Assembly (NCBI RefSeq): GCF_002309535.1
Contig: NZ_CP023275.1
Coordinates: 1,240,001 to 1,304,000 of the forward strand
Direction of reading: 5' to 3'
Length of the DNA stretch: 64,000 nt
Source: Sulfurospirillum diekertiae
GTDB lineage: Bacteria; Campylobacterota; Campylobacteria; Campylobacterales; Sulfurospirillaceae
The notes below the pieces were generated by a model. It saw only the letters and a list, made by a program, of their open reading frames with translations, ran no database searches and was not told where the DNA came from. The position numbers and the translations under genes were made by a program. Positions within the stretch are counted from its first letter, which is position 1, and the number at the start of each line of letters is the position of its first letter. Of this stretch, positions 1 to 64,000 are shown in pieces.

Positions 1-575
1 TTTTGAACACTTTTAGCAATCTTTTCACCTAATTCGATGATGTTTCTTTGTGTATCGCCAAGATACGTACCGATCTGTTGCATCTGTGTTTTACTCGCAT
101 GCGCGTTGTGACTGATGTCGTCAAAAACAACTTGCATATTGTTGACATGCATAGTACTCTCATCGATGATGATCTTCTCTTTTTGGGTTTGAGCATGAAA
201 AAATGAGACGATGTGTTGCAGTTGCGCTGAGATTTGACTGTGCGTTGTGGCATGCGCTTGAAAGCCAAGAATGGCATGTCTGATTTTCTCTTTGAAAAAG
301 ACAACAGAGTCAAGCATTCTGGCAGATTCAGCATTGAAGCTGGTGTTGATCTTGATCTCTTTGGTAAGATCCATTGAGGCTAAAGCTTGGTTTATTTTAA
401 CACTGAGATCCACGCCCCATTTTTTTTCATCAATATCATGCACGATGAGGATCACGGCAATAGCGTATTGAATGATAGCTCCTAGTGTGCTGGTTGTAAA
501 AAAATAGGCATTGAGTGGAAGGATCAAAAAAGCTGCAATGTGGATAACTCTCATTCTAAGAAACAGAGATTTCAT
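1..575 (-). CDS. Chemotaxis-type membrane protein, N-terminal part (runs off the left edge)
   Basis: The reverse strand is open from an ATG at 575 to the window edge, giving 191 residues. The start has a good AGGAG ribosome site about 8 bases upstream. Residues 8-42 contain hydrophobic stretches that look like one or two membrane segments. After them comes a polar helical region rich in Gln, His, Ser and Ala (sample: ISAQLQHIVSFF) of the kind that leads into methyl-accepting chemotaxis signalling domains. The signalling hairpin itself would lie outside the window. I infer a methyl-accepting chemotaxis protein or related sensor. The family call is moderate because the diagnostic tip is not visible. 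Confidence 0.6.
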   Translation of the reverse strand, partial: MKSLFLRMRVIHIAAFLILPLNAYFFTTSTLGAIIQYAIAVILIVHDIDEKKWGVDLSVKINQALASMDLTKEIKINTSFNAESARMLDSVVFFKEKIRHAILGFQAHATTHSQISAQLQHIVSFFHAQTQKEKIIIDESTMHVNNMQVVFDDISHNAHASKTQMQQIGTYLGDTQRNIIELGEKIAKSVQ

Positions 576-751
576 TGTATTTCTCCTGTATGAAATAGAA
601 TTCACATTCTACTTCATACGCAAAAATAAAAGATTGATCTGTATCAAAAAATAAGATAATTTTACTCTCTTTTTGAAATAAACAGTTAAAAGTCTTTACA
701 TGTAAAAAAGATAAAGAGAAAATATGAATACTTTCTCTTCGTTTTGATAGA
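576..751. other. Intergenic spacer between the tupA-like gene and the chemoreceptor
   Basis: This 176-base AT-rich stretch follows the stop of the TupA-like gene and precedes the chemoreceptor start, both on the minus strand. It contains one full copy of the repeated palindrome TTTACATGTAAA at 695-706. I see no convincing ORF or RNA gene. Confidence 0.5.
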
Positions 752-1591
752 TTATCGGTCGTATTTTTTAGCGTACTCCGCATCATTATAAATAGCTTCA
801 CCGTAAAGTTCTTTACCAAAGCTACGGATCACTTTTTGACCATCCCCTTTGGTCACAAATTCAATAAACTTAGCACTCATATTTTTTTGAGGTGTCTCTA
901 AACCATTTTGTTTGAGAGCGTTATAGGTATTGACTAAGAAAATATCACCTCTAAAAAGGATTTTCATGTTTTTGAGCTCTTTTTGTGCAGCGACCCATGT
1001 GCTACTATCGGTCATAAAGTAAGCCCCTGTGGTATCAGCTTTTTTAAGCGTTGCTAACATGAAATCTTTGTTGATGGTATACCAACTACCTTCAGGTGAA
1101 ATATTGGCTTTTTTCCAAATTTCAAGCTCTTTTTTATGCGTTCCTGAGTTGTCTGCACGGGTATAAAAAAGGGCTTTTTTGGCAGCAATGCGTGAGTATG
1201 CTTCGACGACACTGGAAGAGTCTTTAATGAGAGCCGGGTCTTTTTTGGGACCTGTAATGTAAAATTCATTCGACCCAATGAGAGAACGATCGCTCGCCCA
1301 ACCCTCTTTAAGAGCCTCTTTTTCGCCCTTTGGCGCATGCACCATAATCAAATCAACCTCTTTGTTTTTAAGCAATGAGAGCGATTCTCCCGAACCTGCT
1401 TTGATCCAACACAGTGACATATCATTTGATTTCGCAAACTCTTCCGCTAAGGCTTTAACAAGACCTAACTCCCCAGGGCTTCCTGTTGCAAGTTTGAGCT
1501 CTAGTGCGCCCTTGCCATAACGCTCTGTGCAGTTTGCCGCAAACATGACACTACACAGTGCCAGTGTGGTAATGAGAACTTTTGAAAGCAT
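752..1591 (-). CDS. tupA: TupA-like periplasmic oxyanion (tungstate-type) binding protein
   Basis: This 279-residue protein has a Sec signal peptide (hydrophobic residues 4-18). It shows the TupA pattern: an ATGSPGE loop near residue 36, a VHAPKGEKEAL segment, a GPKKDP segment, and NSGTHKKELEIWKKA in the second lobe. TupA proteins deliver tungstate to the TupBC transporter for tungsten or molybdenum cofactor enzymes. No TupB or TupC gene lies beside it, and the first loop differs from the usual TTTSTxDSG form, so the ligand could be another oxyanion. The ATG has AAAGGAG upstream. It follows the hydrogenase operon on the same strand after a 147-base gap that probably holds its own promoter. 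Confidence 0.65.
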   Translation of the reverse strand: MLSKVLITTLALCSVMFAANCTERYGKGALELKLATGSPGELGLVKALAEEFAKSNDMSLCWIKAGSGESLSLLKNKEVDLIMVHAPKGEKEALKEGWASDRSLIGSNEFYITGPKKDPALIKDSSSVVEAYSRIAAKKALFYTRADNSGTHKKELEIWKKANISPEGSWYTINKDFMLATLKKADTTGAYFMTDSSTWVAAQKELKNMKILFRGDIFLVNTYNALKQNGLETPQKNMSAKFIEFVTKGDGQKVIRSFGKELYGEAIYNDAEYAKKYDR

Positions 1592-1738
1592 AGAAACTCC
1601 TTTGGTATATGTTTAGAATAACGTATCGCAAAGTTACGAATCTCTCATTTAAAAAGATGCGTTTAGTAGTAAAAAAATGACAAATGTTATAAATGAGCCT
1701 ATTTCTGTTTCTCAAAGAAGCAATCAACCCAAAAGCTT

Positions 1739-3163
1739 TTACATGTAAAGCTTCTGATCCTCAACGAGACCTAATTTTCGTGCGATTGCCACAGCGGCTT
1801 CTCTGCCATCAAGGGCGGCATTGACCACCAAGTTTGCACCTCTGACTACATCGCCTCCTGCAAAGATAAACGGATGAGAGGTCTCTTTATGTTCATCCAC
1901 AATCAGCGTATTGGATTTACCGATGGCAAGGTTGAGTTCATCATAAAAGTCAAAATGTTTAGCTTGAAAGCCAAGGGCAAGAATGATACTGTCGGCAGGT
2001 AGTGTTTGAAAGCTTTGCGGTTTGGTTTGAAGACGGTTATTTTCATCGGTATAAGTTTCAAGAATTTCAAGCCCAACGACACGATGCTCAGCATCCACAA
2101 TCGCTTTTTTAGGCAGTGCGTTAAAGATAAACTGCACCCCTTCTTCTTTGGCGTTAATCACTTCTGCTCGACTTCCCGGCATACTCGCTTCATCTCTTCG
2201 GTACACACAGGTGACACTTTTGGCTTTATGACGAATGGCAGTACGAAGGGCATCCATCGCAGAGTCACCACCACCGATAACGACAACATGTTTATTGCGT
2301 AAGATTGATTTTTGAAGCGCATGGTCGAAAAGATTTTTTTGCGTCTGAGTGAGTAGGGTCATGACTTGATAAACCCCATTGGCATCTTCATTTTCCATGT
2401 CGGCACTGCGACCTTTAGGCACACCAAGCCCCAAAAAGACGGCATCAAATTTTTCTTGAAGCTCACTGAGGCTTACATCTTTTCCCACTTCGGTATTAAG
2501 ATGCACTTTCATGCCTGCTTCTTTCATCCACTCAAAACGTCTTAAGATGACGCTTTTAGGAAGTTTAAAATTAGGAATACCGTACATTAATAGCCCACCT
2601 ACACGGTTTTCTCTCTCAAACATTTCTACTTCAATGTTAGCTCTTAGTAAAAAGGTCGCGCAGCTAAGACCTGCTGGTCCACTGCCGACAACGGCAACTT
2701 TAAACTTTCGTCCATCTGCTTGACCATAATCAGGAATAGCACCTTGTTCATACGCTTTTTCATTGAGAAAAACTTCCACATTACCGATGGAAACGGCATG
2801 ATACTCTGTTTTTTCGAGTGTACATGAACTTTCGCACAGTCCTTTTTTAGGACAAACGCGACCCAGAATTTCAGGAAAAGGAGATCTGGCATTGGAGAGC
2901 TCAAACGCTCCTAGATAGTCGTGTTCATAGGTTTTTTTGAGCCATCTTGGAATGTTGTTATTGAGAGGGCACCCTGTGCGACAAAACTTGAATTCACTCT
3001 CAAGTCCACGTAAAAGATCAATGGGGCATTGCAAACAACGGCTTGCTTGCGCCTTGGCTTCACACTCTTCAAAGTTGTGATAGATCGGGTAATAATCCTC
3101 AATGCGCTCAACGGCGGGGCGTTTTTTTGGATAGGCTTTTGCGATTGTTTTATATTCTCTCAT
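1739..3163 (-). CDS. GltD-like FAD/NAD(P)H oxidoreductase at the end of the hydrogenase operon
   Basis: This 474-residue protein matches the glutamate synthase small-subunit fold. An N-terminal domain carries cysteines for iron-sulfur clusters (C43, C46, C61, C65, C104, C110, C114). A first dinucleotide fold follows near residue 157 (VAVVGSGPAGLSCA), then a second (VVVIGGGDSAMDA) and a C-terminal FAD motif (FAGGDVVRGANLV). The family moves electrons between NAD(P)H, FAD and ferredoxin-type partners. No glutamate synthase large subunit is present. It starts one base after the hypA stop, so I infer that it links the hydrogenase to NAD(P)H. E. coli AegA fuses a HydN-like ferredoxin to just this module. 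The stop codon lies inside a copy of TTTACATGTAAA. Confidence 0.8.
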   Translation of the reverse strand: MREYKTIAKAYPKKRPAVERIEDYYPIYHNFEECEAKAQASRCLQCPIDLLRGLESEFKFCRTGCPLNNNIPRWLKKTYEHDYLGAFELSNARSPFPEILGRVCPKKGLCESSCTLEKTEYHAVSIGNVEVFLNEKAYEQGAIPDYGQADGRKFKVAVVGSGPAGLSCATFLLRANIEVEMFERENRVGGLLMYGIPNFKLPKSVILRRFEWMKEAGMKVHLNTEVGKDVSLSELQEKFDAVFLGLGVPKGRSADMENEDANGVYQVMTLLTQTQKNLFDHALQKSILRNKHVVVIGGGDSAMDALRTAIRHKAKSVTCVYRRDEASMPGSRAEVINAKEEGVQFIFNALPKKAIVDAEHRVVGLEILETYTDENNRLQTKPQSFQTLPADSIILALGFQAKHFDFYDELNLAIGKSNTLIVDEHKETSHPFIFAGGDVVRGANLVVNAALDGREAAVAIARKLGLVEDQKLYM

Positions 3164-3164
3164 G

Positions 3165-3512
3165 CTATTCCTCTATGATCTCTATACTTTTTACATGTAA
3201 CTCTTGTCCGCCTATCATGGCGACATCCTCGCTATAACATTTTGGACAGATAAAATGGTTCTCTTTTACGACACTTTGCTCATGACATGAGGCGCACAAA
3301 AGTACCACGTCACACAGCTCTATACTCAGAGTGGCATCATGGCAGATGGTCTCTTCTTTAAAGGTATCAAAACACTGTTCTAAAAAATGTATCTCAATGC
3401 CACTGAGCCTTCCCACACTGATTGTAAGGCTTTTGATTGCTTTGGCATGATGCCTCTTCGCCTCTTTTTCGCACAGATCAATGAGTGAAGCGACGATGGA
3501 GTATTCATGCAT
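3165..3512 (-). CDS. hypA: Hydrogenase nickel incorporation protein HypA
   Basis: This 115-residue protein begins MHE, the nickel-binding N-terminus of HypA. It has the zinc site C73/C76 (CASC) and C89/C92 (CPKC). HypA delivers nickel, with HypB, to the large subunit of [NiFe] hydrogenases. It sits inside the structural operon, between the HydN-like ferredoxin (6-base gap) and the GltD-like gene (1-base gap). A dedicated copy here supports the assembly of a real nickel site in this hydrogenase. A LHVK codon run near the end is a copy of the repeated palindrome. Confidence 0.93.
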   Translation of the reverse strand: MHEYSIVASLIDLCEKEAKRHHAKAIKSLTISVGRLSGIEIHFLEQCFDTFKEETICHDATLSIELCDVVLLCASCHEQSVVKENHFICPKCYSEDVAMIGGQELHVKSIEIIEE

Positions 3513-3518
3513 AAAAAC

Positions 3519-3992
3519 TTAGCCTTTTTGCGCCATCAATTTTGTGTATTCGTCATAATCCACTACCGAAATAGCACTGGTTGTGCAGACACGAATGCAC
3601 GAAGGTCCCTCTGGGCGTTTAAAGCAGAGATTGCATTTCACAGCGATACGACGATCTTCTTTTTGAATCATCGTAATAGCGCCATATGGGCACACCAACG
3701 AACAACACCCACACCCAACACACGCCTCCTCATGAATCTTAATAAAATCATCCATTTTTTCAATGACACCATGCGGGCAGACCGCTAGACACGAAGGTGA
3801 TTCGCAGTGCATACACTGAAGTGGAGACGTTTTACCTTCAAACTTGATCACACGGTTACGCGAAATAAGCGGTACTTTGGTTTCATAAGCTTCTTCAAAC
3901 GTAATGCCTTGAAAACTGGCCGCACAGGCTAACTCACAACTTAAACATCCGACACATTTGGTACTGTCAGCAAAGATAAAATGGTTTCGCAT
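3519..3992 (-). CDS. HydN/HycB-like four-cluster ferredoxin subunit
   Basis: I place the start at the ATG at 3992, one base after the large-subunit stop at 3994. The upstream in-frame Met codons would overlap the large-subunit gene. The product is 157 residues with four cysteine groups: CVGCLSCELAC, CMHCESPSC...C, CVGCGCCSLVC and CNLCF...C. That is the DMSO-reductase-type or HydN/HycB electron-transfer pattern for four [4Fe-4S] clusters. No signal peptide is visible on the chosen form, so it is cytoplasmic. It probably carries electrons between the hydrogenase core and a second enzyme such as the GltD-like protein or a formate dehydrogenase. Confidence 0.85.
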   Translation of the reverse strand: MRNHFIFADSTKCVGCLSCELACAASFQGITFEEAYETKVPLISRNRVIKFEGKTSPLQCMHCESPSCLAVCPHGVIEKMDDFIKIHEEACVGCGCCSLVCPYGAITMIQKEDRRIAVKCNLCFKRPEGPSCIRVCTTSAISVVDYDEYTKLMAQKG

Positions 3993-3993
3993 C

Positions 3994-5082
3994 TTAACGC
4001 TCGGTACAAGAGATACAAGGATCGATGCTATTAAAAATGAGTGCAACATCATCAATGTTATTGTTTGGCATCATCACTTTAAGCGCCTCCCAGTTCATGT
4101 AGGTCGGCACGCGCCACTTCATACGCTCTGGTTTTTGGGTGCCATTGGTTTTGAGGTAATAGACCAGCTCACCGCGTGGTGCTTCGGTGCGAGAGACAGC
4201 TTCACCTTCAAGAATGTGTGTGCGTGTTGGAAGTACAACATCTCCCATTGGCATGGAATCCAGTGCCTGATGGAGCAGTTTCATGGACTCTAAGATTTCA
4301 TACAGTCTTACTTTGGCACGTGAAAGCACATCACCATCTTTTTGGAGTGCAACATCAAAGTGTAGGTTGGCATATGCGGCATAAGGAGCGCGTTTTCGTA
4401 CATCGTTATTGACACCACTTGCGCGCGCCACTGGTCCTACAACGCCTAGTCTCAGGGCATCTTCATAACTAAGTACGCCAACTCCTCCAATACGTGTGAT
4501 CAGCGTTGGGTCAGTTTCAAACAGAGCGATAAACGCTTCAATTTTAGGTTTATTTTTATCCAGCGTCGCTTTGATAGAAGCGATCAGTGTAGCGTCCAGA
4601 TCAAACTTCACGCCACCAATCGTATTGGCACTTAAGTCCATGCGATTGCCCCAAATGGCTTCTTTCAGGTCTTGAAAATCTTCACGTGTCTCTAAAAACT
4701 GTGTCATCAAGGTTTTGTTATGAATGAGATGGCTAAGCATACCAAGGTTAAAGAGATGACTGGCTATACGTTTGATCTCATCGGCCACAACACGTAAGTA
4801 AAGGGCGCGCTCAGGCAGGCTGAGTCCTGCGATCTTCTCCACCGCCATGCAGTAGGTAAAGGGATGGTTGTTGGAGCAGAGTGCACAGACTTTCTCAGTG
4901 ATGATCAGGTTTTGTAAGAAGTTTCGTTGAAGCACAATAGATTCAATGCCACGATGAACAAAGCCGTTAATCATATCAACACTGTGAATCGTTTTTCCAT
5001 CACTGTTGGGTTCAATTTTAAAGTAAACGGGCTCTTCAAGCGCCACGTCAAAAGGTCCTAAAATCACTTTTGTTTTATCCAC
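3994..5082 (-). CDS. Group 4 [NiFe] hydrogenase large subunit (HycE/Ech-type catalytic part)
   Basis: This 362-residue NuoD-like protein carries the nickel ligands of true hydrogenases: C66 and C69 in KVCALCSNNH, and C356 and C359 in DPCISCTER. The usual Arg before the first Cys is Lys, and the usual CGxC is CALC. The protein ends exactly at the Arg of DPCISCTER, so there is no C-terminal extension for a maturation protease to remove. This is known for CO-dependent CooH. The 30-kDa (NuoC-like) part, fused in E. coli HycE, is a separate overlapping gene here. It is cytoplasmic and should interconvert protons and H2 with the HycG-like and HycF-like partners. Nearest subgroup not resolved. Confidence 0.9.
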   Translation of the reverse strand: MDKTKVILGPFDVALEEPVYFKIEPNSDGKTIHSVDMINGFVHRGIESIVLQRNFLQNLIITEKVCALCSNNHPFTYCMAVEKIAGLSLPERALYLRVVADEIKRIASHLFNLGMLSHLIHNKTLMTQFLETREDFQDLKEAIWGNRMDLSANTIGGVKFDLDATLIASIKATLDKNKPKIEAFIALFETDPTLITRIGGVGVLSYEDALRLGVVGPVARASGVNNDVRKRAPYAAYANLHFDVALQKDGDVLSRAKVRLYEILESMKLLHQALDSMPMGDVVLPTRTHILEGEAVSRTEAPRGELVYYLKTNGTQKPERMKWRVPTYMNWEALKVMMPNNNIDDVALIFNSIDPCISCTER

Positions 5083-5569
5083 GGTTGATCCCTTCTTCTG
5101 CTTTAACTTTACTCCAAAGTTCTTGGCTTACTTTGCCACTCATGGCTGAAGAGAGCGAGTAATACTCTTCAAGTACGCTCTCCTTAATGGACTCATCCAA
5201 AAAGAGGCGTTTGGGATTGGGATGGTTCAAGATGGCTATACCATAGATTTCGCTAAGCTCCCTTTCTGTCCAGTCGGCACTTTTAAACAGAGGCGTGATG
5301 GAGGGAACGCTTTTGTCAGTGATGTGCAGTTTCACATTGAGCATGACACCATCAAGGTCAAAATGGTAGACCAGCTCATGCCCATCTTCTTTTTCATAAG
5401 CGGTGATCATACAGACTCGAGCGTTCATTGTCTGTAATATCTCTGCAAGTTGGGAAAGCATATTTTTAGCATCTATCTCGCACCAAAGACTGTCACCTTT
5501 TACGTCAAAGTGAGCATTAAGTTTGAGTGTGGAAAGAATATCGTTTAACTTTACATGTAAAGATTTCAT
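5075..5569 (-). CDS. NuoC-like 30-kDa subunit of the hydrogenase
   Basis: This 164-residue protein matches the 30-kDa subunit of complex I, which is the N-terminal part of HycE. The ADWTERELSEIYGI segment near residue 104 is the family signature (DWxEREVxDxxGI), and NPKRLFLD follows. It overlaps the large-subunit gene by 8 bases, which points to coupled translation. In the complex it packs against the small and large subunits and has no cofactor. The gene starts directly after the stop of the HycF-like gene. The protein begins MKSLHVK, where LHVK is a copy of the repeated palindrome. Confidence 0.85.
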   Translation of the reverse strand: MKSLHVKLNDILSTLKLNAHFDVKGDSLWCEIDAKNMLSQLAEILQTMNARVCMITAYEKEDGHELVYHFDLDGVMLNVKLHITDKSVPSITPLFKSADWTERELSEIYGIAILNHPNPKRLFLDESIKESVLEEYYSLSSAMSGKVSQELWSKVKAEEGINRG

Positions 5570-5995
5570 TTAAAGGACTCGCTTTGCAAAAGTATGGTCA
5601 CGTCTGCATTTAGGACAGAGGTTAAAGAGCGATACAAGCTCTTCACTCACGTTTTTAAACCCTTTTTGCAGCATGGTTTGAGGTACATTTATCATGGGTT
5701 CATGACATTTTTGGCATTCACCGTATTCGACCATATTGGCAGTAATGGAGGTGTATTTTTCATTTTGCGGTGTTGCTTCCGCCAAGGTATTACTTAAAGC
5801 AATAGCGCCTGTGGGACAAAAATAGGTACAGTTACCGCATACGGTACAGGTATTGTGCCAAATAATAAAGTCATAGCTTTTGTGTGGCTCAACACAGGAG
5901 ATATTAATCGCTCCAGCAGGGCAGACAAACGCACACGTTTGGCAGAGCACGCATAGCTCTTTGTTAAAAGTGATTTTTCCTTTGTAGGCATTCAT
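5570..5995 (-). CDS. HycF/HyfH-like ferredoxin subunit of the hydrogenase
   Basis: The start is the ATG at 5995, overlapping the upstream stop as ATGA; longer in-frame forms would run into the small-subunit gene. The 141-residue protein has two [4Fe-4S] motifs, CVLCQTCAFVCP (residues 15-26) and CTVCGNCTYFCP (about 50-61), as in NuoI or HycF. A C-terminal part has two more CxxC pairs (CQKCHEPM and CPKCRRDH), probably a zinc or rubredoxin-like knuckle. It would wire the small subunit to the HydN-like ferredoxin. Confidence 0.85.
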   Translation of the reverse strand: MNAYKGKITFNKELCVLCQTCAFVCPAGAINISCVEPHKSYDFIIWHNTCTVCGNCTYFCPTGAIALSNTLAEATPQNEKYTSITANMVEYGECQKCHEPMINVPQTMLQKGFKNVSEELVSLFNLCPKCRRDHTFAKRVL

Positions 5996-6405
5996 GCGTT
6001 CACCTTCTCTTTCCAAAGCGCACACGCTTGAATGAGTCCATCCACAATGCTCTGAGGGGAAGGAGGGCAACCTGCGATGTTGACATCCACATTCACAAAA
6101 CGATCGAGTGGTCCTTCGATAGAGTAGCTATCGCGAAACACGCCACCCGTTATTGGACAAATTCCCATCGCAACCACGACTTTTTCATCAGGCAAACGTT
6201 TAAGCGTAGCTTCTAAAAAAGGTTTGGAACGTGTGGTGATAGAACCCGTGACGATGACAATATTTGCCTCTTCAGGATTGTTTGTGTAGGTGCAATGAAG
6301 GGTATCAAAACCAAATTTAGGAACAAGGATGCTTGCTAAGAGCTCGACATCACAGCCATTGCAGGAACCTGCGTTGATACGATAAACGTTGATATTATCT
6401 ACCAT
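5992..6405 (-). CDS. Hydrogenase small subunit (HycG/NuoB-like)
   Basis: This 137-residue protein has the NuoB/HycG iron-sulfur ligands C15 and C18 (SCNGCD), C83 (GICPITGG) and C113 (AGCPPSP), which bind the proximal [4Fe-4S] cluster. It is the first gene of an operon in which nearly every junction overlaps or abuts. E. coli HycG is longer; this short form resembles Ech- or CooL-type subunits. No membrane subunits (HycC, HycD, EchA, EchB) precede it, because the next gene upstream is on the other strand and unrelated. Confidence 0.88.
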   Translation of the reverse strand: MVDNINVYRINAGSCNGCDVELLASILVPKFGFDTLHCTYTNNPEEANIVIVTGSITTRSKPFLEATLKRLPDEKVVVAMGICPITGGVFRDSYSIEGPLDRFVNVDVNIAGCPPSPQSIVDGLIQACALWKEKVNA

Positions 6406-6605
6406 AAAGGGTCTCTTTAAAGTGCAATTTTTTAAAAATTAATTAATTAAATCTATAAAGATTGAATTAAAGTTTGTATTGTAACACAATAATGAATGAT
6501 TTTAGAAGATTTAATCATGTATTACATCACAAAAAAAGCGCTATAGTGCAAAGAATTTTGGGATGAAAAAGGTAAAATACTCTATTTTACATGTAAAGGA
6601 TAAAA
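6406..6605. promoter_or_regulatory. Divergent promoter region between the hydrogenase operon and the HD gene
   Basis: This 200-base, very AT-rich spacer separates divergent genes. It holds a perfect small palindrome, TATTGTAACACAATA at 6477-6491, in a position to bind a regulator of the hydrogenase promoter. It also holds one full TTTACATGTAAA at 6586-6597, which abuts the AAAGGA ribosome site of the HD gene. No ORF is evident. The regulator is unknown; the short palindrome is only weakly like a Crp/Fnr site. Confidence 0.4.
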
Positions 6606-7169
6606 ATGCCAAAAAGAGAAGAGGCGTTTGCTTTGCTTAAAGCCTATAACGGCGATGCGCTTGTGACTCATGGGCTTGCCGTTGAGGGAACGATGCGTTA
6701 CTTTGCAACCAAAGCGGGTGAAGATGAAGAAACGTGGGGTATTGTTGGGCTTTTGCACGATATTGACTATGAAAAATTTCCTGAGCTTCACTGTCACAAA
6801 GGTGCGGAGATACTCAAAGAACAGGGTTATTCAGAAGTCATTATTCGCGCGATGATGTCCCATGGATGGGGTATTTGCACCGATGTTGAACCACACAGTC
6901 AAATGGAAAAAACACTTTATGCGGTGGATGAACTGACAGGTCTTATTACCGCGTGTGCACTAGTTCGTCCTAGTAAATCAGTCATGGACTTAGAGCTTTC
7001 ATCGGTGAAGAAAAAGTTTAAGACAGCCTCTTTTGCGGCAGGTGCAAGTAGGGAAGTGATTCAAAAAGGCGCAGACATGCTTGGTGTGAGTCTCGATGAA
7101 CTTATCGTCGATGTGATCGCTGCTATGAGAGCAATTGCACCAACTCTTGGATTAGAGCTCAAAAACTAA
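6606..7169 (+). CDS. HD-domain (HDIG) metal-dependent phosphohydrolase-like protein
   Basis: This 187-residue protein has an HD domain: H22, the LLHDID motif near residue 51 (the HD pair), then a later His-rich helix (MSHGWGI) that completes the metal site. Small stand-alone HD proteins hydrolyse nucleotides or other phosphates, but the substrate cannot be read from sequence. The start has AAAGGA 8 bases upstream. It converges with the NYN gene, with one base between their stop codons. Confidence 0.75.
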   Translation: MPKREEAFALLKAYNGDALVTHGLAVEGTMRYFATKAGEDEETWGIVGLLHDIDYEKFPELHCHKGAEILKEQGYSEVIIRAMMSHGWGICTDVEPHSQMEKTLYAVDELTGLITACALVRPSKSVMDLELSSVKKKFKTASFAAGASREVIQKGADMLGVSLDELIVDVIAAMRAIAPTLGLELKN

Positions 7170-7170
7170 T

Positions 7171-7959
7171 TCAGCGACGACTCCTTTTGGAAGGCGCAGG
7201 GGCTTTTTTCACAATAGGGCGGTAATCGACGATGGTTGCTGTCCCTTTTCCCGGGTAACGATTCATCTCAAAATGCTCACCGAGTTTGGCAAGAAGTGAT
7301 GTGATCTTACTCGAACCATAGGTGCGTGGGTCAAAGTCAGGCGATTGACGTTTGATGTACGCACCCGCAGCCGATACACTTGCCCAACCCTCATCATCTT
7401 GAGTCTTTTCCCATCCTATCAGTAACAGTTTGATAAGCTCTTTGAGACCATCGTCATTAGATGCTTTATTGGTGGTTTTAATTTCTTCTGGCACATCTTC
7501 AAGGGTTTCGGCATTGACACTAAGATTTTCGGTGAAGATAAAATCATCGCAGGCATTACGAAACGAAATAGGTGTTTTATGCTCGCCAAATCCGAAGACA
7601 TAAATCTCTGATTCTTTCAGGCGAGAGGCAAGCTTGGTAAAGTCACTGTCACTGGAGACCAGTGCGAAGGCATCAAACTTTTGGGTGTAAAGCAGATCCA
7701 TTGCATCAATAATCATGGAAGCATCTGTCGAATTTTTCCCTGTCGTATAAGCAAACTGTTGAATAGGCTGTACCGCAAGCTCGTTGAGAATCTCTTTCCA
7801 GTTTTTAAGGTAACTGCTTGACCAGTCACCATAGGCTCGCTTAACAATGATATGACCATGGGTGGAGAGTTCTGCAAGAATCAGTTCGATCTTGCTTTGT
7901 TGGGCATTATCTGCATCTATGAGGACAACAATTCGTTTTTCTTCACTAATATTTTTCAT
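7171..7959 (-). CDS. NYN-domain (LabA/DUF88) putative RNase with C-terminal OST-HTH/LOTUS domain
   Basis: This 262-residue protein has an N-terminal PIN-like NYN domain. The acidic residues are in LIDADNA near residue 15, in the STDASMIIDAMDL stretch, and in VSSDSDFTKLA, as expected for a metal-dependent nuclease. Residues 165-245 match a LOTUS/OST-HTH RNA-binding fold (GWASVSAAGAYIKRQSPDFDPRTYGSSKI...). The basic tail has KKAPAPSKRSRR. It is probably a cytoplasmic RNA-processing enzyme. The gene stands alone. Confidence 0.8.
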   Translation of the reverse strand: MKNISEEKRIVVLIDADNAQQSKIELILAELSTHGHIIVKRAYGDWSSSYLKNWKEILNELAVQPIQQFAYTTGKNSTDASMIIDAMDLLYTQKFDAFALVSSDSDFTKLASRLKESEIYVFGFGEHKTPISFRNACDDFIFTENLSVNAETLEDVPEEIKTTNKASNDDGLKELIKLLLIGWEKTQDDEGWASVSAAGAYIKRQSPDFDPRTYGSSKITSLLAKLGEHFEMNRYPGKGTATIVDYRPIVKKAPAPSKRSRR

Positions 7960-7998
7960 CGAAATGCCTTTAAATCTAATGGAAGCATTATAGCCTAG

Positions 7999-9222
7999 TT
8001 ATGATCTCTTAGCGTTTTGTATGCTTCTCCATAAGTAGGGTAAAAAGAGTGCGATGATAAGAAGAGCAGAGCATCCCTCTAAAATAAGAGTTTCCTCTGC
8101 TCCTATATAATGAGAGATCGTTCCGATCAAGAGTGCGCCGAGAGGTTGCATACCAAAGAAAGCCATCGCAAAATAGCTAATGACACGCCCCCGCATTTCA
8201 CTTGAGGAGGTGGTTTGAAGCAAGGTATTGATGATGGTGACATGTAACATCATGCCAAAGCCCGCAAGGGTACAAAATAAAAAAGAAAAGCTAAGCGTAT
8301 GGGAGAGTGCAAAAAAGAGTATGCCTAAGCCAAAAAGCGTGGTAGCGATGATCAGTAATTTTCTGAGATTGCTATTGGTTCTTAAAGAAGCCAACAGTAT
8401 GGCACCACTTAAAGCTCCCACACCCACAAAACTGTTCAAATACCCATAAATCGTCGCATCTCCTCCCAATGTTTCCTTGGCAATAATAGGAAACAAGGTT
8501 GTATAAGGAAGTACGAGCAGACTCATAAGAGAAAGCAGTAAGACCAAGACACCAAGAGAGGGCGTTGATTTGAGATAATGCAAACCGTCTTTAAGATCAG
8601 CAAACATTTTTTGTGTATGCGCTTGGGGAATATACGCGGGTAATTTCATTGCAAGCAGTGAAACAATAACCGCAATAAAACTCAGAGCATTAAGCATAAA
8701 ACAGATGCCTGCTCCAAACGTTTCGAGGATAAAACCCGCAACAGCAGGACCAATGAGACGGGCTAGATTGACCATGGTCGAATTAAGCGCTATCGCATTG
8801 CCGACATCTTCCTTTCGCTCTACCATGTAATGTACTAAAGATTGACGCGCTGGGACATCAAACGCATTGACAATGCCCAATAGGACACTAAGAACAATAA
8901 GCTCCACCACCGAATAATCCGTAAAAACAACCACCAACGTCATCGCAATAGCTTGTACCATCGAAGCAATTTGTGTGAGGAGAAGGACTTTGAAACGATC
9001 ATACCTATCGGCGATCGTACCGCCAAGCAGTGAAAATAAAAACGAGGGGAATTGGCTTGCAAACACACTAAGACCTAGTATAAAAGCAGAGTTTGTTTGC
9101 ATGTAAATAACCCAATAAACGGCAGTACGTTGCATCCATGTGCCCATCAAAGAGATGGATTGTCCTGCAAAAAAGAGTCGATAATTACGGCTTTGAAAAG
9201 CTCTAAATGTGTTGATATTCAT
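7999..9222 (-). CDS. MFS transporter (MFS_3/enterobactin-exporter-like)
   Basis: This 407-residue protein has about 12 hydrophobic segments. The segment between helices 2 and 3, GGTIADRYDRFKVLL near residue 62, is the MFS signature A. The early FAGQSISLMGTWMQRTAVYW stretch is typical of the EntS-like branch that exports drugs and siderophores. It is the last gene of a marR-isochorismatase-MFS unit, 9 bases after the isochorismatase stop. The regulator suggests induction by a small aromatic compound. Confidence 0.85.
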   Translation of the reverse strand: MNINTFRAFQSRNYRLFFAGQSISLMGTWMQRTAVYWVIYMQTNSAFILGLSVFASQFPSFLFSLLGGTIADRYDRFKVLLLTQIASMVQAIAMTLVVVFTDYSVVELIVLSVLLGIVNAFDVPARQSLVHYMVERKEDVGNAIALNSTMVNLARLIGPAVAGFILETFGAGICFMLNALSFIAVIVSLLAMKLPAYIPQAHTQKMFADLKDGLHYLKSTPSLGVLVLLLSLMSLLVLPYTTLFPIIAKETLGGDATIYGYLNSFVGVGALSGAILLASLRTNSNLRKLLIIATTLFGLGILFFALSHTLSFSFLFCTLAGFGMMLHVTIINTLLQTTSSSEMRGRVISYFAMAFFGMQPLGALLIGTISHYIGAEETLILEGCSALLIIALFLPYLWRSIQNAKRS

Positions 9223-9231
9223 TTTTTGCTC

Positions 9232-9807
9232 TTATTTTCTATTGCGTAATGCTGCAACAATCTGATCTGTATCTCCTATCTCCCCAATACGAGGGAAAAT
9301 AGTGTTAATACTGTGCTGATGTGCCTCTAAAATTGAGTCACTCATCGCATCGATTGCAAAGCTGATGTTGTAGCCAAGCTCACTGGCTGCGCGTGCTGTT
9401 CCTTCCACTCCAATACTTGTGGCAATTCCTGCTAAAACAATGCCTGTGATCTTTCGCTTTTGTAAAGCTTCATGCAAAGGTGTATTGTAAAAAGCATTCC
9501 ATGTCTGTTTGGTAATAAAAATATCTTCAGGCTTTGTGTGAATCTCTTCTACAATTTTTCTAAAATCAGCAATTAGTGTTGGCGAAGAATGTTGAGCATT
9601 ACCCTCTTTGCGTGATTTTGTCCACGGTGCATTGGTTGGATCAACATTAACGATGACAATGGGAAGTGTTGCGATACGAAAAGCATTGATGAGGTCTATT
9701 ACTTTGGCAAGAAGTTCTTTTCTTGAGTGAATACGAGGAACATGCACGATACCTTCTTGTAAATCAATTAAAATAAGGGCAGTATGCTTATCAAGAGCTG
9801 TTATCAT
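9232..9807 (-). CDS. Isochorismatase-family hydrolase with Gly at the catalytic Cys position
   Basis: This 191-residue cysteine-hydrolase-fold protein has D15 (LILIDLQEG) and K100 (FITKQTWNAF) of the usual triad. The third position, normally Cys in nicotinamidases, is G133 (ATSIGVEGTARA). True isochorismatases such as PhzD also carry Gly there and hydrolyse vinyl ethers, so this may be a genuine isochorismatase-type enzyme rather than an amidase. It lies 10 bases after marR and before the exporter, so the three probably act on one compound. Confidence 0.8.
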   Translation of the reverse strand: MITALDKHTALILIDLQEGIVHVPRIHSRKELLAKVIDLINAFRIATLPIVIVNVDPTNAPWTKSRKEGNAQHSSPTLIADFRKIVEEIHTKPEDIFITKQTWNAFYNTPLHEALQKRKITGIVLAGIATSIGVEGTARAASELGYNISFAIDAMSDSILEAHQHSINTIFPRIGEIGDTDQIVAALRNRK

Positions 9808-9817
9808 GGCAATATCT

Positions 9818-10249
9818 TTAGTCTTGTTGGTCTATGAGTTTATGCAAAACAGGGAGTGCTTGTTCTAAGAGTAAAACTTCTTCCTCATTCAAGACAGCTT
9901 CAATCGTATTTTTCAGCCATTCATTTTTATCTTTTTTCATCTTCTCTAACATTTGTGTGCCATACATAGTGAGAGAAATATAGATTTTACGTTTATCTTT
10001 TGAACAAGGTTTTCGTTGAATCAACGCATCATTTTCGAGTTTATGCAGTATTTGTGACATGGATTGTGTTTTCACACGTGTTAATGTCGCAAGTTGTGTA
10101 GGTAGCAAAGCAGGGTTTTTTGATAAATGTGCGATGGTTTCTAACTCTGTCATAGAATAGATACTGACCAAGGAGATATGCTTGCGTAATTCTTTATGAA
10201 GTGTTGTGATCGTTCTTTGCAGAGAAGAAGAGAGCTCAAAAATATTCAT
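9818..10249 (-). CDS. MarR-family transcriptional regulator
   Basis: This 143-residue winged-helix protein has the recognition region LPTQLATLTRVKTQSMSQ (about residues 54-71) and the wing DALIQRKPCSKDKRKIYI with the conserved D-R pair. It heads the operon with the isochorismatase and the MFS exporter. A near-perfect 26-base palindrome starts 14 bases upstream of its ATG, which suggests autorepression relieved by a ligand. Confidence 0.88.
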   Translation of the reverse strand: MNIFELSSSLQRTITTLHKELRKHISLVSIYSMTELETIAHLSKNPALLPTQLATLTRVKTQSMSQILHKLENDALIQRKPCSKDKRKIYISLTMYGTQMLEKMKKDKNEWLKNTIEAVLNEEEVLLLEQALPVLHKLIDQQD

Positions 10250-10263
10250 AATGTGTCCTTTTA

Positions 10264-10289
10264 TTCGCTAAACTTGTAAGTTTAACGAA
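10264..10289. promoter_or_regulatory. Probable MarR operator
   Basis: Two 12-base arms (TTCGCTAAACTT and AAGTTTAACGAA) flank a 2-base centre and match at 11 of 12 positions. The site lies just upstream of the marR start, where binding would block the ribosome site or promoter. Confidence 0.65.
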
Positions 10290-10583
10290 TAAAATTATAA
10301 CGTTATTTATGCTAGTAGTCAATAAAATGAATTCAAATAAGTATAATTTTATGTACTATTATATGTAAATCATACAATAGACTTCACACAATATCTAAGA
10401 GCTATGGTATAAAAAGGCTTTACATGTAAACATCAAGTAGATATGCAAACACCAATACTACGTTTTTGTGGCTAGAAAAAGACTTTGTTAAAAGACTCAC
10501 CTTATGGGTACTTTATTTTAAGAAGCTATACGTATCGTACAAATATCTTTGTCTTTTAGCAGCCATTTTTTAATTTGAGGAGA
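10290..10583. other. Non-coding stretch upstream of the marR operon
   Basis: About 290 AT-rich bases with no supported gene on either strand. It holds one full TTTACATGTAAA at 10419-10430. Nothing else is recognised. Confidence 0.5.
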
Positions 10584-10624
10584 AAAAGACCGCCAATTGA
10601 AGGTTTTATCTGTAGCGGTCTTTT
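10584..10624. terminator. Intrinsic terminator downstream of slyD
   Basis: AAAAGACCGC (10584-10593) and GCGGTCTTTT (10615-10624) form a perfect 10-bp stem with a 21-base loop, flanked by A- and T-runs. Read on the minus strand it lies just past the slyD stop. Confidence 0.7.
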
Positions 10625-10633
10625 GCATGTTAT

Positions 10634-11107
10634 TTATCTTGCGTGCTCTTCTTTGATCTCTTTTGCGGTAGCTTTACGCACGTCTAATACTTTGGCTTTA
10701 AAGATAACATCAATGCCCGCAAGTGGGTGGTTACCATCTAATGTGACATTATCTTTGGTGATCTCTTTGATGGTGTAAGAAATTTTTTGATCTTCCACGG
10801 CATCGTCTTCATCTTCAATGATTTCAACAAATTGTTCTCCCACAAAGATTTGGTCATCAAATTCCCCACGTTCTTCAATGGTGACTAAGGAGTCATCGTA
10901 TTCGCCAAAAGACTCTTTTGGGCTTAGTTGTACACTGATGCTATCACCTACTTTTTTGCCATCCAACTCTTTTTCAATTTTAGCAAAAATATCGTTGTAG
11001 CCACCGTGAAGATAGATGAGTGGATCAGCGCCTGAATCAAGCAAGTTTTTTGTCGTATCGGTAATGGTATATTCAAGTGTTACCACCGAATTTTTTGAAA
11101 TGGTCAT
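10634..11107 (-). CDS. slyD: SlyD-type FKBP peptidyl-prolyl isomerase
   Basis: This 157-residue protein has an FKBP half (LEYTITDTTKNLLDSG near residue 11) and the SlyD insert-in-flap domain, and ends the fold with LDGNHPLAGIDVIFKAKVLDV. SlyD is a cytoplasmic folding helper that also supplies nickel for hydrogenase assembly in E. coli. The His/Cys-rich metal-binding tail of E. coli SlyD is absent here, so strong nickel storage is unlikely. The gene is monocistronic with a clear terminator. Confidence 0.9.
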   Translation of the reverse strand: MTISKNSVVTLEYTITDTTKNLLDSGADPLIYLHGGYNDIFAKIEKELDGKKVGDSISVQLSPKESFGEYDDSLVTIEERGEFDDQIFVGEQFVEIIEDEDDAVEDQKISYTIKEITKDNVTLDGNHPLAGIDVIFKAKVLDVRKATAKEIKEEHAR

Positions 11108-11137
11108 CGTTCTTCCTTCTGTATATTTGAGTGGATT

Positions 11138-12256
11138 TTATCTTCTTTTGGACAAATAATCCCTGAGTCGTTCAATGCCTTCTCGCATATGTTCTATATT
11201 TCGTGTGTAGGCAAAGCGGAGATAACGGTTTGTACCATTGCTTCCAAAGTCAATACCCGGTGTTGTCGCAACATGGATATTTTCTAAGAGTTCTTTAGCA
11301 AATGCAAAACTATCATTGGAATACTTCGAAATATTGGCCCAGATGTAAAATGCTCCCTCAGGCTTTGCGTCGATCTCAAAAAGTGTGGAGAGTTCGGTGT
11401 ATAAAAAATCACGTCGGGCTTTGAATTCGGCTTTTATTTCTGTGAGATACGCTTCATCAAAGGCTTCAAGCGCTCCGTATTGGCTAAGCGTTGGTGCTGA
11501 GATGAAAAGGTTTTGCGCGACGATTTCGGCATGGCGAACTTTTTCTTTGGGAACGATTACCCAGCCTAAACGCTGACCGGGCATGCAGTAATACTTCGAA
11601 AAGCCATTAATAACCAAGACATTTTTACTAAACTCAAGCGCACTGTGGGCGTTTTCTTCATAGGTTAACCCATGGTAAAGCTCATCGGAGATAAAGGCGA
11701 TATTTTCCTTTTCGCAGTACTCAACCAACGCTTTGAGATTCTCTTTTTTATAAATATTGCCCGTAGGATTGGCAGGTGAAGAGATTTGAAGTGCATTAAG
11801 TTGATGTGGTTTTAAATCCTTTACATGTAATTCAAACTCATCTTCTTTACCGATGGGCATAAACTGAGGTTTGATATCAAGAAGATGCGCAAAATTTTTG
11901 TAACAGGGGTAGGAAGGATCGCTTAGTCCCAAGTTCGCTCCGGCTTTCAGAGTAAGGGCATAAGCGATTAAAAATGCACCGCTGGTTCCGGGAGTTAAAA
12001 AGATTTGATCGATGTCTATGCTTACACCATAGGTTGTCGCATAATGGTTCGCGATTTTTTCACGAAGTGCTATAAGACCGTGACTTTGTGTATATGAAAA
12101 GTGGTTTTCATCAATGCTTACATGTAACGCTTTTTTAACCTTAGGGGAGGGCGGAAGGTCGGGCTGACCAATCTCAAAATGGATACTATCTTCAAACTTT
12201 TCAGCCTCTTTGACAATGTCCATAACAATAAAAGAACTCATTTCGTTGCAACGCAT
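11138..12256 (-). CDS. PLP-dependent class I/II aminotransferase (AspC family)
   Basis: This 372-residue fold-type I aminotransferase has the PLP lysine in NGFSKYYCMPGQRLGW. The Asn/Pro site is ISSPANPTGNIY, the Tyr/Asp site is ISDELYHGL, and the C-terminal substrate Arg is in NRYLRFAYT. Substrate specificity (aspartate, aromatic or other) cannot be read from sequence. Its start has no strong ribosome site, so the downstream Met at residue 6 is possible. It contains two copies of the repeated palindrome, at 11821 and 12118, both read as LHV. Confidence 0.85.
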   Translation of the reverse strand: MRCNEMSSFIVMDIVKEAEKFEDSIHFEIGQPDLPPSPKVKKALHVSIDENHFSYTQSHGLIALREKIANHYATTYGVSIDIDQIFLTPGTSGAFLIAYALTLKAGANLGLSDPSYPCYKNFAHLLDIKPQFMPIGKEDEFELHVKDLKPHQLNALQISSPANPTGNIYKKENLKALVEYCEKENIAFISDELYHGLTYEENAHSALEFSKNVLVINGFSKYYCMPGQRLGWVIVPKEKVRHAEIVAQNLFISAPTLSQYGALEAFDEAYLTEIKAEFKARRDFLYTELSTLFEIDAKPEGAFYIWANISKYSNDSFAFAKELLENIHVATTPGIDFGSNGTNRYLRFAYTRNIEHMREGIERLRDYLSKRR

Positions 12257-12307
12257 ATACTTACCTTTTGATTTTAAAGCGGATATTATAGCTCATTTGA
12301 AAGCAGA

Positions 12308-12325
12308 GGGAAGTGAAGGCTTCCC
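12308..12325 (-). terminator. Possible hairpin terminator after cobW
   Basis: GGGAAG (12308-12313) pairs with CTTCCC (12320-12325) just past the cobW-family stop. The stem is short and lacks a strong U-run, so the call is weak. Confidence 0.4.
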
Positions 12326-12334
12326 TGAAAAAGT

Positions 12335-13381
12335 TTACGAAGCTACGGTTTGAAGAAATTCGGTTTTGAGCTTTTCGTAAGGCAGATAACGACCAATGAC
12401 GACAAGTAAAGATTTGCGCTCGCCTTCAAAAGGTGCTCCAAAATCAAAGCCAACGACTTTATGAACCCCTTGAACAATTAACCGTCGCTCATCGCTAGAA
12501 ACCGCTAAGACACCTTTGTAGCGTAGCATATCGTTTCCATACTCTTCAACAAGGTTTTCCATAAAGGTACCGATTTTTTTAATATCAAGTTCTCCCTCCT
12601 CAAAGACATAGGAAGTGATATCATCATTCCAAGATTGTGTCTGTTTTTGAGCACTAAAACTCTTGAATTGGATATTTTGAACATCACAAGCTTGGTAGAA
12701 ACCTTGGTTTACATGTAAAGCATCACTCAGATCAAACGCTCCGATTCCTATCCAAATCTCTTTTGGGAGTGCGCCATTAAACGCTTCAAAAATTTCAGCT
12801 TTAGAGTTGATGGCATTAACACGAGAGAGTACACGCTCTTTATGCGTTTCATCAACGCTATCTGCTTTAGTCAGAATGATGCGATCTGCAAAACCAATTT
12901 GGGAAGCAGCCACTCGGTGTTCATCCAACTGTTTGATGATATGAATGCTATCGACTAAGGTAATCACCGCATCTAACATGATGCGCTCACGAATAATTTC
13001 ATCAACAAAAAAAGCTTGAACGATGGGTGCTGGATCAGCCAGTCCTGTTGTCTCTAAAAGCAGGCGATCAGCCTTAAAAGTACCAGAGTCTATTTTGGCA
13101 AGCAATTCGTGAAGTGCTTGGGTTAACTCGCCTCTAATGCTACAGCATACACATCCATTGCTGAGTTCAACGATTTCAACATCAGAGTCTTTTTTCAACA
13201 GTGCGCCATCGACATTGACGGCACCAAACTCATTTTCGATAATTGCGATACGTTCACCGTGATTGTGTTCTAAAAGATAATTGATTAGTGTGGTCTTGCC
13301 TGCTCCTAAAAACCCCGTAAGGATTGTCACAGGAAGGGGTGTAGTATAACTTAAATTCTCATCAACAACAGCGTCCGCCAT
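12335..13381 (-). CDS. CobW/COG0523-family GTPase (YjiA-like metallochaperone)
   Basis: I choose the ATG at 13381 because GGAGG lies 6 bases before it; an earlier in-frame Met overlaps the upstream gene more deeply. The 348-residue protein has the P-loop GFLGAGKT near residue 24, the metal motif CVCC in [13 protein letters not shown] as the guanine-specificity motif, and a C-terminal CobW domain. COG0523 proteins load or traffic metals. The order cstA-ybdD-cobW matches E. coli btsT-yjiX-yjiA, so a role with the pyruvate-type transporter is inferred. It overlaps ybdD by 20 bases. Confidence 0.85.
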
Positions 13382-13559
13382 TTTTGCCTCCATAACGTGC
13401 TTCAACTCTCTCTCTGTAAAACTCTTCATAACTCATAGGTGTTTGTTCAGGATGCGTTAGACGGATATGTTGTACATACGTGTCATAATCAGGCACTCCC
13501 ACCATTAAACGTGCGGCTTGACCCAAATATTTTCCAGCTTTTGCAAGGTTTTCAAACAT
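13362..13559 (-). CDS. YbdD/YjiX-family small protein (partner of CstA)
   Basis: This 65-residue protein has the family pattern: [16 protein letters not shown], then [16 protein letters not shown] and a C-terminal [11 protein letters not shown]. Members sit next to cstA or btsT and are thought to assist these peptide or pyruvate transporters; the biochemical role is not settled. It overlaps the cobW-family gene. Confidence 0.85.
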
Positions 13560-13578
13560 CGTTTTCCTTTAAATATCT

Positions 13579-13600
13579 GAAGAGGTGTTACCACCTCTTC
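13579..13600 (-). terminator. Hairpin between cstA and ybdD
   Basis: GAAGAGGTG (13579-13587) and CACCTCTTC (13592-13600) form a perfect 9-bp stem with a 4-base loop. It lies between the cstA stop and the ybdD start and lacks a long U-run. It may be a partial terminator or RNA-processing site that lowers ybdD-cobW expression. Confidence 0.5.
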
Positions 13601-13611
13601 ATGTTTAGTAA

Positions 13612-15735
13612 TTAGTGTGCAGTACCACTCACAATTGCTTCTGCATTTGCAGGCATTGGAGCATAAGGAACTTCAACCGCTGTTGGTTTATCAGATGCAA
13701 GTGCTTTAAAGCACGCTTGGAGTGTAAAGCCAATCATGACAACAACAACAACCATAAATCCAATGATTAAAATGCCATCCAATTGATTGTTGAAGATAAC
13801 GCGTTCAACAGCCTCTTGAGATTTAAAGACAGCATTGGGTTTAAAATTACCACTTGCAAGAAGTGCTTGTAGTTGGTTTGCTTTAGCAAAGAAACTGATG
13901 GCTGGATCAGAACTAAATGCTTTCAACCAACCAGCACTCATAGTACAAATCACCAACCAAATCGTTGGAACAATAGAAACCCATGCAAAAGCTTGTTGTT
14001 TCATTTTGAAAAGTACCACAGTACAAAGCATCAAGGCAATTGCGGCTAGCATTTGGTTGGTAATACCAAAGAGTGGCCATAAGGTATTAATACCGCCCAA
14101 TGGATCAACAACACCCACATAAAGGAAGTAACCCCATGAAGCAACAACCAACGCCGTTGCAAGTAGGTTTGCAAACCATGAGTTTGTACGTTTAAGGTTT
14201 GGATTGATGAGTCCGAGTAAATCTTGTAGCATAAAGCGTGCTGAACGCGTTCCTGCATCAACGGCTGTTAAGATGAAGAGTGCTTCAAACAAAATGGCAA
14301 AGTGATACCAGAAAGACATAGAGCCAAGTCCACCAAGAGCGCCATGAATAATATGTGCCATACCAACAGCGAGTGTCGGTGCACCACCTGCACGAGAGAT
14401 AATACTTTTTTCACCCACGTCGGCAGCAATTTGAGTCAGAATATCAGGAGTGATAACAAATCCCCAAGTACTCACAGTTGAAGAAGCTGCTGCTGCAATA
14501 TCTGCTAATCCTGTTGGATTAAGAGCACCCATAGGAGAGTTCATTGCAAAGTAAACACCTGGATCAATGATAGAAGCTGAAATCAACGCCATCATTGCGA
14601 CGAAAGATTCCATAAGCATACCACCGTACCCAATCATACGTGCTTGAGTTTCATTGGCAAGCATTTTGGGTGTTGTACCTGAAGAAATAAGAGCGTGGAA
14701 ACCAGAAACGGCACCACATGCAATCGTAATAAACAAGAATGGGAAGAGTGTTCCTGCCCATACTGGACCATGACTATCAAAAGCGTATTTGGTAACAGAA
14801 GGCATTTGCATCGCTGGCATCATGACAACAATACCAATGGCTAAGCCAACAATAGCACCAATTTTTAAGAAAGTAGAGAGGTAATCACGAGGGGCAAGGA
14901 GTAGCCATACGGGAAGTACGGAAGCTACGAAACCATAAATAACCAATGCCCATGTTAAAGTAACCCCGCTAAGATCAAAGAAAGGTGACCATGTTGGGCT
15001 AACTGCAACTTGTCCTCCAAGGATAATTCCAAAGATAAGACCTGCAATACCAAACACTGAAGCTTCAAGAATTTTACCTGGACGAATAAAGCGGAGGTAA
15101 ATACCCATAATGAAAGCGAGTGGGATTGTAAATGCAACGGTAAAGGTTCCCCAAGGACTGTGTGTAAGAGCTTTAACAACAACCATTGCAAGGACGGCTA
15201 AGATAATGATCATAATCATAAAACAAGCGATCAAAGCAATAACACCAGGAATTGTTCCCATCTCTTCTTTGACAAGCTCACCGAGTGATCTACCATCGCG
15301 TCTTGTAGAAACAAAGAGAACCATATAGTCTTGTACAGCACCTGCTATAACAACACCGATTAAGATCCAAAGCATACTTGGAAGGTAACCCATTTGTGCC
15401 GCTAAAACGGGTCCAACGAGTGGACCAGCACCTGCGATGGCTGCAAAGTGGTGACCAAAGAGAATGACTTTGTTGGTTGGGACATAATCAAGTCCATCAT
15501 TATGACGAAATGCTGGCGTCATACGTGTCGCATCAACTTTTAAAACCTTGTCCGCGATGTAAAGGCTGTAGAAGCGGTATCCAATTAAATAGACACACAC
15601 TGATGCGGTCAATACCCACATAGCATTAATCGATTCACCTCGATTTAACGCAATATAGCCAAACGCAAAAGCGCCTAAAATGGCTACAAATAACCAAGCG
15701 ATCTTCGTTGAAGTGCTTGTACTGTTTGTCGACAT
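13612..15735 (-). CDS. cstA: Carbon starvation protein CstA/BtsT-family transporter
   Basis: This 707-residue inner-membrane protein has about 16-18 hydrophobic segments. It carries CstA-family blocks such as HHFAAIAGAGPLVGPVLAAQMGY near residue 95 and a SSGTTPKML segment in the middle. CstA imports peptides in Campylobacter, while E. coli BtsT and CstA import pyruvate. The ATG has GGAGG upstream. It is the first gene of the cstA-ybdD-cobW operon. Confidence 0.92.
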   Translation of the reverse strand: MSTNSTSTSTKIAWLFVAILGAFAFGYIALNRGESINAMWVLTASVCVYLIGYRFYSLYIADKVLKVDATRMTPAFRHNDGLDYVPTNKVILFGHHFAAIAGAGPLVGPVLAAQMGYLPSMLWILIGVVIAGAVQDYMVLFVSTRRDGRSLGELVKEEMGTIPGVIALIACFMIMIIILAVLAMVVVKALTHSPWGTFTVAFTIPLAFIMGIYLRFIRPGKILEASVFGIAGLIFGIILGGQVAVSPTWSPFFDLSGVTLTWALVIYGFVASVLPVWLLLAPRDYLSTFLKIGAIVGLAIGIVVMMPAMQMPSVTKYAFDSHGPVWAGTLFPFLFITIACGAVSGFHALISSGTTPKMLANETQARMIGYGGMLMESFVAMMALISASIIDPGVYFAMNSPMGALNPTGLADIAAAASSTVSTWGFVITPDILTQIAADVGEKSIISRAGGAPTLAVGMAHIIHGALGGLGSMSFWYHFAILFEALFILTAVDAGTRSARFMLQDLLGLINPNLKRTNSWFANLLATALVVASWGYFLYVGVVDPLGGINTLWPLFGITNQMLAAIALMLCTVVLFKMKQQAFAWVSIVPTIWLVICTMSAGWLKAFSSDPAISFFAKANQLQALLASGNFKPNAVFKSQEAVERVIFNNQLDGILIIGFMVVVVVMIGFTLQACFKALASDKPTAVEVPYAPMPANAEAIVSGTAH

Positions 15736-16083
15736 ATCTTACCTCCGTATAAAATTTGCAATCGTAACGCGCTCAAGGTAACCCTGAACATTGTTAAAGT
15801 GTCTCTAATAAGCGAAATACCTTAACAACGCCAAAAGTTAGCATATATTTTTTTAGTTTAGCTTTAATTGTGCGTATCTTTAATAAAAGATAACGTATTT
15901 GAGGGAACAGTGTTTCAAAAAGTGTTTTTCTCTCAAACTAGGGAGTTTCGGCAAATTTACAATAACCTAAAAATTGTTTTTTATAGGGTCAATTTAAGGT
16001 TAAAAGAACTTGCACGGAACGCTTCTTGTATAATAACAACGAGGGTCTATTTTAAAGTAAATTCAATTTATGTGAGGTACACA
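15736..16083. promoter_or_regulatory. Divergent intergenic region with a predicted promoter for the aldo/keto reductase
   Basis: This 348-base region separates cstA (minus) from the aldo/keto reductase gene (plus). TATAAT at 16029-16034, directly preceded by TG, is a good -10 box about 50 bases before the start at 16084. The cstA side is T-rich without a clear box. An open frame continues upstream of 16084 but has no good start, so I read it as chance. Confidence 0.5.
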
Positions 16084-17211
16084 ATGCGTTTTTCTCATGC
16101 AACTCCTGAAGCGACTTATGGTTTTGCCAAACGTTTTGCGCATTACAAAGACTTTTATGCAAGGCACGATGGACTTATATTTTCTAAACTTGGCTTCGGA
16201 ACCTTTAAAAAAGAGCCTTATAAAGAGGAAAATTATACATTTGACTATAAAGATGCTCTCAAAACAGCCATACACCATGGCGTGAATGTCATTGACACTG
16301 CCATTAACTACCGATATCAACAAAGTGAACGTGAAATTGGTGAAGTTTTAGAAGAACTTTTTGAGAATGGTGACGTGAAGCGTGAAGAGCTGATCATCTG
16401 TTCAAAGGGTGGATTTGTCCCGCTTGATTTTCCTTTCCCTGAAAACCCTTATGAGTGGATTAATGAGCATATCATTCAGAAAGGTTTAGCAACTTCTTCT
16501 GACATCGAATTGGATCAGCACTGTATGACGCCAGCTTTTTTGAATAACTCATTAGAACGCTCACTTGCTAATTTACATGTAAAGTGTTTGGACATCTATT
16601 TTTTGCACAATCCAGAGACACAACTGACTAAAATTGGTTATAACCATTTTTTGAAACAACTTGAAGAGATTTTTGAAAGTTTTGAAGCGCATGTGAGAGA
16701 GGGAAAGATCAAAGCGTATGGAATTGCTGTGTGGAATGCGTTTACGTATGAAGAAGGCAATAGTGAGTATATTAACCTTGAAGAAGTGTACGATGTTGCG
16801 CGTAAAGTTGGTGGGGCTAGCCATCATTTCAAATACATTCAACTTCCGTTTAATATTGCAAAAACAAACGCGTACAGTGTACCCAATCAAAAAATGTCTG
16901 ATGGCAAGTATTACACGCCGTTGCAAGTAGCCTATAAACTAGGGCTTGGTGTGATGAGTAGTTCTTCATTGTTGCAGATGCACCTTTTTCAAAAACCTTT
17001 TAAGCCTGAAGTGGGTTATTTATTGGATTCACATATGGAGTTACAAAGCGACATTCAGTTAGCCCTTCAATTTGTACGCTCAACAAGGGGTATTGTAACG
17101 TCACTGTTTAGTTCGAGCAAGCGTGAACATGTCAGTAGCAATCTAGAAATTGCCACGATAAATGCTACCAACACTACAAAATACAATCTTCTATATAAAG
17201 TGGAGCGATAA
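16084..17211 (+). CDS. Aldo/keto reductase
   Basis: I choose the ATG at 16084, preceded by a GTGAGG ribosome site, giving 375 residues. The catalytic tetrad is visible: Asp in VIDTAINYRY, Tyr in the same motif, Lys in IICSKGG and His in FLHNPE. Members reduce carbonyls with NAD(P)H; the substrate is unknown. It ends two bases before the flavoprotein start, so the pair is co-transcribed with nifT. One palindrome copy at 16572 is read as LHVK. The C-terminal half (residues 250-375) is less typical. Confidence 0.8.
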   Translation: MRFSHATPEATYGFAKRFAHYKDFYARHDGLIFSKLGFGTFKKEPYKEENYTFDYKDALKTAIHHGVNVIDTAINYRYQQSEREIGEVLEELFENGDVKREELIICSKGGFVPLDFPFPENPYEWINEHIIQKGLATSSDIELDQHCMTPAFLNNSLERSLANLHVKCLDIYFLHNPETQLTKIGYNHFLKQLEEIFESFEAHVREGKIKAYGIAVWNAFTYEEGNSEYINLEEVYDVARKVGGASHHFKYIQLPFNIAKTNAYSVPNQKMSDGKYYTPLQVAYKLGLGVMSSSSLLQMHLFQKPFKPEVGYLLDSHMELQSDIQLALQFVRSTRGIVTSLFSSSKREHVSSNLEIATINATNTTKYNLLYKVER

Positions 17212-17212
17212 C

Positions 17213-18850
17213 ATGACATATGATGTAGTCGTAATTGGCTCAGGGATCGCGGGTCTCATGGCGGCAATCGAAGCAAAAAGTGAAACGAACAGTGTCGCCA
17301 TCATTACCAAAAGCAATATTTTTAAATCTAACAGTGCCGTTGCCAGTGGTGGCATTAATGCTGTTTTAGATGAAAAAAATGAGGTAGAAATTCAAAAACA
17401 CATCGAAGATACGATGAAAAGCTCTAAAGAGCTGGGAGATAAAAAAGCAATTAGTTATCTTTGTCATCAAGCACCTTTGATTATCAAAAAATTAGAAGCA
17501 TATGGTGTCGCGTTTGATCGTGATGAAAAGGGAAAAATTTTACAACGCAGTTTTGGTGGCGGAAGTTCCAAACGCACCTGTTTTGTCGGTGATAGTACCG
17601 GTTCAGCCATTACTCAAGCACTCATTAAAAAAGCAAAACTAGTAGGCGTTGATTTTTTAGTCAATCATTTTGTGATGGATATTACGAAAATAGAAGAGTA
17701 TGTCAGTGGGGTGGTTGCGCTTAAAAAACTAGACTCTACCGTAACCGTTTATCCTGCCAAAGCGGTTGTCTTTGCAGGTGGTGGCTATGCTGGAATTTAC
17801 AGGGGGTTTAGTACCAATGCACAAGATTGTACGGGAGATCTTTTAAGTATAGCGCTTCGCGCTGGCATGAGTTTAAAAGATATGGAATTTGTGCAGTTTC
17901 ATCCAACGGGTTTTGCAAAGACCAGTTACCTAGTCTCTGAGGCAGCACGTGGCGAAGGTGGGTATTTGGTTAACAGCGAAGGTGAACGTTTCGTCAATGA
18001 ACTTGGCACTCGTGATGTACTTGCACGCGCCATTTTTGAGCAGATTAGATCAGGTCAAAAAGTTTATCTTGATATGCGTCATATCTCCAAAGATATTTTA
18101 GAAACACGTGTTCCGTCTTTATACAAAAGTGCTTATACCCAAGTTGGCGTTGACTTGTCCTGTGAGCTTTTAGAGATCAAACCCGTGGCGCATTACAGTA
18201 TGGGAGGGATTGCTTCTTCGTTGACTTCAAGTGAAGTCAAAGGGCTTTTCATTTGTGGTGAATGCGCTGCACTTGGTGTGCATGGTGCCAATCGTTTAGG
18301 TGGTAATTCACTCTTAGAAGGAGCCGTTTTTGGAGAACTCGCAGGAAAAAAGGCGAGAGAGTATGCGTTTAATAAAGAGTTCTTACCCATTGATTACAAT
18401 GTGGTGATTAAAAATATGGATTTGGTGCAACGTATTTTTGATGGAGATTGTTCAAAAAACTTCAATGCAATGCGTATTTCTGTAGGAAAAATTATGTTTG
18501 ATAAAGCAGGGATTTTTCGCAATGAAAACTCCTTGCAAGAGGCATTTGATTATATGAAATACTTACGTCTTGAGTCCAATACTCTGCATTGTATTGATAA
18601 AGGCAAACACAATAATGTAGAGCTTATCTCTATTTTAGAGCTTAGAAATGCACTTGAACTTTCTGAAGCGATTATTCTCTCCGCTATGCAACGACGTGAG
18701 AGCAGAGGGGCACATTTTAGAGAAGATTTTGCCTTTACATGTAAAGAGGGAAAAGATCATGTTTTGATTAAAGAGCTTCAAAAAGGGTTTTTTAAAGTAC
18801 ATTACGAAGAGAGTGGATTGACCAAGTGGTTGAAAAAAATCTTAACATAA
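17213..18850 (+). CDS. FAD-dependent fumarate-reductase/L-aspartate-oxidase-type flavoprotein
   Basis: The ATG at 17213 directly precedes the FAD motif VVVIGSGIAGLMAA. The 545-residue protein has SAVASGGINAVL, VFAGGGYAGIY, QFHPTGFA, the active-site RGEGGYLVN, and HYSMGGI and GANRLGGNSLLEG. All are typical of SdhA, FrdA and NadB. The family oxidises succinate or aspartate or reduces fumarate. No FrdB or cytochrome b gene adjoins it. Because nifT and a NifA-like gene follow, a function linked to nitrogen fixation (for example aspartate or redox metabolism) is possible but unproven. A palindrome copy at 18734 is read as FTCK. Confidence 0.8.
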   Translation: MTYDVVVIGSGIAGLMAAIEAKSETNSVAIITKSNIFKSNSAVASGGINAVLDEKNEVEIQKHIEDTMKSSKELGDKKAISYLCHQAPLIIKKLEAYGVAFDRDEKGKILQRSFGGGSSKRTCFVGDSTGSAITQALIKKAKLVGVDFLVNHFVMDITKIEEYVSGVVALKKLDSTVTVYPAKAVVFAGGGYAGIYRGFSTNAQDCTGDLLSIALRAGMSLKDMEFVQFHPTGFAKTSYLVSEAARGEGGYLVNSEGERFVNELGTRDVLARAIFEQIRSGQKVYLDMRHISKDILETRVPSLYKSAYTQVGVDLSCELLEIKPVAHYSMGGIASSLTSSEVKGLFICGECAALGVHGANRLGGNSLLEGAVFGELAGKKAREYAFNKEFLPIDYNVVIKNMDLVQRIFDGDCSKNFNAMRISVGKIMFDKAGIFRNENSLQEAFDYMKYLRLESNTLHCIDKGKHNNVELISILELRNALELSEAIILSAMQRRESRGAHFREDFAFTCKEGKDHVLIKELQKGFFKVHYEESGLTKWLKKILT

Positions 18851-18860
18851 GGAAAAATGA

Positions 18861-19070
18861 ATGGCAAAAGTAATGCTAAGAGAAGAAAATGGGGAAATCT
18901 GCTTTTATATCGCAAAGAAAGATATGGAAGAAACAATTACAAAAATTGAGTTTAGTTCAGAAGAAAATTGGGGTGGCGAAGTCGTGCTAAGCAATGGTGA
19001 AACGTGGTGGATTCAGCCAGGTCGTAAAAGTCTTCCGAAAGAGGAAGTTTGTAAGAAATTATCGGATTGA
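18861..19070 (+). CDS. nifT: NifT/FixU-family small protein
   Basis: This 69-residue protein matches NifT: KVMLREENGEICFYIAKKDMEE at the start, then EENWGGEVVLSNGETWWI, and LPKEEV...KKLSD at the end. NifT is encoded with nitrogenase genes and has no established essential role. It lies 10 bases after the flavoprotein gene and ahead of the NifA-like activator. This ties the neighbourhood to nitrogen fixation even though nifHDK is not in the window. Confidence 0.8.
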   Translation: MAKVMLREENGEICFYIAKKDMEETITKIEFSSEENWGGEVVLSNGETWWIQPGRKSLPKEEVCKKLSD

Positions 19071-19121
19071 TTTGATTAAAATATAAACATAAAAGGTGAG
19101 CATAAATGACTCATCTTTAAG

Positions 19122-19127
19122 TATAAT
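19122..19127 (+). promoter_or_regulatory. Predicted -10 box of the NifA-like gene
   Basis: A perfect TATAAT lies 26 bases before the chosen start at 19154. No clear -35 box is seen, which is common in this phylum. Confidence 0.45.
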
Positions 19128-19153
19128 ATTTTAAACAGATGAAGGAGTGCAAA

Positions 19154-20551
19154 ATGGTTCAATTTGATGCTAAGTGTGGAGATTGCCTCACTACCAGAGA
19201 ACTCATGACACTCTATGAGACAGCAACTGTCGTTTCAAACTCATTGGATTTAGTTGCTTCGCTCGAAAAAGCATTACTTATTTTAAAAAATAGATTACAT
19301 TTAGAAAAATGTGTGATTCATACGCTGGGTGAAGATAGTCTTTTAACGGTTTATGCTGGTATTGATTTTAGCAAACATCAAAAAGAGTTAGCCACCTATA
19401 AATTGGGTGAAGGTGCTACAGGATACGCTGCCGAGAGTAAAGAACCTGTCGTCATAGAAAATTTACATAACGATATGATGTTTCTGAATAAATCAGGAAA
19501 TCGTGATCAAAATGCCATTTCATATATTGCTGTTCCGATGTTGGTTGACCAAGAAGTGATTGGAGTATTGGGTGCTAATATTACCAAAACAACTGCCATT
19601 AATTTTGAAAGTACCATTCGTGTTTTAACGATTTTAAGTTCAATTTTTGCTCAATCTATTCGGTCACATGACATCAATCTTAAAGAAAAAGAGCGTTTAA
19701 AAGAGCTTAAACTTTACTATAAGATGGAGTGGGATTCTAAAGTACACAATTTTGGGGATATCATTGGTGAAAGTCCTAAAATGAAGATGGTGTATAACGT
19801 TGTTGAACGTATTGCTGAGAGCAATGTCACCGTTTTAGTGCGTGGTGAGACAGGAACAGGCAAAGAGCTTGTTGCTGCTGCTATTCACAAACGTTCTAAA
19901 CGTCGTGATGAGCCTTTTGTCAAACTTAATTGTGCCGCTATTACCGATACGCTCATTGAAAGTGAGCTTTTTGGGCATGAAAAAGGTGCTTTTACCGATG
20001 CAAAAGAAGCACGTAAAGGTCGTTTTGAATTGGCTGATGGAGGAACACTCTTTTTAGATGAAATTGGTGATATTTCTGCTTCTGCTCAAGTGAAACTCTT
20101 ACGTGTTTTACAAGAGCGTGAATTTGAACGTGTGGGTGGAAGTAAGACTGTTAAAGTGAATGTTAGGTTGGTCGCCGCAACCAATCGAAATCTTGAAGAA
20201 ATGGTTAAAAATGGTACGTTTAGAGAAGATTTATATTATCGTCTGAACGTCATTCCCATTGATTTACCTGCTCTTCGTGAGCGTGGCGATGATATTCCCC
20301 TTCTGGTCAATTTCTTTTTGCAAAAATCGATGAGTAACCACAAAAAACGTGTTGTTATTACCGATGAAGCGATGGACATACTCTGTCAATATACATGGCC
20401 TGGCAATGTGCGAGAACTTGAAAATACGGTTGAGCGTATCGTGCTTATGGGAAGTGAAGATGGCATAACTGCCGATGAGATGTTACTACTGCTTCCAGCC
20501 TTTAATCAAAAATTGATGTGTCAACGAAGGATCATGAGTGAAGAAGAGTGA
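19154..20551 (+). CDS. nifA: NifA-like sigma-54 activator (GAF + AAA+) lacking the C-terminal DNA-binding domain
   Basis: The ATG at 19154 has AAGGAG 7 bases upstream, giving 465 residues. A GAF sensor domain spans about residues 18-180. An AAA+ domain follows with Walker A GETGTGKE, the sigma-54 loop as GAFTDA (usual GAFTGA), Walker B GTLFLDEIG and WPGNVREL. Only about 35 residues remain after that, with no Fis-type helix-turn-helix. H. pylori FlgR also lacks its DNA-binding domain, so this form may activate from solution. NifA identity rests on the GAF-AAA+ layout and nifT beside it; another GAF-type activator is possible. Confidence 0.75.
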   Translation: MVQFDAKCGDCLTTRELMTLYETATVVSNSLDLVASLEKALLILKNRLHLEKCVIHTLGEDSLLTVYAGIDFSKHQKELATYKLGEGATGYAAESKEPVVIENLHNDMMFLNKSGNRDQNAISYIAVPMLVDQEVIGVLGANITKTTAINFESTIRVLTILSSIFAQSIRSHDINLKEKERLKELKLYYKMEWDSKVHNFGDIIGESPKMKMVYNVVERIAESNVTVLVRGETGTGKELVAAAIHKRSKRRDEPFVKLNCAAITDTLIESELFGHEKGAFTDAKEARKGRFELADGGTLFLDEIGDISASAQVKLLRVLQEREFERVGGSKTVKVNVRLVAATNRNLEEMVKNGTFREDLYYRLNVIPIDLPALRERGDDIPLLVNFFLQKSMSNHKKRVVITDEAMDILCQYTWPGNVRELENTVERIVLMGSEDGITADEMLLLLPAFNQKLMCQRRIMSEEE

Positions 20552-21368
20552 ATTAGAAGCACAAATCAAAGAGGGTCGTTTGATTCCATTTATTGGGATG
20601 GGTGTCTTTAAAGAGACTAAAACAGAAGATGGTGAGCAAATACCATTTGATAGTGATTCAATGATTTTACGTCTGAATGGTGGTCGTGCTATGTCTCAGC
20701 GCTTGATGTATGAGTATTCTCGTGCTGCGATGAGTTTGGAACAACGTAAAGGACGACCTTATATTGAGCAGATGACCAATCATATTTTTACGTTTAAACC
20801 TTATCCTATGCCCTTAGTCTATACGTGGCTTAAAACATTAATGCCTCGTTATGTCATCGATCTTAATTTAGATGATTCGCTTTTGAAGCTTTATGCGGAT
20901 AGAGACCATTTTTTAGTGACAGGTGTGAGCCGCGTTATGGCAGGGTATGATCGCTTTTTGGTGTACATGTATACGGCTTCCAGTCAAGAGTATAAACGTG
21001 TGGATAAAGAGTTGCTCAGCCAAATGTTACCCATTCTCTTTAAGCCTTTGGGATGTACCGTTCCTGAAAAAAGCTTTATTATCAGTGATGCAGACTTTGT
21101 GGATTGGCTTACCGAGGCCATGGGTGGTTATGCCCTTCCTCCTTTTTTAAAAACCTTCAAAAATGACAAAAGTTATCTTTTTTTAGGGATTGATTTTGAT
21201 CGTGATACCTATAGAATGGTGGCGAATGAAGTCACATTAGGATTGAGTGGTGGCTATTTGGTGAATGATAAAGAAGAGATGAGTAAAAAAGAAGAGAAGT
21301 TTTTAACATCTCATAAAATTGAAAAATTTAGCACTTCGTTAGAAGCTTTTCTAAAGAGTGCAGAGTAG
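20538..21368 (+). CDS. SIR2-like domain protein overlapping the NifA-like gene
   Basis: A GTG start at 20538, with GAAGGA upstream, overlaps the nifA-like stop by 14 bases, so translation is probably coupled. The 276-residue protein has GRLIPFIGMGVF near residue 13, which resembles the NAD-binding start of SIR2-like domains, then an acidic, charged body without membrane segments. SIR2-like proteins bind or cleave NAD. I infer a regulatory or protein-modifying role with the activator. The similarity is visible mainly at the N-terminus, so the family call is moderate. Confidence 0.55.
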   Translation: MKKSELEAQIKEGRLIPFIGMGVFKETKTEDGEQIPFDSDSMILRLNGGRAMSQRLMYEYSRAAMSLEQRKGRPYIEQMTNHIFTFKPYPMPLVYTWLKTLMPRYVIDLNLDDSLLKLYADRDHFLVTGVSRVMAGYDRFLVYMYTASSQEYKRVDKELLSQMLPILFKPLGCTVPEKSFIISDADFVDWLTEAMGGYALPPFLKTFKNDKSYLFLGIDFDRDTYRMVANEVTLGLSGGYLVNDKEEMSKKEEKFLTSHKIEKFSTSLEAFLKSAE

Positions 21369-21393
21369 GTTTTGAGGGTTTTGCAAACTCTCT

Positions 21394-21424
21394 GTAGTTT
21401 TCCAAGTAAAACTTGGAAAACTAC
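21394..21424. terminator. Bidirectional intrinsic terminator
   Basis: GTAGTTTTCCAAG (21394-21406) and CTTGGAAAACTAC (21412-21424) form a perfect 13-bp stem with a 5-base loop between convergent genes. Confidence 0.75.
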
Positions 21425-21442
21425 ACGGATGTTCTAAAGAGA

Positions 21443-21835
21443 TTATTCTTCGACAGTTACTTCGACAGGATCACTTTCCCAAACACCATGTTTTGTACAG
21501 TAGCTTTGTGCAACAAGGTTCAGTTTTTTACCTGTTGGAACGATGGTAAAGGTCACTTCAGCTTGTCCTTTTTTATCTTGTCCACCAAGGGTTCCGGCAA
21601 TAAAATCAGCACGTGCTAACAGTACATCTCCATTGAAAAGTTGTATATTGGCAATGTAATGATCAAAATCATCGGGATGAGTATACGCATTTCCAACTTT
21701 TACAGTCACTTTAAGCGGCGCATTTTGTTTTGCCGTAGCATTACAGGTAATAAATGGAGAGTGTCTATCGATGTAATCTTTACGTGCTTCTCTCTCAACA
21801 GTGTCAATATCAACATAACGATTGATTTTTGGCAT
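21443..21835 (-). CDS. Superoxide reductase, neelaredoxin-like (class II)
   Basis: This 130-residue protein has the iron ligands of superoxide reductase: H25 in DRHSPFI, H53 and H59 in HPDDFDHYI, and C113 and H116 in CTKHGVW. It lacks the N-terminal desulforedoxin domain of class I. The enzyme reduces superoxide to hydrogen peroxide in the cytoplasm without making oxygen. It is a single gene facing the nif-type cluster, and protection of oxygen-sensitive enzymes is plausible. Confidence 0.9.
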   Translation of the reverse strand: MPKINRYVDIDTVEREARKDYIDRHSPFITCNATAKQNAPLKVTVKVGNAYTHPDDFDHYIANIQLFNGDVLLARADFIAGTLGGQDKKGQAEVTFTIVPTGKKLNLVAQSYCTKHGVWESDPVEVTVEE

Positions 21836-21971
21836 TTATAACTCCTTTTTAATATTTAGTGATGAAATGATATTACATTTTCATGCAAATGTCTCTTAAG
21901 AAAGGGATAAAATAAGTCTGATTTATATTTGTTTAAGGAGCAGAAAGTTTCTGCCCCCTCATAAGAAAGTT

Positions 21972-22817
21972 TTAGATAAGTGTAATGGCAACTTTGTGCT
22001 GGTCGAGTCCAATGCTCTTTTTATGCGTTTCGCCCAAAGCAAGGAGTAGTAGTTCCGCAAGGCTTAAAACACTTAAGCCGATCTCTCGACCTACAATTTT
22101 TTCAAGCTCTTTTTGGTAAAAATCAAACATGATAAAGCTACGGGCATCACTCACTAGTACAAAATCAGCAGCATTGTCAAACATATCGAGCATGACTTTT
22201 GAAGCAAGTTTTTTAGCCAAAAGAGGCGACGCATCATAGACTTCAAAACCATCACTTTCAAACGTACTCGCATGTTTAATTTGCTTGAGTTTGATAAGAT
22301 CAAGGAGTTGTGTGAATAGCTCTTCTTTGCGGTATTTTTTAGCACGGCAAGAATTTGAGCCTAAGAAAAGAGCTGTTTGAAAGTTTTCAAATGGTTTTTT
22401 GAGTAAACTAGCTAGTTTTTCAGTGCCTATCTCTTCGATAAGAAGTTCTTCCAGTGAAATGACATTCGCATTGAGATTAAGAGAAAGATTGTGCTTTTCC
22501 AACCGCAATGCAATTTCAAATTTGAGATTAGAATCATTGAGTAAAATCTCTTTGGCATGGGCATGGCAGACAAGAGAACTTTGTTCAAAACAGAGAATAT
22601 CACGTTTTTGCTCAGCAGCCAATGTAAGATTGTACGCATAATGCTCTAAAAACTTGAGACGATCAAGTCCCATGTATTCGCTTCCAAGATCATTTTTTGC
22701 CCCTTTGAAGGAGATGGCATCTATCTGTAAAAATTCGATGAGTTTTTTTGCGGATGTAATTAAGGGTGCAGTTTTTTCACGGTGAATAATAGCATCAAAA
22801 AGAAGATAACTTTTCAT
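21972..22817 (-). CDS. Degenerate HdrB/MfrE-like protein
   Basis: I choose the ATG at 22817 (AAGGAAACC upstream), 10 bases after the partner gene, giving 281 residues. The fold matches HdrB/MfrE (CCG-domain) proteins: LEHYAYNLTLAAEQKRDILC aligns with the helix before the second CCG loop, and VISLEELLIEEIGTEKLASLLKKP with the following segment. The cysteine-rich CCG loops are gone: GSNSCRAKKY stands where YGC..LRP is expected, and only a few Cys remain. It probably cannot hold the non-cubane cluster. It may have become a structural or regulatory subunit. Confidence 0.65.
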   Translation of the reverse strand: MKSYLLFDAIIHREKTAPLITSAKKLIEFLQIDAISFKGAKNDLGSEYMGLDRLKFLEHYAYNLTLAAEQKRDILCFEQSSLVCHAHAKEILLNDSNLKFEIALRLEKHNLSLNLNANVISLEELLIEEIGTEKLASLLKKPFENFQTALFLGSNSCRAKKYRKEELFTQLLDLIKLKQIKHASTFESDGFEVYDASPLLAKKLASKVMLDMFDNAADFVLVSDARSFIMFDFYQKELEKIVGREIGLSVLSLAELLLLALGETHKKSIGLDQHKVAITLI

Positions 22818-22827
22818 AATGGTTTCC

Positions 22828-23505
22828 TTACATAAGATCGATGTGATGAGAAAATTTTTCAACGAGCGTGTTTGCAAATGGTCGGTGTTTCATCACCTCA
22901 TTTTTCAGCTCTGTAATTTTTTTCTCAACATCTGCACCACAAGGATAAATTTTCTTGCACAATCTTACATGTAAAAAGAGACCTGTATGTTCATTGGCAA
23001 CAATTTCTAGGATTTCACGTTTTCGATCAGGATGTTTTTGGATCATATCGTAGGCAAACGCAAAAAGGGCGTCACCTTGAAAGTCTTCTACAAATTCAAG
23101 GACACTGGAAGCATAGTAATAGATGATATACTGATCGTACAGTGCTTTGTCTTTTGTCTCAACAAAAGCTTCAAGCAATTTAAATTTTTTGTCAAAATTG
23201 CCGGTATTGATGATCATATCTTTGGTAACATGTTTGGTATTGAGAGGCTCTAACGTCAGTGATTTTCCAAAAGAGTTGATAATGCCATCAATGGAGACAT
23301 GACTAAAAAGGGCTTTTCCATTGATTTTAAGGGCCGCAAGATCACCTTTTGGATAGTCAAAACTACCATCTTCTATTTGAATAAGTGCTAGAAGGTCATT
23401 CACATTTTTACTTCTATCTATGGTGATAAAATGCTTTTTATAATAAGGTAAAAAATCCGTTGTAGCGTCAAAGCGAAAGACGCTCAGCTCGAGTTTACAC
23501 TCCAT
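22828..23505 (-). CDS. Degenerate FrdB/MfrB-like protein
   Basis: This 225-residue protein begins like the [2Fe-2S] domain of succinate dehydrogenase/fumarate reductase B subunits: LSVFRFDATTDFLPYYKKH, then a loop ending LKINGKALFS. The cluster-binding Cys run that should precede LKING is replaced by YPKGDLAA. The C-terminal half keeps the helical shape (MIQKHPDRKREILE) but only two Cys. It is the first gene of a two-gene operon with the MfrE-like protein. Both have lost cofactors in parallel, so they have probably co-evolved. Function unknown. Confidence 0.65.
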   Translation of the reverse strand: MECKLELSVFRFDATTDFLPYYKKHFITIDRSKNVNDLLALIQIEDGSFDYPKGDLAALKINGKALFSHVSIDGIINSFGKSLTLEPLNTKHVTKDMIINTGNFDKKFKLLEAFVETKDKALYDQYIIYYYASSVLEFVEDFQGDALFAFAYDMIQKHPDRKREILEIVANEHTGLFLHVRLCKKIYPCGADVEKKITELKNEVMKHRPFANTLVEKFSHHIDLM

Positions 23506-23660
23506 AATTGAGGACTCCTTTTAGGTATATGATCTATTTTAGCGCAAGATTACTTAAGTGTAACTCTAATATTTTAAGTGATTTTCGTGTGACGAAGGGG
23601 ACTAATGGCTTCTTAATGCACAACATCTTACAATAGGAGAGTTTAATCAAAGAGGCTCTT

Positions 23661-24485
23661 ATGTCAAAAGAGGCGTTTTTTATCTCAGAATTTTCCAGTC
23701 AACACATTGGCGATGATGGTGCCGTTGTTGGGGATTTTGTCTATTCAAAAGATCTGTTTTGCGAAGATATTCACTTTAAGCGTTCATGGATGAGTTTAAC
23801 ACAGATCGCGCAAAAAAGTATGCTTGTCAATCTTTCCGATGCGATTGCGATGAATGCGAAACCTAAGTGGGTGCTTATTGGCATAGTGATGCCAAAGCAT
23901 TTTACGTACGAACAATTGCGCGAATTAAGTACAGGGTTTCAAAATGTAGCACGTGCGTATGGGGTTGAGATTATTGGTGGAGATACTACTGCTGGGAATA
24001 AATTGATGATTTCCATCACCATCATTGCCAAACGTCCTTCCAAGGTGCTTTACCGCAGTGGCGCAAAGCTTGGAGACTTGGTTGCCTTTACGGGAACACT
24101 AGGGCGTTCTTATCAAGAACTTACACGGCTGTTGCGCGGAGGTCATGTAGGGAAAGACTCACGGTTTAAGAAGCCTGTGTTAAAAGCAACTTTTGTCGCT
24201 AAAGCTTCTAAGCATCTTAATGCAGGCATGGACATCTCTGATGGTCTTTCCAAAGACCTCTCCAGATTGCTTAAAGCTAGCGGAAATTTAGGTTTACATG
24301 TAAAGCATAAATTGGCCAAGCGAACGCTGTGCAGTGGGGAAGAGTATGAGATGCTTTTTAGTTTTGATGCACGTAAAAAAAAGATTGTAGAACGTATTGC
24401 CAAACAGACACGCACACCGATTACGATTGTAGGAAAAACAGTGCGCAAGCGTTATGTGTGCCGTTGTAAAGAACACCACTTTTGA
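23661..24485 (+). CDS. thiL: Thiamine-monophosphate kinase ThiL
   Basis: This 274-residue protein has the ThiL blocks IGDDGAVV near residue 16, LVNLSDAIAMNAKPKW, EIIGGDTTAG and MDISDGLSKDLSRL. ThiL phosphorylates thiamine monophosphate to the active diphosphate. It is shorter than many ThiL proteins (about 320) but keeps the catalytic segments. It is followed by truD and is separate from the thiD-cytX-thiM operon 7 kb away. A palindrome copy at 24293 is read as LHVK. Confidence 0.9.
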   Translation: MSKEAFFISEFSSQHIGDDGAVVGDFVYSKDLFCEDIHFKRSWMSLTQIAQKSMLVNLSDAIAMNAKPKWVLIGIVMPKHFTYEQLRELSTGFQNVARAYGVEIIGGDTTAGNKLMISITIIAKRPSKVLYRSGAKLGDLVAFTGTLGRSYQELTRLLRGGHVGKDSRFKKPVLKATFVAKASKHLNAGMDISDGLSKDLSRLLKASGNLGLHVKHKLAKRTLCSGEEYEMLFSFDARKKKIVERIAKQTRTPITIVGKTVRKRYVCRCKEHHF

Positions 24486-24564
24486 TTTTTATACGCTAAA
24501 GTTACATTGACCACTAGGGAACTAAAGCTAGCCTCTTTGAGGCAGAAACATTTTAAGGACAGTT

Positions 24565-25650
24565 ATGAACAGACAATTTTTTCTCACCCATTCGCCGATT
24601 AATGCAATGTTTACTAAAAACAGCAGTGACTTCGTCGTCAGTGAAATTCCACTTTACCCTTTCAGCGGCGAGGGCGAGCATCTGGTTTTACATGTAAGGA
24701 AAAAAGATATGACAACATGGGATATGCTTCAGTATCTCAGTGAAGTGACAGGATGCAAAGTGCGTGATTTTGGCTATGCGGGGCTTAAAGATAAAGACGG
24801 CATGACGACACAGTACATCTCACTGCATAAAAACTTTGAGCCAAAGCTTACTAACTTTACCCATGAAAAGATCAAAATACTGGACACAACGTACCATAAC
24901 AACAAGATTCGTACAGGACATCTCAAAGGCAACCGCTTTTTTATACGTCTGAAAAAAGTCAATCCGATTGACGCCAAAAAACTACAAGATGGACTTAAAA
25001 AAATCAGCAAAGAGGGCTTTCCAAACTTCTTTGGGTATCAACGCTTTGGTATCGATGGCGATAATTATATTAAAGGAAAAGCCATCTTAGAGGGAAAACG
25101 TAAAGAGCGCAATCCTAAAATGAAAGAGTTTTTTATCAATGCGTATCAGAGTTATCTTTTCAATACATGGCTTTCTAAGCGCATTGAGATCAGCCGTTTG
25201 ATCGAAGAGTTTAATGTCGCAGATGCAACAAGAGCGACGAATTTGCCCAAAGAGATGGTCGAAAGTCTTAAAAAACAGCCACAATTTTTTAAACTGCTTC
25301 ATGGCGATGTATTGCATCATTATCCTGCAGGAAAAGCATTTGTGTGTGAAAATGTAGAAGAAGAACTTCCTCGCTTTTTGGAACACGGCATTACGATTGC
25401 AGGCTGGTTACTCGGTGGTAAAAATATCCGAGCAGAGTATGAAGCAGGTGTCATTGAAAAGCAAATCTTTGAAGAGTGTGAACCTTTTTTGGACAAACTC
25501 AATGGAAGCCGACGTTTTGCATGGAGCTTTGCGGAAGAGGTTGAGGGCGTTTATAAAGAGGAAGAGGCATGGTTCGAAATGCACTTTTCTTTGCCTAAAG
25601 GCTCGTATGCAACGGTAATTATAGAAGAGCTAATAAAAGTTTCGCTATAA
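24565..25650 (+). CDS. truD: tRNA pseudouridine-13 synthase TruD
   Basis: This 361-residue TruD-family protein has the catalytic Asp D76 in GYAGLKDKDGMTTQ. The family blocks SDFVVSEIPLYPFSGEGEHL, GNRFFIRLKKV and PNFFGYQRFG are also clear. TruD makes pseudouridine 13 in tRNA-Glu. It sits 15 bases before the RNase P RNA, so tRNA processing and modification functions adjoin. One palindrome copy at 24687 is read as LHVR. Confidence 0.95.
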   Translation: MNRQFFLTHSPINAMFTKNSSDFVVSEIPLYPFSGEGEHLVLHVRKKDMTTWDMLQYLSEVTGCKVRDFGYAGLKDKDGMTTQYISLHKNFEPKLTNFTHEKIKILDTTYHNNKIRTGHLKGNRFFIRLKKVNPIDAKKLQDGLKKISKEGFPNFFGYQRFGIDGDNYIKGKAILEGKRKERNPKMKEFFINAYQSYLFNTWLSKRIEISRLIEEFNVADATRATNLPKEMVESLKKQPQFFKLLHGDVLHHYPAGKAFVCENVEEELPRFLEHGITIAGWLLGGKNIRAEYEAGVIEKQIFEECEPFLDKLNGSRRFAWSFAEEVEGVYKEEEAWFEMHFSLPKGSYATVIIEELIKVSL

Positions 25651-25659
25651 TCTGATCTT

Positions 25660-26067
25660 CAAAAGGTACAGTAGGTGATTGCTTGAGAGTTTCTCTTAAG
25701 AGGAAAGTCCGGGCTGCATATGAGACATGGTTCCGTCTAACGGACGGCTAGGGTAACCTAAGGGATTAGTGCAACAGAAAGTAAACTACCATCAAGCCCC
25801 TCTTGCGAAAGCATAGCTTTAGTGAGAGGAATTGGAGACGAGCTTTGCTTGTCTCCAAGAAGACGGTTTAATGGAAAAGGTGAAACGGTGGGGCAAGAGC
25901 CCACCAGTGCTTTAAGTAATTAAAGCAGCTATGTAAACCCAACCTGCAGCAAGAAGGGATGGTTTTGGTCTCATACACGATAAACCCTTCGCTAGAGGTC
26001 TACCGCAAGATAGATCGTAGATAAATAATCACCCACGACAGAACCCGGCTTATCGCTGTACCTTTTG
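25660..26067 (+). ncRNA. rnpB: RNase P RNA
   Basis: The universal 5' signature GAGGAAAGTCCGGGC is at about 25707, the central ACAGAAA-type segment at about 25774, and the 3' ACCCGGCTTAT near 26042. The ends pair as P1: CAAAAGGTACAG (25660-25671) with CTGTACCTTTTG (26056-26067). The length of about 408 bases fits bacterial type A RNA. It cuts the 5' leader from tRNA precursors. Confidence 0.95.
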
Positions 26068-26095
26068 TCAACAAAGCCTAAAAAAAGGATGTTTT

Positions 26096-27283
26096 TTGGA
26101 AAACCTTATCTTTTTGGCGCATGTTGTGCTTTTAATGGTACTTTCTCCTATTATTTCGCGTGTCTTTCGCCTTCCTACTCCTGTTGTTGAAATTTTGCTA
26201 GGCTCTTTTGCCGTATGGGTTGGATTTTTACCTGTAGATAATGAAGTCTTCCGTAATCTCTCCAAAATTGGCTTTTTTTACTTAATGTTTTTGGCTGGGT
26301 TAGAGATAGATATTCAGCGTTTTATACGCTATCGAGATCGTTTTTTAAAAAAAGCTATTTTATACTTTATCTGTTTGTACAGTATCTCTTTTATTTTATA
26401 CCTTTCATTCGGTCTTTCACCTGTTTATATTGTCGCAATTCCAATAGTATCTCTTGGAATGATTATGGCCCTTATCAATGAACATGGACGTGAGCATAAA
26501 TGGTTGGAGCTTTCGTTAATCATTGGCGTGATTGGTGAGCTTTTAAGCATTGGAGCACTTGTCGTTTTTGATGGCGCTATTACGCATGGTTTGGGGTGGA
26601 GCTTTTTCAAAAGTATTTTGATGTTAATTGCGGTTCTGACTTCTTCATATTTTTTATACCGATTGCTCAAAATTATCTTTTGGTGGTACCCAAATCTTAA
26701 ACGAATTATTATGCCAAATAACGATACGATGCATCAAAGTTTGCGTTTTAGTATGGCACTCTTTTTTGTGTTGATTGCTACGATGCAATGGCTTGAAATT
26801 GATATGGTTTTAGGCGCTTTTATTGCAGGTATTTTTATTTCTAACTTTTTTGCACATAAAAAAGAGCTTCCACATCAGCTTTCTATGTTTGGTTTTGGTT
26901 TTTTAGTGCCTCTATTTTTTATTTTTGTTGGAACAACACTTGATCTAAAGATAGTTTTTACATCGCATATATTAATGCATGCGATTTGGATTGTTATTGC
27001 AATGGTAGGAGCACGCCTTGCGAGTTCATTTGCTGCTTATTACAGTTATTTGGGACTTCGTAGTACCTTTCTTTTTAGCCTTGGTGACTCGATGCCTTTA
27101 ACCTTCTTGGTTGCTATTGCAACGATTGCTGTTAAAAATGGTGCGATTGGAAGTGAGGAGTATGCTTCTTTTATTGTGGCGGCTTTGATGGAAGGTATTG
27201 TTATTATGACTCTAATCCAAATTTTGATGTATCTTTTTAAACGGTATGATAAGCAAAATAAAGAAAAATTTAACGAAGGATAA
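26096..27283 (+). CDS. CPA2/Kef-type cation:proton antiporter
   Basis: This 395-residue protein has about 11-12 hydrophobic segments and the Kef-type blocks RLPTPVVEILLGSFAVWVGFLP and KIGFFYLMFLAGLEIDI. It has no cytosolic RCK/TrkA-N domain, so it is the membrane part alone. The start is TTG at 26096 with AAAAGGA upstream; the ATG at 26089 is out of frame. The ion (K+ or Na+) is not readable from sequence. The GGDEF-EAL gene follows after 4 bases. Confidence 0.85.
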   Translation: MENLIFLAHVVLLMVLSPIISRVFRLPTPVVEILLGSFAVWVGFLPVDNEVFRNLSKIGFFYLMFLAGLEIDIQRFIRYRDRFLKKAILYFICLYSISFILYLSFGLSPVYIVAIPIVSLGMIMALINEHGREHKWLELSLIIGVIGELLSIGALVVFDGAITHGLGWSFFKSILMLIAVLTSSYFLYRLLKIIFWWYPNLKRIIMPNNDTMHQSLRFSMALFFVLIATMQWLEIDMVLGAFIAGIFISNFFAHKKELPHQLSMFGFGFLVPLFFIFVGTTLDLKIVFTSHILMHAIWIVIAMVGARLASSFAAYYSYLGLRSTFLFSLGDSMPLTFLVAIATIAVKNGAIGSEEYASFIVAALMEGIVIMTLIQILMYLFKRYDKQNKEKFNEG

Positions 27284-27287
27284 TAGG

Positions 27288-30233
27288 ATGAAGATGCGCC
27301 AAAAAATAAGTGTTTTCCGTTTTTTTCATATTATCACTTTGGTTTTATTTTTAACCTTTGCAATTATATTTTTTGTACTGAATTTCTACAATGCACGCAT
27401 GGCTTTTGAGCGTGAATCAACCAATTTACAAGAGCACTACATTGAAACACAAAAAGGTATTTTAATTGCTCAAGTGGATCAATTTACAGAACATATTATT
27501 AATGAGCGTCATAAAGCTTATACAAAAAATCAAAAACTGATCCAAATGCGTGTTAACCGCGCCTATGATATAGCGACACAGATTTATGAAAAATACAAGC
27601 AAACACATGATCAAACGTTTATTCAAGAAAAAATTATAGAAACACTTAGATTTTTGCACTATGAAAATGGTTACTATTTTATAACACGATTAGATGGTGT
27701 AGAAATTCTCAATGCGGATCAGCCAGAAATGGAAGGTCACAATATGCTCGCGTTAGAAAATCATGATATGGCTTCATCGATTCAACAGATACTCACCATT
27801 GCGCACAATGACAAAGAAGGCTTTGATGACTATTTTTGGACTAAACCGCAAAATGATCCTAAAGAGCTTTTTCGTAAAATCACCTATGTAAAACTTTTTG
27901 AGCCTTATGGGTGGGTAATTGGAACAGGCATCTATCTTGAAGATATAGAGCATGATCTCAAAGAAGAACTTGCAAATGATAAAGAGCGTTTACTGTTTAA
28001 TGAAGAGAGTGGCAATTATATTTTCATTGGAACATGGGATGGTATTAGTATTGCTGGTCCAAATCAAGGAGAAAATACCTACAATCTACGGGATAATAAT
28101 GGTAAATATCTTGTTCAAGAGTTGATTCACAAAGCTCAAGATGGGGGTGGTTTTGTTGAATACGTTACCCCTGATAGTACCAAGCAAGATAAAATGAGCT
28201 ATGTGGTTCCTTTGTATGGCTGGAAGTGGTATGTTGGTTCAGGAATTCATCTTAAAAATGTGAATGAAGAGATCGCAAAATTGCGTGATACCATGTCTAA
28301 AGAGATGCAACATACTTTTTTTACCATCGTGATATGGTTAGTGATATTGAGCGTTCTTACATGGATTTCACATCTTTATGTCGGTCGTAAAATTAGCAAA
28401 GATTTTGCTGTTTTTATCGATTTTTTTGATTCTTTAGCCAATAAGGACAAGTATATTGATCTCTCTAAAGTACGATTTCATGAGTTTGAAGAGCTTGCAA
28501 ATCATGCCAATACAATGTTAGAAGCAAAAATTTTCAGCAACAAACATTTAGAGCAGTACAAAAAAATTGTTTCAAGTTCAGATGATTTTTTAGCGTTAAT
28601 TGATCGTAACTATACTTATCTTGCCATCAGTGAAGCGTATCAGAAATTTTTCAACAAAAAACAAGACGAGATTTTACATCATACTATGGCTGAGTTACAT
28701 GGGACACAGTATTTTCTTGAAGACTTGAAACATTTAAGCGATAGAGCATTATCGGGTGAAAATTTTGAACATGAAATGTGGGTTCTCTCTTCCTATGGTA
28801 AGCGATTTTTACATATTAAGTATTTCCCTTATTTTGAGAAAGATGGTGATGCTTTGCCGATTGCCTATGTTGTTTCTGCCCGTGACAATACCGAGAAGCA
28901 AGCGAATGAAGAGCGATTGTTGGCTTCTGAAAAAGAGCTAGAATTTTTAGCCCATAATGATGTTCTAACGGGTCTTCCAAATCGATTACTTTTGAGTGAT
29001 CGTATTGCGCATGCGATCGAAAACAGTAAACGCCAAGGTGGCATGATTGCTGTCTGTTTTCTTGATCTAGACAACTTTAAAAAGATCAATGATAGTTTTG
29101 GACATTCTTATGGTGATGAAATTCTAAAGCAGTTTGCTTTGCGTGTTCGAGGTAAAATTCGACATTGCGATACGCTGGCACGTGTTGGTGGTGATGAGTT
29201 TATTTTATTGGTTGAAAATATCAAAGAAAAGCATGAAATTGAGATTATTCTTTCAAAAATTCAAACGATTTTCGAAGAACCATTTGTCAACAAAGCTCAA
29301 AAATTCTTTCTTTCTGCCAGTATCGGTATCAGTATTTATCCCGAGCATGGAGCCGATGGGGAAGCGTTGATTAAAAATGCAGATGCTGCCATGTATAAAG
29401 CCAAAGATGCTGGTAAAAATACATATCTCTTTTATACGATGGAGATGACAGTGGCGTCTTACGAGCGTATCGGTATGGAAAATGCCTTACGTGAAGCGAT
29501 TAAAGAGAATCAATTTATGGTTTATTATCAACCACAAATCGATCTTAAAACACATGAGCTTATTGGTCTTGAAGCACTCTTAAGATGGAATCACCCCTTA
29601 GAAGGCATCTTACCGCCAGGACGTTTTATTGCTTTTACAGAAGAGACACGGCTCATTGTTGAAATTGGAGCATGGATTTTGAAGCAGACATGTTATGATG
29701 TGGTTGCCTTGCATGAAGAGGGGCTTTTCAAGGGTACGGTTTCCATTAATATTTCGGGTGTCCAAATCGAATTCAGCGATTTTTTAAGAACACTTAAAGA
29801 GACTTTGAATGAGACAAAGATTGATCCCAAAATCGTTGAGATGGAAGTAACGGAATCATTCATCATGCATGATCCCGAACGTTGGATAACACTCTTAAGA
29901 GAGATGCAAACATTAGGACTTAGTATTGCTATTGATGATTTTGGTACAGGGTATTCTTCGTTAAGTTATTTAAGAAAACTGCCCATCAATAAGCTTAAAG
30001 TCGATATGTCTTTTGTGAAAGATATTCCAAAACAAGAGGATGCCTGCGCGATTGTAAATTCCATCATTAATTTAGCTCAAAATATGAATATTACGACTTT
30101 AGCAGAAGGTATTGAGCATAAAGATCAAGAGGATTATTTGGCGGAACATGGATGCAAGCAAGGACAGGGGTATTTGTATGCAAAACCATTAAGCCTTAGT
30201 GATCTCAAATCTTGGATTAAAATACATTTTTAG
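27288..30233 (+). CDS. Cache-PAS-GGDEF-EAL cyclic-di-GMP enzyme
   Basis: From the ATG at 27288 the product is 981 residues. A membrane helix lies near residues 12-32. A large periplasmic sensor with two Cache-like repeats (PYGWVIGTGIYLEDIE and YGWKWYVGSGIHLKNV) follows, and a second helix lies near 346-366. Then come a PAS-like domain, a GGDEF domain (VGGDEFILL, with RHCD as an inhibitory site five residues earlier) and an EAL domain (LEALLRW, EVTESF, IDDFGTGYSSL). Both catalytic motifs look intact. It makes or breaks cyclic di-GMP in response to an outside ligand. Confidence 0.9.
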   Translation: MKMRQKISVFRFFHIITLVLFLTFAIIFFVLNFYNARMAFERESTNLQEHYIETQKGILIAQVDQFTEHIINERHKAYTKNQKLIQMRVNRAYDIATQIYEKYKQTHDQTFIQEKIIETLRFLHYENGYYFITRLDGVEILNADQPEMEGHNMLALENHDMASSIQQILTIAHNDKEGFDDYFWTKPQNDPKELFRKITYVKLFEPYGWVIGTGIYLEDIEHDLKEELANDKERLLFNEESGNYIFIGTWDGISIAGPNQGENTYNLRDNNGKYLVQELIHKAQDGGGFVEYVTPDSTKQDKMSYVVPLYGWKWYVGSGIHLKNVNEEIAKLRDTMSKEMQHTFFTIVIWLVILSVLTWISHLYVGRKISKDFAVFIDFFDSLANKDKYIDLSKVRFHEFEELANHANTMLEAKIFSNKHLEQYKKIVSSSDDFLALIDRNYTYLAISEAYQKFFNKKQDEILHHTMAELHGTQYFLEDLKHLSDRALSGENFEHEMWVLSSYGKRFLHIKYFPYFEKDGDALPIAYVVSARDNTEKQANEERLLASEKELEFLAHNDVLTGLPNRLLLSDRIAHAIENSKRQGGMIAVCFLDLDNFKKINDSFGHSYGDEILKQFALRVRGKIRHCDTLARVGGDEFILLVENIKEKHEIEIILSKIQTIFEEPFVNKAQKFFLSASIGISIYPEHGADGEALIKNADAAMYKAKDAGKNTYLFYTMEMTVASYERIGMENALREAIKENQFMVYYQPQIDLKTHELIGLEALLRWNHPLEGILPPGRFIAFTEETRLIVEIGAWILKQTCYDVVALHEEGLFKGTVSINISGVQIEFSDFLRTLKETLNETKIDPKIVEMEVTESFIMHDPERWITLLREMQTLGLSIAIDDFGTGYSSLSYLRKLPINKLKVDMSFVKDIPKQEDACAIVNSIINLAQNMNITTLAEGIEHKDQEDYLAEHGCKQGQGYLYAKPLSLSDLKSWIKIHF

Positions 30234-30490
30234 ATGCTAGGCGGTATGAAAAATTCACAGATATCGACTTCTAAAACTGCTGCAATTTTATAAAGATGTT
30301 CAATGTTATAATGTTTATTTTCTAGTCCAGCTTCAATTTTAGCAATTGTGCTGACAGATTTATGTCCAATCGTGAGGGCTAAGTCCAGTTGTGTAATTTT
30401 TTTCATTTTGCGTATTCGTTGAACATTATGTGCAATGCATCGATAAAAATCTTCAATTTCATCTTTTGTAAACTCTTTGTACATAAGCAT
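30230..30490 (-). CDS. Small XRE-family helix-turn-helix regulator
   Basis: This 86-residue protein has a lambda-Cro type HTH at about residues 31-66 (TQLDLALTIGHKSVSTIAKIEAG) and a short hydrophobic end (CEFFIPP). It overlaps the end of the GGDEF-EAL gene by 4 bases in convergent orientation and stands divergent to the second diguanylate cyclase gene. Control of that gene is plausible. Confidence 0.8.
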   Translation of the reverse strand: MLMYKEFTKDEIEDFYRCIAHNVQRIRKMKKITQLDLALTIGHKSVSTIAKIEAGLENKHYNIEHLYKIAAVLEVDICEFFIPPSI

Positions 30491-30539
30491 TTTATTTCCC
30501 TATAGTGAATATTTAAAATCAATTTTTTGGTAAAAATGA

Positions 30540-31139
30540 ATGATGGATCAAGAGACGCTTTATGAACTTGTTATTGTAGTATTAGCCATTTTTATGACCG
30601 CACTATATTTTTACTATAAAAAGAAAGTATGTGCATTAAAGTTACATAACATTCAATTAGAACAGTTAAGTCAATACGATGACTTAACACAAATATTTAA
30701 TCGACGTTATTTTTTGGAGATCGTTAACTATCATTTTAAGATCATTCACCAAAAAAATACCTCAGCTGTCATGATGATTGATATTGACAATTTTAAACAG
30801 ATTAATGATACCTATGGGCATCTTTTAGGTGATGATGTTTTGAAATATACGGTAAAGCAAATTAATGAAAACTTACGAGAGGATGATATTTTTGCCCGTT
30901 ATGGTGGTGATGAGTTTATTGTCTTTTTTCCTTTTATCTCCAGAAAAGATATTCATATGATTGCTACACGCATCCAATCTAAACTTGAAGAACATAAAAT
31001 ATATGACTTTTCAGTAACATTGAGTATGGGAATATGCCTTTTTAGCACATTTACACCACTTCTAAATGTAATAGAATATGCAGATAATGCGCTTTATTTA
31101 GCGAAAAGTAAGGGACGCAACCGCATCGAGTTTTATTAA
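30540..31139 (+). CDS. Membrane-anchored diguanylate cyclase
   Basis: This 199-residue protein has an N-terminal membrane helix (residues 9-25) and a GGDEF domain with intact RYGGDEFIVF. REDD five residues before the motif forms an inhibitory I-site. There is no room for a sensor domain. It synthesises cyclic di-GMP. The gene lies divergent from the XRE regulator, with a short intergenic space of about 50 bases. Confidence 0.9.
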   Translation: MMDQETLYELVIVVLAIFMTALYFYYKKKVCALKLHNIQLEQLSQYDDLTQIFNRRYFLEIVNYHFKIIHQKNTSAVMMIDIDNFKQINDTYGHLLGDDVLKYTVKQINENLREDDIFARYGGDEFIVFFPFISRKDIHMIATRIQSKLEEHKIYDFSVTLSMGICLFSTFTPLLNVIEYADNALYLAKSKGRNRIEFY

Positions 31140-31141
31140 GC

Positions 31142-31170
31142 TTGAAAAAACCAATAAATCAGAGTACAAT
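31142..31170 (+). promoter_or_regulatory. Predicted promoter of the thiamine operon
   Basis: TTGAAA (31142-31147) and TACAAT (31165-31170) are separated by 17 bases, just upstream of the riboswitch. Confidence 0.6.
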
Positions 31171-31183
31171 TGTCCTTAATAGT

Positions 31184-31279
31184 TCGTGCTAGGAGGGCTG
31201 GTAAACCAGCTGAGATAAAGAATGGTGATTCTTTGATCCTTGTGACCTGATCTGGGTAATGCCAGCGTAGGAAAGCTCA
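31184..31279 (+). promoter_or_regulatory. TPP riboswitch (THI element)
   Basis: The leader has the THI-box parts in order: CTAGGAGGGCT, the CTGAGA core near 31209, and ACCTGATCTGGGTAATGCC followed by CGTAGGAAA. It precedes thiD by about 110 bases. Thiamine diphosphate binding should lower expression of thiD-cytX-thiM. Confidence 0.93.
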
Positions 31280-31331
31280 ATCAAACCAACACACATCCTC
31301 TTTTTTACATCCTCCCACGATCTCTTTTATC

Positions 31332-31355
31332 TTTACATGTAAAGCTTACATGTAA
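31332..31355. repeat. Two tandem copies of the repeated palindrome in the thiD leader
   Basis: A full 12-base copy (31332-31343) and a 10-base copy (31346-31355) stand 14 bases apart between the riboswitch and thiD. Each can form a small hairpin in RNA. Confidence 0.85.
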
Positions 31356-31387
31356 AAGCAAACCAATCTATTTTACGAGGAAAATGT

Positions 31388-32191
31388 ATGAAACATTGTT
31401 TAACCATAGCAGGTTCAGACAGCTGTGGTGGTGCGGGTATTCAGGCCGATTTAAAAGCTTTTAGTGCCAATGGAACGTATGGCATGAGTGTTATAACTGC
31501 CATTACCGCGCAAAATACCCAAGGTGTTTTTGACGTTCAAGACATCAGTCCTTCGGTGATTGCTCATCAAATCGAAGCGATTTTTGACGACATTCATGTA
31601 GATGCGATCAAAATTGGTATGGTCTCCAGACCTGAAACGATTGAGACCATTGCAGTAACGCTTAAAAAATACTCCTTACCGCCGCTTGTCATCGACCCAG
31701 TCATGATTTCCAAAAGTGGGTATGATCTTTTACAACCCGAAGCCAAAAAGGCACTCATTGAAATTCTTTTACCGATGGCTACGCTTATTACCCCCAATCT
31801 TCCTGAAGCAGAAGTGATTGTAGGTTATAAGATCGACACGATTGAGTTGATGGAAAAAGCCGCCCTTGATCTGCATAAACTGGGTTGTAAATACGTGCTG
31901 GTTAAAGGAGGGCATTTGGAAAACGATGCGACAGATGTCCTTTACGATGGTGAAGTGTTCCATCTTTTGCACTCCAAACGGTTAGAGACGATTAACACGC
32001 ATGGAACGGGGTGTACTCTCTCATCCGCTATTGCTGCTAACCTTGCAAAGGGTTTACATGTAAAGGCAGCGGTTGAGGAAGCCAAAGCGTATATCACCGA
32101 GGCAATCACGCATGGATTTAAACTAGGGCATGGCGTGGGTCCAGTGCATCATTTTTACGCACTTTACACAAAAGCAGGGATTGAGTCATGA
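31388..32191 (+). CDS. thiD: Hydroxymethylpyrimidine(-phosphate) kinase ThiD
   Basis: This 267-residue ribokinase-fold protein has SDSCGGAGIQADLKAF near residue 8, IDPVMISKSGYDLL, TPNLPEAEVI, and the anion hole with catalytic Asp region in THGTGCTLSSAIAANLA. ThiD phosphorylates the pyrimidine moiety of thiamine twice. The ribosome site is ACGAGGAAAATGT-like, upstream of ATG at 31388. It is first in the TPP-controlled operon and overlaps cytX by 4 bases. Confidence 0.93.
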   Translation: MKHCLTIAGSDSCGGAGIQADLKAFSANGTYGMSVITAITAQNTQGVFDVQDISPSVIAHQIEAIFDDIHVDAIKIGMVSRPETIETIAVTLKKYSLPPLVIDPVMISKSGYDLLQPEAKKALIEILLPMATLITPNLPEAEVIVGYKIDTIELMEKAALDLHKLGCKYVLVKGGHLENDATDVLYDGEVFHLLHSKRLETINTHGTGCTLSSAIAANLAKGLHVKAAVEEAKAYITEAITHGFKLGHGVGPVHHFYALYTKAGIES

Positions 32192-33399
32192 TGGAAGAAA
32201 AAACAAGTTTAAGCGGGTTTGGACTCTTTGCACTTTGGTTTGGTGCGGCAGTTTCAATGGCAGAGATTTTTACGGGTGGACTTTTAGCACCGCTTGGGTT
32301 TATCGAAGGTTTAAAAGCGATTCTTTTAGGGCATCTTATCGGCGGTATGATTTTGATTTTGGGTGGTTATATTGGAGCCAAAAGTAAACTTCCTGCCATC
32401 ATGTCCACACGCATCTCCTTTGGGCGTTATGGCTCTTATCTTTTTTCACTTCTCAATGTACTTCAACTCATCGGCTGGACAGCGGTGATGATCATTTCAG
32501 GTGGACGAGCTGCCAATGAGCTTGGCATTAGTTTGTTTGGATTTGATAGCATCAACACGTGGGCGATAGCCATTGGCATTTTGATAGGGCTTTGGATTTG
32601 GCTTGGAAAAGTGGGCTTTCAAAAGCTCAATGTCGTGGCAGTTGTGCTTCTCTTTGCACTCACATTGATTTTGTGTGGCGTGGTTTTTCAGGAGGGAAGC
32701 ATTTTACATGTAATGCCCTCGGGTGAGATGAGTTTTGGCTCTGCGCTCGAACTCAGCGTCATTATGCCACTTTCGTGGTTACCACTCATTTCTGACTATA
32801 CACGTTTTTCAAAGAGCAAGAAAAGTGGACTCATCGGCAGTTTTACGGGTTATTTTATAGGAAGTTCTTTGATGTATGCCATTGGTCTAGCCATTGCCCT
32901 TTATGCTCAGGATGCCAGTGTGGGAACGATGATGATGGCACTGCATTTAGGTTTTGCCGCTCTTGGCATCGTACTTCTCTCCACTATTACCACTACTTTT
33001 TTAGATGCCTACTCAGCGGGTGTCACGTTTACCAATATTTTTCCAAAAATGAGTGAGCGTAAAATTGCTTTTGTGATGGCACTACTAGGATTGGTCGTGG
33101 CGCTTATGATGCCTATTGAGGAGTACGAAACCTTTTTGTACGCGATAGGTTCTGTGTTTGGACCACTCTTTGCGATACTGTTGAGTGATTATTTTATCTT
33201 TAAAAAAGTGCAAATTGAGCCCACGTTGGCTTTACATGTAGGCGCATTGATCGTTTGGGTTATAGGCGTTGGCTTGTATTATTGGATGATGACGCTTGAT
33301 CTTCCATTAGGTTCAACCCTTCCAACGATGCTGGCAACAAGCATTATTTTTATCATTACAAAAAAGGTTATGGCATCATGGACATTAAAGAGCAACTAA
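32188..33399 (+). CDS. cytX: NCS1-family hydroxymethylpyrimidine permease CytX
   Basis: This 403-residue protein has about 12 membrane segments. The GAAVSMAEIFTGGLLAPLG block near residue 19 and the PLSWLPLISDYTRFSKSKKSG block are typical of CytX. Members of this NCS1 branch sit in thiamine operons and are predicted to import hydroxymethylpyrimidine, which ThiD then phosphorylates. The gene overlaps thiD by ATGA and thiM by 22 bases. Confidence 0.88.
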   Translation: MMEEKTSLSGFGLFALWFGAAVSMAEIFTGGLLAPLGFIEGLKAILLGHLIGGMILILGGYIGAKSKLPAIMSTRISFGRYGSYLFSLLNVLQLIGWTAVMIISGGRAANELGISLFGFDSINTWAIAIGILIGLWIWLGKVGFQKLNVVAVVLLFALTLILCGVVFQEGSILHVMPSGEMSFGSALELSVIMPLSWLPLISDYTRFSKSKKSGLIGSFTGYFIGSSLMYAIGLAIALYAQDASVGTMMMALHLGFAALGIVLLSTITTTFLDAYSAGVTFTNIFPKMSERKIAFVMALLGLVVALMMPIEEYETFLYAIGSVFGPLFAILLSDYFIFKKVQIEPTLALHVGALIVWVIGVGLYYWMMTLDLPLGSTLPTMLATSIIFIITKKVMASWTLKSN

Positions 33400-34184
33400 A
33401 CGAAGTATTTAAAGCGCTACAAGCAAGGCGTGTGCTTATTCATCATATTACCAATTATGTAACAGTCAATGATTGCGCCAATGTTGTTTTAGCCATTGGT
33501 GCTTCACCGATTATGGCTGATGAGCTCAGCGAAGTTGAAGAGATGGTGGGTATTTGCGATGCGCTGGTTTTAAATATTGGAACGGCGAATGAGCGTACCA
33601 TCACTTCCATGTTAAAAGCAGGACGCGCAGCAAATACCAAAGGGATTCCCGTTGTGCTTGATCCTGTTGGTGTCGGAGCGACTTCTTTTCGTCATGAGAG
33701 TGTCGCTAAACTTATGAAGGCGATCTCTTTTAGCGTGATTCGGGGCAATATGGCGGAGATCAAAACGATTGCAGGACTTGAAGCGAAGAGTGCAGGGGTT
33801 GACTCTCTAGAAGAAGAGAGCGATGGCGCTAAAATCGCTTTGAATTTGGCACAAAAACTAAACTGTGTGATTGCGATTACGGGTAAAACTGACATGGTAT
33901 CCGATGGTAAAGTTTGCTATGCCCTAGACAATGGCACTATTGCATTAACGCAACTAACAGGTACGGGTTGCATGAGCACCTCACTCATTGGGAGTTTTAT
34001 GGGCGCTTCTAAAAATGCCTTAGGTAGTGCTGTCGCAGGTATTTTAACGATGTCTATAGCTGGTGAAGTGGCTGAAAAAAGCAGAGGATTGGGAACATTT
34101 CATACGTCATTAATTGATGCTATCAGTCAAATGGATGTGAAAACTATTTTTGATAAATGTAATATAAGCTTGATTAAACAATAA
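33378..34184 (+). CDS. thiM: Hydroxyethylthiazole kinase ThiM
   Basis: This 268-residue protein has VLIHHITNYVTVNDCANVVLA near residue 19, VVLDPVGVGAT, VIRGNMAEI and TGTGCMSTSLIG with the catalytic Cys. ThiM phosphorylates the thiazole moiety, a salvage step. With ThiD and CytX the operon serves salvage of thiamine parts. A ThiE to join the two halves is not in the window. Confidence 0.93.
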   Translation: MDIKEQLNEVFKALQARRVLIHHITNYVTVNDCANVVLAIGASPIMADELSEVEEMVGICDALVLNIGTANERTITSMLKAGRAANTKGIPVVLDPVGVGATSFRHESVAKLMKAISFSVIRGNMAEIKTIAGLEAKSAGVDSLEEESDGAKIALNLAQKLNCVIAITGKTDMVSDGKVCYALDNGTIALTQLTGTGCMSTSLIGSFMGASKNALGSAVAGILTMSIAGEVAEKSRGLGTFHTSLIDAISQMDVKTIFDKCNISLIKQ

Positions 34185-34254
34185 AAATTATTATTTAATA
34201 TATAGTTTAGTTTTTCTACTGTAAGATTGTTCCATTACCTCAAAGGAGTCAGTC

Positions 34255-34770
34255 ATGGCAAGAGTTGGAAATTCAATTATCAAAGGGATCGAGGTTCAAG
34301 AGATTATCACAACGCTCAATCGTGCGTATGCGGATGAGTGGTTGGCATACTATCAGTATTTCATTGAAGCAAAAGTGGTCAAAGGTTTGATGAAAGATGC
34401 GGCAATCGCTGAATTAGTACAACATGCTGCTGATGAACTTCGTCATGCCACGATGGTAGCTGATCGTATTATTCAGCTTGGAGGATCACCTCTTCTTCAT
34501 CCTGCAGATTGGCTCAAACAGACGAATTGTGGATACGATGCGCCTAATGATTTTGATGTCGTAGCCGTTTTAAATGATGCGATTAAAGGCGAGCAATGCG
34601 CTATTGCCACTTACTCAAGTATCGTTGATTTGACACGCAACAAAGACATCGTTACCTACGACATGGTCTCTCAAATCTTAGCGGATGAAGTTATGCACGA
34701 AGAAGATCTTCAAAACTTGCACGATGACATTACCGAATTTATCAGCGATCTTAAAAAATCAATGCAATAG
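34255..34770 (+). CDS. Ferritin-like (Dps-like/bacterioferritin-type) protein
   Basis: This 171-residue four-helix protein has the ferroxidase-type residues in ADEWLAYYQY near residue 26, HAADELRHA near 61, KGEQCAIATY near 99 and ADEVMHEEDLQ near 142. This E-ExxH-E-ExxH pattern fits an intrasubunit di-iron site as in bacterioferritins and Dps-like ferritins. It stores iron or removes peroxide. The ATG has AAAGGAG upstream; single gene. Confidence 0.85.
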   Translation: MARVGNSIIKGIEVQEIITTLNRAYADEWLAYYQYFIEAKVVKGLMKDAAIAELVQHAADELRHATMVADRIIQLGGSPLLHPADWLKQTNCGYDAPNDFDVVAVLNDAIKGEQCAIATYSSIVDLTRNKDIVTYDMVSQILADEVMHEEDLQNLHDDITEFISDLKKSMQ

Positions 34771-34801
34771 GCTACTCTTAAAACACTTCTTTAAAGGGTG
34801 C

Positions 34802-34836
34802 AGGTATGAATGATTTTAGTTGAAAACTTCATACCT
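34802..34836 (+). terminator. Hairpin after the ferritin-like gene
   Basis: AGGTATGAA (34802-34810) pairs with TTCATACCT (34828-34836), loop 17 bases, then a T-rich run. Confidence 0.5.
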
Positions 34837-35021
34837 CACTTATTTTACTTAACAAATACCTCTCCTCTTTACTCTAAAAGTATAGTTTCACTGTAAACTT
34901 TTTATGTTATTTCGTTACGTTATGCTGCATTTATGAATCTTAATATGACTTTTTTTTATCATTCTTTAAATACTCAGATAGCATGAATATTATTATGTTA
35001 GGATTATACGTTTTTAGTGTA

Positions 35022-35027
35022 TATAAT
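35022..35027 (+). promoter_or_regulatory. Predicted -10 box of the CZB chemoreceptor gene
   Basis: TATAAT lies 36 bases before the GTG start at 35063, in a strongly AT-rich stretch. The rest of 34837-35021 holds nothing recognised. Confidence 0.5.
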
Positions 35028-35062
35028 GCTAAAAAATAACTAAAATAGAATAAGGGGCACTT

Positions 35063-36157
35063 GTGTTTGGCAATAGTAGAATTTTGGAAGAGGCAAATAA
35101 AAATTTAAGTAAAGAAAATGAAAGCTTACACAATGAAATTCTTTCGCTTAAAGCAGAGATTGAAAAATTAACAGAACAAAATGAAAAAAACAAAAGTTTA
35201 TTACACGGGAATAATCTTTTTCAAGAGTTAAACAGTAGTATGCTGGGAGGCTGTAAAAAAGGTATCAGCGAAATTCAAAAAGATATTGAACAGAATTTAG
35301 AGGCATCCAAAGAGATCGTTGATATGAGTGAAGCGACGGTTTCTACCATTTCTACACTTGATTCAACGACTTCTGAGCTCATTGCTTCACTGACACATAT
35401 CAATGAATCTGCTAGCGAATCAAGGCAACTTGCTGAAAATCTCCATCACAGTGTGGATGAAATTTCGAGTGTGATCAATCTTATTAAAGATATTTCTGAT
35501 CAAACCAATCTTTTAGCGCTTAATGCTGCCATTGAGGCTGCGCGTGCGGGGGAGCATGGTCGTGGTTTTGCGGTCGTTGCGGATGAAGTCCGAAAACTTG
35601 CAGAGCGAACGCAAAAGGCAACTTCAGAAGTTGAGATGAACATCAATGTTTTGAAACAAAATGCAGGCTCTATGTTTAAGCAAAATGAAGAGGTTGAAAG
35701 TGTTGCTTTAGCATCAAATCAGCATATAGAAACGTTTAAACAAGAGTTACAAAAGATTCAAACCAGTGCGGTAGATATTCAAAATGACTCTTCCAATATA
35801 TCGTATGCAATTTTTGTCGCACTTGCTAAGTTAGATCATATGTTCTTTAAAACTAACGGTTATGGTGCTATTTTTGATGCAGAACACAAGGTTATGTCAG
35901 ATCATTATAATTGCCGTTTAGGCAAATGGTATGCCGGTATTGGTAAAGAAAATTTCCAAAATACAGCTGGCTATAAAGGTCTTGATGAACCCCATAAAAT
36001 CGTTCATGAGTCGGTTAATAAAGCGATTATGTGTGTCAAAGAAGGGACGTGCTCTAACGATCCTTCTTTGGTTATTAATTATTTTAAAGAGGCTGAAAAG
36101 GCTTCTGTTAAGCTCTTTGAGTTACTCAATCAAATGCTTTTAGAAAAGAAACAGTAA
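35063..36157 (+). CDS. Cytoplasmic methyl-accepting chemotaxis protein with C-terminal CZB domain
   Basis: The start is GTG with AAGGGG upstream. The 364-residue protein has an N-terminal coiled coil (residues 5-50), then a signalling domain with the highly conserved tip [24 protein letters not shown] at about 148-171. The C-terminal CZB zinc-binding domain has [13 protein letters not shown] near 278 with later His residues ([10 protein letters not shown]). No membrane helix is present, so it senses inside the cell. CZB domains in E. coli DgcZ and H. pylori TlpD sense zinc and oxidants such as hypochlorous acid. Confidence 0.92.
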
Positions 36158-36195
36158 TTTTTGTATAATTTCACATTTTTTAATAAGGCAATAAT

Positions 36196-36936
36196 GTGAA
36201 ATTCGAGCTTCTAGGAACGGCAGATACCGGGGGAATTCCTCTGCATCAGTGTCACTGTGAGATGTGTGAGGCAGCAAGGCAAAAAGGGGTGAGCAATCGC
36301 TCCACAAGTGCTTATTTAGAACTGGATGATGGCAGTGTTATTTTGTTTGATGCTGGGTATGACCTCTTATGTGATCGGTTTAATACAACACGTATCAGAG
36401 CCGTTTTTCTCACTCATTTTCATGCCGATCACTGTTTAGGTCTCATTCGTCTTCGCAAATCAGTGGACGCCATTACGTGCTATATTCCTGATGATAGACA
36501 AGGATTTGGTGACCTTTTTATTCATAAAGACTCCATCAATTATCAAGTTCTTCAACCGTTTGAAACTATAGAAATAGAAGGTGTGAAAATTGTAGCAGTT
36601 CCACTGTTGCACTCTAAGCTGACACATGGCTACGTGATCTTTACATGTAAAGGTGTTGTAGCGTATTTGACGGATTGTGCGAGCATTTCCTCGGAATCAC
36701 TTGCTTATCTGAAAGCTCAAAAAATTGACCATCTTTTTTTAGATGCGGCGTATACGCCATGGTTTGCTTCCAATAAACATTTGAATTGGGAAAGTGCAGG
36801 GGAATATATTGAGAGTATTAGTCCAAAAAACGGCTATCTCATTCATGCGAGTTGTAAAACCTTACTCCCTTTACATGTAAAGAAAATAAGGTTGAAATAT
36901 CCTTATATTGAACAAGGATTTGCGGTCGAGGTGTGA
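36196..36936 (+). CDS. Metallo-beta-lactamase-fold hydrolase (PhnP-like)
   Basis: The start is GTG at 36196 (the ATG two bases earlier is out of frame and meets TGA). The 246-residue protein has the metal motif LTHFHADHCLG near residue 74, then LLHSKLTHGYV and YLTDCASIS. A CHCEMC motif near residue 20 matches the zinc site of PhnP-type phosphodiesterases. It hydrolyses a phosphodiester, probably a cyclic phosphate. Two palindrome copies lie inside, read as FTCK and LHVK. Confidence 0.8.
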   Translation: MKFELLGTADTGGIPLHQCHCEMCEAARQKGVSNRSTSAYLELDDGSVILFDAGYDLLCDRFNTTRIRAVFLTHFHADHCLGLIRLRKSVDAITCYIPDDRQGFGDLFIHKDSINYQVLQPFETIEIEGVKIVAVPLLHSKLTHGYVIFTCKGVVAYLTDCASISSESLAYLKAQKIDHLFLDAAYTPWFASNKHLNWESAGEYIESISPKNGYLIHASCKTLLPLHVKKIRLKYPYIEQGFAVEV

Positions 36937-36939
36937 AGA

Positions 36940-37239
36940 TTATTCTTCATCCTCATCATCGTCAAAAGCTTCTTCGCCATCTTCATCTTCAAAGTAGATG
37001 TTATCTTCATTGCCATCGTAGTTATAGTCACTTTGATAGATGGGGTCGTCTTCATCTTCATCTAAATCGTCATCATCCTCTAGGTCTTCTTCGTACTCTT
37101 CTTCATTCATTAAAATATCTTCAACTTTGTCGAGGAACGCATCAATATCACCGGTAAAGAGGTGTTCAAAACGCATTGCATCAAGAATAAATTCACTCGA
37201 ACAACCGCTTTCAAGGAGGAGTTCTTTTAAGTCACGCAT
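36940..37239 (-). CDS. Very acidic small protein
   Basis: This 99-residue protein has a normal N-terminal helical half (ELLLESGCSSEFILDAMRFEHLFTG). From residue 46 on it is dominated by Asp and Glu, with runs such as EEEYEEDLEDDDDLDEDEDD. The ATG has an AAAGG ribosome site. No membrane segment or known motif is seen. A charge-based role (metal or protein binding, chaperone-like) is only a guess. It converges with the MBL-fold gene. Confidence 0.7.
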   Translation of the reverse strand: MRDLKELLLESGCSSEFILDAMRFEHLFTGDIDAFLDKVEDILMNEEEYEEDLEDDDDLDEDEDDPIYQSDYNYDGNEDNIYFEDEDGEEAFDDDEDEE

Positions 37240-37278
37240 ACTTTTTACCTTTGCTTTTTCTGCAATTCTACACTAATT

Positions 37279-39105
37279 TTAAATGTTTTTCAATTGTATT
37301 TCGTAAGTATCAAAAAGGGTATCATGGTTTACATGTAACGTTTCAAACTGCTCATAAAGTTTTTCAAGTGACTCTTCATCGCTCTTTATTTCTTTAGAAA
37401 GTCGTCCTAGTTCGCCAATATCATTTCCAGAAGAACATGCAATCAGTGCATCGTTTTTTGCTTTGATGCCCTCTTCAAGTTTTATGATTTTTGCTTCACA
37501 CTGATCAATCTGTTTTTTGAGCGGAGAAAGTTTGGAACTACGTTCCTGAATCAGTTTCGCACGCAGTTTCTTACTTTCATTGTAGTCATTTGAGACTACT
37601 TTTTTAGGTGCCACATCGATCTCTTCTTCCCAACCAATTTTCTCTAAAAATTCATCATAATTGCCATCAAAAAATTCCGCTTTATCGTGATGAAAAATGA
37701 TGAGAGCATCGGCGAGTTCTCGAAGCATCATTTCCGAGTGCGTGACTAAAATGGTAGAACCTTCAAAGTTTTTGATCGCTTCGCATAGAGAGTCGATGGA
37801 GTACATATCAAGGTGGTTGGTTGGCTCATCCAAAAAGAGAAGATTCGCCGGTGTTGCGATGATTTTGCCTAGCATTACACGACTGCGTTCGCCTCCAGAG
37901 AGAATACTAATCTCTTTTTCTGCCATCTTTCCGCTAAACATCATGCCACCACAGATAGCACGAACACGCGTAATGCCTAGGAGTGGATCTACTTCATAAA
38001 TCTCATCTATAATGCTATTTTTAAGATTGAGTCTTTGAATATTGGTTTGTCCAAAATGTGCAAAGGTTGTTTCAGGATGAAACGAAAGAGTACCTTGTTG
38101 GAGCGGTAATTCTCCTGCTATCACGTTAAGAAGCGTTGATTTACCTTTACCATTTTTACCAATGATGGCAAGACATTTTCCTTTTTCCAATTTAAAAGAG
38201 AGATTTTGAAAAAGAGGGTGGGCTGGATCATATCCAAAGCCGACATCTTTTGCTTCAAGCATGATTTTAGCAGGCGTTTTTTTATAGTTAAACGAAAAGT
38301 GAAGGCTACTTTCGACCTCAAGATCATCCATTTCGCCCATTTTTTCAAGCTGTTTTGCTTTACTTTGTGCCATGACTGCTTTAGATGCACGTGCTTTCTG
38401 CCGTGTCACAAAATCTTCAAGTTCGGCACGTTTTTTATCTAAATTGGCTTTGGTTTTAAGATAACGCTCATCGTCTTCTTCTAATTTTGCATAGTATTTT
38501 GAGCTGTTGCCCTCAACGATCATCAAGCTTTTTCGCCTCAGTCCCATAGTATGCGTGGTGACAGCATCCATAAAATCACGATCATGGGTAATCAAAATAA
38601 TCTCACCTTTAAACTCTTTGAGAAACGTTTGGAGCCAACGCATTGAAATAATGTCAAGGTAGTTGGTCGGTTCATCTAAAAGGAGTAAAGAGGGGTTTGT
38701 GGCAAGTAGTTTGACTAAATTAAGGCGAATTTGATAGCCGCCTGAAAAATTCATAGGATCTTTGTCTAAATCTTCTTGCGAAAAACCAAGTCCGAAAAGC
38801 ATTTTTTCGATTTTGTAAAGATCAAACGCTTCATCACCATGCAGTGCAGAAGCACACTCTTCACGTACCGTTTTATGGGTAAAAAGAATGTGTTGTCTGA
38901 GCGTTCCAATCGTGTAGTTTTTAGGGATAAGAATATCACCAGAATCGGCTTCTTCTTCTCCTAAAAGAATTTTAAAAAGGGTGGATTTTCCTGAACCATT
39001 ACGCCCAACAAAGCCTATTTTATTGCCATGGGCAAGGGTGAAACTGATATTTTCAAAAAGGGTTTGTACACCAAAGTGTTTAGAAAGATTAGTGACTTGA
39101 ATCAT
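37279..39105 (-). CDS. ABC-F ATPase (translation factor type)
   Basis: This 608-residue protein has two nucleotide-binding domains: Walker A GRNGSGKST near residue 34 and GKNGKGKST near 321, signatures SGGYQIRL and SGGERSRV, and Walker B LLLLDEPTNYLD and LLFLDEPTNHLD. The linker between domains is basic and helical, and a coiled-coil tail spans about 520-600. It has no membrane segments. ABC-F proteins act on ribosomes (Uup/EttA-like) or protect against antibiotics; which of these is not readable. A palindrome copy at 37328 lies near the C-terminus. Confidence 0.92.
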   Translation of the reverse strand: MIQVTNLSKHFGVQTLFENISFTLAHGNKIGFVGRNGSGKSTLFKILLGEEEADSGDILIPKNYTIGTLRQHILFTHKTVREECASALHGDEAFDLYKIEKMLFGLGFSQEDLDKDPMNFSGGYQIRLNLVKLLATNPSLLLLDEPTNYLDIISMRWLQTFLKEFKGEIILITHDRDFMDAVTTHTMGLRRKSLMIVEGNSSKYYAKLEEDDERYLKTKANLDKKRAELEDFVTRQKARASKAVMAQSKAKQLEKMGEMDDLEVESSLHFSFNYKKTPAKIMLEAKDVGFGYDPAHPLFQNLSFKLEKGKCLAIIGKNGKGKSTLLNVIAGELPLQQGTLSFHPETTFAHFGQTNIQRLNLKNSIIDEIYEVDPLLGITRVRAICGGMMFSGKMAEKEISILSGGERSRVMLGKIIATPANLLFLDEPTNHLDMYSIDSLCEAIKNFEGSTILVTHSEMMLRELADALIIFHHDKAEFFDGNYDEFLEKIGWEEEIDVAPKKVVSNDYNESKKLRAKLIQERSSKLSPLKKQIDQCEAKIIKLEEGIKAKNDALIACSSGNDIGELGRLSKEIKSDEESLEKLYEQFETLHVNHDTLFDTYEIQLKNI

Positions 39106-39237
39106 AGGTCAAACTCATTACATGTAAAATTTTTTCTTCAAGAAGAAGTGCGTGGTATTATAAAAAAAGTTTTGCAAGAACTTGATTAAACGTTATTGTT
39201 ATTGATGAGTGTAGTTTAGAAAGCTTGAAAATAAAAC

Positions 39238-40032
39238 TTATTCAGCTTTCTTATTGATGGCATTGAGTGTATCTAAGATAGACTCTTTTTTTGTCGAATT
39301 GTCCGGTCCTGAAATACGCATTGTAAATTCAACGCGACCATTCTTGTCACGACCTTCCGCCGTATCGTTATTTGTGAGAGGTTTTGTATCTCCATAACCT
39401 GCTGAGCTTAAACGATCTTTGGCAATACCATTACGAATGAGGACACGGATAACAGCATTGGCACGAGCACTGGAGAGTTCAAGGTTGTCTTGGTATTTAG
39501 AGCCATTTGGAAGTGCCGTTGCGTCAGTAAATCCTTTAACGATAACTTCAACATTTTTAGGAAGCATTGCAATAATGTCAGAAACACGTTTGAGGAAAAG
39601 CATGGAGTCACTGTTAACAATCTCAGCAGAACCTGGTGCAAAAAGAAGTTTAGTAGGGAGTTTTAAAATCGCACCATCAACTTTTTGCTCTAATGATCCT
39701 TCTCCAATATTCATTTTCTCAATCATTTGTGCTAAACGAGCAATTTCTTCAAGTTGCGCAGAAGTTCCACCCGCATTGCCTTTGTCTTTATCTTTAGCCG
39801 CATCTCCCGATTTAATAGACATGCTCATAACAGGAGTTGCTTCTTCAGGTTTCGCGCTGTAGTCGTAGATTTTGACAAACTCTTCTTTGAGGGCTTTCAT
39901 TTTTTCAGTGTTAGTAGAGGCAATAGCAAAGAGTGCGATAAAAAGGGCAAGTAAAAGACTAAAAAAGTCCGCAAAAGGTACGGCCCATTTTTCACCTGCT
40001 TCACATTCGACTTTTTTGCACTTTTTACCCAC
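39238..40032 (-). CDS. motB: Flagellar motor stator protein MotB
   Basis: This 264-residue protein has a short cytosolic part, one membrane helix with the proton-carrying Asp in PFADFFSLLLALFIALFAI (residues 19-37), and a periplasmic OmpA-like peptidoglycan-binding domain (VKGFTDATALPNGSKY, LELSSARANAVI). With MotA it forms the proton channel of the flagellar motor. The ATG is 10 bases after motA. Confidence 0.93.
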   Translation of the reverse strand: MGKKCKKVECEAGEKWAVPFADFFSLLLALFIALFAIASTNTEKMKALKEEFVKIYDYSAKPEEATPVMSMSIKSGDAAKDKDKGNAGGTSAQLEEIARLAQMIEKMNIGEGSLEQKVDGAILKLPTKLLFAPGSAEIVNSDSMLFLKRVSDIIAMLPKNVEVIVKGFTDATALPNGSKYQDNLELSSARANAVIRVLIRNGIAKDRLSSAGYGDTKPLTNNDTAEGRDKNGRVEFTMRISGPDNSTKKESILDTLNAINKKAE

Positions 40033-40042
40033 TTAGTATCCC

Positions 40043-40816
40043 TTATTTGTCAAATTGGCTTTTTTTCTCTTCAAGAGGAGAAAGATAATTGAGAAGTTTC
40101 ATTTCAAGCGTACGAGGATTGTCACCATGAGAAATACCTAAAATTCCTGCTAAGATGACACGTTTTTCTTTTACAATATCTATTGATTTTCCCTTAAGTT
40201 TATGTCCCCATGGACCTAAGAAGATATAAGAACCTGCAATACCAAAAACAGTCGCAGTAAAGGCACCACCAATACCCATCGCCATTTCAGCAGGGTTGTC
40301 TAATTTTTGAAGTGCCAAGATCAGACCCAAAACAGCGCCAATGAGTCCCATAACGGGGCAGGTTTCCCCTGCATGTACCCAATAGTGTGCAGAACCATGG
40401 TAATACTCTTCCGTCTGTTCAATCAAAATATCGAGTGTCTCTTCAATCTCATGCGCTTCAACACCATCAACGGCCATACTAAGACCTTTTTTGAAGAACT
40501 CATCGTCCATTTGATTGGCATGGGATTCAAGCGCTAAAATGCCATCACGTCTGGCAATAATGGCAAAGTCAATAATTTGTTTAATACGTGCATGAAGATC
40601 AACTGATGATTTTTTGAAGATAACTTTAAACTCTTTAAAGGCACCTCTAACATATTCTTGGGGAGTTGCAGACATCGCTGCTGCCATAGCGGTTGGAATA
40701 ACGATAATAAATGACGTGATGTGCAAAATATGAAGAGGATTTCCACCTTCTAATATATCACCGGTAGAAATAGTGGTGATGGCGAGTACCATGCCCAAGA
40801 TGACGGTTAAGTCCAT
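40043..40816 (-). CDS. motA: Flagellar motor stator protein MotA
   Basis: This 257-residue protein has four hydrophobic segments, two near the N-terminus and two at about 150-210. The cytosolic loop carries the charged residues that touch FliG. The PVMGLIGAVLGLILALQKL block is the typical third helix. It is the first gene of the motAB pair. Confidence 0.93.
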   Translation of the reverse strand: MDLTVILGMVLAITTISTGDILEGGNPLHILHITSFIIVIPTAMAAAMSATPQEYVRGAFKEFKVIFKKSSVDLHARIKQIIDFAIIARRDGILALESHANQMDDEFFKKGLSMAVDGVEAHEIEETLDILIEQTEEYYHGSAHYWVHAGETCPVMGLIGAVLGLILALQKLDNPAEMAMGIGGAFTATVFGIAGSYIFLGPWGHKLKGKSIDIVKEKRVILAGILGISHGDNPRTLEMKLLNYLSPLEEKKSQFDK

Positions 40817-40964
40817 AAAGTCAGCTCCAAAAAATAGTATAAAACGTTTTCAAGCATTATCGGTTAAAATGCAAAAAACTTTACATGTAAGGCAATAATA
40901 TAACAATCTTCCTTAGATAAGATGCTATTATTGCTACGCTTAAAGTAGAAAAATTGATTTGTAG

Positions 40965-40970
40965 TATAAT
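40965..40970 (+). promoter_or_regulatory. Predicted -10 box of the TetR gene
   Basis: TATAAT lies 34 bases before the tetR ATG. A copy of the repeated palindrome at 40880-40890 lies upstream, in the space divergent to motA. Confidence 0.45.
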
Positions 40971-41003
40971 TGCAAAAAGTGTCAAATAAAGGAGTAAGTT
41001 AAC

Positions 41004-41666
41004 ATGAGTGAAGAGAAATGCAGATGTTTTATCAGTTCTCTCGTTGATCGACTCAGTGGTAAAGCCGAATCACGTTGCACGAAGATTATTGATGTGGCGT
41101 ATCGGCTTTTTTTAGATAATGGCTATGAAAACGTCAGTATGAATGATATTGTCAAGCATGCAGGGGGGTCACTCGCGACATTGTATAAGCATTTTGGCAA
41201 TAAAGAACAACTGTTTATTTACATTTTGGAACAAAAATCAGAAGAAGTTTTTGGCGAATGGGGTCGTAAAAGTGTCTGTTATGAGGGGCGTATTGAAGAA
41301 TTTTTAACGGAAACAGGAAGGATGTTTTTAGATTTGGTGACAACACCAGATGCCATTTTATTTCACCGTTTACTTATATCAATAGGGTATATTAATGATT
41401 CCAGACTCAATAAAACGCAGATCCAGAACCTTATGTCGGTTCCCGTCATTATTATTGCAAATTATTTAGAAAATGAAAAAGTAAACGGTCATATCGAAGT
41501 TGAAGATACCTATTTAGTGGCAGAGCAATTTTTAAATGCTGTCAAAGGGCCATTTCTTTTTCAGACAATTTTGGGGATTCAAATTGATATCTCTGAAGAA
41601 ACGCGTTTAAAAGCTTTAAAACAAGTCGTAACCATTTTCTGTCGCGGCTTACATGTAATACAATAG
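41004..41666 (+). CDS. TetR-family regulator (CmeR-like)
   Basis: This 220-residue protein has the TetR HTH at about residues 32-72 (AYRLFLDNGYENVSMNDIVKHAGGSLATLYKHFGNKEQLF) after a cysteine-bearing N-terminal tail (CRC). The ligand domain is helical. It lies directly upstream of, and in the same direction as, the efflux operon. A palindromic operator like the CmeR site of Campylobacter lies between them, so repression of the pump is likely. A palindrome copy at 41649 sits at its C-terminus. Confidence 0.88.
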   Translation: MSEEKCRCFISSLVDRLSGKAESRCTKIIDVAYRLFLDNGYENVSMNDIVKHAGGSLATLYKHFGNKEQLFIYILEQKSEEVFGEWGRKSVCYEGRIEEFLTETGRMFLDLVTTPDAILFHRLLISIGYINDSRLNKTQIQNLMSVPVIIIANYLENEKVNGHIEVEDTYLVAEQFLNAVKGPFLFQTILGIQIDISEETRLKALKQVVTIFCRGLHVIQ

Positions 41667-41695
41667 TTACTTTTTTTTCCGTTAGTGAAATTAGC

Positions 41696-41724
41696 TTGAT
41701 TTTTTTACTTTTTTCGGATACAAT
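41696..41724 (+). promoter_or_regulatory. Predicted promoter of the first efflux operon
   Basis: TTGATT (41696-41701) and TACAAT (41719-41724) are 17 bases apart. They lie just before the operator. Confidence 0.6.
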
Positions 41725-41737
41725 TTCGCCCATAAAG

Positions 41738-41758
41738 TGTAATGTATATTACATTACA
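41738..41758. promoter_or_regulatory. TetR/CmeR-type operator
   Basis: Perfect 9-base arms TGTAATGTA and TACATTACA flank TAT. The inner TGTAAT...ATTACA closely resembles the known CmeR site. It overlaps the expected transcription start. Confidence 0.75.
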
Positions 41759-41776
41759 TAAAATTGGGAGCGAAAA

Positions 41777-42934
41777 ATGACAACAAATAGAGTGTATTTA
41801 ACATATGCTAGATATGCATTAATAGGTGTTTTGGGAGCTTTTTTGGTAACAGGATGCTCAAGCCAAGATAAAAAAGCAGCAGGGATGCCAGCGATGCCTC
41901 CTTTAAGTGTATCCACCTATAAAGTGATCACCAGTGATGTTCCTGTTTCATTAGAATATCCAGCAAAAGTAAAAAGTATGCAACAAGTGAGTATTGTTGC
42001 ACGTGTCAGTGGTGTTTTGGAAAAGAAATACTTTACTGAAGGTAGCTTTGTAAAAGCAGGTGAAACACTCTATCAAATTGACTCAGACCGTTATGAAGCA
42101 TTGATGCAAGAAGCGGTGGCAGATGTTGGTGTAAAAGAAGCGACCCTTAAACAAGCAACACGTGATTGGGAACGTACCAAAGCCTTGTTTGATCAAGATG
42201 CTGTGAGCCAAAAAGAGCGTGATGCCGCACTCTCTGCCTATGAGTCAGCAGGAGCTTCGCTCAAATCTTCACAAGCAGCGCTTAAAAAAGCAACGATTGA
42301 TTTTAACTATACCAAAGTTAAAGCAACCATTAGTGGTATGACAAGCCTCAATGCTCAAGATGTTGGAAGTTATGTCGGTTCTAGTAGTGATACGATGACA
42401 CTAACGACGATTACCCAAACCGATCCTATCTATGTTGAATTCTCCTTACCTGATATTGAACTTTTGAAAAAACGTTATGTGATGGGAACAGGTAACTGGA
42501 ATAGTTTAGCGCAAGCAAAACTTCCTATTCAACTCTCTACCCCCGATGGCACCAAATATGCCAAAACGGGAACTTTAGATTTTATCGATAGTTATGTGGA
42601 TGCTGAAACTTCTACGATTAAAGCAAGAGCCACCTTTGCTAATCCCAATAATATTTTAATACCCGGTCTGTTTGTACGTGTGAATGTAGAAGGCTTGGTC
42701 TATAAAGATGCGATTAGTATTCCTCAAAAGGCATTGTTACAAGAAGCCATTGGTTCGTTTGTGTATGTTGTCAAAGAGGGCAAAGCGACTAAAGTTCCTG
42801 TCAAAGCAGGAACCGTTCATAATGACACCTATATCATTGAAAGTGGTTTGAGTGCAGGAGATGTTGTCATTACCGATAACCTCACGAAACTGCGCCCAGG
42901 TTCTGCGGTTAATGTTATAGAAGCGAAGGAATAA
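41777..42934 (+). CDS. RND efflux periplasmic adaptor (CmeA/AcrA type)
   Basis: This 385-residue lipoprotein has a lipobox Cys (FLVTGCSSQ). The MFP core follows: biotinyl-lipoyl motif (VARVSGVLEKKYFTEGSFVKAGETLYQID), a coiled-coil hairpin at about 105-180, and beta-barrel blocks (PIYVEFSLPD, ATFANPNNILIPGLFVRV). It bridges the inner-membrane pump and the outer-membrane channel. Order adaptor-pump-channel; 3 bases to the pump gene. Confidence 0.93.
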   Translation: MTTNRVYLTYARYALIGVLGAFLVTGCSSQDKKAAGMPAMPPLSVSTYKVITSDVPVSLEYPAKVKSMQQVSIVARVSGVLEKKYFTEGSFVKAGETLYQIDSDRYEALMQEAVADVGVKEATLKQATRDWERTKALFDQDAVSQKERDAALSAYESAGASLKSSQAALKKATIDFNYTKVKATISGMTSLNAQDVGSYVGSSSDTMTLTTITQTDPIYVEFSLPDIELLKKRYVMGTGNWNSLAQAKLPIQLSTPDGTKYAKTGTLDFIDSYVDAETSTIKARATFANPNNILIPGLFVRVNVEGLVYKDAISIPQKALLQEAIGSFVYVVKEGKATKVPVKAGTVHNDTYIIESGLSAGDVVITDNLTKLRPGSAVNVIEAKE

Positions 42935-42937
42935 AGT

Positions 42938-45900
42938 ATGTTTTCTAAATTTTTTATCAACAGGCCTATTTTTGCAACCGTCCTCTCGATTGTTGTGATT
43001 ATAGCGGGCTTGATGGGTATAAAAGGCTTGCCTATTGAGGAGTATCCTCAAGTAACGCCTCCTCAAGTTACCGTCAAAGCAACGTATGCAGGAGCAAGTG
43101 CTGATACCATTTCTAAAACGGTTGCAGCACCGATTGAGCAACAGATAAATGGTGTTGAAGATATGATTTATATGTCTTCAACGGCTTCATCAACAGGCTC
43201 TTTATCGATCAATGTTTATTTTAAAATTGGAACAAACGCCGATCAAGCGACGATTAACGTCAATAACCGTGTTCAAGCAGCCCTTAGCAGTCTTCCAAGT
43301 GAAGTACAAGCGCAAGGCGTCACGGTACGTAAACAATCATCTACGATTTTAAAAGTTATTTCGATTATTTCACCAAACAATAGCTATGACAAAATTTACA
43401 TGGCAAACTATGCACTTGTCAATGTTATTGATGAACTTAAGCGTGTTAATGGTGTGGGTGATGCTGCATTGTTTGGCAATCAAGACTATTCTATGCGTAT
43501 TTGGATGAAGCCAGATCAACTCGCCAAATACAATCTCACCCCAACGGATGTGATCAATTCGATCTCGGAGCAAAATGCTCAGTTCGCAACAGGACGTTTC
43601 AATCAGGCTCCTACCAAAGCGGCTCAAGCATATACCTATACGGTCACAACACAAGGGCGATTTGATAAAGTCGAAGAGTTTGAAAATATCATTTTAAAAT
43701 CGAACAAAGATGGCTCGACCTTACGCCTCAAAGATGTTGCACGCCTTGAACTTGGTGCTGCATCGTATGATGTATCGGCAACGCTTAATGGGCAAACGAT
43801 GGTACCGATTGGTATCTATTTACAATCAGGTGCCAACGCGCTGGAAACAGCCAAAAAAGTCGACGCAGTCATGGAAAAACTTTCAAAATCTTTTCCTGAA
43901 AATATGGCCTATGTAACACCATACGATACGACAAAATTTATTCAAATTTCGGTACATGAAGTGGTAAAAACACTCATTGAGGCCCTTTTACTCGTTGTTA
44001 TTATTGTTTACATGTTCTTACAAAATATGCGTGCGACAATTATTCCTATTTTGGCTATTCCTGTTTCGATCATTGGCTCATTTGCAGGTATGTATGCACT
44101 GGGTTATTCGATTAACCTTTTAACCTTATTTGGTTTGGTGCTTGCCATTGGTATCGTTGTTGATGATGCTATTATCGTTATTGAAAACGTTGAACGTATC
44201 TTGCATTCTGAAAAAGATATTACCGTCAAAGATGCAACGATTAAAGCAATGCAAGAGGTAACTGCTCCAGTTGTTGCCATTGTGCTTGTTTTATGTGCTG
44301 TTTTTATCCCAGTATCGTTTATGGGTGGTTTTACAGGACAAATGTACCAACAATTTGCGATTACCATTGTTATCTCGGTCATTATTTCAGGTATGGTAGC
44401 GTTAACCTTAACACCTGCTTTATGTGCAATTTTCCTAAAGAAGAAAGAGCCACAACCGTTTTGGTTTGTCAAAAAATTTAATGAGTTCTTTGATGCCTCA
44501 ACCAATTGGTTTACCAGTGGGGTTAGTTTAGTCGTACGCCATGGCATTATTAGTATTATCGTTTTTGCAGCACTGATGGGCGTAACATATGAACTTTTCC
44601 AAAAAGTACCAACAAGTCTTGTTCCGATGGAAGACAAAGGCTTTTTACTTGCCGTTACTGCGTTGCCTCCTGCTTCTTCTCTTAATCGTACAGAAGGTGT
44701 AAGTACCGAACTCAGTAAAATTACGGCAAATGTGCCTGAAATCGAATATACTATTGCTATCTCAGGGTTTGACCTTATTAGTGGTGCAGCTAAAACTAAT
44801 GCGGCGACAGCCTTTATCAACCTAAAAGATTGGAGTGAGCGAAAAGCGCCAAACCAAAATTCAGAAGTACTCAGTGGCGCACTAAACGGTGCCTTCTTTG
44901 GTGTACCTGATGCTACCATCTTTGCACTAAATCCTCCACCGATTATGGGACTAAGTATCTCAGGTGGTTTTGAGATGTATTTACAAGATCGAACGGGTGG
45001 TTCATTAGAGGAGCTTGGTAGAATTACCAATGCAATTGTTGCCAAAGCGAGACAAAGACCCGAACTTACGATGGTGAGAAGTACCTTTGACACAGCTGTT
45101 CCTCAATTTAGAGTGACATTAGATCGTGAAAAAGCGAAGGCATTAGGTATCTCAATCAAAGATGTCTTTACCACACTTCAATCAACATTTGGTGCTTACT
45201 ATGTCAATGACTTTAACCTTTTTGGACGTACCTATCAAGTCAATGTTCAATCAGAAGCTAATTTTAGAGAAAAACCTGAGGATATGAAAAATATCTTTGT
45301 GAAATCAAATACGGGAAAATTGATTCCTATCAGTTCATTGGTGACGTATGAGCGTACCATCGGACCCGATATTGTGGATCGTTTTAACATCTTTACCGCG
45401 GCAAAAATCGTGGGCGAGCCAAAACCGGGTTACACATCGGGTGATGCGATTAAGGCGATTGAAGAAGTGGTTAAAGAAGTCGCACCTGAAGGCTATACCA
45501 CAGGATGGGCTGGAACGTCATTTCAAGAAAAAGAGATGGAAGGCAGTGGCTCACAAGCATTCATTTTCGGACTAGTCTTTATCTTCTTGATTTTGTCAGC
45601 TCAGTATGAGAGATGGTTGATGCCACTTGCGGTTATTACCGCGGTTCCGTTTGCTGTCTTTGGTGCGATTATGGCGGTTTATTTACGAGGACTGAGCAAC
45701 GACATCTATTTCCAAATCGGTCTTTTGGTACTGATTGCTTTATCGGCTAAAAATGCGATTTTGATCGTTGAGTTTGCAATGCAAGCGCAAGAGAAAGGTA
45801 AGTCAATTTTTGATGCAACCCTTGAAGCGGCACGTTTACGTTTCCGTCCGATTGTTATGACATCACTTGCCTTTACCATTGGTGTTTTACCTTTGGCGAT

Positions 45901-46066
45901 TAGCTCAGGTGCCGGTGCGGGAAGCCGTCATGCGATAGGGACGGGTGTTATTGGTGGTATGATTGCCGCAACAACCATTGCGATCTTCTTTATTCCACTC
46001 TTTTACAACTGGCTCGCGTCATTAAATGCGAAGTTTTCACGTAAAGGAAAAAAAGATGAAGAATAG
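42938..46066 (+). CDS. RND multidrug efflux pump (HAE1, CmeB/AcrB type)
   Basis: This 1042-residue protein has the RND layout: N-terminal helix, large periplasmic porter loops and helices 2-6 and 8-12. Helix 4 has the proton-relay pair in VVDDAIIVIEN, and helix 10 has the Lys in ALSAKNAILIVEF, as in AcrB. FKIGTNADQA and the QVTVKATYAGASADT start are typical. It exports drugs, bile-type detergents and dyes from the periplasm, driven by protons. Confidence 0.95.
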   Translation: MFSKFFINRPIFATVLSIVVIIAGLMGIKGLPIEEYPQVTPPQVTVKATYAGASADTISKTVAAPIEQQINGVEDMIYMSSTASSTGSLSINVYFKIGTNADQATINVNNRVQAALSSLPSEVQAQGVTVRKQSSTILKVISIISPNNSYDKIYMANYALVNVIDELKRVNGVGDAALFGNQDYSMRIWMKPDQLAKYNLTPTDVINSISEQNAQFATGRFNQAPTKAAQAYTYTVTTQGRFDKVEEFENIILKSNKDGSTLRLKDVARLELGAASYDVSATLNGQTMVPIGIYLQSGANALETAKKVDAVMEKLSKSFPENMAYVTPYDTTKFIQISVHEVVKTLIEALLLVVIIVYMFLQNMRATIIPILAIPVSIIGSFAGMYALGYSINLLTLFGLVLAIGIVVDDAIIVIENVERILHSEKDITVKDATIKAMQEVTAPVVAIVLVLCAVFIPVSFMGGFTGQMYQQFAITIVISVIISGMVALTLTPALCAIFLKKKEPQPFWFVKKFNEFFDASTNWFTSGVSLVVRHGIISIIVFAALMGVTYELFQKVPTSLVPMEDKGFLLAVTALPPASSLNRTEGVSTELSKITANVPEIEYTIAISGFDLISGAAKTNAATAFINLKDWSERKAPNQNSEVLSGALNGAFFGVPDATIFALNPPPIMGLSISGGFEMYLQDRTGGSLEELGRITNAIVAKARQRPELTMVRSTFDTAVPQFRVTLDREKAKALGISIKDVFTTLQSTFGAYYVNDFNLFGRTYQVNVQSEANFREKPEDMKNIFVKSNTGKLIPISSLVTYERTIGPDIVDRFNIFTAAKIVGEPKPGYTSGDAIKAIEEVVKEVAPEGYTTGWAGTSFQEKEMEGSGSQAFIFGLVFIFLILSAQYERWLMPLAVITAVPFAVFGAIMAVYLRGLSNDIYFQIGLLVLIALSAKNAILIVEFAMQAQEKGKSIFDATLEAARLRFRPIVMTSLAFTIGVLPLAISSGAGAGSRHAIGTGVIGGMIAATTIAIFFIPLFYNWLASLNAKFSRKGKKDEE

Positions 46067-47480
46067 TCTTTATTACAGTGCTGTACTAGCCTTAATTCTT
46101 AGTGGATGTTCACTCTCTCCAGAGCTGAATGTCCCCACAACACCGTTTCCAGAAGCGTACCGCTCGGATGTAAAGAGTGAAACACCGTATGTCGATGCAG
46201 CATGGTGGAACAATTACCATGATGCAAAATTGACCGCTTTAATTGAAGAGGCACTGAAGAATAACTATGATCTTCAATCAGCGATGGCCAATATCTCTTT
46301 GGCGCGTGCAACGCTTTCACGAAGTACATCGGATCGTTACCCAAGCCTTGATGTTCAGGGCTCTGGTCAGAGAATTCGAAGCAGTGGCGATACCTTTAAT
46401 TCTAAAGCGCATAATACGTACAATGATTTTTCACTCAGTGCCGTTCTTAGTTATGAGCTTGATCTTTGGGGTAAATACAAAGAAGCTGAAGCTTCCTCTC
46501 GTGCTTCGTTGATCGCTACGTATGCGGCAAAAGACACGGTAAAAATCTCTTTAGCTTCCAATGTGGCGGATAGTTACTTTACATTGATTAGTTTGTATGA
46601 GCAACTCGATATTACCAATGAGACAATACAAGCAAGAGAAGAGGGGCTTAAGCGCAATGAGGCGAAGTATACGCTTGGTGCTATTTCTAAAGGAACTCTT
46701 GCCTCCGATCGTGCAGAGCTGAACAGTGCTCAAATCACGAAAGATGCGCTAGAGCAAGCGATTTTACTCCAACAAAGTGCGTTGGCTGTACTCGTAGGCA
46801 AATCACCCGAAGCCATAGCGGCGTTTAGTAAAGATGGCTTACCACGCGTTTTACCAAGCGATGTCAACGTGCCTGCCAATTTGCCTTCCGAGCTTTTAAC
46901 CAAACGCCCTGATATTACCCAAGCCGAAGAGAATTTAAAAGCAGCCAATGCCAACATCGGTGTGGCACGAGCTGCTTATTTTCCAAGTATTAGCCTCTCA
47001 GGGGCACTTGGCTTTGAGAGCACACAGCTTTCTAACCTGATGAAATCCCAATCAGGGATGAATAGTTTTGGTGGAAGCCTTGCCTCACCATTGTTTAATA
47101 TGGGAAAAACCAGTTCCAACGTGGAGAGTGCAAAAGCGAACAAAGAGTTAGCAGAGATTGCGTATGCAAAGACGGTTCAACAAGCGTTTCAAGATGCCTA
47201 TGATGCCCTTAACAAACGACATACTCTCACACAAAAACTAGAGCATCAGCTCTCCTATGAGAAAAATATTGAGCAAGTGTACTTACTCGCTAAAAAACAG
47301 TATGAAAATGGCTATGGCGATTACCTTACGCTTTTAGATGCAAAGCGTAATCTACTCTCAGCAAAACTGGCTACATCACAAACGAAGCAAGCTTTGCTCA
47401 GTTCAGGGGTTTCTTTGTACAAATCACTCGGGGGTGGTTGGGATAAAGAGGTGTTTGACAGGCACGCTGATACATTGTAA
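46056..47480 (+). CDS. Outer-membrane efflux lipoprotein (CmeC/OprM, NodT family)
   Basis: The ATG at 46056 overlaps the pump stop by 11 bases, giving 474 residues. It has a lipobox (LALILSGCSLSPE) and two repeats of the TolC-like fold. The ASSRASLIATYAAKDTVKISLASNVADSYFTLISLYEQL and KRPDITQAEENLKAANANIGVARAAYFPSISLSG blocks are typical. It forms the trimeric exit channel for the adaptor and pump before it. Confidence 0.93.
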   Translation: MKNSLYYSAVLALILSGCSLSPELNVPTTPFPEAYRSDVKSETPYVDAAWWNNYHDAKLTALIEEALKNNYDLQSAMANISLARATLSRSTSDRYPSLDVQGSGQRIRSSGDTFNSKAHNTYNDFSLSAVLSYELDLWGKYKEAEASSRASLIATYAAKDTVKISLASNVADSYFTLISLYEQLDITNETIQAREEGLKRNEAKYTLGAISKGTLASDRAELNSAQITKDALEQAILLQQSALAVLVGKSPEAIAAFSKDGLPRVLPSDVNVPANLPSELLTKRPDITQAEENLKAANANIGVARAAYFPSISLSGALGFESTQLSNLMKSQSGMNSFGGSLASPLFNMGKTSSNVESAKANKELAEIAYAKTVQQAFQDAYDALNKRHTLTQKLEHQLSYEKNIEQVYLLAKKQYENGYGDYLTLLDAKRNLLSAKLATSQTKQALLSSGVSLYKSLGGGWDKEVFDRHADTL

Positions 47481-47490
47481 ATGTTACTGA

Positions 47491-47526
47491 TGTCAAATGC
47501 TCTTTCGTAAAATAGAGCATTTGACA
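47491..47526 (+). terminator. Strong hairpin terminator after the first efflux operon
   Basis: TGTCAAATGCTCT (47491-47503) and AGAGCATTTGACA (47514-47526) form a perfect 13-bp stem with a 10-base loop, followed by a T-rich tract. Confidence 0.8.
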
Positions 47527-47624
47527 ATTCTTTTATCTTGTTTTATTCAATCTACATAAAAAAGACTCTTTGAAAAACCTTTGCTTGATTACAATTCTTT
47601 TTATAATTCACATAAGGTTAAAAA

Positions 47625-47765
47625 ATGAAATTCAAACTTTTTGCTCTCTGTCTTTTTTCGGTATGGTGTTTTACGGTTAATTTCGTATTCAATGGAACTT
47701 GTCATACGTGTCATGAAACAATTCAATTTCATACAAGCAATTTTATCAGTACGAATGTTCTGTAA
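47625..47765 (+). CDS. Small secreted or membrane protein with a CxxCH haem-binding motif
   Basis: An ATG at 47625 with AAGG 7 bases upstream opens a 46-codon frame. The product has a basic start (MKFK), a hydrophobic segment to about residue 23, then NGTCHTCHETIQFH, which holds the haem c attachment motif CHTCH. It stops soon after. The first 30 residues read like the start of a c-type cytochrome, so it may be a remnant of a larger one or a real mini-cytochrome. It lies in the otherwise empty 47.5-47.8 kb gap. Confidence 0.5.
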   Translation: MKFKLFALCLFSVWCFTVNFVFNGTCHTCHETIQFHTSNFISTNVL

Positions 47766-47821
47766 ATAAATCAAGGGAACATGAACACATTTTTCCTATA
47801 AGTGCGTATTTAAAAAATGTG

Positions 47822-48277
47822 TTATTGACGATCAGATTCGCATGTTGTCATCACTTGGTACTCTTCCATCTTCATTTCCGAGCCTGTTTTTTTATCAATT
47901 AATATAGGCTCGGAAATTTCGCCTGTTTTGATATGAATGATACGGCTTGTAAGCCCTATTGGGGTAGCGTGCTTATTTCCCCACTCAAACATCATAATGA
48001 GTACCGGAGCCAAATCTTCACCTGCTTTGGTTAAAACATATTCGTAACGTTTGTCGCTCTCTCCATAATTTTGCTTCTGTAAAATGCCATATTCGACAAG
48101 ATCGTTGAGTCGTTTTGTCAATATATTGGGCGCGATGCCTAAGCTTTTTTGAAATTCATCAAACCGTCTAAGTCCTCTAAAACTATCTCTAATAATCAGC
48201 ATACTCCACCACTCTCCGACAATTTCTAAACATTGTGCAATAGGGCACGGCATCTCAGTGTAACTTTTTCGTTTCAT
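47822..48277 (-). CDS. HxlR-family transcriptional regulator
   Basis: I choose the ATG at 48277, preceded by TTGGAG, giving 151 residues. The HxlR winged-helix domain is clear: PCPIAQCLEIVGEWWSMLIIRD near residue 10 and RRFDEFQKSLGIAPNILTKRLNDLVEYGIL. The N-terminal Cys is the kind that senses aldehydes or oxidants in YodB-type members. It is divergent from the SDR gene with two repeated sites between them. Confidence 0.9.
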   Translation of the reverse strand: MKRKSYTEMPCPIAQCLEIVGEWWSMLIIRDSFRGLRRFDEFQKSLGIAPNILTKRLNDLVEYGILQKQNYGESDKRYEYVLTKAGEDLAPVLIMMFEWGNKHATPIGLTSRIIHIKTGEISEPILIDKKTGSEMKMEEYQVMTTCESDRQ

Positions 48278-48292
48278 TTTATTCTCCAATTT

Positions 48293-48339
48293 ACTTGCAT
48301 TATGATAGTAAATATAATATACTTGCATCATGAAAGTAA
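48293..48339. promoter_or_regulatory. Two direct-repeat operator sites between hxlR and the SDR gene
   Basis: ACTTGCAT(T/C)ATGA(T/A)AGTAA occurs at 48293-48311 and 48321-48339, 28 bases apart with 17 of 19 bases equal. Placement and repetition suggest HxlR binding that controls both genes. Confidence 0.65.
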
Positions 48340-48375
48340 TTTAACATGAAAAATTATAGCATAAAGGAAAACAAA

Positions 48376-49128
48376 ATGAATATGAACAGCAATACAATTC
48401 TTATAACAGGTGGCACTAGCGGCATCGGCTTTGAATTAGCACGACAATTATGCAAAAGCAATACCGTGATTATCACAGGGCGCGATCAGGAAAAACTTGA
48501 CAAAGTCAAATCGGAATTAAAAGAGGTGCACGTCTTTCAATGCACTATTGACAAACACGATGAAATCGTTAATTTATATGAAAACGTTTCAAGGATGCTT
48601 CCTGATCTTAATATTCTCATCAATAATGCAGGTGTTATGAACAGGATCGATTTACAAAAAGAGCGTGATATTCACAAGCTCACAGAAGAGATTATGGTCA
48701 ATGTCGTAGGGACTATTGATATGAGTACACAGTTTTTACCTCTTTTACGTCAGCAAAAAACAGCTGCGATTGTGAATATTTCTTCCGCTTTAGCGTTTGT
48801 ACCGTTGGCAAGCACTCCTGTCTATTGTGCCAGTAAAGCCGCACTTCACTCCTTTACGGATTCGTTACGCATACAGCTTAAAGATACGAACATTAAAGTC
48901 TTTGAACTCGCACCATCTGTCACTAAAACACCTTTAATAAAAGCCTTGGATAGCAATGAACAAAAAGGGATGAGCATTATGTCTGTATCGGAACTTGTTA
49001 AGGTTGCCATTCAAAAAATCGAGTGCGATACGTTTGAAATCAGACCAGGTCAAAGCAATGCTCTTAAAATGCTGAGTCGCATTTCACCTCGTTTTGCTCT
49101 TCATATGATCAATAAGTCTGGACACTAA
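48376..49128 (+). CDS. Short-chain dehydrogenase/reductase (DltE-like)
   Basis: The ATG at 48376 has AAAGGA upstream, giving 250 residues. The cofactor motif is TGGTSGIGFELA near residue 10. NNAG is in LINNAGVMN, and the catalytic Ser-Tyr-Lys is in NISSALAF...PVYCASKAAL. It reduces or oxidises an alcohol or carbonyl with NAD(P)H. The HxlR partner suggests induction by a reactive electrophile. The second efflux operon starts 55 bases later in the same direction. Confidence 0.85.
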   Translation: MNMNSNTILITGGTSGIGFELARQLCKSNTVIITGRDQEKLDKVKSELKEVHVFQCTIDKHDEIVNLYENVSRMLPDLNILINNAGVMNRIDLQKERDIHKLTEEIMVNVVGTIDMSTQFLPLLRQQKTAAIVNISSALAFVPLASTPVYCASKAALHSFTDSLRIQLKDTNIKVFELAPSVTKTPLIKALDSNEQKGMSIMSVSELVKVAIQKIECDTFEIRPGQSNALKMLSRISPRFALHMINKSGH

Positions 49129-49182
49129 AATGCGTCATTTAACCAGAGTACTTAAAAGATTCGTACACCAAGAAGGGGCTTT

Positions 49183-50640
49183 ATGAAAATTCCTAAAATA
49201 ACAGATGCAATTTTTCATCATTCGCTAGGATGTGTTTTATCTGCGATGATGTTAATGGGGTGTGGCTCCACGCAAGTGCAAAGTCCAACCCCTGATGTTG
49301 CACTTGCAACACAGTTTCGCAATGCAGACCTATTTGAGAGAGATGCTCTCAATGATAGGGAGTGGTGGAGTCGTTTTGACGATCCGATTTTATCATCGCT
49401 TATTGCCAAAAGTTTGAACACGAACTACGATGTAAAAATGGCGCTTTCACGCATAAAAGGTGCGCGCGCTTTTAGAGATGCGCAGGCGTCACGTTTGTGG
49501 CCTTCTTTGGACGTGCAAGGCTCCACAGCCTCTTCGCACAGTGGTTTGCCCCAAAGTGTTAAACAAGGCATTCCCGATACAAAGAGCAGTGCTTTAGGGC
49601 TGAATGTTGCTTGGGAGTTTGATTTGAGTGGGGGAATTAGTGCTGCAAAAGATGCCGCTGAAGCAGACCTTTTGTCGGCTCAGTATGGCGTCATTGGTAT
49701 GAAGTTGCTGATTGCCAGTGAAGTGGCGACTCAATACTTTCTTCTTCGTAGTACCGAACACGATTTAAAGCTCATAGAAGCGTTGGCGGTGAGTCAGCAT
49801 GAAACACTCCATCTCACCACAAGACGCTTTAACGAAGGGCTTTCCAGTGAGTTGGACTTGCAGAGTGCTATCGCCGAGGTCAATGAGATCGATGCAAAAA
49901 TTCCTCCATTGCGTATGCTGATCGCTTCACTTCAAACGCAACTGGCTCTGTTACTAGGTGAAAATCCTTCAACGATGGTCGTGCCAAGCGTTGCTAACTA
50001 TGATTTGCCCAAATCGCCTCTCATTGGAACTGCCCAGCCACTCGATTTGCTGAAACGTCGACCTGATTTGATGGCGGCAGAATCACACTATGCGGCAGAA
50101 TCGTTACGCACGGAAGAGGCTCGCTCACAGTATTGGCCTAAACTTTTTCTGAATGCCCTTTTGGGACGTGAAGACTTGCGTCTCAATGGGCTTAATTTAG
50201 CGCCTGTCAATTTTTCAAATGTTGCATTAACGTTTGCAATGCCAATTTTTAATGCAGGGCGGATTCAAGCGGGTGTAGAAGCACAATCATCCCGCGAGAA
50301 TGAAGCGTTACTTGGTTGGCAAAAATCAGTCTTAACCGCGCTTAAAGAGGTTGAAGACTCTCTGGTTGTTTGCCATGAAGAGCAAAAGCGAGGGGAATTT
50401 TTAGCGCAATCACTTCAAAGCAAACGTCTTGTACTTCGTAAGGCGGAATCCCTTTTTGCGCAAGGAGAGTCCGATAAATTAGTGGTATTGCAAGCACAAC
50501 GTCTTGTTTTGCTCAGTGAAATGAGTGTAACCGACCAACGCGCCAAACGCTTACTCGCGGATGTTCAGCTCTATAAAGCATTAGGGGGTGGTTGGAATGT
50601 ATCGAAGGAAGAATCAAAAGAAGGAACAACCAATGAATAG
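49183..50640 (+). CDS. Outer-membrane efflux lipoprotein (NodT family), second system
   Basis: This 485-residue protein has a lipobox (SAMMLMGCGSTQ), the TolC-like repeats (NTNYDVKMALSRIKGARAFRDAQASRLWPSLDVQGS) and ends with the typical ALGGGWNV. It forms the outer-membrane channel of the second pump. Here the channel comes first in the operon, unlike the first system. It overlaps the adaptor gene by 8 bases. Confidence 0.92.
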   Translation: MKIPKITDAIFHHSLGCVLSAMMLMGCGSTQVQSPTPDVALATQFRNADLFERDALNDREWWSRFDDPILSSLIAKSLNTNYDVKMALSRIKGARAFRDAQASRLWPSLDVQGSTASSHSGLPQSVKQGIPDTKSSALGLNVAWEFDLSGGISAAKDAAEADLLSAQYGVIGMKLLIASEVATQYFLLRSTEHDLKLIEALAVSQHETLHLTTRRFNEGLSSELDLQSAIAEVNEIDAKIPPLRMLIASLQTQLALLLGENPSTMVVPSVANYDLPKSPLIGTAQPLDLLKRRPDLMAAESHYAAESLRTEEARSQYWPKLFLNALLGREDLRLNGLNLAPVNFSNVALTFAMPIFNAGRIQAGVEAQSSRENEALLGWQKSVLTALKEVEDSLVVCHEEQKRGEFLAQSLQSKRLVLRKAESLFAQGESDKLVVLQAQRLVLLSEMSVTDQRAKRLLADVQLYKALGGGWNVSKEESKEGTTNE

Positions 50641-51772
50641 GGAATGGATGCGTTATACAACAAAGATGATGCTATGTGCTTCGATACTTGTGTTTGCAGG
50701 GTGTGGACAGGTCGAAAGTAAAAAAGAAGTGCCAACCTTAGTGTACGTAACAGCGTTTCATCAATCGCAAGGGCATAATGAAGTGTTGCTCACAGGCAGT
50801 ATTCGCTCACGAAGCGAGACAGCGATGGGGTTTCGTGTGGGTGGAAAAGTGCTCAAACGTATGGTCAATGTCGGCGATCATGTCAAAAAAAATCAACTTC
50901 TCGCTACACTTGATTCGGTGGATTATCAATTAGCGGTTGGTGTTGCAGCCGAGCAGTTAGAAGCGGCTAAGGTCACTGCTGAACAAGCGATGGTGGATGC
51001 TGCTCGGTTTAAGCGTTTGGGGAGCGATGGATCGATTGCCATTGCTGAAATTGAAAGACAGCAAACACGAGCAAATGCGGCACGCGCTACAATGGAGCAA
51101 GCCAAACAGCAACTGGAGTTAGCAAAAAATAAAGTAGAGTATACCGCACTGAAGGCACCTTTTGATGGAGTTATAACCTCGTTAAATTTTGAAGAGGGAC
51201 ACGTCGTCTCTGAGGGACAACCTCTCATTTTCGTCGCCAAAAAAGGCGAATACGAAGTGGCTGTTGATCTACCAGAGCATCTGGTTTCTCATGTTAAAGC
51301 GTATAAAACAACGGCAACATCATGGAATGATGCCTCTATCTCTTTCAATCTTACGATGCGAGAACTCTCCTCTATGGCGACACCGCAAGGTCGTATGTAT
51401 CCTGCGCGTTATGTGCCAAGTCGTGACGCTTTAGAGACGATTGCGTTATTGCCTTTGGGAAGTACCGTTAAATTTACGTTGTCCCGCCCGATGGAGAGTG
51501 GAACAACCTTACCGATCAGCGCGGTGATTAAAACCAAAGAGAGTGCTGGGGTTTGGGCGTTAAATAGTGCTGAAAATGGAGTCGAGTTTGTTCCTGTGAA
51601 CATTCTCAATTATGGTACACGTACGGTGCGTGTTACGGGGTTAAAAGATGGCATAAAGGTCGTCAGTGTGGGTGCGCAAAAACTTGACGCATCCATGAAA
51701 GTACAACCGATAGAACGCCCCTACGAAACAGTCGTAGAAATACCTAGAAAGGGAGCTTATGAAGGGCTTTAA
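50633..51772 (+). CDS. RND efflux periplasmic adaptor, second system
   Basis: I choose the ATG at 50633, which overlaps the channel stop, giving 379 residues. The lipobox is SILVFAGCGQ, and the lipoyl half follows with RVGGKVLKRMVNVGDHVKKNQLLATLDS. A coiled coil lies at about 105-165, with IERQQTRANAARATMEQAKQQL and the PFDGVIT motif after it. It links the inner pump with the channel. It overlaps the pump gene by 14 bases. Confidence 0.92.
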   Translation: MNREWMRYTTKMMLCASILVFAGCGQVESKKEVPTLVYVTAFHQSQGHNEVLLTGSIRSRSETAMGFRVGGKVLKRMVNVGDHVKKNQLLATLDSVDYQLAVGVAAEQLEAAKVTAEQAMVDAARFKRLGSDGSIAIAEIERQQTRANAARATMEQAKQQLELAKNKVEYTALKAPFDGVITSLNFEEGHVVSEGQPLIFVAKKGEYEVAVDLPEHLVSHVKAYKTTATSWNDASISFNLTMRELSSMATPQGRMYPARYVPSRDALETIALLPLGSTVKFTLSRPMESGTTLPISAVIKTKESAGVWALNSAENGVEFVPVNILNYGTRTVRVTGLKDGIKVVSVGAQKLDASMKVQPIERPYETVVEIPRKGAYEGL

Positions 51773-54700
51773 TCTCTCAGAATGGGCGGTAACGCATCGC
51801 TCTATGACCCTCTTTTTAATCATAAGCACGCTCATTGTGGGTGTTTTTTCATTTAACAAACTGGGAAGACTGGAAGATCCAAATTTTAACGTACCTTCTA
51901 TGACCATCGTTGTTGCATGGCCGGGTGCCACCGCTAAAGAGGTTCAAGAAGAGGTCATTAACAAAGTTGAGCGAAAAATACAAGAGCTTGATGCGTTGGA
52001 TTATGTCAACTCCTATTCACGTCAAGGTTATGGCGCGATCAGGGTTTGGATGAAAGGGGGGACGCCTAAGAAAGAGCTTGAAGATTCATGGTATCAGATA
52101 CGAAAGAAAATATCGGATATTCGTCAAGAATTTCCTTCCGGTGTGCGTGGACCTTTTTATAACGATGAGTATAATGATGTTTACAGCGTTCTCTACGCCA
52201 TTAGTGCGCCAGATTTATCCACAGCGGAACTTCATGACACGACAGAGCGCATCAAGCGACAATTACAAAGTGTGGTTGGTGTCAATAAAGTTGATGTGCT
52301 TGGTAAACAGCAAGAGCAAGTGTTTGTTGAACTCTCTATGCGAAAACTAGCGGCACTTGGCATCAGTCCTAATACCGTCATCGACGCACTGGCGCATCAA
52401 AACAGTGTCTCTCCCTCAGGCTCGGTGGATGCCACAAACGATCGCGTTTATGTCCGTGTTACGGGTGCCATTGATCGTGCCAAAGAGCTTGGCAATGTTA
52501 CCATTGAGGCAGGTGGTAAAACACTCAGACTCTGCGATATTGCGACGATCAGCATTGGCTATGAAGATCCTCAAAGTTTTACTATTCGCCGTAATGGTGA
52601 GCCTATTATTGCTATCGGTGTTACGATGAAGCGTAATGGCAATATTTTGGATCTGGGGCATGCGCTTGATGCCAAGATGGAAACCATCAAAACGACCTTG
52701 CCACTTGGCGTTGAAATCGAAAAATACGCAGATCAACCTCGTGTGGTAGAAGAGTCTGTATGGGAATTTGAGCGTTCATTTTTAGAGGCATTGATTATCG
52801 TGCTTTTCGTCTCTTTTATCTCGCTTGGCTGGCGTACAGGTATCGTTGTAGCCGCTTCCATACCTTTGGTACTGGGTGTGGTTGCTGCTATTATGTATGC
52901 TTCGGGTTGGAATTTGGATCGTATCTCTTTGGGGGCTTTGATTATTGCACTTGGGTTATTGGTCGATGATGCGATTATTGCCGTTGAGATGATGGTTGTG
53001 AAGATGGAAGAGGGCTGGGATCGCTTAGAAGCGGCAACGTATGCTTATAGCTCAACCGCTTTTCCGATGCTTACAGGAACACTCATTACCGTAGCAGGTT
53101 TTATGCCTGTTGGCTTTGCAAAATCCATTTCGGGGGAGTATGCCGGTGGCATTTTTTGGGTCGTGGGTGTTGCACTTGTGGCATCATGGTTGGTTGCGGT
53201 TATCTTTACGCCTTATCTTGGTATGGCGTTATTGCCAAAAATGAAACCTATCGAACACGCAGAAAGCATTTACGATAAACCTATTTACCATAAATTACGC
53301 GCTATGGTGATGTGGAGTATTTCAAAGCGTTGGCTAGTTTTGGGCTCAACGCTGCTTCTTTTTGGACTAGCAGGGGCTGGAATGCTTTTGGTACAACAGC
53401 AATTTTTCCCTACGGCGTCACGTCCTGAACTCTTGGTAGAGCTTCGATTGCGTGAAGGTTCCTCTTTTGAGGCGACACAAAAACAAGTTTACAGGATGGA
53501 GCAGATACTCAAAAGTGATGCTGAAATTGAGAGCTTTACGGTCAATACGGGTGCAGGTGCTCCAAGGTTCTACCTCTCGCTTCAACCCGAACTTCCAAAT
53601 CCTGCCTATGCGCAGTTTGTGCTTGTGATGAAAAGCAATGAACAAAGAGAACATGTGCGCAACAGACTTATGGAAATTTTCGATAAAAATGAAGCCTTCC
53701 CTGACATTCGTGCGCGTGTTTTACGACTTGAGTTTGGTCCCCCTGTTGGTTTTCCGGTTCAGTTTAGAGTTATCGGACCTGACCCTTTAAAAGTACGCGA
53801 GATTGCGTACAACGTGAGAGACATTGTTCGGACAAGTTCTTTGGTGAAAGACACCCAATTGGACTGGAATGAGCAAGTACGAACGATTGGGCTAAATGTG
53901 GATCAAGATAAAGCGAGTCTGCTAGGGCTATCATCGGCTGATATTCAAAATATGGTGCAATTATCGCTTAATGGGGTGAGCACAATGCAAATCAGGCGAG
54001 GTGAAGAGTTGGTAGATGTTGTGGTACGCTCCACGCCAGAAGAGCGTCTTTCCATCGAACACATAGGAAGCCTTCAGTTATTTTCACGTACGAGCATGGT
54101 GCCTCTTTCGCAAATTGCAAACGTTGAGCCAACCTTTGAAGAGCCTGTTCTTTGGCGTCGTAACAGAGACCTTGCAATCACTGTGCGCAGCGACGTGCAT
54201 GATGGCATTCAAGGTCCTTATGCAACGTCACAGATTATGCCTTTATTGCAACCGGTGATTGATGCAATGCCTTTGGGATACCATATAGAAGTGGGCGGCG
54301 CAATCGAAGAGAGTAACAAATCCAATAAGGCGTTGTTTGAGGTATTTCCTCTTATGTTTGCGGTTATATTGTTACTCCTTATGGCACAGCTTCAACGATT
54401 TTCGCTGATGTTTATGGTTTTACTTACAGCGCCATTGGGGCTTATCGGCGTTGTACCAGCCCTTTTAATTTTCAATGCACCTTTTGGCTTTGTGGCATTA
54501 TTGGGGGTTATTGCTTTGGGTGGTATGATTATGAGAAACTCATTAATTTTGGTGGATCAGATAGAACAAGATATTAAGCGAGGGGCATCCCCTTGGGTGG
54601 CGATTATTGATGCAACGGTGCGTCGTTCTCGCCCTGTTGTCCTAACAGCAGCAGCTGCTATTTTGTCGATGATACCATTGAGTCACAGTGTCTTTTGGGG

Positions 54701-54815
54701 ACCAATGGCGATTGCCATTATGGGTGGACTGATCATTGCGACAGCGTTAACACTGGTCTTTGTTCCTGCTTTGTATGCCGCATGGTTTAAAGTAAAGATT
54801 AATACAAAGATATAA
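51759..54815 (+). CDS. RND efflux pump, second system
   Basis: This 1018-residue RND protein starts MKGFNLSEWAVTHRSMTLF and has NKLGRLEDPNFNVPSMTIVVAWPGAT at the porter entrance. Helix 4 carries the Asp pair (LLVDDAIIAVEMM). Helix 10 reads GGMIMRNSLILVDQ and lacks the AcrB Lys, as in the branch of non-AcrB exporters (VexF/MdtBC-like). Substrate unknown. The adaptor and channel genes come before it. Confidence 0.93.
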   Translation: MKGFNLSEWAVTHRSMTLFLIISTLIVGVFSFNKLGRLEDPNFNVPSMTIVVAWPGATAKEVQEEVINKVERKIQELDALDYVNSYSRQGYGAIRVWMKGGTPKKELEDSWYQIRKKISDIRQEFPSGVRGPFYNDEYNDVYSVLYAISAPDLSTAELHDTTERIKRQLQSVVGVNKVDVLGKQQEQVFVELSMRKLAALGISPNTVIDALAHQNSVSPSGSVDATNDRVYVRVTGAIDRAKELGNVTIEAGGKTLRLCDIATISIGYEDPQSFTIRRNGEPIIAIGVTMKRNGNILDLGHALDAKMETIKTTLPLGVEIEKYADQPRVVEESVWEFERSFLEALIIVLFVSFISLGWRTGIVVAASIPLVLGVVAAIMYASGWNLDRISLGALIIALGLLVDDAIIAVEMMVVKMEEGWDRLEAATYAYSSTAFPMLTGTLITVAGFMPVGFAKSISGEYAGGIFWVVGVALVASWLVAVIFTPYLGMALLPKMKPIEHAESIYDKPIYHKLRAMVMWSISKRWLVLGSTLLLFGLAGAGMLLVQQQFFPTASRPELLVELRLREGSSFEATQKQVYRMEQILKSDAEIESFTVNTGAGAPRFYLSLQPELPNPAYAQFVLVMKSNEQREHVRNRLMEIFDKNEAFPDIRARVLRLEFGPPVGFPVQFRVIGPDPLKVREIAYNVRDIVRTSSLVKDTQLDWNEQVRTIGLNVDQDKASLLGLSSADIQNMVQLSLNGVSTMQIRRGEELVDVVVRSTPEERLSIEHIGSLQLFSRTSMVPLSQIANVEPTFEEPVLWRRNRDLAITVRSDVHDGIQGPYATSQIMPLLQPVIDAMPLGYHIEVGGAIEESNKSNKALFEVFPLMFAVILLLLMAQLQRFSLMFMVLLTAPLGLIGVVPALLIFNAPFGFVALLGVIALGGMIMRNSLILVDQIEQDIKRGASPWVAIIDATVRRSRPVVLTAAAAILSMIPLSHSVFWGPMAIAIMGGLIIATALTLVFVPALYAAWFKVKINTKI

Positions 54816-54841
54816 AAAACGAGTGAGGCGGTGAACCTCTT

Positions 54842-54867
54842 TTAGGCTTTACATGTAAACGCTAAAA
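54842..54867. terminator. Palindrome-containing hairpin between convergent genes
   Basis: TTTTAG and CTAAAA flank a full TTTACATGTAAA (54848-54859) with two mismatched bases on each side. It lies between the second pump gene and the convergent DUF4130 gene and may serve both as a terminator. Confidence 0.5.
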
Positions 54868-55623
54868 GCTTTGTGCTTGGGCGTTTACACGCTCTATTTG
54901 AAACTCGCTCATATACGTTCTATAAAGTAGAGGAACCCAGCTTTTTTGGAGTTTTGGATTATACCTACTTTCTACGGTAGCTGATTTGAAGAACGTTTTC
55001 CATAGTGCTTTGAATTTTTCTTCTTCGCTAGAATAGGTTGGGGCATCAAAGGTGGCGATAGAGCGAATTTCTCGTAGTTCATCGTTCTTTACAAAAGCAA
55101 GAGCGCGTTTAACATCGTGAATGATAAAAGGGATGTTTCCTAAACGCTTGCAGAAATGATCAGCCAAAAAAGGGACAATATTAAACTTTGTCTCTATTTT
55201 GGCATAGAGTGTGCCATCTTCTAACTCTTCAAATCGGGTAAAACCGTACATCTTATGTACCAAACTCAAAAGCTCTTTTTCAAGATTTTGAATGTAAAAA
55301 AGATGGGTGTTATTGATGTTACGAAGCTCTTTAGGGTTTTTAAATCCGATGCGAATGTACTCCAAGAGTGCCATCTCATAGTCTCTCGTGTCGCATAAAA
55401 CGCTATGAAAGATGGTATGTTGTTGTTCATGAGTAAAATGCTTAGTAATGGCATCTAAGACTTTACGCGCGTTTGCCTCATCGGTAAAAACTTCGTGAAA
55501 GCGCTCAAACAAAAGCGATTGCGGCATTTGTTTGACAATGGTACTTACCTCTAATTTTTCATAATAAACCTCATACACTAAGCTCAAAAACCCTTCAAAA
55601 CTGCCATCATAAAGCAATATCAT
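54862..55623 (-). CDS. DUF4130/TIGR03915-family protein, partner of a radical SAM DNA repair enzyme
   Basis: This 253-residue protein starts ILLYDGSFEGFLSLVYEVYY, the family hallmark, and has NIVPFLADHFCKRLGNIPFIIHDVKRALAF in the second half, followed by W..FF.....E.R.NP.LQ...VP..YR. Members are encoded with the radical SAM protein and are proposed to act in DNA metabolism, with a uracil-glycosylase-like fold. The gene starts right at the radical SAM stop. Confidence 0.8.
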   Translation of the reverse strand: MILLYDGSFEGFLSLVYEVYYEKLEVSTIVKQMPQSLLFERFHEVFTDEANARKVLDAITKHFTHEQQHTIFHSVLCDTRDYEMALLEYIRIGFKNPKELRNINNTHLFYIQNLEKELLSLVHKMYGFTRFEELEDGTLYAKIETKFNIVPFLADHFCKRLGNIPFIIHDVKRALAFVKNDELREIRSIATFDAPTYSSEEEKFKALWKTFFKSATVESRYNPKLQKSWVPLLYRTYMSEFQIERVNAQAQSF

Positions 55624-56856
55624 TACAGTTCACCTGTGTAGATGGAGGTATCAAAAAGGGTGGGTTGAATGATGTTAGCGCCTTGGTGTATGAGGGCGAG
55701 CTTGATTTTTTCAGTGTACAAAGAGGTACTTCTGTGAAAATCTTTACCGGCTATAATGAAATAACGGGCTTTCTTGAGCGATATTTTGAGGTTCACAAGG
55801 TCTTCAAAGCAGAGCTTTTTAAAACGCCTTGCTTGTAAAATTTTCAGCGCTCCTCTGATGCCAATGCCCGGAATGCGTACTAAAATCTCTTGAGGTGCAC
55901 GGTTGACATCAATGGGGAAAAGATGCAAATTGGAAAGTGCCCAAAATGTTTTGGGGTCAAACTGTATGTCAAGGTTTTGATTTTCGCTCAAAATCTCATC
56001 GTAGCTAAAGCCGTAAAAGCGTAATAACCAATCGGCTTGATAAAGCCTATGCTCGCGAAGCAAAGGCGGTTTTGAGAGTTCTGGAACGGGTAGGTGTTTA
56101 TGGTTATTGACCGCAATGTACGCGGAGTAATAGACACGCTTTAACAGTGCTTTTTCATAGAGAGCTGAAGAGAGTTTTAATATATCAAAATCACTCTCAC
56201 TCGTTGCGCCGATAATCATCTGTGTGCTCATAGAGATGGGCTTCGCGCTTCGCTGTAAGCTGATGTCACGCGCGTGTTTGAGCGGTGAAAGAAGCTTCTC
56301 TTTGGTTTTATCAGGAGCAAGCAGAGCAAGACTTTTAGCACTGGGCAGTTCGATGTTGGAGCTGACGCGATGTGCCAAAAGAGTGGCTTCTTCGATGAGT
56401 TCTTTAGAAGCTCCAGGGATGAGTTTGACATGAATGTAAGCCGTTAAATCGGTACTCATGGCGTAGTATACGCAACGTTTGAAGCAGTAAGCTCATCGTA
56501 TGGTCTTCGTTTTTGATGATGCCTGAGCTTAAAAAGAGTCCTTCGATGTAGTTGCGTTTGTAAAAATTGATGGTAAGGTCTGCCAGTTCTCTAGGAGTAA
56601 AAGCCGTTCTAGGCGTGTCATTGCTCACACGGTTGATACAATACGCACAGTCGTAAATGCAGACATTGGTCAATAAGACTTTCAAAAGTGAAACACATCT
56701 GCCATCACTGGTGAAACTGTGGCAGATACCGCTATGATGCGCACAGCCAAGCTCACCTGTTTTGTAGTTGCTCTCACTGCCACTGGAGGAGCATGAGACA
56801 TCGTACTTGGCACTGCCTGCTAAGAGGGAGAGTTTATCTTCAGTTGTAAGTTTCAT
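55623..56856 (-). pseudogene. Radical SAM DNA modification/repair protein (SplB-like), split by a one-base frameshift
   Basis: Two frames join to one gene of about 411 codons. The N-terminal part (start 56856) has the radical SAM motif CIYDCAYC near residue 70 and ends EYRFNG followed by out-of-frame residues. The other frame resumes with YIHVKLIPGASKELIEEA at 56437. One extra T (A on the plus strand) at 56438-56439 explains the break. Downstream, the GIGIRGA helix-hairpin-helix typical of the family and the end at 55623 are intact. It is a true frameshift, a phase-variable state or a sequencing error. Confidence 0.75.
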
Positions 56857-56970
56857 GCGAGCATGGTACGATTTTTTTACATGTAAAGGCTAAAATATTT
56901 CAAAATGAAATGTGAGAGAGTTTATTTCTTCCTCGTATGAGGCAAGCTTTAATGTATAGCGGCTAACGTA

Positions 56971-56995
56971 GTCTCTTGAGCTTTGCCCAAGAGAC
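56971..56995 (-). terminator. Hairpin after the nitroreductase gene
   Basis: GTCTCTTG (56971-56978) pairs with CAAGAGAC (56988-56995) just past the nitroreductase stop. U-run weak. The rest of 56857-57006 holds one palindrome copy at 56876-56887. Confidence 0.45.
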
Positions 56996-57006
56996 ATATA
57001 AAAATG

Positions 57007-57636
57007 TTATTTGATAAATTCAACCGCTTCATTAAACGGTATGCGAAGTTGTGAGGATTGTGGGTTGATGCGATAGCCAAAAGGAAGTACCATAGAGACT
57101 TGGTATTTGCTGACATCCAGTCCTAAAACGGCTTCGACTTTCTCTTTTTCATACCCTTCTATCGGGCAAGAATCAATGCCAATAAACGCTGCTGCGGTCA
57201 TCATATTGCCCGCTGCGATATAGCTTTGTTTTGATGTCCAAGCGTAGACGTTTTTATCTGAACTAAGCGTCTCTTTGAGGTGATTGGCATAGAGGTTGAT
57301 GTAATAATCTTTTTTCTCTTGAGGCATTTCACGTCGTGCAAAACGCTTCATAGGAATGCCACTCTCCACTTTGACAGCGTCAATCGCTGCGAGGATAATG
57401 ACAAGATGCGAACATGTGGTGATTTGCGGTTGATCCCAACATACGGGGCGAAGTTTTGCACGAAGTTCATCGTTGGTGATGACTAAAAACTTCCAAGGCT
57501 CCATACCAAATGAAGAAGGCGACTTGCGACCTGCTTCTAGGATAAAGTGCATCTGCTCTTCACTTATTTTTTTTGTTTCGTCAAATAGTTTGCACGCATG
57601 GCGAAAGTCCATCGCTTTGGTAAAGTCATTTTGCAT
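57007..57636 (-). CDS. NfsB-like nitroreductase (FMN-dependent NAD(P)H oxidoreductase)
   Basis: This 209-residue protein has the FMN-site blocks FRHACKLFDE near residue 12, GRKSPSSFGMEPWKFLVI and AAAFIGIDSCPIEGYEKEKVEAVLGL. It reduces nitro compounds or quinones with NAD(P)H as a cytoplasmic dimer. The gene stands alone between repair-type genes on the same strand. Confidence 0.88.
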   Translation of the reverse strand: MQNDFTKAMDFRHACKLFDETKKISEEQMHFILEAGRKSPSSFGMEPWKFLVITNDELRAKLRPVCWDQPQITTCSHLVIILAAIDAVKVESGIPMKRFARREMPQEKKDYYINLYANHLKETLSSDKNVYAWTSKQSYIAAGNMMTAAAFIGIDSCPIEGYEKEKVEAVLGLDVSKYQVSMVLPFGYRINPQSSQLRIPFNEAVEFIK

Positions 57637-57718
57637 TGTATGTTCTCCTAATGTATTTTCAAAATAATAACGTTAATAAACTTTATTTTCTCTTACATTA
57701 CTTTTGGTAAGTATTGAA

Positions 57719-59068
57719 TTAAGAAAAGGTATTTAAAAACCGTTTTCGCGCACTTTCATGTGCGATGATTGGCTTTGGATAGCCTGTGATTTCATGGCTT
57801 AGTAAATAGGCTTCTTTGTGCAAACACGCATTTGGAACATCACTTAAGATCGGAAGATAGTGCTTGATGTAGCGTGCTTCTTTGTCAAATTTCAATGACT
57901 GTGTATACGGGTTAAAGATGCGAAAATACGGTTGCGGGTCGATGCCCGTTCCCGCACACCATTGCCATGAGAGGATGTTCGCCGATGCGTCATAATCCAA
58001 AAGATGCTTCGCAAAAAATGCCTCTCCTTTTTGCCATGGCAACATCAAATGCTTGGTAAAAAAAGAGCCCACCACCATGCGTGCGCGGTTGTGCATCAAG
58101 CCTGTACTGAGTAGCTCTGTCACTGCCGCATCAACAAGCGGATACCCCGTTTGCGCGGAACAAAAACGCTCATAGGCTTCTGCATCGTTCGAAATAGGTG
58201 GCGCGTATTTATAATTTTCCCATGCAAGTCTTGGAAAATGGTAGAGCAAATAAGCGTAAAACTCACGAAAAATAAGCTGTCTAAAAAAAGGCTCTGTGGT
58301 GTGACCTTGTTGTTTGAGTGTGACTAAAAAGCGTACCACTTCACGAATGGAAATGGTTCCAAAACGCAGATGAACGCTCAAATGTGATGTGGCATCAGCG
58401 TCTAAAAAATCACGTTTTTCAGCATACGCATCAACTTTACATGTAAAGATTTCCAACGCTTTTTGAGGCGCTAAACTGTTTACATGTAAAGGCTCAAAAC
58501 CAATACTTTCTATCGTTACATGTAAAGGGTTTAGCGTGTGTCCTTGAATGCCTAAAAGCACGCTGTAGTTGAAGTTTGAAAGACTTTGTTTGCCTTTTTT
58601 GTATTCTAATGCGTAAAATTGTGTGTAAAGTGCTTTACAAGCACGATAATAAGGGGTAAAAACAAGGTAAGGTGTACCATCTTTCTTAAGCACTTCATGA
58701 GGCTCAAAAAGATAACAATCATTCAGAGAATGAAAGCACATAAACTCCGCGATTTCAGCATCGCGCTCTTTGGCATAATCATCGTAATCCACACTACCAT
58801 AGACTTCATCAAAGCCAAGTGTTTTAAGGTAGGTAAAGACGTCAAACGGCGTACCATAAAACAGAGCTAGATCAAGACCAAGGGCTTTAAGATCGGCTTT
58901 GAGTTTGAGGACGTGCTCAAAAATAAACGAGACTCTTCGATCTCTTTTTTCAAGACCCCGTAAAATCTTCGTATCGAAAATAAAGATGGGTAACACTTCA
59001 CCCTCAGTCGCTAAAAGCATGGAGTCATGAACACGAAGATCGCGCCTGAACCAGAGCACTTTTTTCAT
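57719..59068 (-). CDS. phrB: Deoxyribodipyrimidine photolyase (cryptochrome/photolyase family)
   Basis: This 449-residue protein begins KKVLWFRRDLRVHDS, typical of class I CPD photolyases. The FAD-binding half has LSVHLRFGTISIREV, FRQLIFREFYAYLL, and MHNRARMVVGSFFTKHLMLPW with WQWCAGTGIDPQPYFRIFNP. It splits pyrimidine dimers using blue light. Three copies of the repeated palindrome lie within 90 bases, at 58436-58525. It is adjacent to a DUF523/YbgA protein, a common partner of photolyase. Confidence 0.93.
   Translation of the reverse strand: MKKVLWFRRDLRVHDSMLLATEGEVLPIFIFDTKILRGLEKRDRRVSFIFEHVLKLKADLKALGLDLALFYGTPFDVFTYLKTLGFDEVYGSVDYDDYAKERDAEIAEFMCFHSLNDCYLFEPHEVLKKDGTPYLVFTPYYRACKALYTQFYALEYKKGKQSLSNFNYSVLLGIQGHTLNPLHVTIESIGFEPLHVNSLAPQKALEIFTCKVDAYAEKRDFLDADATSHLSVHLRFGTISIREVVRFLVTLKQQGHTTEPFFRQLIFREFYAYLLYHFPRLAWENYKYAPPISNDAEAYERFCSAQTGYPLVDAAVTELLSTGLMHNRARMVVGSFFTKHLMLPWQKGEAFFAKHLLDYDASANILSWQWCAGTGIDPQPYFRIFNPYTQSLKFDKEARYIKHYLPILSDVPNACLHKEAYLLSHEITGYPKPIIAHESARKRFLNTFS
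58436..58525. repeat. Three clustered copies of the repeated palindrome in the photolyase gene
   Basis: Copies lie at 58436-58447, 58479-58490 and 58516-58525, read in the protein as FTCK, LHVN and LHVT. Confidence 0.85.
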
Positions 59069-59070
59069 GG

Positions 59071-60018
59071 TTATTTTCCTTCTTGAATGGTGGAACGAAG
59101 TGCCAAATCTTTAGGGTAGGGGTTTAAGAACTTCTGCCCTAAAAGGTAGTGTATTTCATACTTTTGCGCTAAAAATTCGATGGTACTCATGACTGCAATG
59201 AGCGGAATGATCTCATCGCGGAACTCTTCGATTTGCAGATGCAACGCCTGTTTTTCGCCACTGCTCAGCTCTTTCTTGAAAAAACCCACCATGTGTTGCA
59301 GAACATTGACCGTTTTACCAATCGAGCCTTTGTGTGCAATGGTTTGTTTAAACAGAGCGATGTATGCTTCTGTGGTCTCTTTCAAACTTTTTTTTGCATG
59401 ATTGGCAACGATTTTCCCCAAAAAGCGGTAGTTTGCTTCGTGTTTGCTTTGCAGGAGAAACTTATACGCCGTGTGAAAGCTCACAAGTTCTTGCATAGTT
59501 TTGATATTTTGGCGAAGCATCATCGCATCGTGGTAGGCAAAAACTTGCATCACAAAGTTTTCCCTCAGCCAAGGGTCGATCAAACGCGCCTCTTCTTCGA
59601 TGGGAAAATCCTCAAAATGCTCTTTACATGTAAACGCAAAAAGCCCATCTTTTTTCCCTTCGCTCATCGCACCGCTGTAATACTTCGTACTCCCAAGCCC
59701 ACAACTAGGCGACTTGGACTTCAAGATAATGCCGCAAATGGGCTCGCTTTGAATCTTGCGTAGTTCATGCTCCACCGCTTCGTTCATCGCCTCTGTAACA
59801 TCGTTTTTGGAAAAGACGGTGATGACCTTTTTGTGCTCATTTTCAAGCACAATGCGTATCGTCTCACGAGGCGTACCAAACGCCAAATGCTCAGGACAAA
59901 ACGGCACAAAGGTAGCATATTTGCCCAGCTTGTCGGTGATAAAACGGTCTCGTTGCCCCGTCTTATCGTAACGAATTGGCTCGCCCAGTAAACAGGCAGA
60001 AACGGCGATTTTGAGCAT
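59071..60018 (-). CDS. DUF523 + DUF1722 (YbgA) protein
   Basis: This 315-residue protein has the DUF523 start AVSACLLGEPIRYD with DUF523 cysteines (CLLG, FCPEHLAFGTPRE, KSKSPSCGLGSTKYY). It ends in a YbgA domain (QELVSFHTAYKFLLQSKHEANYRFLGKIVAN). E. coli ybgA lies beside phrB, and this neighbour order is kept here. It is presumably a repair or tRNA-thiolation-related protein; function unproven. It is translated two bases upstream of the photolyase. Confidence 0.85.
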   Translation of the reverse strand: MLKIAVSACLLGEPIRYDKTGQRDRFITDKLGKYATFVPFCPEHLAFGTPRETIRIVLENEHKKVITVFSKNDVTEAMNEAVEHELRKIQSEPICGIILKSKSPSCGLGSTKYYSGAMSEGKKDGLFAFTCKEHFEDFPIEEEARLIDPWLRENFVMQVFAYHDAMMLRQNIKTMQELVSFHTAYKFLLQSKHEANYRFLGKIVANHAKKSLKETTEAYIALFKQTIAHKGSIGKTVNVLQHMVGFFKKELSSGEKQALHLQIEEFRDEIIPLIAVMSTIEFLAQKYEIHYLLGQKFLNPYPKDLALRSTIQEGK

Positions 60019-60089
60019 GAACGTCCTTTGATAAAAGCTATGACTATTATAGCTAGTACTTTTGATAAAAGGCTTAGTGGAAATCTTGT

Positions 60090-60095
60090 TATAAT
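60090..60095 (+). promoter_or_regulatory. Predicted extended -10 box of the AT-rich orphan gene
   Basis: TATAAT preceded by TGT lies 58 bases before the ATG at 60154. Confidence 0.5.
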
Positions 60096-60153
60096 ACTAA
60101 AGCCTCTATTTGTGAATACTTTAAGCGATTTTAACAAAAAGGTAATATGACTT

Positions 60154-61074
60154 ATGGATAATAAACTACAAAAATTTGAATTACATTATTATCTAAAGGA
60201 TAATTCTCACTCTATGAATGCTTTTGTGAGAAATAAGGCTGAGAAAGATTTTCTTGAAGCTATTAAGAGAATAGGTGAGATTTTAGATAGTGAATTAAAA
60301 ATAGAAACAGAAGCTTATCAAGAAGGTGGATTAGTTGAAATTTTGACTTTTAGTGGCGTAGTTTTAACTTTTTTATCTCCTGCTATTAATAAGATTATTA
60401 CTCATTATGCTACAAGAAATACTCAAGGAGAAGCCTTAGATAAAAAAATAAAAGAAGTGACATTAAAAAATTTAGAGTTAGACAGTCATAAAAAAGAATT
60501 GGAAATTGAAGAACAAATAGACAAGAGGCTTAATGATAAACTAGCTCAAAAATATATTTCTAATTTTTATAAGAAAATAGACTCTTATGAAAAAGTTGAA
60601 AAAATTGGATACAGAAGTTTAGAAAATGATGAAGATGAATTTATAGTTGAAAGAAAAGATTTTAAGAGCTTCATTTTACATGATGATACAACAATTTTAG
60701 AAGATGACGATGCCATGATAGAAATAATTTCACCTGTTCTAAAAGAGGGAAAATATAATTGGCGTGGAAAATATAAAAATGAAAAAATTGATTTTAGCAT
60801 GGCTGACTACAACTTTAAACAAGAAGTAATAGAAGGTAAACATACATTTTTAAATGGTTCATCAATCAATTGTCATTTAGAAATTAAGATTATTTTTGAT
60901 GAATTTGAAGATGAAAAAAGTAAAAATTATAGAGTATTACAGGTTTTTGGAACAAAAGAATTAGAATTGAGCGAATTAAAACTTCGTGAAGCTGGCAAAA
61001 AACAAAAACGTAGAAAATGGTTAAATAAACATCAAGGGCATTTTTTTGATGAAATTGAAGAAGATACAAAATAA
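60154..61074 (+). CDS. AT-rich orphan gene of unknown function
   Basis: This 306-residue protein is not recognised. It starts MDNKLQKFELHYYLKD and has SHSMNAFVRNKAEKDFLEAIKRIGEILDSELKIETEAYQE. A possible membrane helix follows (residues 63-80, VEILTFSGVVLTFLSPAI), then a charged coiled-coil (100-140) and a beta-rich acidic end. One 60-base sample at 60181-60240 has 17 G+C (28 percent), against 26 (43 percent) in a sample of the neighbour at 59281-59340. It stands alone in plus orientation between minus-strand operons and has no palindrome copy. These are signs of recent transfer. Confidence 0.6.
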   Translation: MDNKLQKFELHYYLKDNSHSMNAFVRNKAEKDFLEAIKRIGEILDSELKIETEAYQEGGLVEILTFSGVVLTFLSPAINKIITHYATRNTQGEALDKKIKEVTLKNLELDSHKKELEIEEQIDKRLNDKLAQKYISNFYKKIDSYEKVEKIGYRSLENDEDEFIVERKDFKSFILHDDTTILEDDDAMIEIISPVLKEGKYNWRGKYKNEKIDFSMADYNFKQEVIEGKHTFLNGSSINCHLEIKIIFDEFEDEKSKNYRVLQVFGTKELELSELKLREAGKKQKRRKWLNKHQGHFFDEIEEDTK

Positions 61075-61095
61075 CTCAAAATGCACTAAAATGGT

Positions 61096-61128
61096 TTTAC
61101 ATGTAAAGCCAAAAGACTTTACATGTAA
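61096..61128. repeat. Two palindrome copies between convergent genes
   Basis: A full copy at 61096-61107, flanked by GG and GCC that allow a longer RNA stem, and a second at 61118-61128, just after the orphan gene and before the ligase stop. They may act as a terminator pair. Confidence 0.7.
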
Positions 61129-61131
61129 GAA

Positions 61132-62430
61132 CTATTTGGGTCGTTTATCCACCACGCGTGTGGCTTTTCCTTCGCTTCTCTGCAAGGATTTAGGTGCGAC
61201 AAGCTTAACTTCGACGTTGATGTAGAGGTTATTTAAAAGAGCGTGTTGAAGCTCTTTTTTGAGGTTTCCGAGGTAGCTGACATCATCGCTTATTAAGTGC
61301 TCGTCGAGTTCAACATCGATTTCGAGTTTATCAAGGTAGCCTTTTTTGTCGGCGATGATTTGGTAGTTGAGCGTGATGCCCTCTTGTTTGGAAAGTACGT
61401 GTTCGATTTGCGATGGGAAGACGTTCACGCCGTTGATAAGAAGCATATCGTCGCTTCTTCCTACGATGCTTTCAATTCTGCCGATGGTTCTGCCACAACG
61501 GCATGGAATGCGTGTTAAAGAGGTGATGTCACCCGTTCGGTAGCGAATGATCGGCAAGCCTTGTTTGGTGAGCGTCGTGATAACCAACTCGCCGCGTGTT
61601 CCCTCTGGTAGGACTTCACCTGTTTTTGGGTCGATGATCTCAGGGTAAAAATGGTCTTCATGAATGTGCAAAAGATTGGAGTGCTTACAGTTACATGCCA
61701 CGCCCGGTCCGATGATCTCGGAAAGCCCGTAAATCTCATGATAGTCGATGCCCCAAATATGCGCTATCTCGTTTTTAAGCCCTTCACTGGTTGGCTCTGC
61801 ACCAAAAAATCCCACACGTAGTTTGAAATCTTTTTGGATGTCATAGCCCTCCGCTTTTGCCACTTCTGCCATATGAAGCGCGAAAGAAGGCGTTGCGGTA
61901 AGGACGGTTGCGCCAAAGTCTTTTAAAAGCAAAAGTTGGCGAGAGGTAAAGCCTGTGGAGCTTGGGATGACGGCGATTTTCATACGTTCCGCCGCATTGT
62001 GAAAACCAAGACCGCCCGTGAAAAGTCCGTAACCGTGTGAGTTTTGCATGATGTCTTGGCACGTAACGCCACCCATCGTAAAGGCTCTTCCCATCACTTC
62101 CGCCCAGATGTCCATATCGTGCTCGGTGTAGCCCACAACGGTGGGTTTGCCTGTCGTGCCACTTGAGCTGTGAATGCGTACGATCTGGTCCATATCGACG
62201 GAGAACATGCCAAAAGGGTAATTATCTCTAAGGTCGTGTTTTTTAGTAAAAGGAAGTTTGGCAATATCTTCAAGGGTTTTGATGTCCTCGGGTAACACGC
62301 CATGTTCGTCAAACTTTTTCTTGTAAAAAGGTACAAGATGATAGACGCGAAGCAGTGTTTCTTTGAGATGTTTGAGCTGCCAAGCCTGAAGCTCATCACG
62401 GCTGAGGCTTTCGTTTTTACTGAATGTCAT
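61132..62430 (-). CDS. paaK: Phenylacetate-CoA ligase PaaK-type (first copy)
   Basis: This 432-residue adenylate-forming enzyme has the P-loop type motif [13 protein letters not shown] at about residue 93. [22 protein letters not shown] and the C-terminal [20 protein letters not shown] segments follow. Such ligases activate phenylacetate or other aryl acids with CoA and ATP; in anaerobes they often sit with indolepyruvate ferredoxin oxidoreductase. It lies 14 bases after an ACT-domain gene. Confidence 0.9.
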   Translation of the reverse strand: MTFSKNESLSRDELQAWQLKHLKETLLRVYHLVPFYKKKFDEHGVLPEDIKTLEDIAKLPFTKKHDLRDNYPFGMFSVDMDQIVRIHSSSGTTGKPTVVGYTEHDMDIWAEVMGRAFTMGGVTCQDIMQNSHGYGLFTGGLGFHNAAERMKIAVIPSSTGFTSRQLLLLKDFGATVLTATPSFALHMAEVAKAEGYDIQKDFKLRVGFFGAEPTSEGLKNEIAHIWGIDYHEIYGLSEIIGPGVACNCKHSNLLHIHEDHFYPEIIDPKTGEVLPEGTRGELVITTLTKQGLPIIRYRTGDITSLTRIPCRCGRTIGRIESIVGRSDDMLLINGVNVFPSQIEHVLSKQEGITLNYQIIADKKGYLDKLEIDVELDEHLISDDVSYLGNLKKELQHALLNNLYINVEVKLVAPKSLQRSEGKATRVVDKRPK

Positions 62431-62444
62431 GGTCTTTCCAACCT

Positions 62445-62879
62445 TTACATGTAAAAATGTTTGGCTTGAACAATCTCAATATTTTGAGCTTGAAGTGCAG
62501 CAATCGCATCATCAAAACGGTCTTTGTCGACACTGAAAATGAAAATGCCTGTATTGGCTTCATAAAAGCTGTAGGTGTAGAGAATGTTAATGCCTGCCTT
62601 TGAGAGGGCACTCACAGCTTTATCGAAACTTCCTACGACATCTTCGATTTTGACACCAAACACATCGGTAAAACGCACGCTAAAGCCCTCATCTTCAAGT
62701 ACGGTTTTGGCTTTTTCAGGATTGTCCACGATGGTGCGAATCAAGCCAAAATCGGTTGAGTCAGCGAGTAAAATAGACTTAATCGAGATGCCATTTTTTG
62801 AAAGAATCCCTGTAAATTCAGAGAGTTCACCCGCCTTATTTTCTAAAAAAACAGAAAGTTGTTTGATGTTACATTTCAT
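62445..62879 (-). CDS. Tandem ACT-domain protein
   Basis: This 144-residue protein has two ACT repeats: [28 protein letters not shown] (residues 6-33) and [23 protein letters not shown] in the second half. Proteins of this type lie between phenylacetate-CoA ligase genes and probably bind an amino or aryl acid to regulate the ligases. The stop codon lies inside a TTTACATGTAAA copy at 62444. It overlaps the second ligase as ATGA. Confidence 0.85.
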
Positions 62880-64000
62880 GCGTGACTCCTTTTGTCGATG
62901 ACGCGTACGGCTTTGCCGACACTGCGTTCAATGGTTCTTGGCTCAACGAGTTTGATCTCCGCGTTGATGTAGAGGTTGTTGAGCAGTTCATGTTGGATTT
63001 TTTTCTTTAAAGCTTCGAGTGAGCCAATGCTATCCAGTGGCATAGCTTCGGTAACTTCGACCATAATTTCAAGCTTATCAAGATAGCCTTTTTTGTCGGC
63101 AATAATTTGATAGTTCAGCGTAATGCCTTCGATGTTGGCAAGAACATGTTCCACTTGTGAAGGGAAAACATTGACGCCATTGACGATGAGCATATCATCC
63201 ACACGTCCCATGACACTTTTCATGCGCACATGCGTTCGTCCACACTTGCATGGGGTGCGATCCAAAGAGGTGATGTCACCCGTTCGGTAGCGAATAATCG
63301 GAAACGCTTGTTTGGTCAGGCTCGTGATAACCAGTTCACCTTTTTCGCCCAATGGCAAGACTTCGAGTGTTTTTGGGTCGATAATTTCGGGATAGAAGTG
63401 ATCTTCAAAGACATGCAAGTCATTGCTCTCAAAACAATTCGCTGAAACACCCGGTCCGATAATTTCAGAAAGCCCGTAAATCTCACAGTAATGAATGCCC
63501 CAAACACGGGCGACTTCTTCTTTGAGCCCAAGACTGGTGGGTTCTGCCCCAAAAATGCCACATTTAAGTTTGAAATCTTTTTGGATGTCATAGCCTTCAG
63601 CTATGGCTGCTTCTGCCATATGCAAGGCAAAGGAAGGCGTTGATGTGAGTACGGTTGCTTCAAAGTCTTTCATCAGCATCAGCTGGCGTGAGGTAAAACC
63701 ACCTGAGCTTGGTACAACCGTTGCACCCACGGTCTCTGCACCATAATGAAGCCCTAATCCACCCGTGAAAAGACCGTAGCCATACGCGTTGTGTGAGGTA
63801 TCTTCGCTCGTTACGCCTGCCATTGTAAAGACGCGCGCCATCACTTCATTCCAAGTATCAAGATCCGCTCGTGTGTAGCCCACAACGGTGGGTTTTCCTG
63901 TTGTTCCACTGGAACTGTGAATGCGCACAACCGCATCTTTTTTAACCGCAAACAACCCAAAAGGATAGTTGTCACGCAAATCTTTTTTCTTGGTAAACGG
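62876..64000 (-). CDS. Phenylacetate-CoA ligase PaaK-type (second copy, runs off the right edge)
   Basis: The frame stays open to the window edge. The residues before the first in-frame start candidate at 63979 ([15 protein letters not shown]) still match the family, so the gene begins outside the window. The visible part has [50 protein letters not shown] and [20 protein letters not shown]. It is a close relative of the ligase at 61132, so the two probably arose by duplication and differ in substrate. Confidence 0.9.

Follow-up and report, generated by a model that had tools for sequence, protein, structure and literature searches.

What is left of a redox enzyme when two of its interacting subunits lose every ligand of their iron-sulfur clusters and are kept all the same? 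The question is raised by two neighbouring genes in the stretch of Sulfurospirillum diekertiae DNA analysed here (the window, 64,000 nucleotides). An earlier note on this DNA had described their products as MfrB/MfrE-like proteins that lost their ligands in parallel, and had suggested a new non-redox role for them, perhaps as an assembly or regulatory pair. We call them degB (the B-like protein) and degE (the E-like protein), together degBE:

22828-23505, minus strand: degB, a cluster-free SdhB/FrdB paralogue of 225 aa, assigned from its ORF, Pfam match, ligand count and AlphaFold model
degB residues 1-103: beta-grasp domain, formerly that of the [2Fe-2S] cluster
degB residues 104-206: helical domain (DUF5644)
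21972-22817, minus strand: degE, a cluster-free SdhE/HdrB paralogue of 281 aa, with both CCG-type domains present and their cysteines absent
22823-22829, minus strand: AAGGAAA, a ribosome-binding-like motif of degE read from the sequence, overlapping the degB stop

Both frames are intact and adjacent, as first described, with a gap of 10 bp. We took ATG 22817 as the degE start; the TTG start proposed by the ORF finder would overlap degB. The AAGGAAA motif sits 5 bp upstream of this ATG, and its overlap with the degB stop suggests that the two genes are co-transcribed.

degB belongs to Pfam DUF5644 (PF18712; 40.3 bits, gathering cut-off 25) and matches the Fer2_3 [2Fe-2S] domain below threshold (20.9 bits, cut-off 27). 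degE belongs to HdrB-like_C (PF22196; 47.9 bits, gathering cut-off 33.4), while its matches to the full-length HdrB model and to the MFR SdhE model stay below cut-off; for the MFR SdhE equivalog NF042965 the score is 47.7 bits against a curated cut-off of 500. The reported loss of the [2Fe-2S] cysteine run and of the CCG cysteines proved complete in the window pair: degB has 0/12 cysteines at the columns where canonical SdhB carries its ligands ([2Fe-2S] and two further clusters), and degE has 0/10 at the corresponding columns of canonical SdhE, and so lacks the 10-cysteine motif of SdhE, MfrE and HdrB. The degE residue C76 lies two positions before a ligand column, and a shifted alignment would restore at most one ligand cysteine. 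Judged by these sequences, cluster-based electron transfer by degBE is excluded.

The structure predictions suggested by the earlier note were run and gave confident models. For degB (alignment of 55 sequences) the pLDDT is 92.4, with a low-confidence tail at residues 211-225, and the two-domain SdhB/FrdB fold is found: Z is 17.3 to FrdB 1kf6_B and 17.2 to SdhB 2wp9_B, and 17.1-17.3 over ~200 aligned residues to E. coli FrdB, E. coli SdhB and Wolinella FrdB. For degE (alignment of 44 sequences) the pLDDT is 95.7, and the model matches HdrB structures over its full length with Z of 31-32, among them HdrB 8rvy_B (Z 32.1 over 278 residues), with the two-domain HdrB fold. In these models the parental folds are fully kept in both proteins despite the absent clusters.

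We then asked how far the pair extends. Genome contigs scanned with an alignment of six sequences gave 61 loci from Campylobacterota/Epsilonproteobacteria groups, except for two (L060, L088) that are assigned only to Proteobacteria. The contig-scan loci and added whole-genome loci make up a set of 81 distinct degenerate B loci, so homologues are conserved and not scattered. The E partner is adjacent on the same strand in 51 of them and fused in 29, and a contig end cuts the last, which bears out the idea of a functional pair. The fused and separate states require four changes on the tree. The first E domain is absent from the short fusions and present in those of Helicobacter type. The constancy of pairing and fusion argues for a shared complex. 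Overall, this ligand-free pair is conserved across Campylobacter, Helicobacter and related bacteria, in many cases as a single fused protein.

Ligand loss is equally uniform. The degB sequences have 0/12 ligand cysteines in 80 of 81 distinct cases and 1/12 in one, against 11-12 in 22/22 full canonical SdhB sequences; this main count was made with partial domains set aside (the genome's own MfrB, the FrdB rows, L102, L107 and L119). Among 31 further B frames from other genomes, in which B ligands alone were counted, 14 have no ligands and 17 have 12, with no intermediates. Ligand counts in B are bimodal, 0-1 versus 11-12. The E count covers 80 degE and 22 canonical SdhE sequences: all 10 ligand cysteines are present in 22/22 canonical proteins, and degE has none in 68/80 and a cysteine at one of the 10 columns in 12/80, the first five ligand columns being absent from the short fusions.

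In a profile search, matches were found in 335/397 genomes and 63/68 genera, a count that mixes degB with canonical SdhB. At least ~150 places among the matches listed reach 175 bits or higher, which sets a minimum for degB; the best canonical SdhB seen scores 135 bits. At ~100-140 bits the score by itself fails to separate the two types, as L132, L133, L135-L138 and L156 have 0/12 ligands and L140-L155 have 12/12. A strong match is present in 22/22 genomes of the window's own family. Among the 397 genomes, some genera of families f2, f3 and f7 gave no match; the no-match status of G127 comes from one search. Seventeen genomes, including G003 (the source of L058), have a single B match with 12/12 ligands, that is, a canonical SdhB and no detected degB.

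Phylogeny places the loss at a single point. Degenerate B proteins form one clade (73 rows, support 100/99) that holds together with every cysteine masked (support 90), and degenerate E proteins likewise form one clade (68 rows, support 100). The neighbouring group to degB is canonical cytoplasmic SdhB, whose own monophyly is weaker (66/86). Partial rows and near-copies were omitted from the trees (14 rows from the B set), the genome's own MfrB and two FrdB were re-entered whole in the B set, and L053 and L026 are long branches on the B tree. The MfrB/MfrE-like label was therefore right as to superfamily and wrong as to nearest relatives, which on the trees are cytoplasmic SdhB/SdhE. Nor is the loss a parallel, recent and local event: ligand absence throughout the clade and the single clade on the trees rule out recent parallel loss within Sulfurospirillum, and point to one ancient change common to the whole clade.

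Gene order bears on the same history. In the window the pair is flanked by:

21443-21835, minus strand: a desulfoferrodoxin-type (SOR) gene, from Pfam PF01880 and synteny; it follows sdhABE in other families too
23661-24485, plus strand: a conserved neighbour cluster (cl1), which we take to be ThiL, divergent from degBE in many loci
24565-25650, plus strand: a conserved neighbour cluster (cl2), presumably TruD

Loci of Arcobacter and Sulfurovum type (L093-L095, L100, L107, L116) have the order TruD-ThiL, degBE, sdhA, sdhB, sdhE and often SOR. The Sulfurospirillum order is TruD-ThiL, degB, degE, SOR, with sdhABE missing between degE and SOR. The loci of Sulfurimonas have degBE either divergent from sdhABE or downstream of it (L109), and degBE does not head that operon. 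Degenerate and canonical sdhABE types occur together in 17 fetched loci, and in nine genomes with both types, set by bit score (the degenerate copies of G117 and G265 verified by ligand count), they lie at most ~4.2 kb apart in 8/9, the ninth (G265) having them on two contigs. Gene order favours TruD-ThiL / degBE-sdhA-sdhB-sdhE-SOR as the ancestral locus, with sdhABE lost later in Sulfurospirillum. The simplest reading is one early duplication of sdhB-sdhE at the locus, a single loss of all ligands and, afterwards, the disappearance of sdhABE from several families. We are nearly certain that degBE is an ancient ligand-free paralogue of the SdhB-SdhE half of the cytoplasmic E-type succinate dehydrogenase of Campylobacterota, as regards its identity, origin and cluster-free nature.

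A pair of proteins that has lost its active centres could simply be on its way out, as residual pseudogenes heading for loss. Patchy absence across some genera and two stops inside the G246 match would fit such a fate. Against it, the median dN/dS in 14 Sulfurospirillum-type genomes is 0.096 for degB and 0.103 for degE (usable dS in 53/91 and 52/91 pairs, respectively), frames are intact in most of the matches listed, the AlphaFold folds of both proteins are confident, and the pair has been retained order-wide after one origin. Decay is excluded within the genus Sulfurospirillum, where a dN/dS of ~0.1 and intact frames refute pseudogene status for the window pair; for degBE as a whole we consider residual pseudogenes extremely improbable. 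Scattered homologues and pseudogene decay, the two findings that would have spoken against the earlier note, were both looked for and neither was found. Maintenance, conserved homologues and pairing together support the non-redox role it had proposed. The word "new" did not survive for the protein itself, which is known as DUF5644 and has a Helicobacter pylori structure.

The job of degBE is thus probably structural and not electron transfer, and the question becomes what it might hold. The earlier note had pointed to the flavoprotein at 17213, which looks unrelated and is rejected here as the main hypothesis: that gene follows an aldo/keto reductase in the window and in L121 and L126, where its homologues (67% and 51% identity) are not near degBE, so the two form a separate pair; the flavoprotein was seen near degBE in Sulfurospirillum-type loci only. 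Many Sulfurospirillum loci retain the order degB-degE-SOR-SIR2-activator-flavoprotein. In the window, 15868-18850 holds the aldo/keto reductase and the orphan SdhA-like flavoprotein, which has no covalent-FAD histidine and no iron-sulfur partner gene, and 19139-21368 holds a NifA-like sigma-54 activator and, after it, a protein with a SIR2_2 domain. Elsewhere (L120, L122, L124, L125, L127-L129) a 502-549 aa SdhA-like flavoprotein is followed by its own SdhB-like gene, apart from FrdABC and SdhABE.

We suggest that degB and degE would form a two-part scaffold, free of electron transfer, in which the retained N-terminal domain of degB binds a flavoprotein, the likeliest docking partner being of SdhA/FrdA type; degBE might cap or chaperone this flavoprotein, or tune its complex. 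In the complex II enzymes that are known, this domain of SdhB-type proteins lies against the flavoprotein. Docking to a flavoprotein is favoured because this is the domain of degB that best keeps canonical residues: 26/41 are retained in the N-domain and 5/19 in the C-domain (Fisher P-value 0.012), scored over positions with a conservation of at least 95% among canonical SdhB that lie over 3 columns away from any ligand, columns that are not independent. Of 32 kept positions, 28 are shared with canonical SdhB by the window degB, 11 by the genome's own MfrB and 8 by its own FrdB, with the reservation that these positions were picked for being shared and that the C-terminal part of the FrdB row that was added has gaps. 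Fold constraints alone may also explain why the N-domain is better retained.

Two further observations concern the flavoprotein side. The FAD-assembly factor family PF03937 scored above cut-off in 0/80 Campylobacterales, with one weak 20-bit match, while the E. coli and Caulobacter controls were positive. Canonical SdhA and FrdA of Campylobacterales keep the covalent-FAD histidine motif, which signifies covalently bound FAD. Taken with N-domain retention, they make flavoprotein docking the most economical guess. We regard a protein-docking role as rather probable and put forward an SdhA/FrdA-type partner tentatively, as a doubtful identification; the combined statement, a cluster-free SdhB-SdhE paralogue pair with a docking role, we hold to be evenly balanced. 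If docking holds, it would help explain how covalently flavinylated fumarate reductase matures in Campylobacterota without the usual assembly factor. The stronger version, in which degBE is a dedicated holdase or flavinylation factor, an SdhB-SdhE mimic that caps SdhA/FrdA-type subunits and substitutes for the apparently absent SdhE/SdhAF2 assembly factor, seems to us unlikely.

Genome distribution runs contrary to docking in one respect. All 21 tested genomes without a clear degB match retain an FrdA/SdhA-type protein (above the FrdA cut-off in 20; below it in G086, at 410 bits). The presence of FrdA/SdhA in these 21 genomes, and of canonical SdhB in the 17 described above, indicates that neither Frd nor Sdh needs degB, and a strict co-requirement of degBE with FrdA or SdhABE is rejected. 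The pair may have an accessory role, or one that has nothing to do with complex II. An assembly or regulatory role, as the earlier note had suggested, may be played for Mfr, Frd or Sdh, though by genome distribution FrdA exists without it.

The latter could take the form of a scaffold or regulator independent of complex II flavoproteins, with the old SdhB-SdhE dimer recruited elsewhere, for example to cell envelope or flagellar work, and its ancestry of historical interest only. The absence of degB does not follow FrdA, and the pair persists at loci now without sdhABE, beside PepF in Helicobacter, MurA in several f7/Arcobacter loci (L044, L046, L050 and L090-L092), and RsmD/FlgI in some f3 loci (L048, L051 and L139), names that we assign from the sequences. 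This inconstancy between families also weighs against such a role, and since operon mates differ by family, gene context names no single partner. In the Helicobacter-type loci (L097, L099, L101, L130, L131, L134) the order is a PepF-like peptidase, a ~160 aa protein, degBE (fused or split) and a ~104 aa protein; in L090-L092, L044, L046 and L050 the degBE fusion is flanked directly by the MurA-like gene on its 5' side and by the gene of a ~206 aa protein bearing CxxC pairs on its 3' side. A flagellar connection could be read from PMC9570263, which tabulates the DUF5644 protein HP0468 among the genes conserved by those Helicobacter whose flagella are sheathed. A role specific to the sheath is unlikely from the order-wide distribution of degBE, which also occurs in Sulfurospirillum, Sulfurimonas and Sulfurovum relatives. 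We consider a scaffold outside complex II possible, though short of probable.

A different alternative is that a new enzymatic or ligand-binding site has arisen in the degE domain where the clusters used to be. The domain has degE-specific conserved residues (F143, F219, F228, F231), it retains D214, D218, D232, R244 and H274, and it shows a distant fold similarity to Asp/Glu racemases (Z up to 8.5). But D214, D218, D232 and R244 are common to canonical SdhE and look structural, the racemase Z is close to the level expected of common arrangements, and the first degE domain is deleted in the short fusions. We judge a new site very unlikely, and a docking role remains our preferred reading.

How does degBE compare with what is already described? 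The H. pylori crystal structure 3KWL (Pfam DUF5644) is a single chain that matches both window proteins (E 6.9e-13 and 8.8e-10): residues 2-222 align with degB (Z 16.3) and 232-495 with degE (Z 28.9). H. pylori thus has as a fused chain what the Sulfurospirillum window has as two genes. A 495-aa fusion at L130, similar to 3KWL, is degenerate at the same B positions, and the 3KWL protein is most likely HP0468. Within the portions of the sources consulted, 3KWL is tabulated as of unknown function (PMC3397514), and HP0468 appears with cancer-associated variants, is termed poorly conserved beyond Helicobacter and is cited as up-regulated by hydrogen (PMC6090961). The SdhABE/MFR enzymes with the 10-cysteine motif and the MfrB/MfrE subunits are described, in the part of the source consulted, in PMC2680327. 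In the literature searched, which was seen in part and whose scope left out subscription journals and supplements, no link of HP0468 or DUF5644 to SdhB-SdhE was found. Searches of the same scope for a cluster-free SdhBE paralogue found nothing, and neither did one for Cj1459, which we take to be the C. jejuni gene number for this family.

The analysis tells what DUF5644 is, where it came from and that it is distributed order-wide, and it points to a testable partner class. It also offers a clear example of interacting redox subunits, two in number, that lost all clusters together and yet stayed as a unit. Among the closest known systems is the cytoplasmic E-type SdhB/SdhE of Campylobacterota, a neighbouring clade that has folds, locus and many residues in common with degBE; by contrast, degBE lacks all 12 + 10 cluster cysteines, and the C-terminal extension of SdhB is absent from degB. 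MfrB/MfrE of methylmenaquinol:fumarate reductase belong to the same superfamily and stand farther off, and intact MfrABE and FrdAB are encoded elsewhere in the same Sulfurospirillum genome. The complete fold of HdrB, a subunit of methanogen heterodisulfide reductase, is present in degE but the CCG cysteines are not, and so degE carries the same architecture without non-cubane clusters or the HdrB active site.
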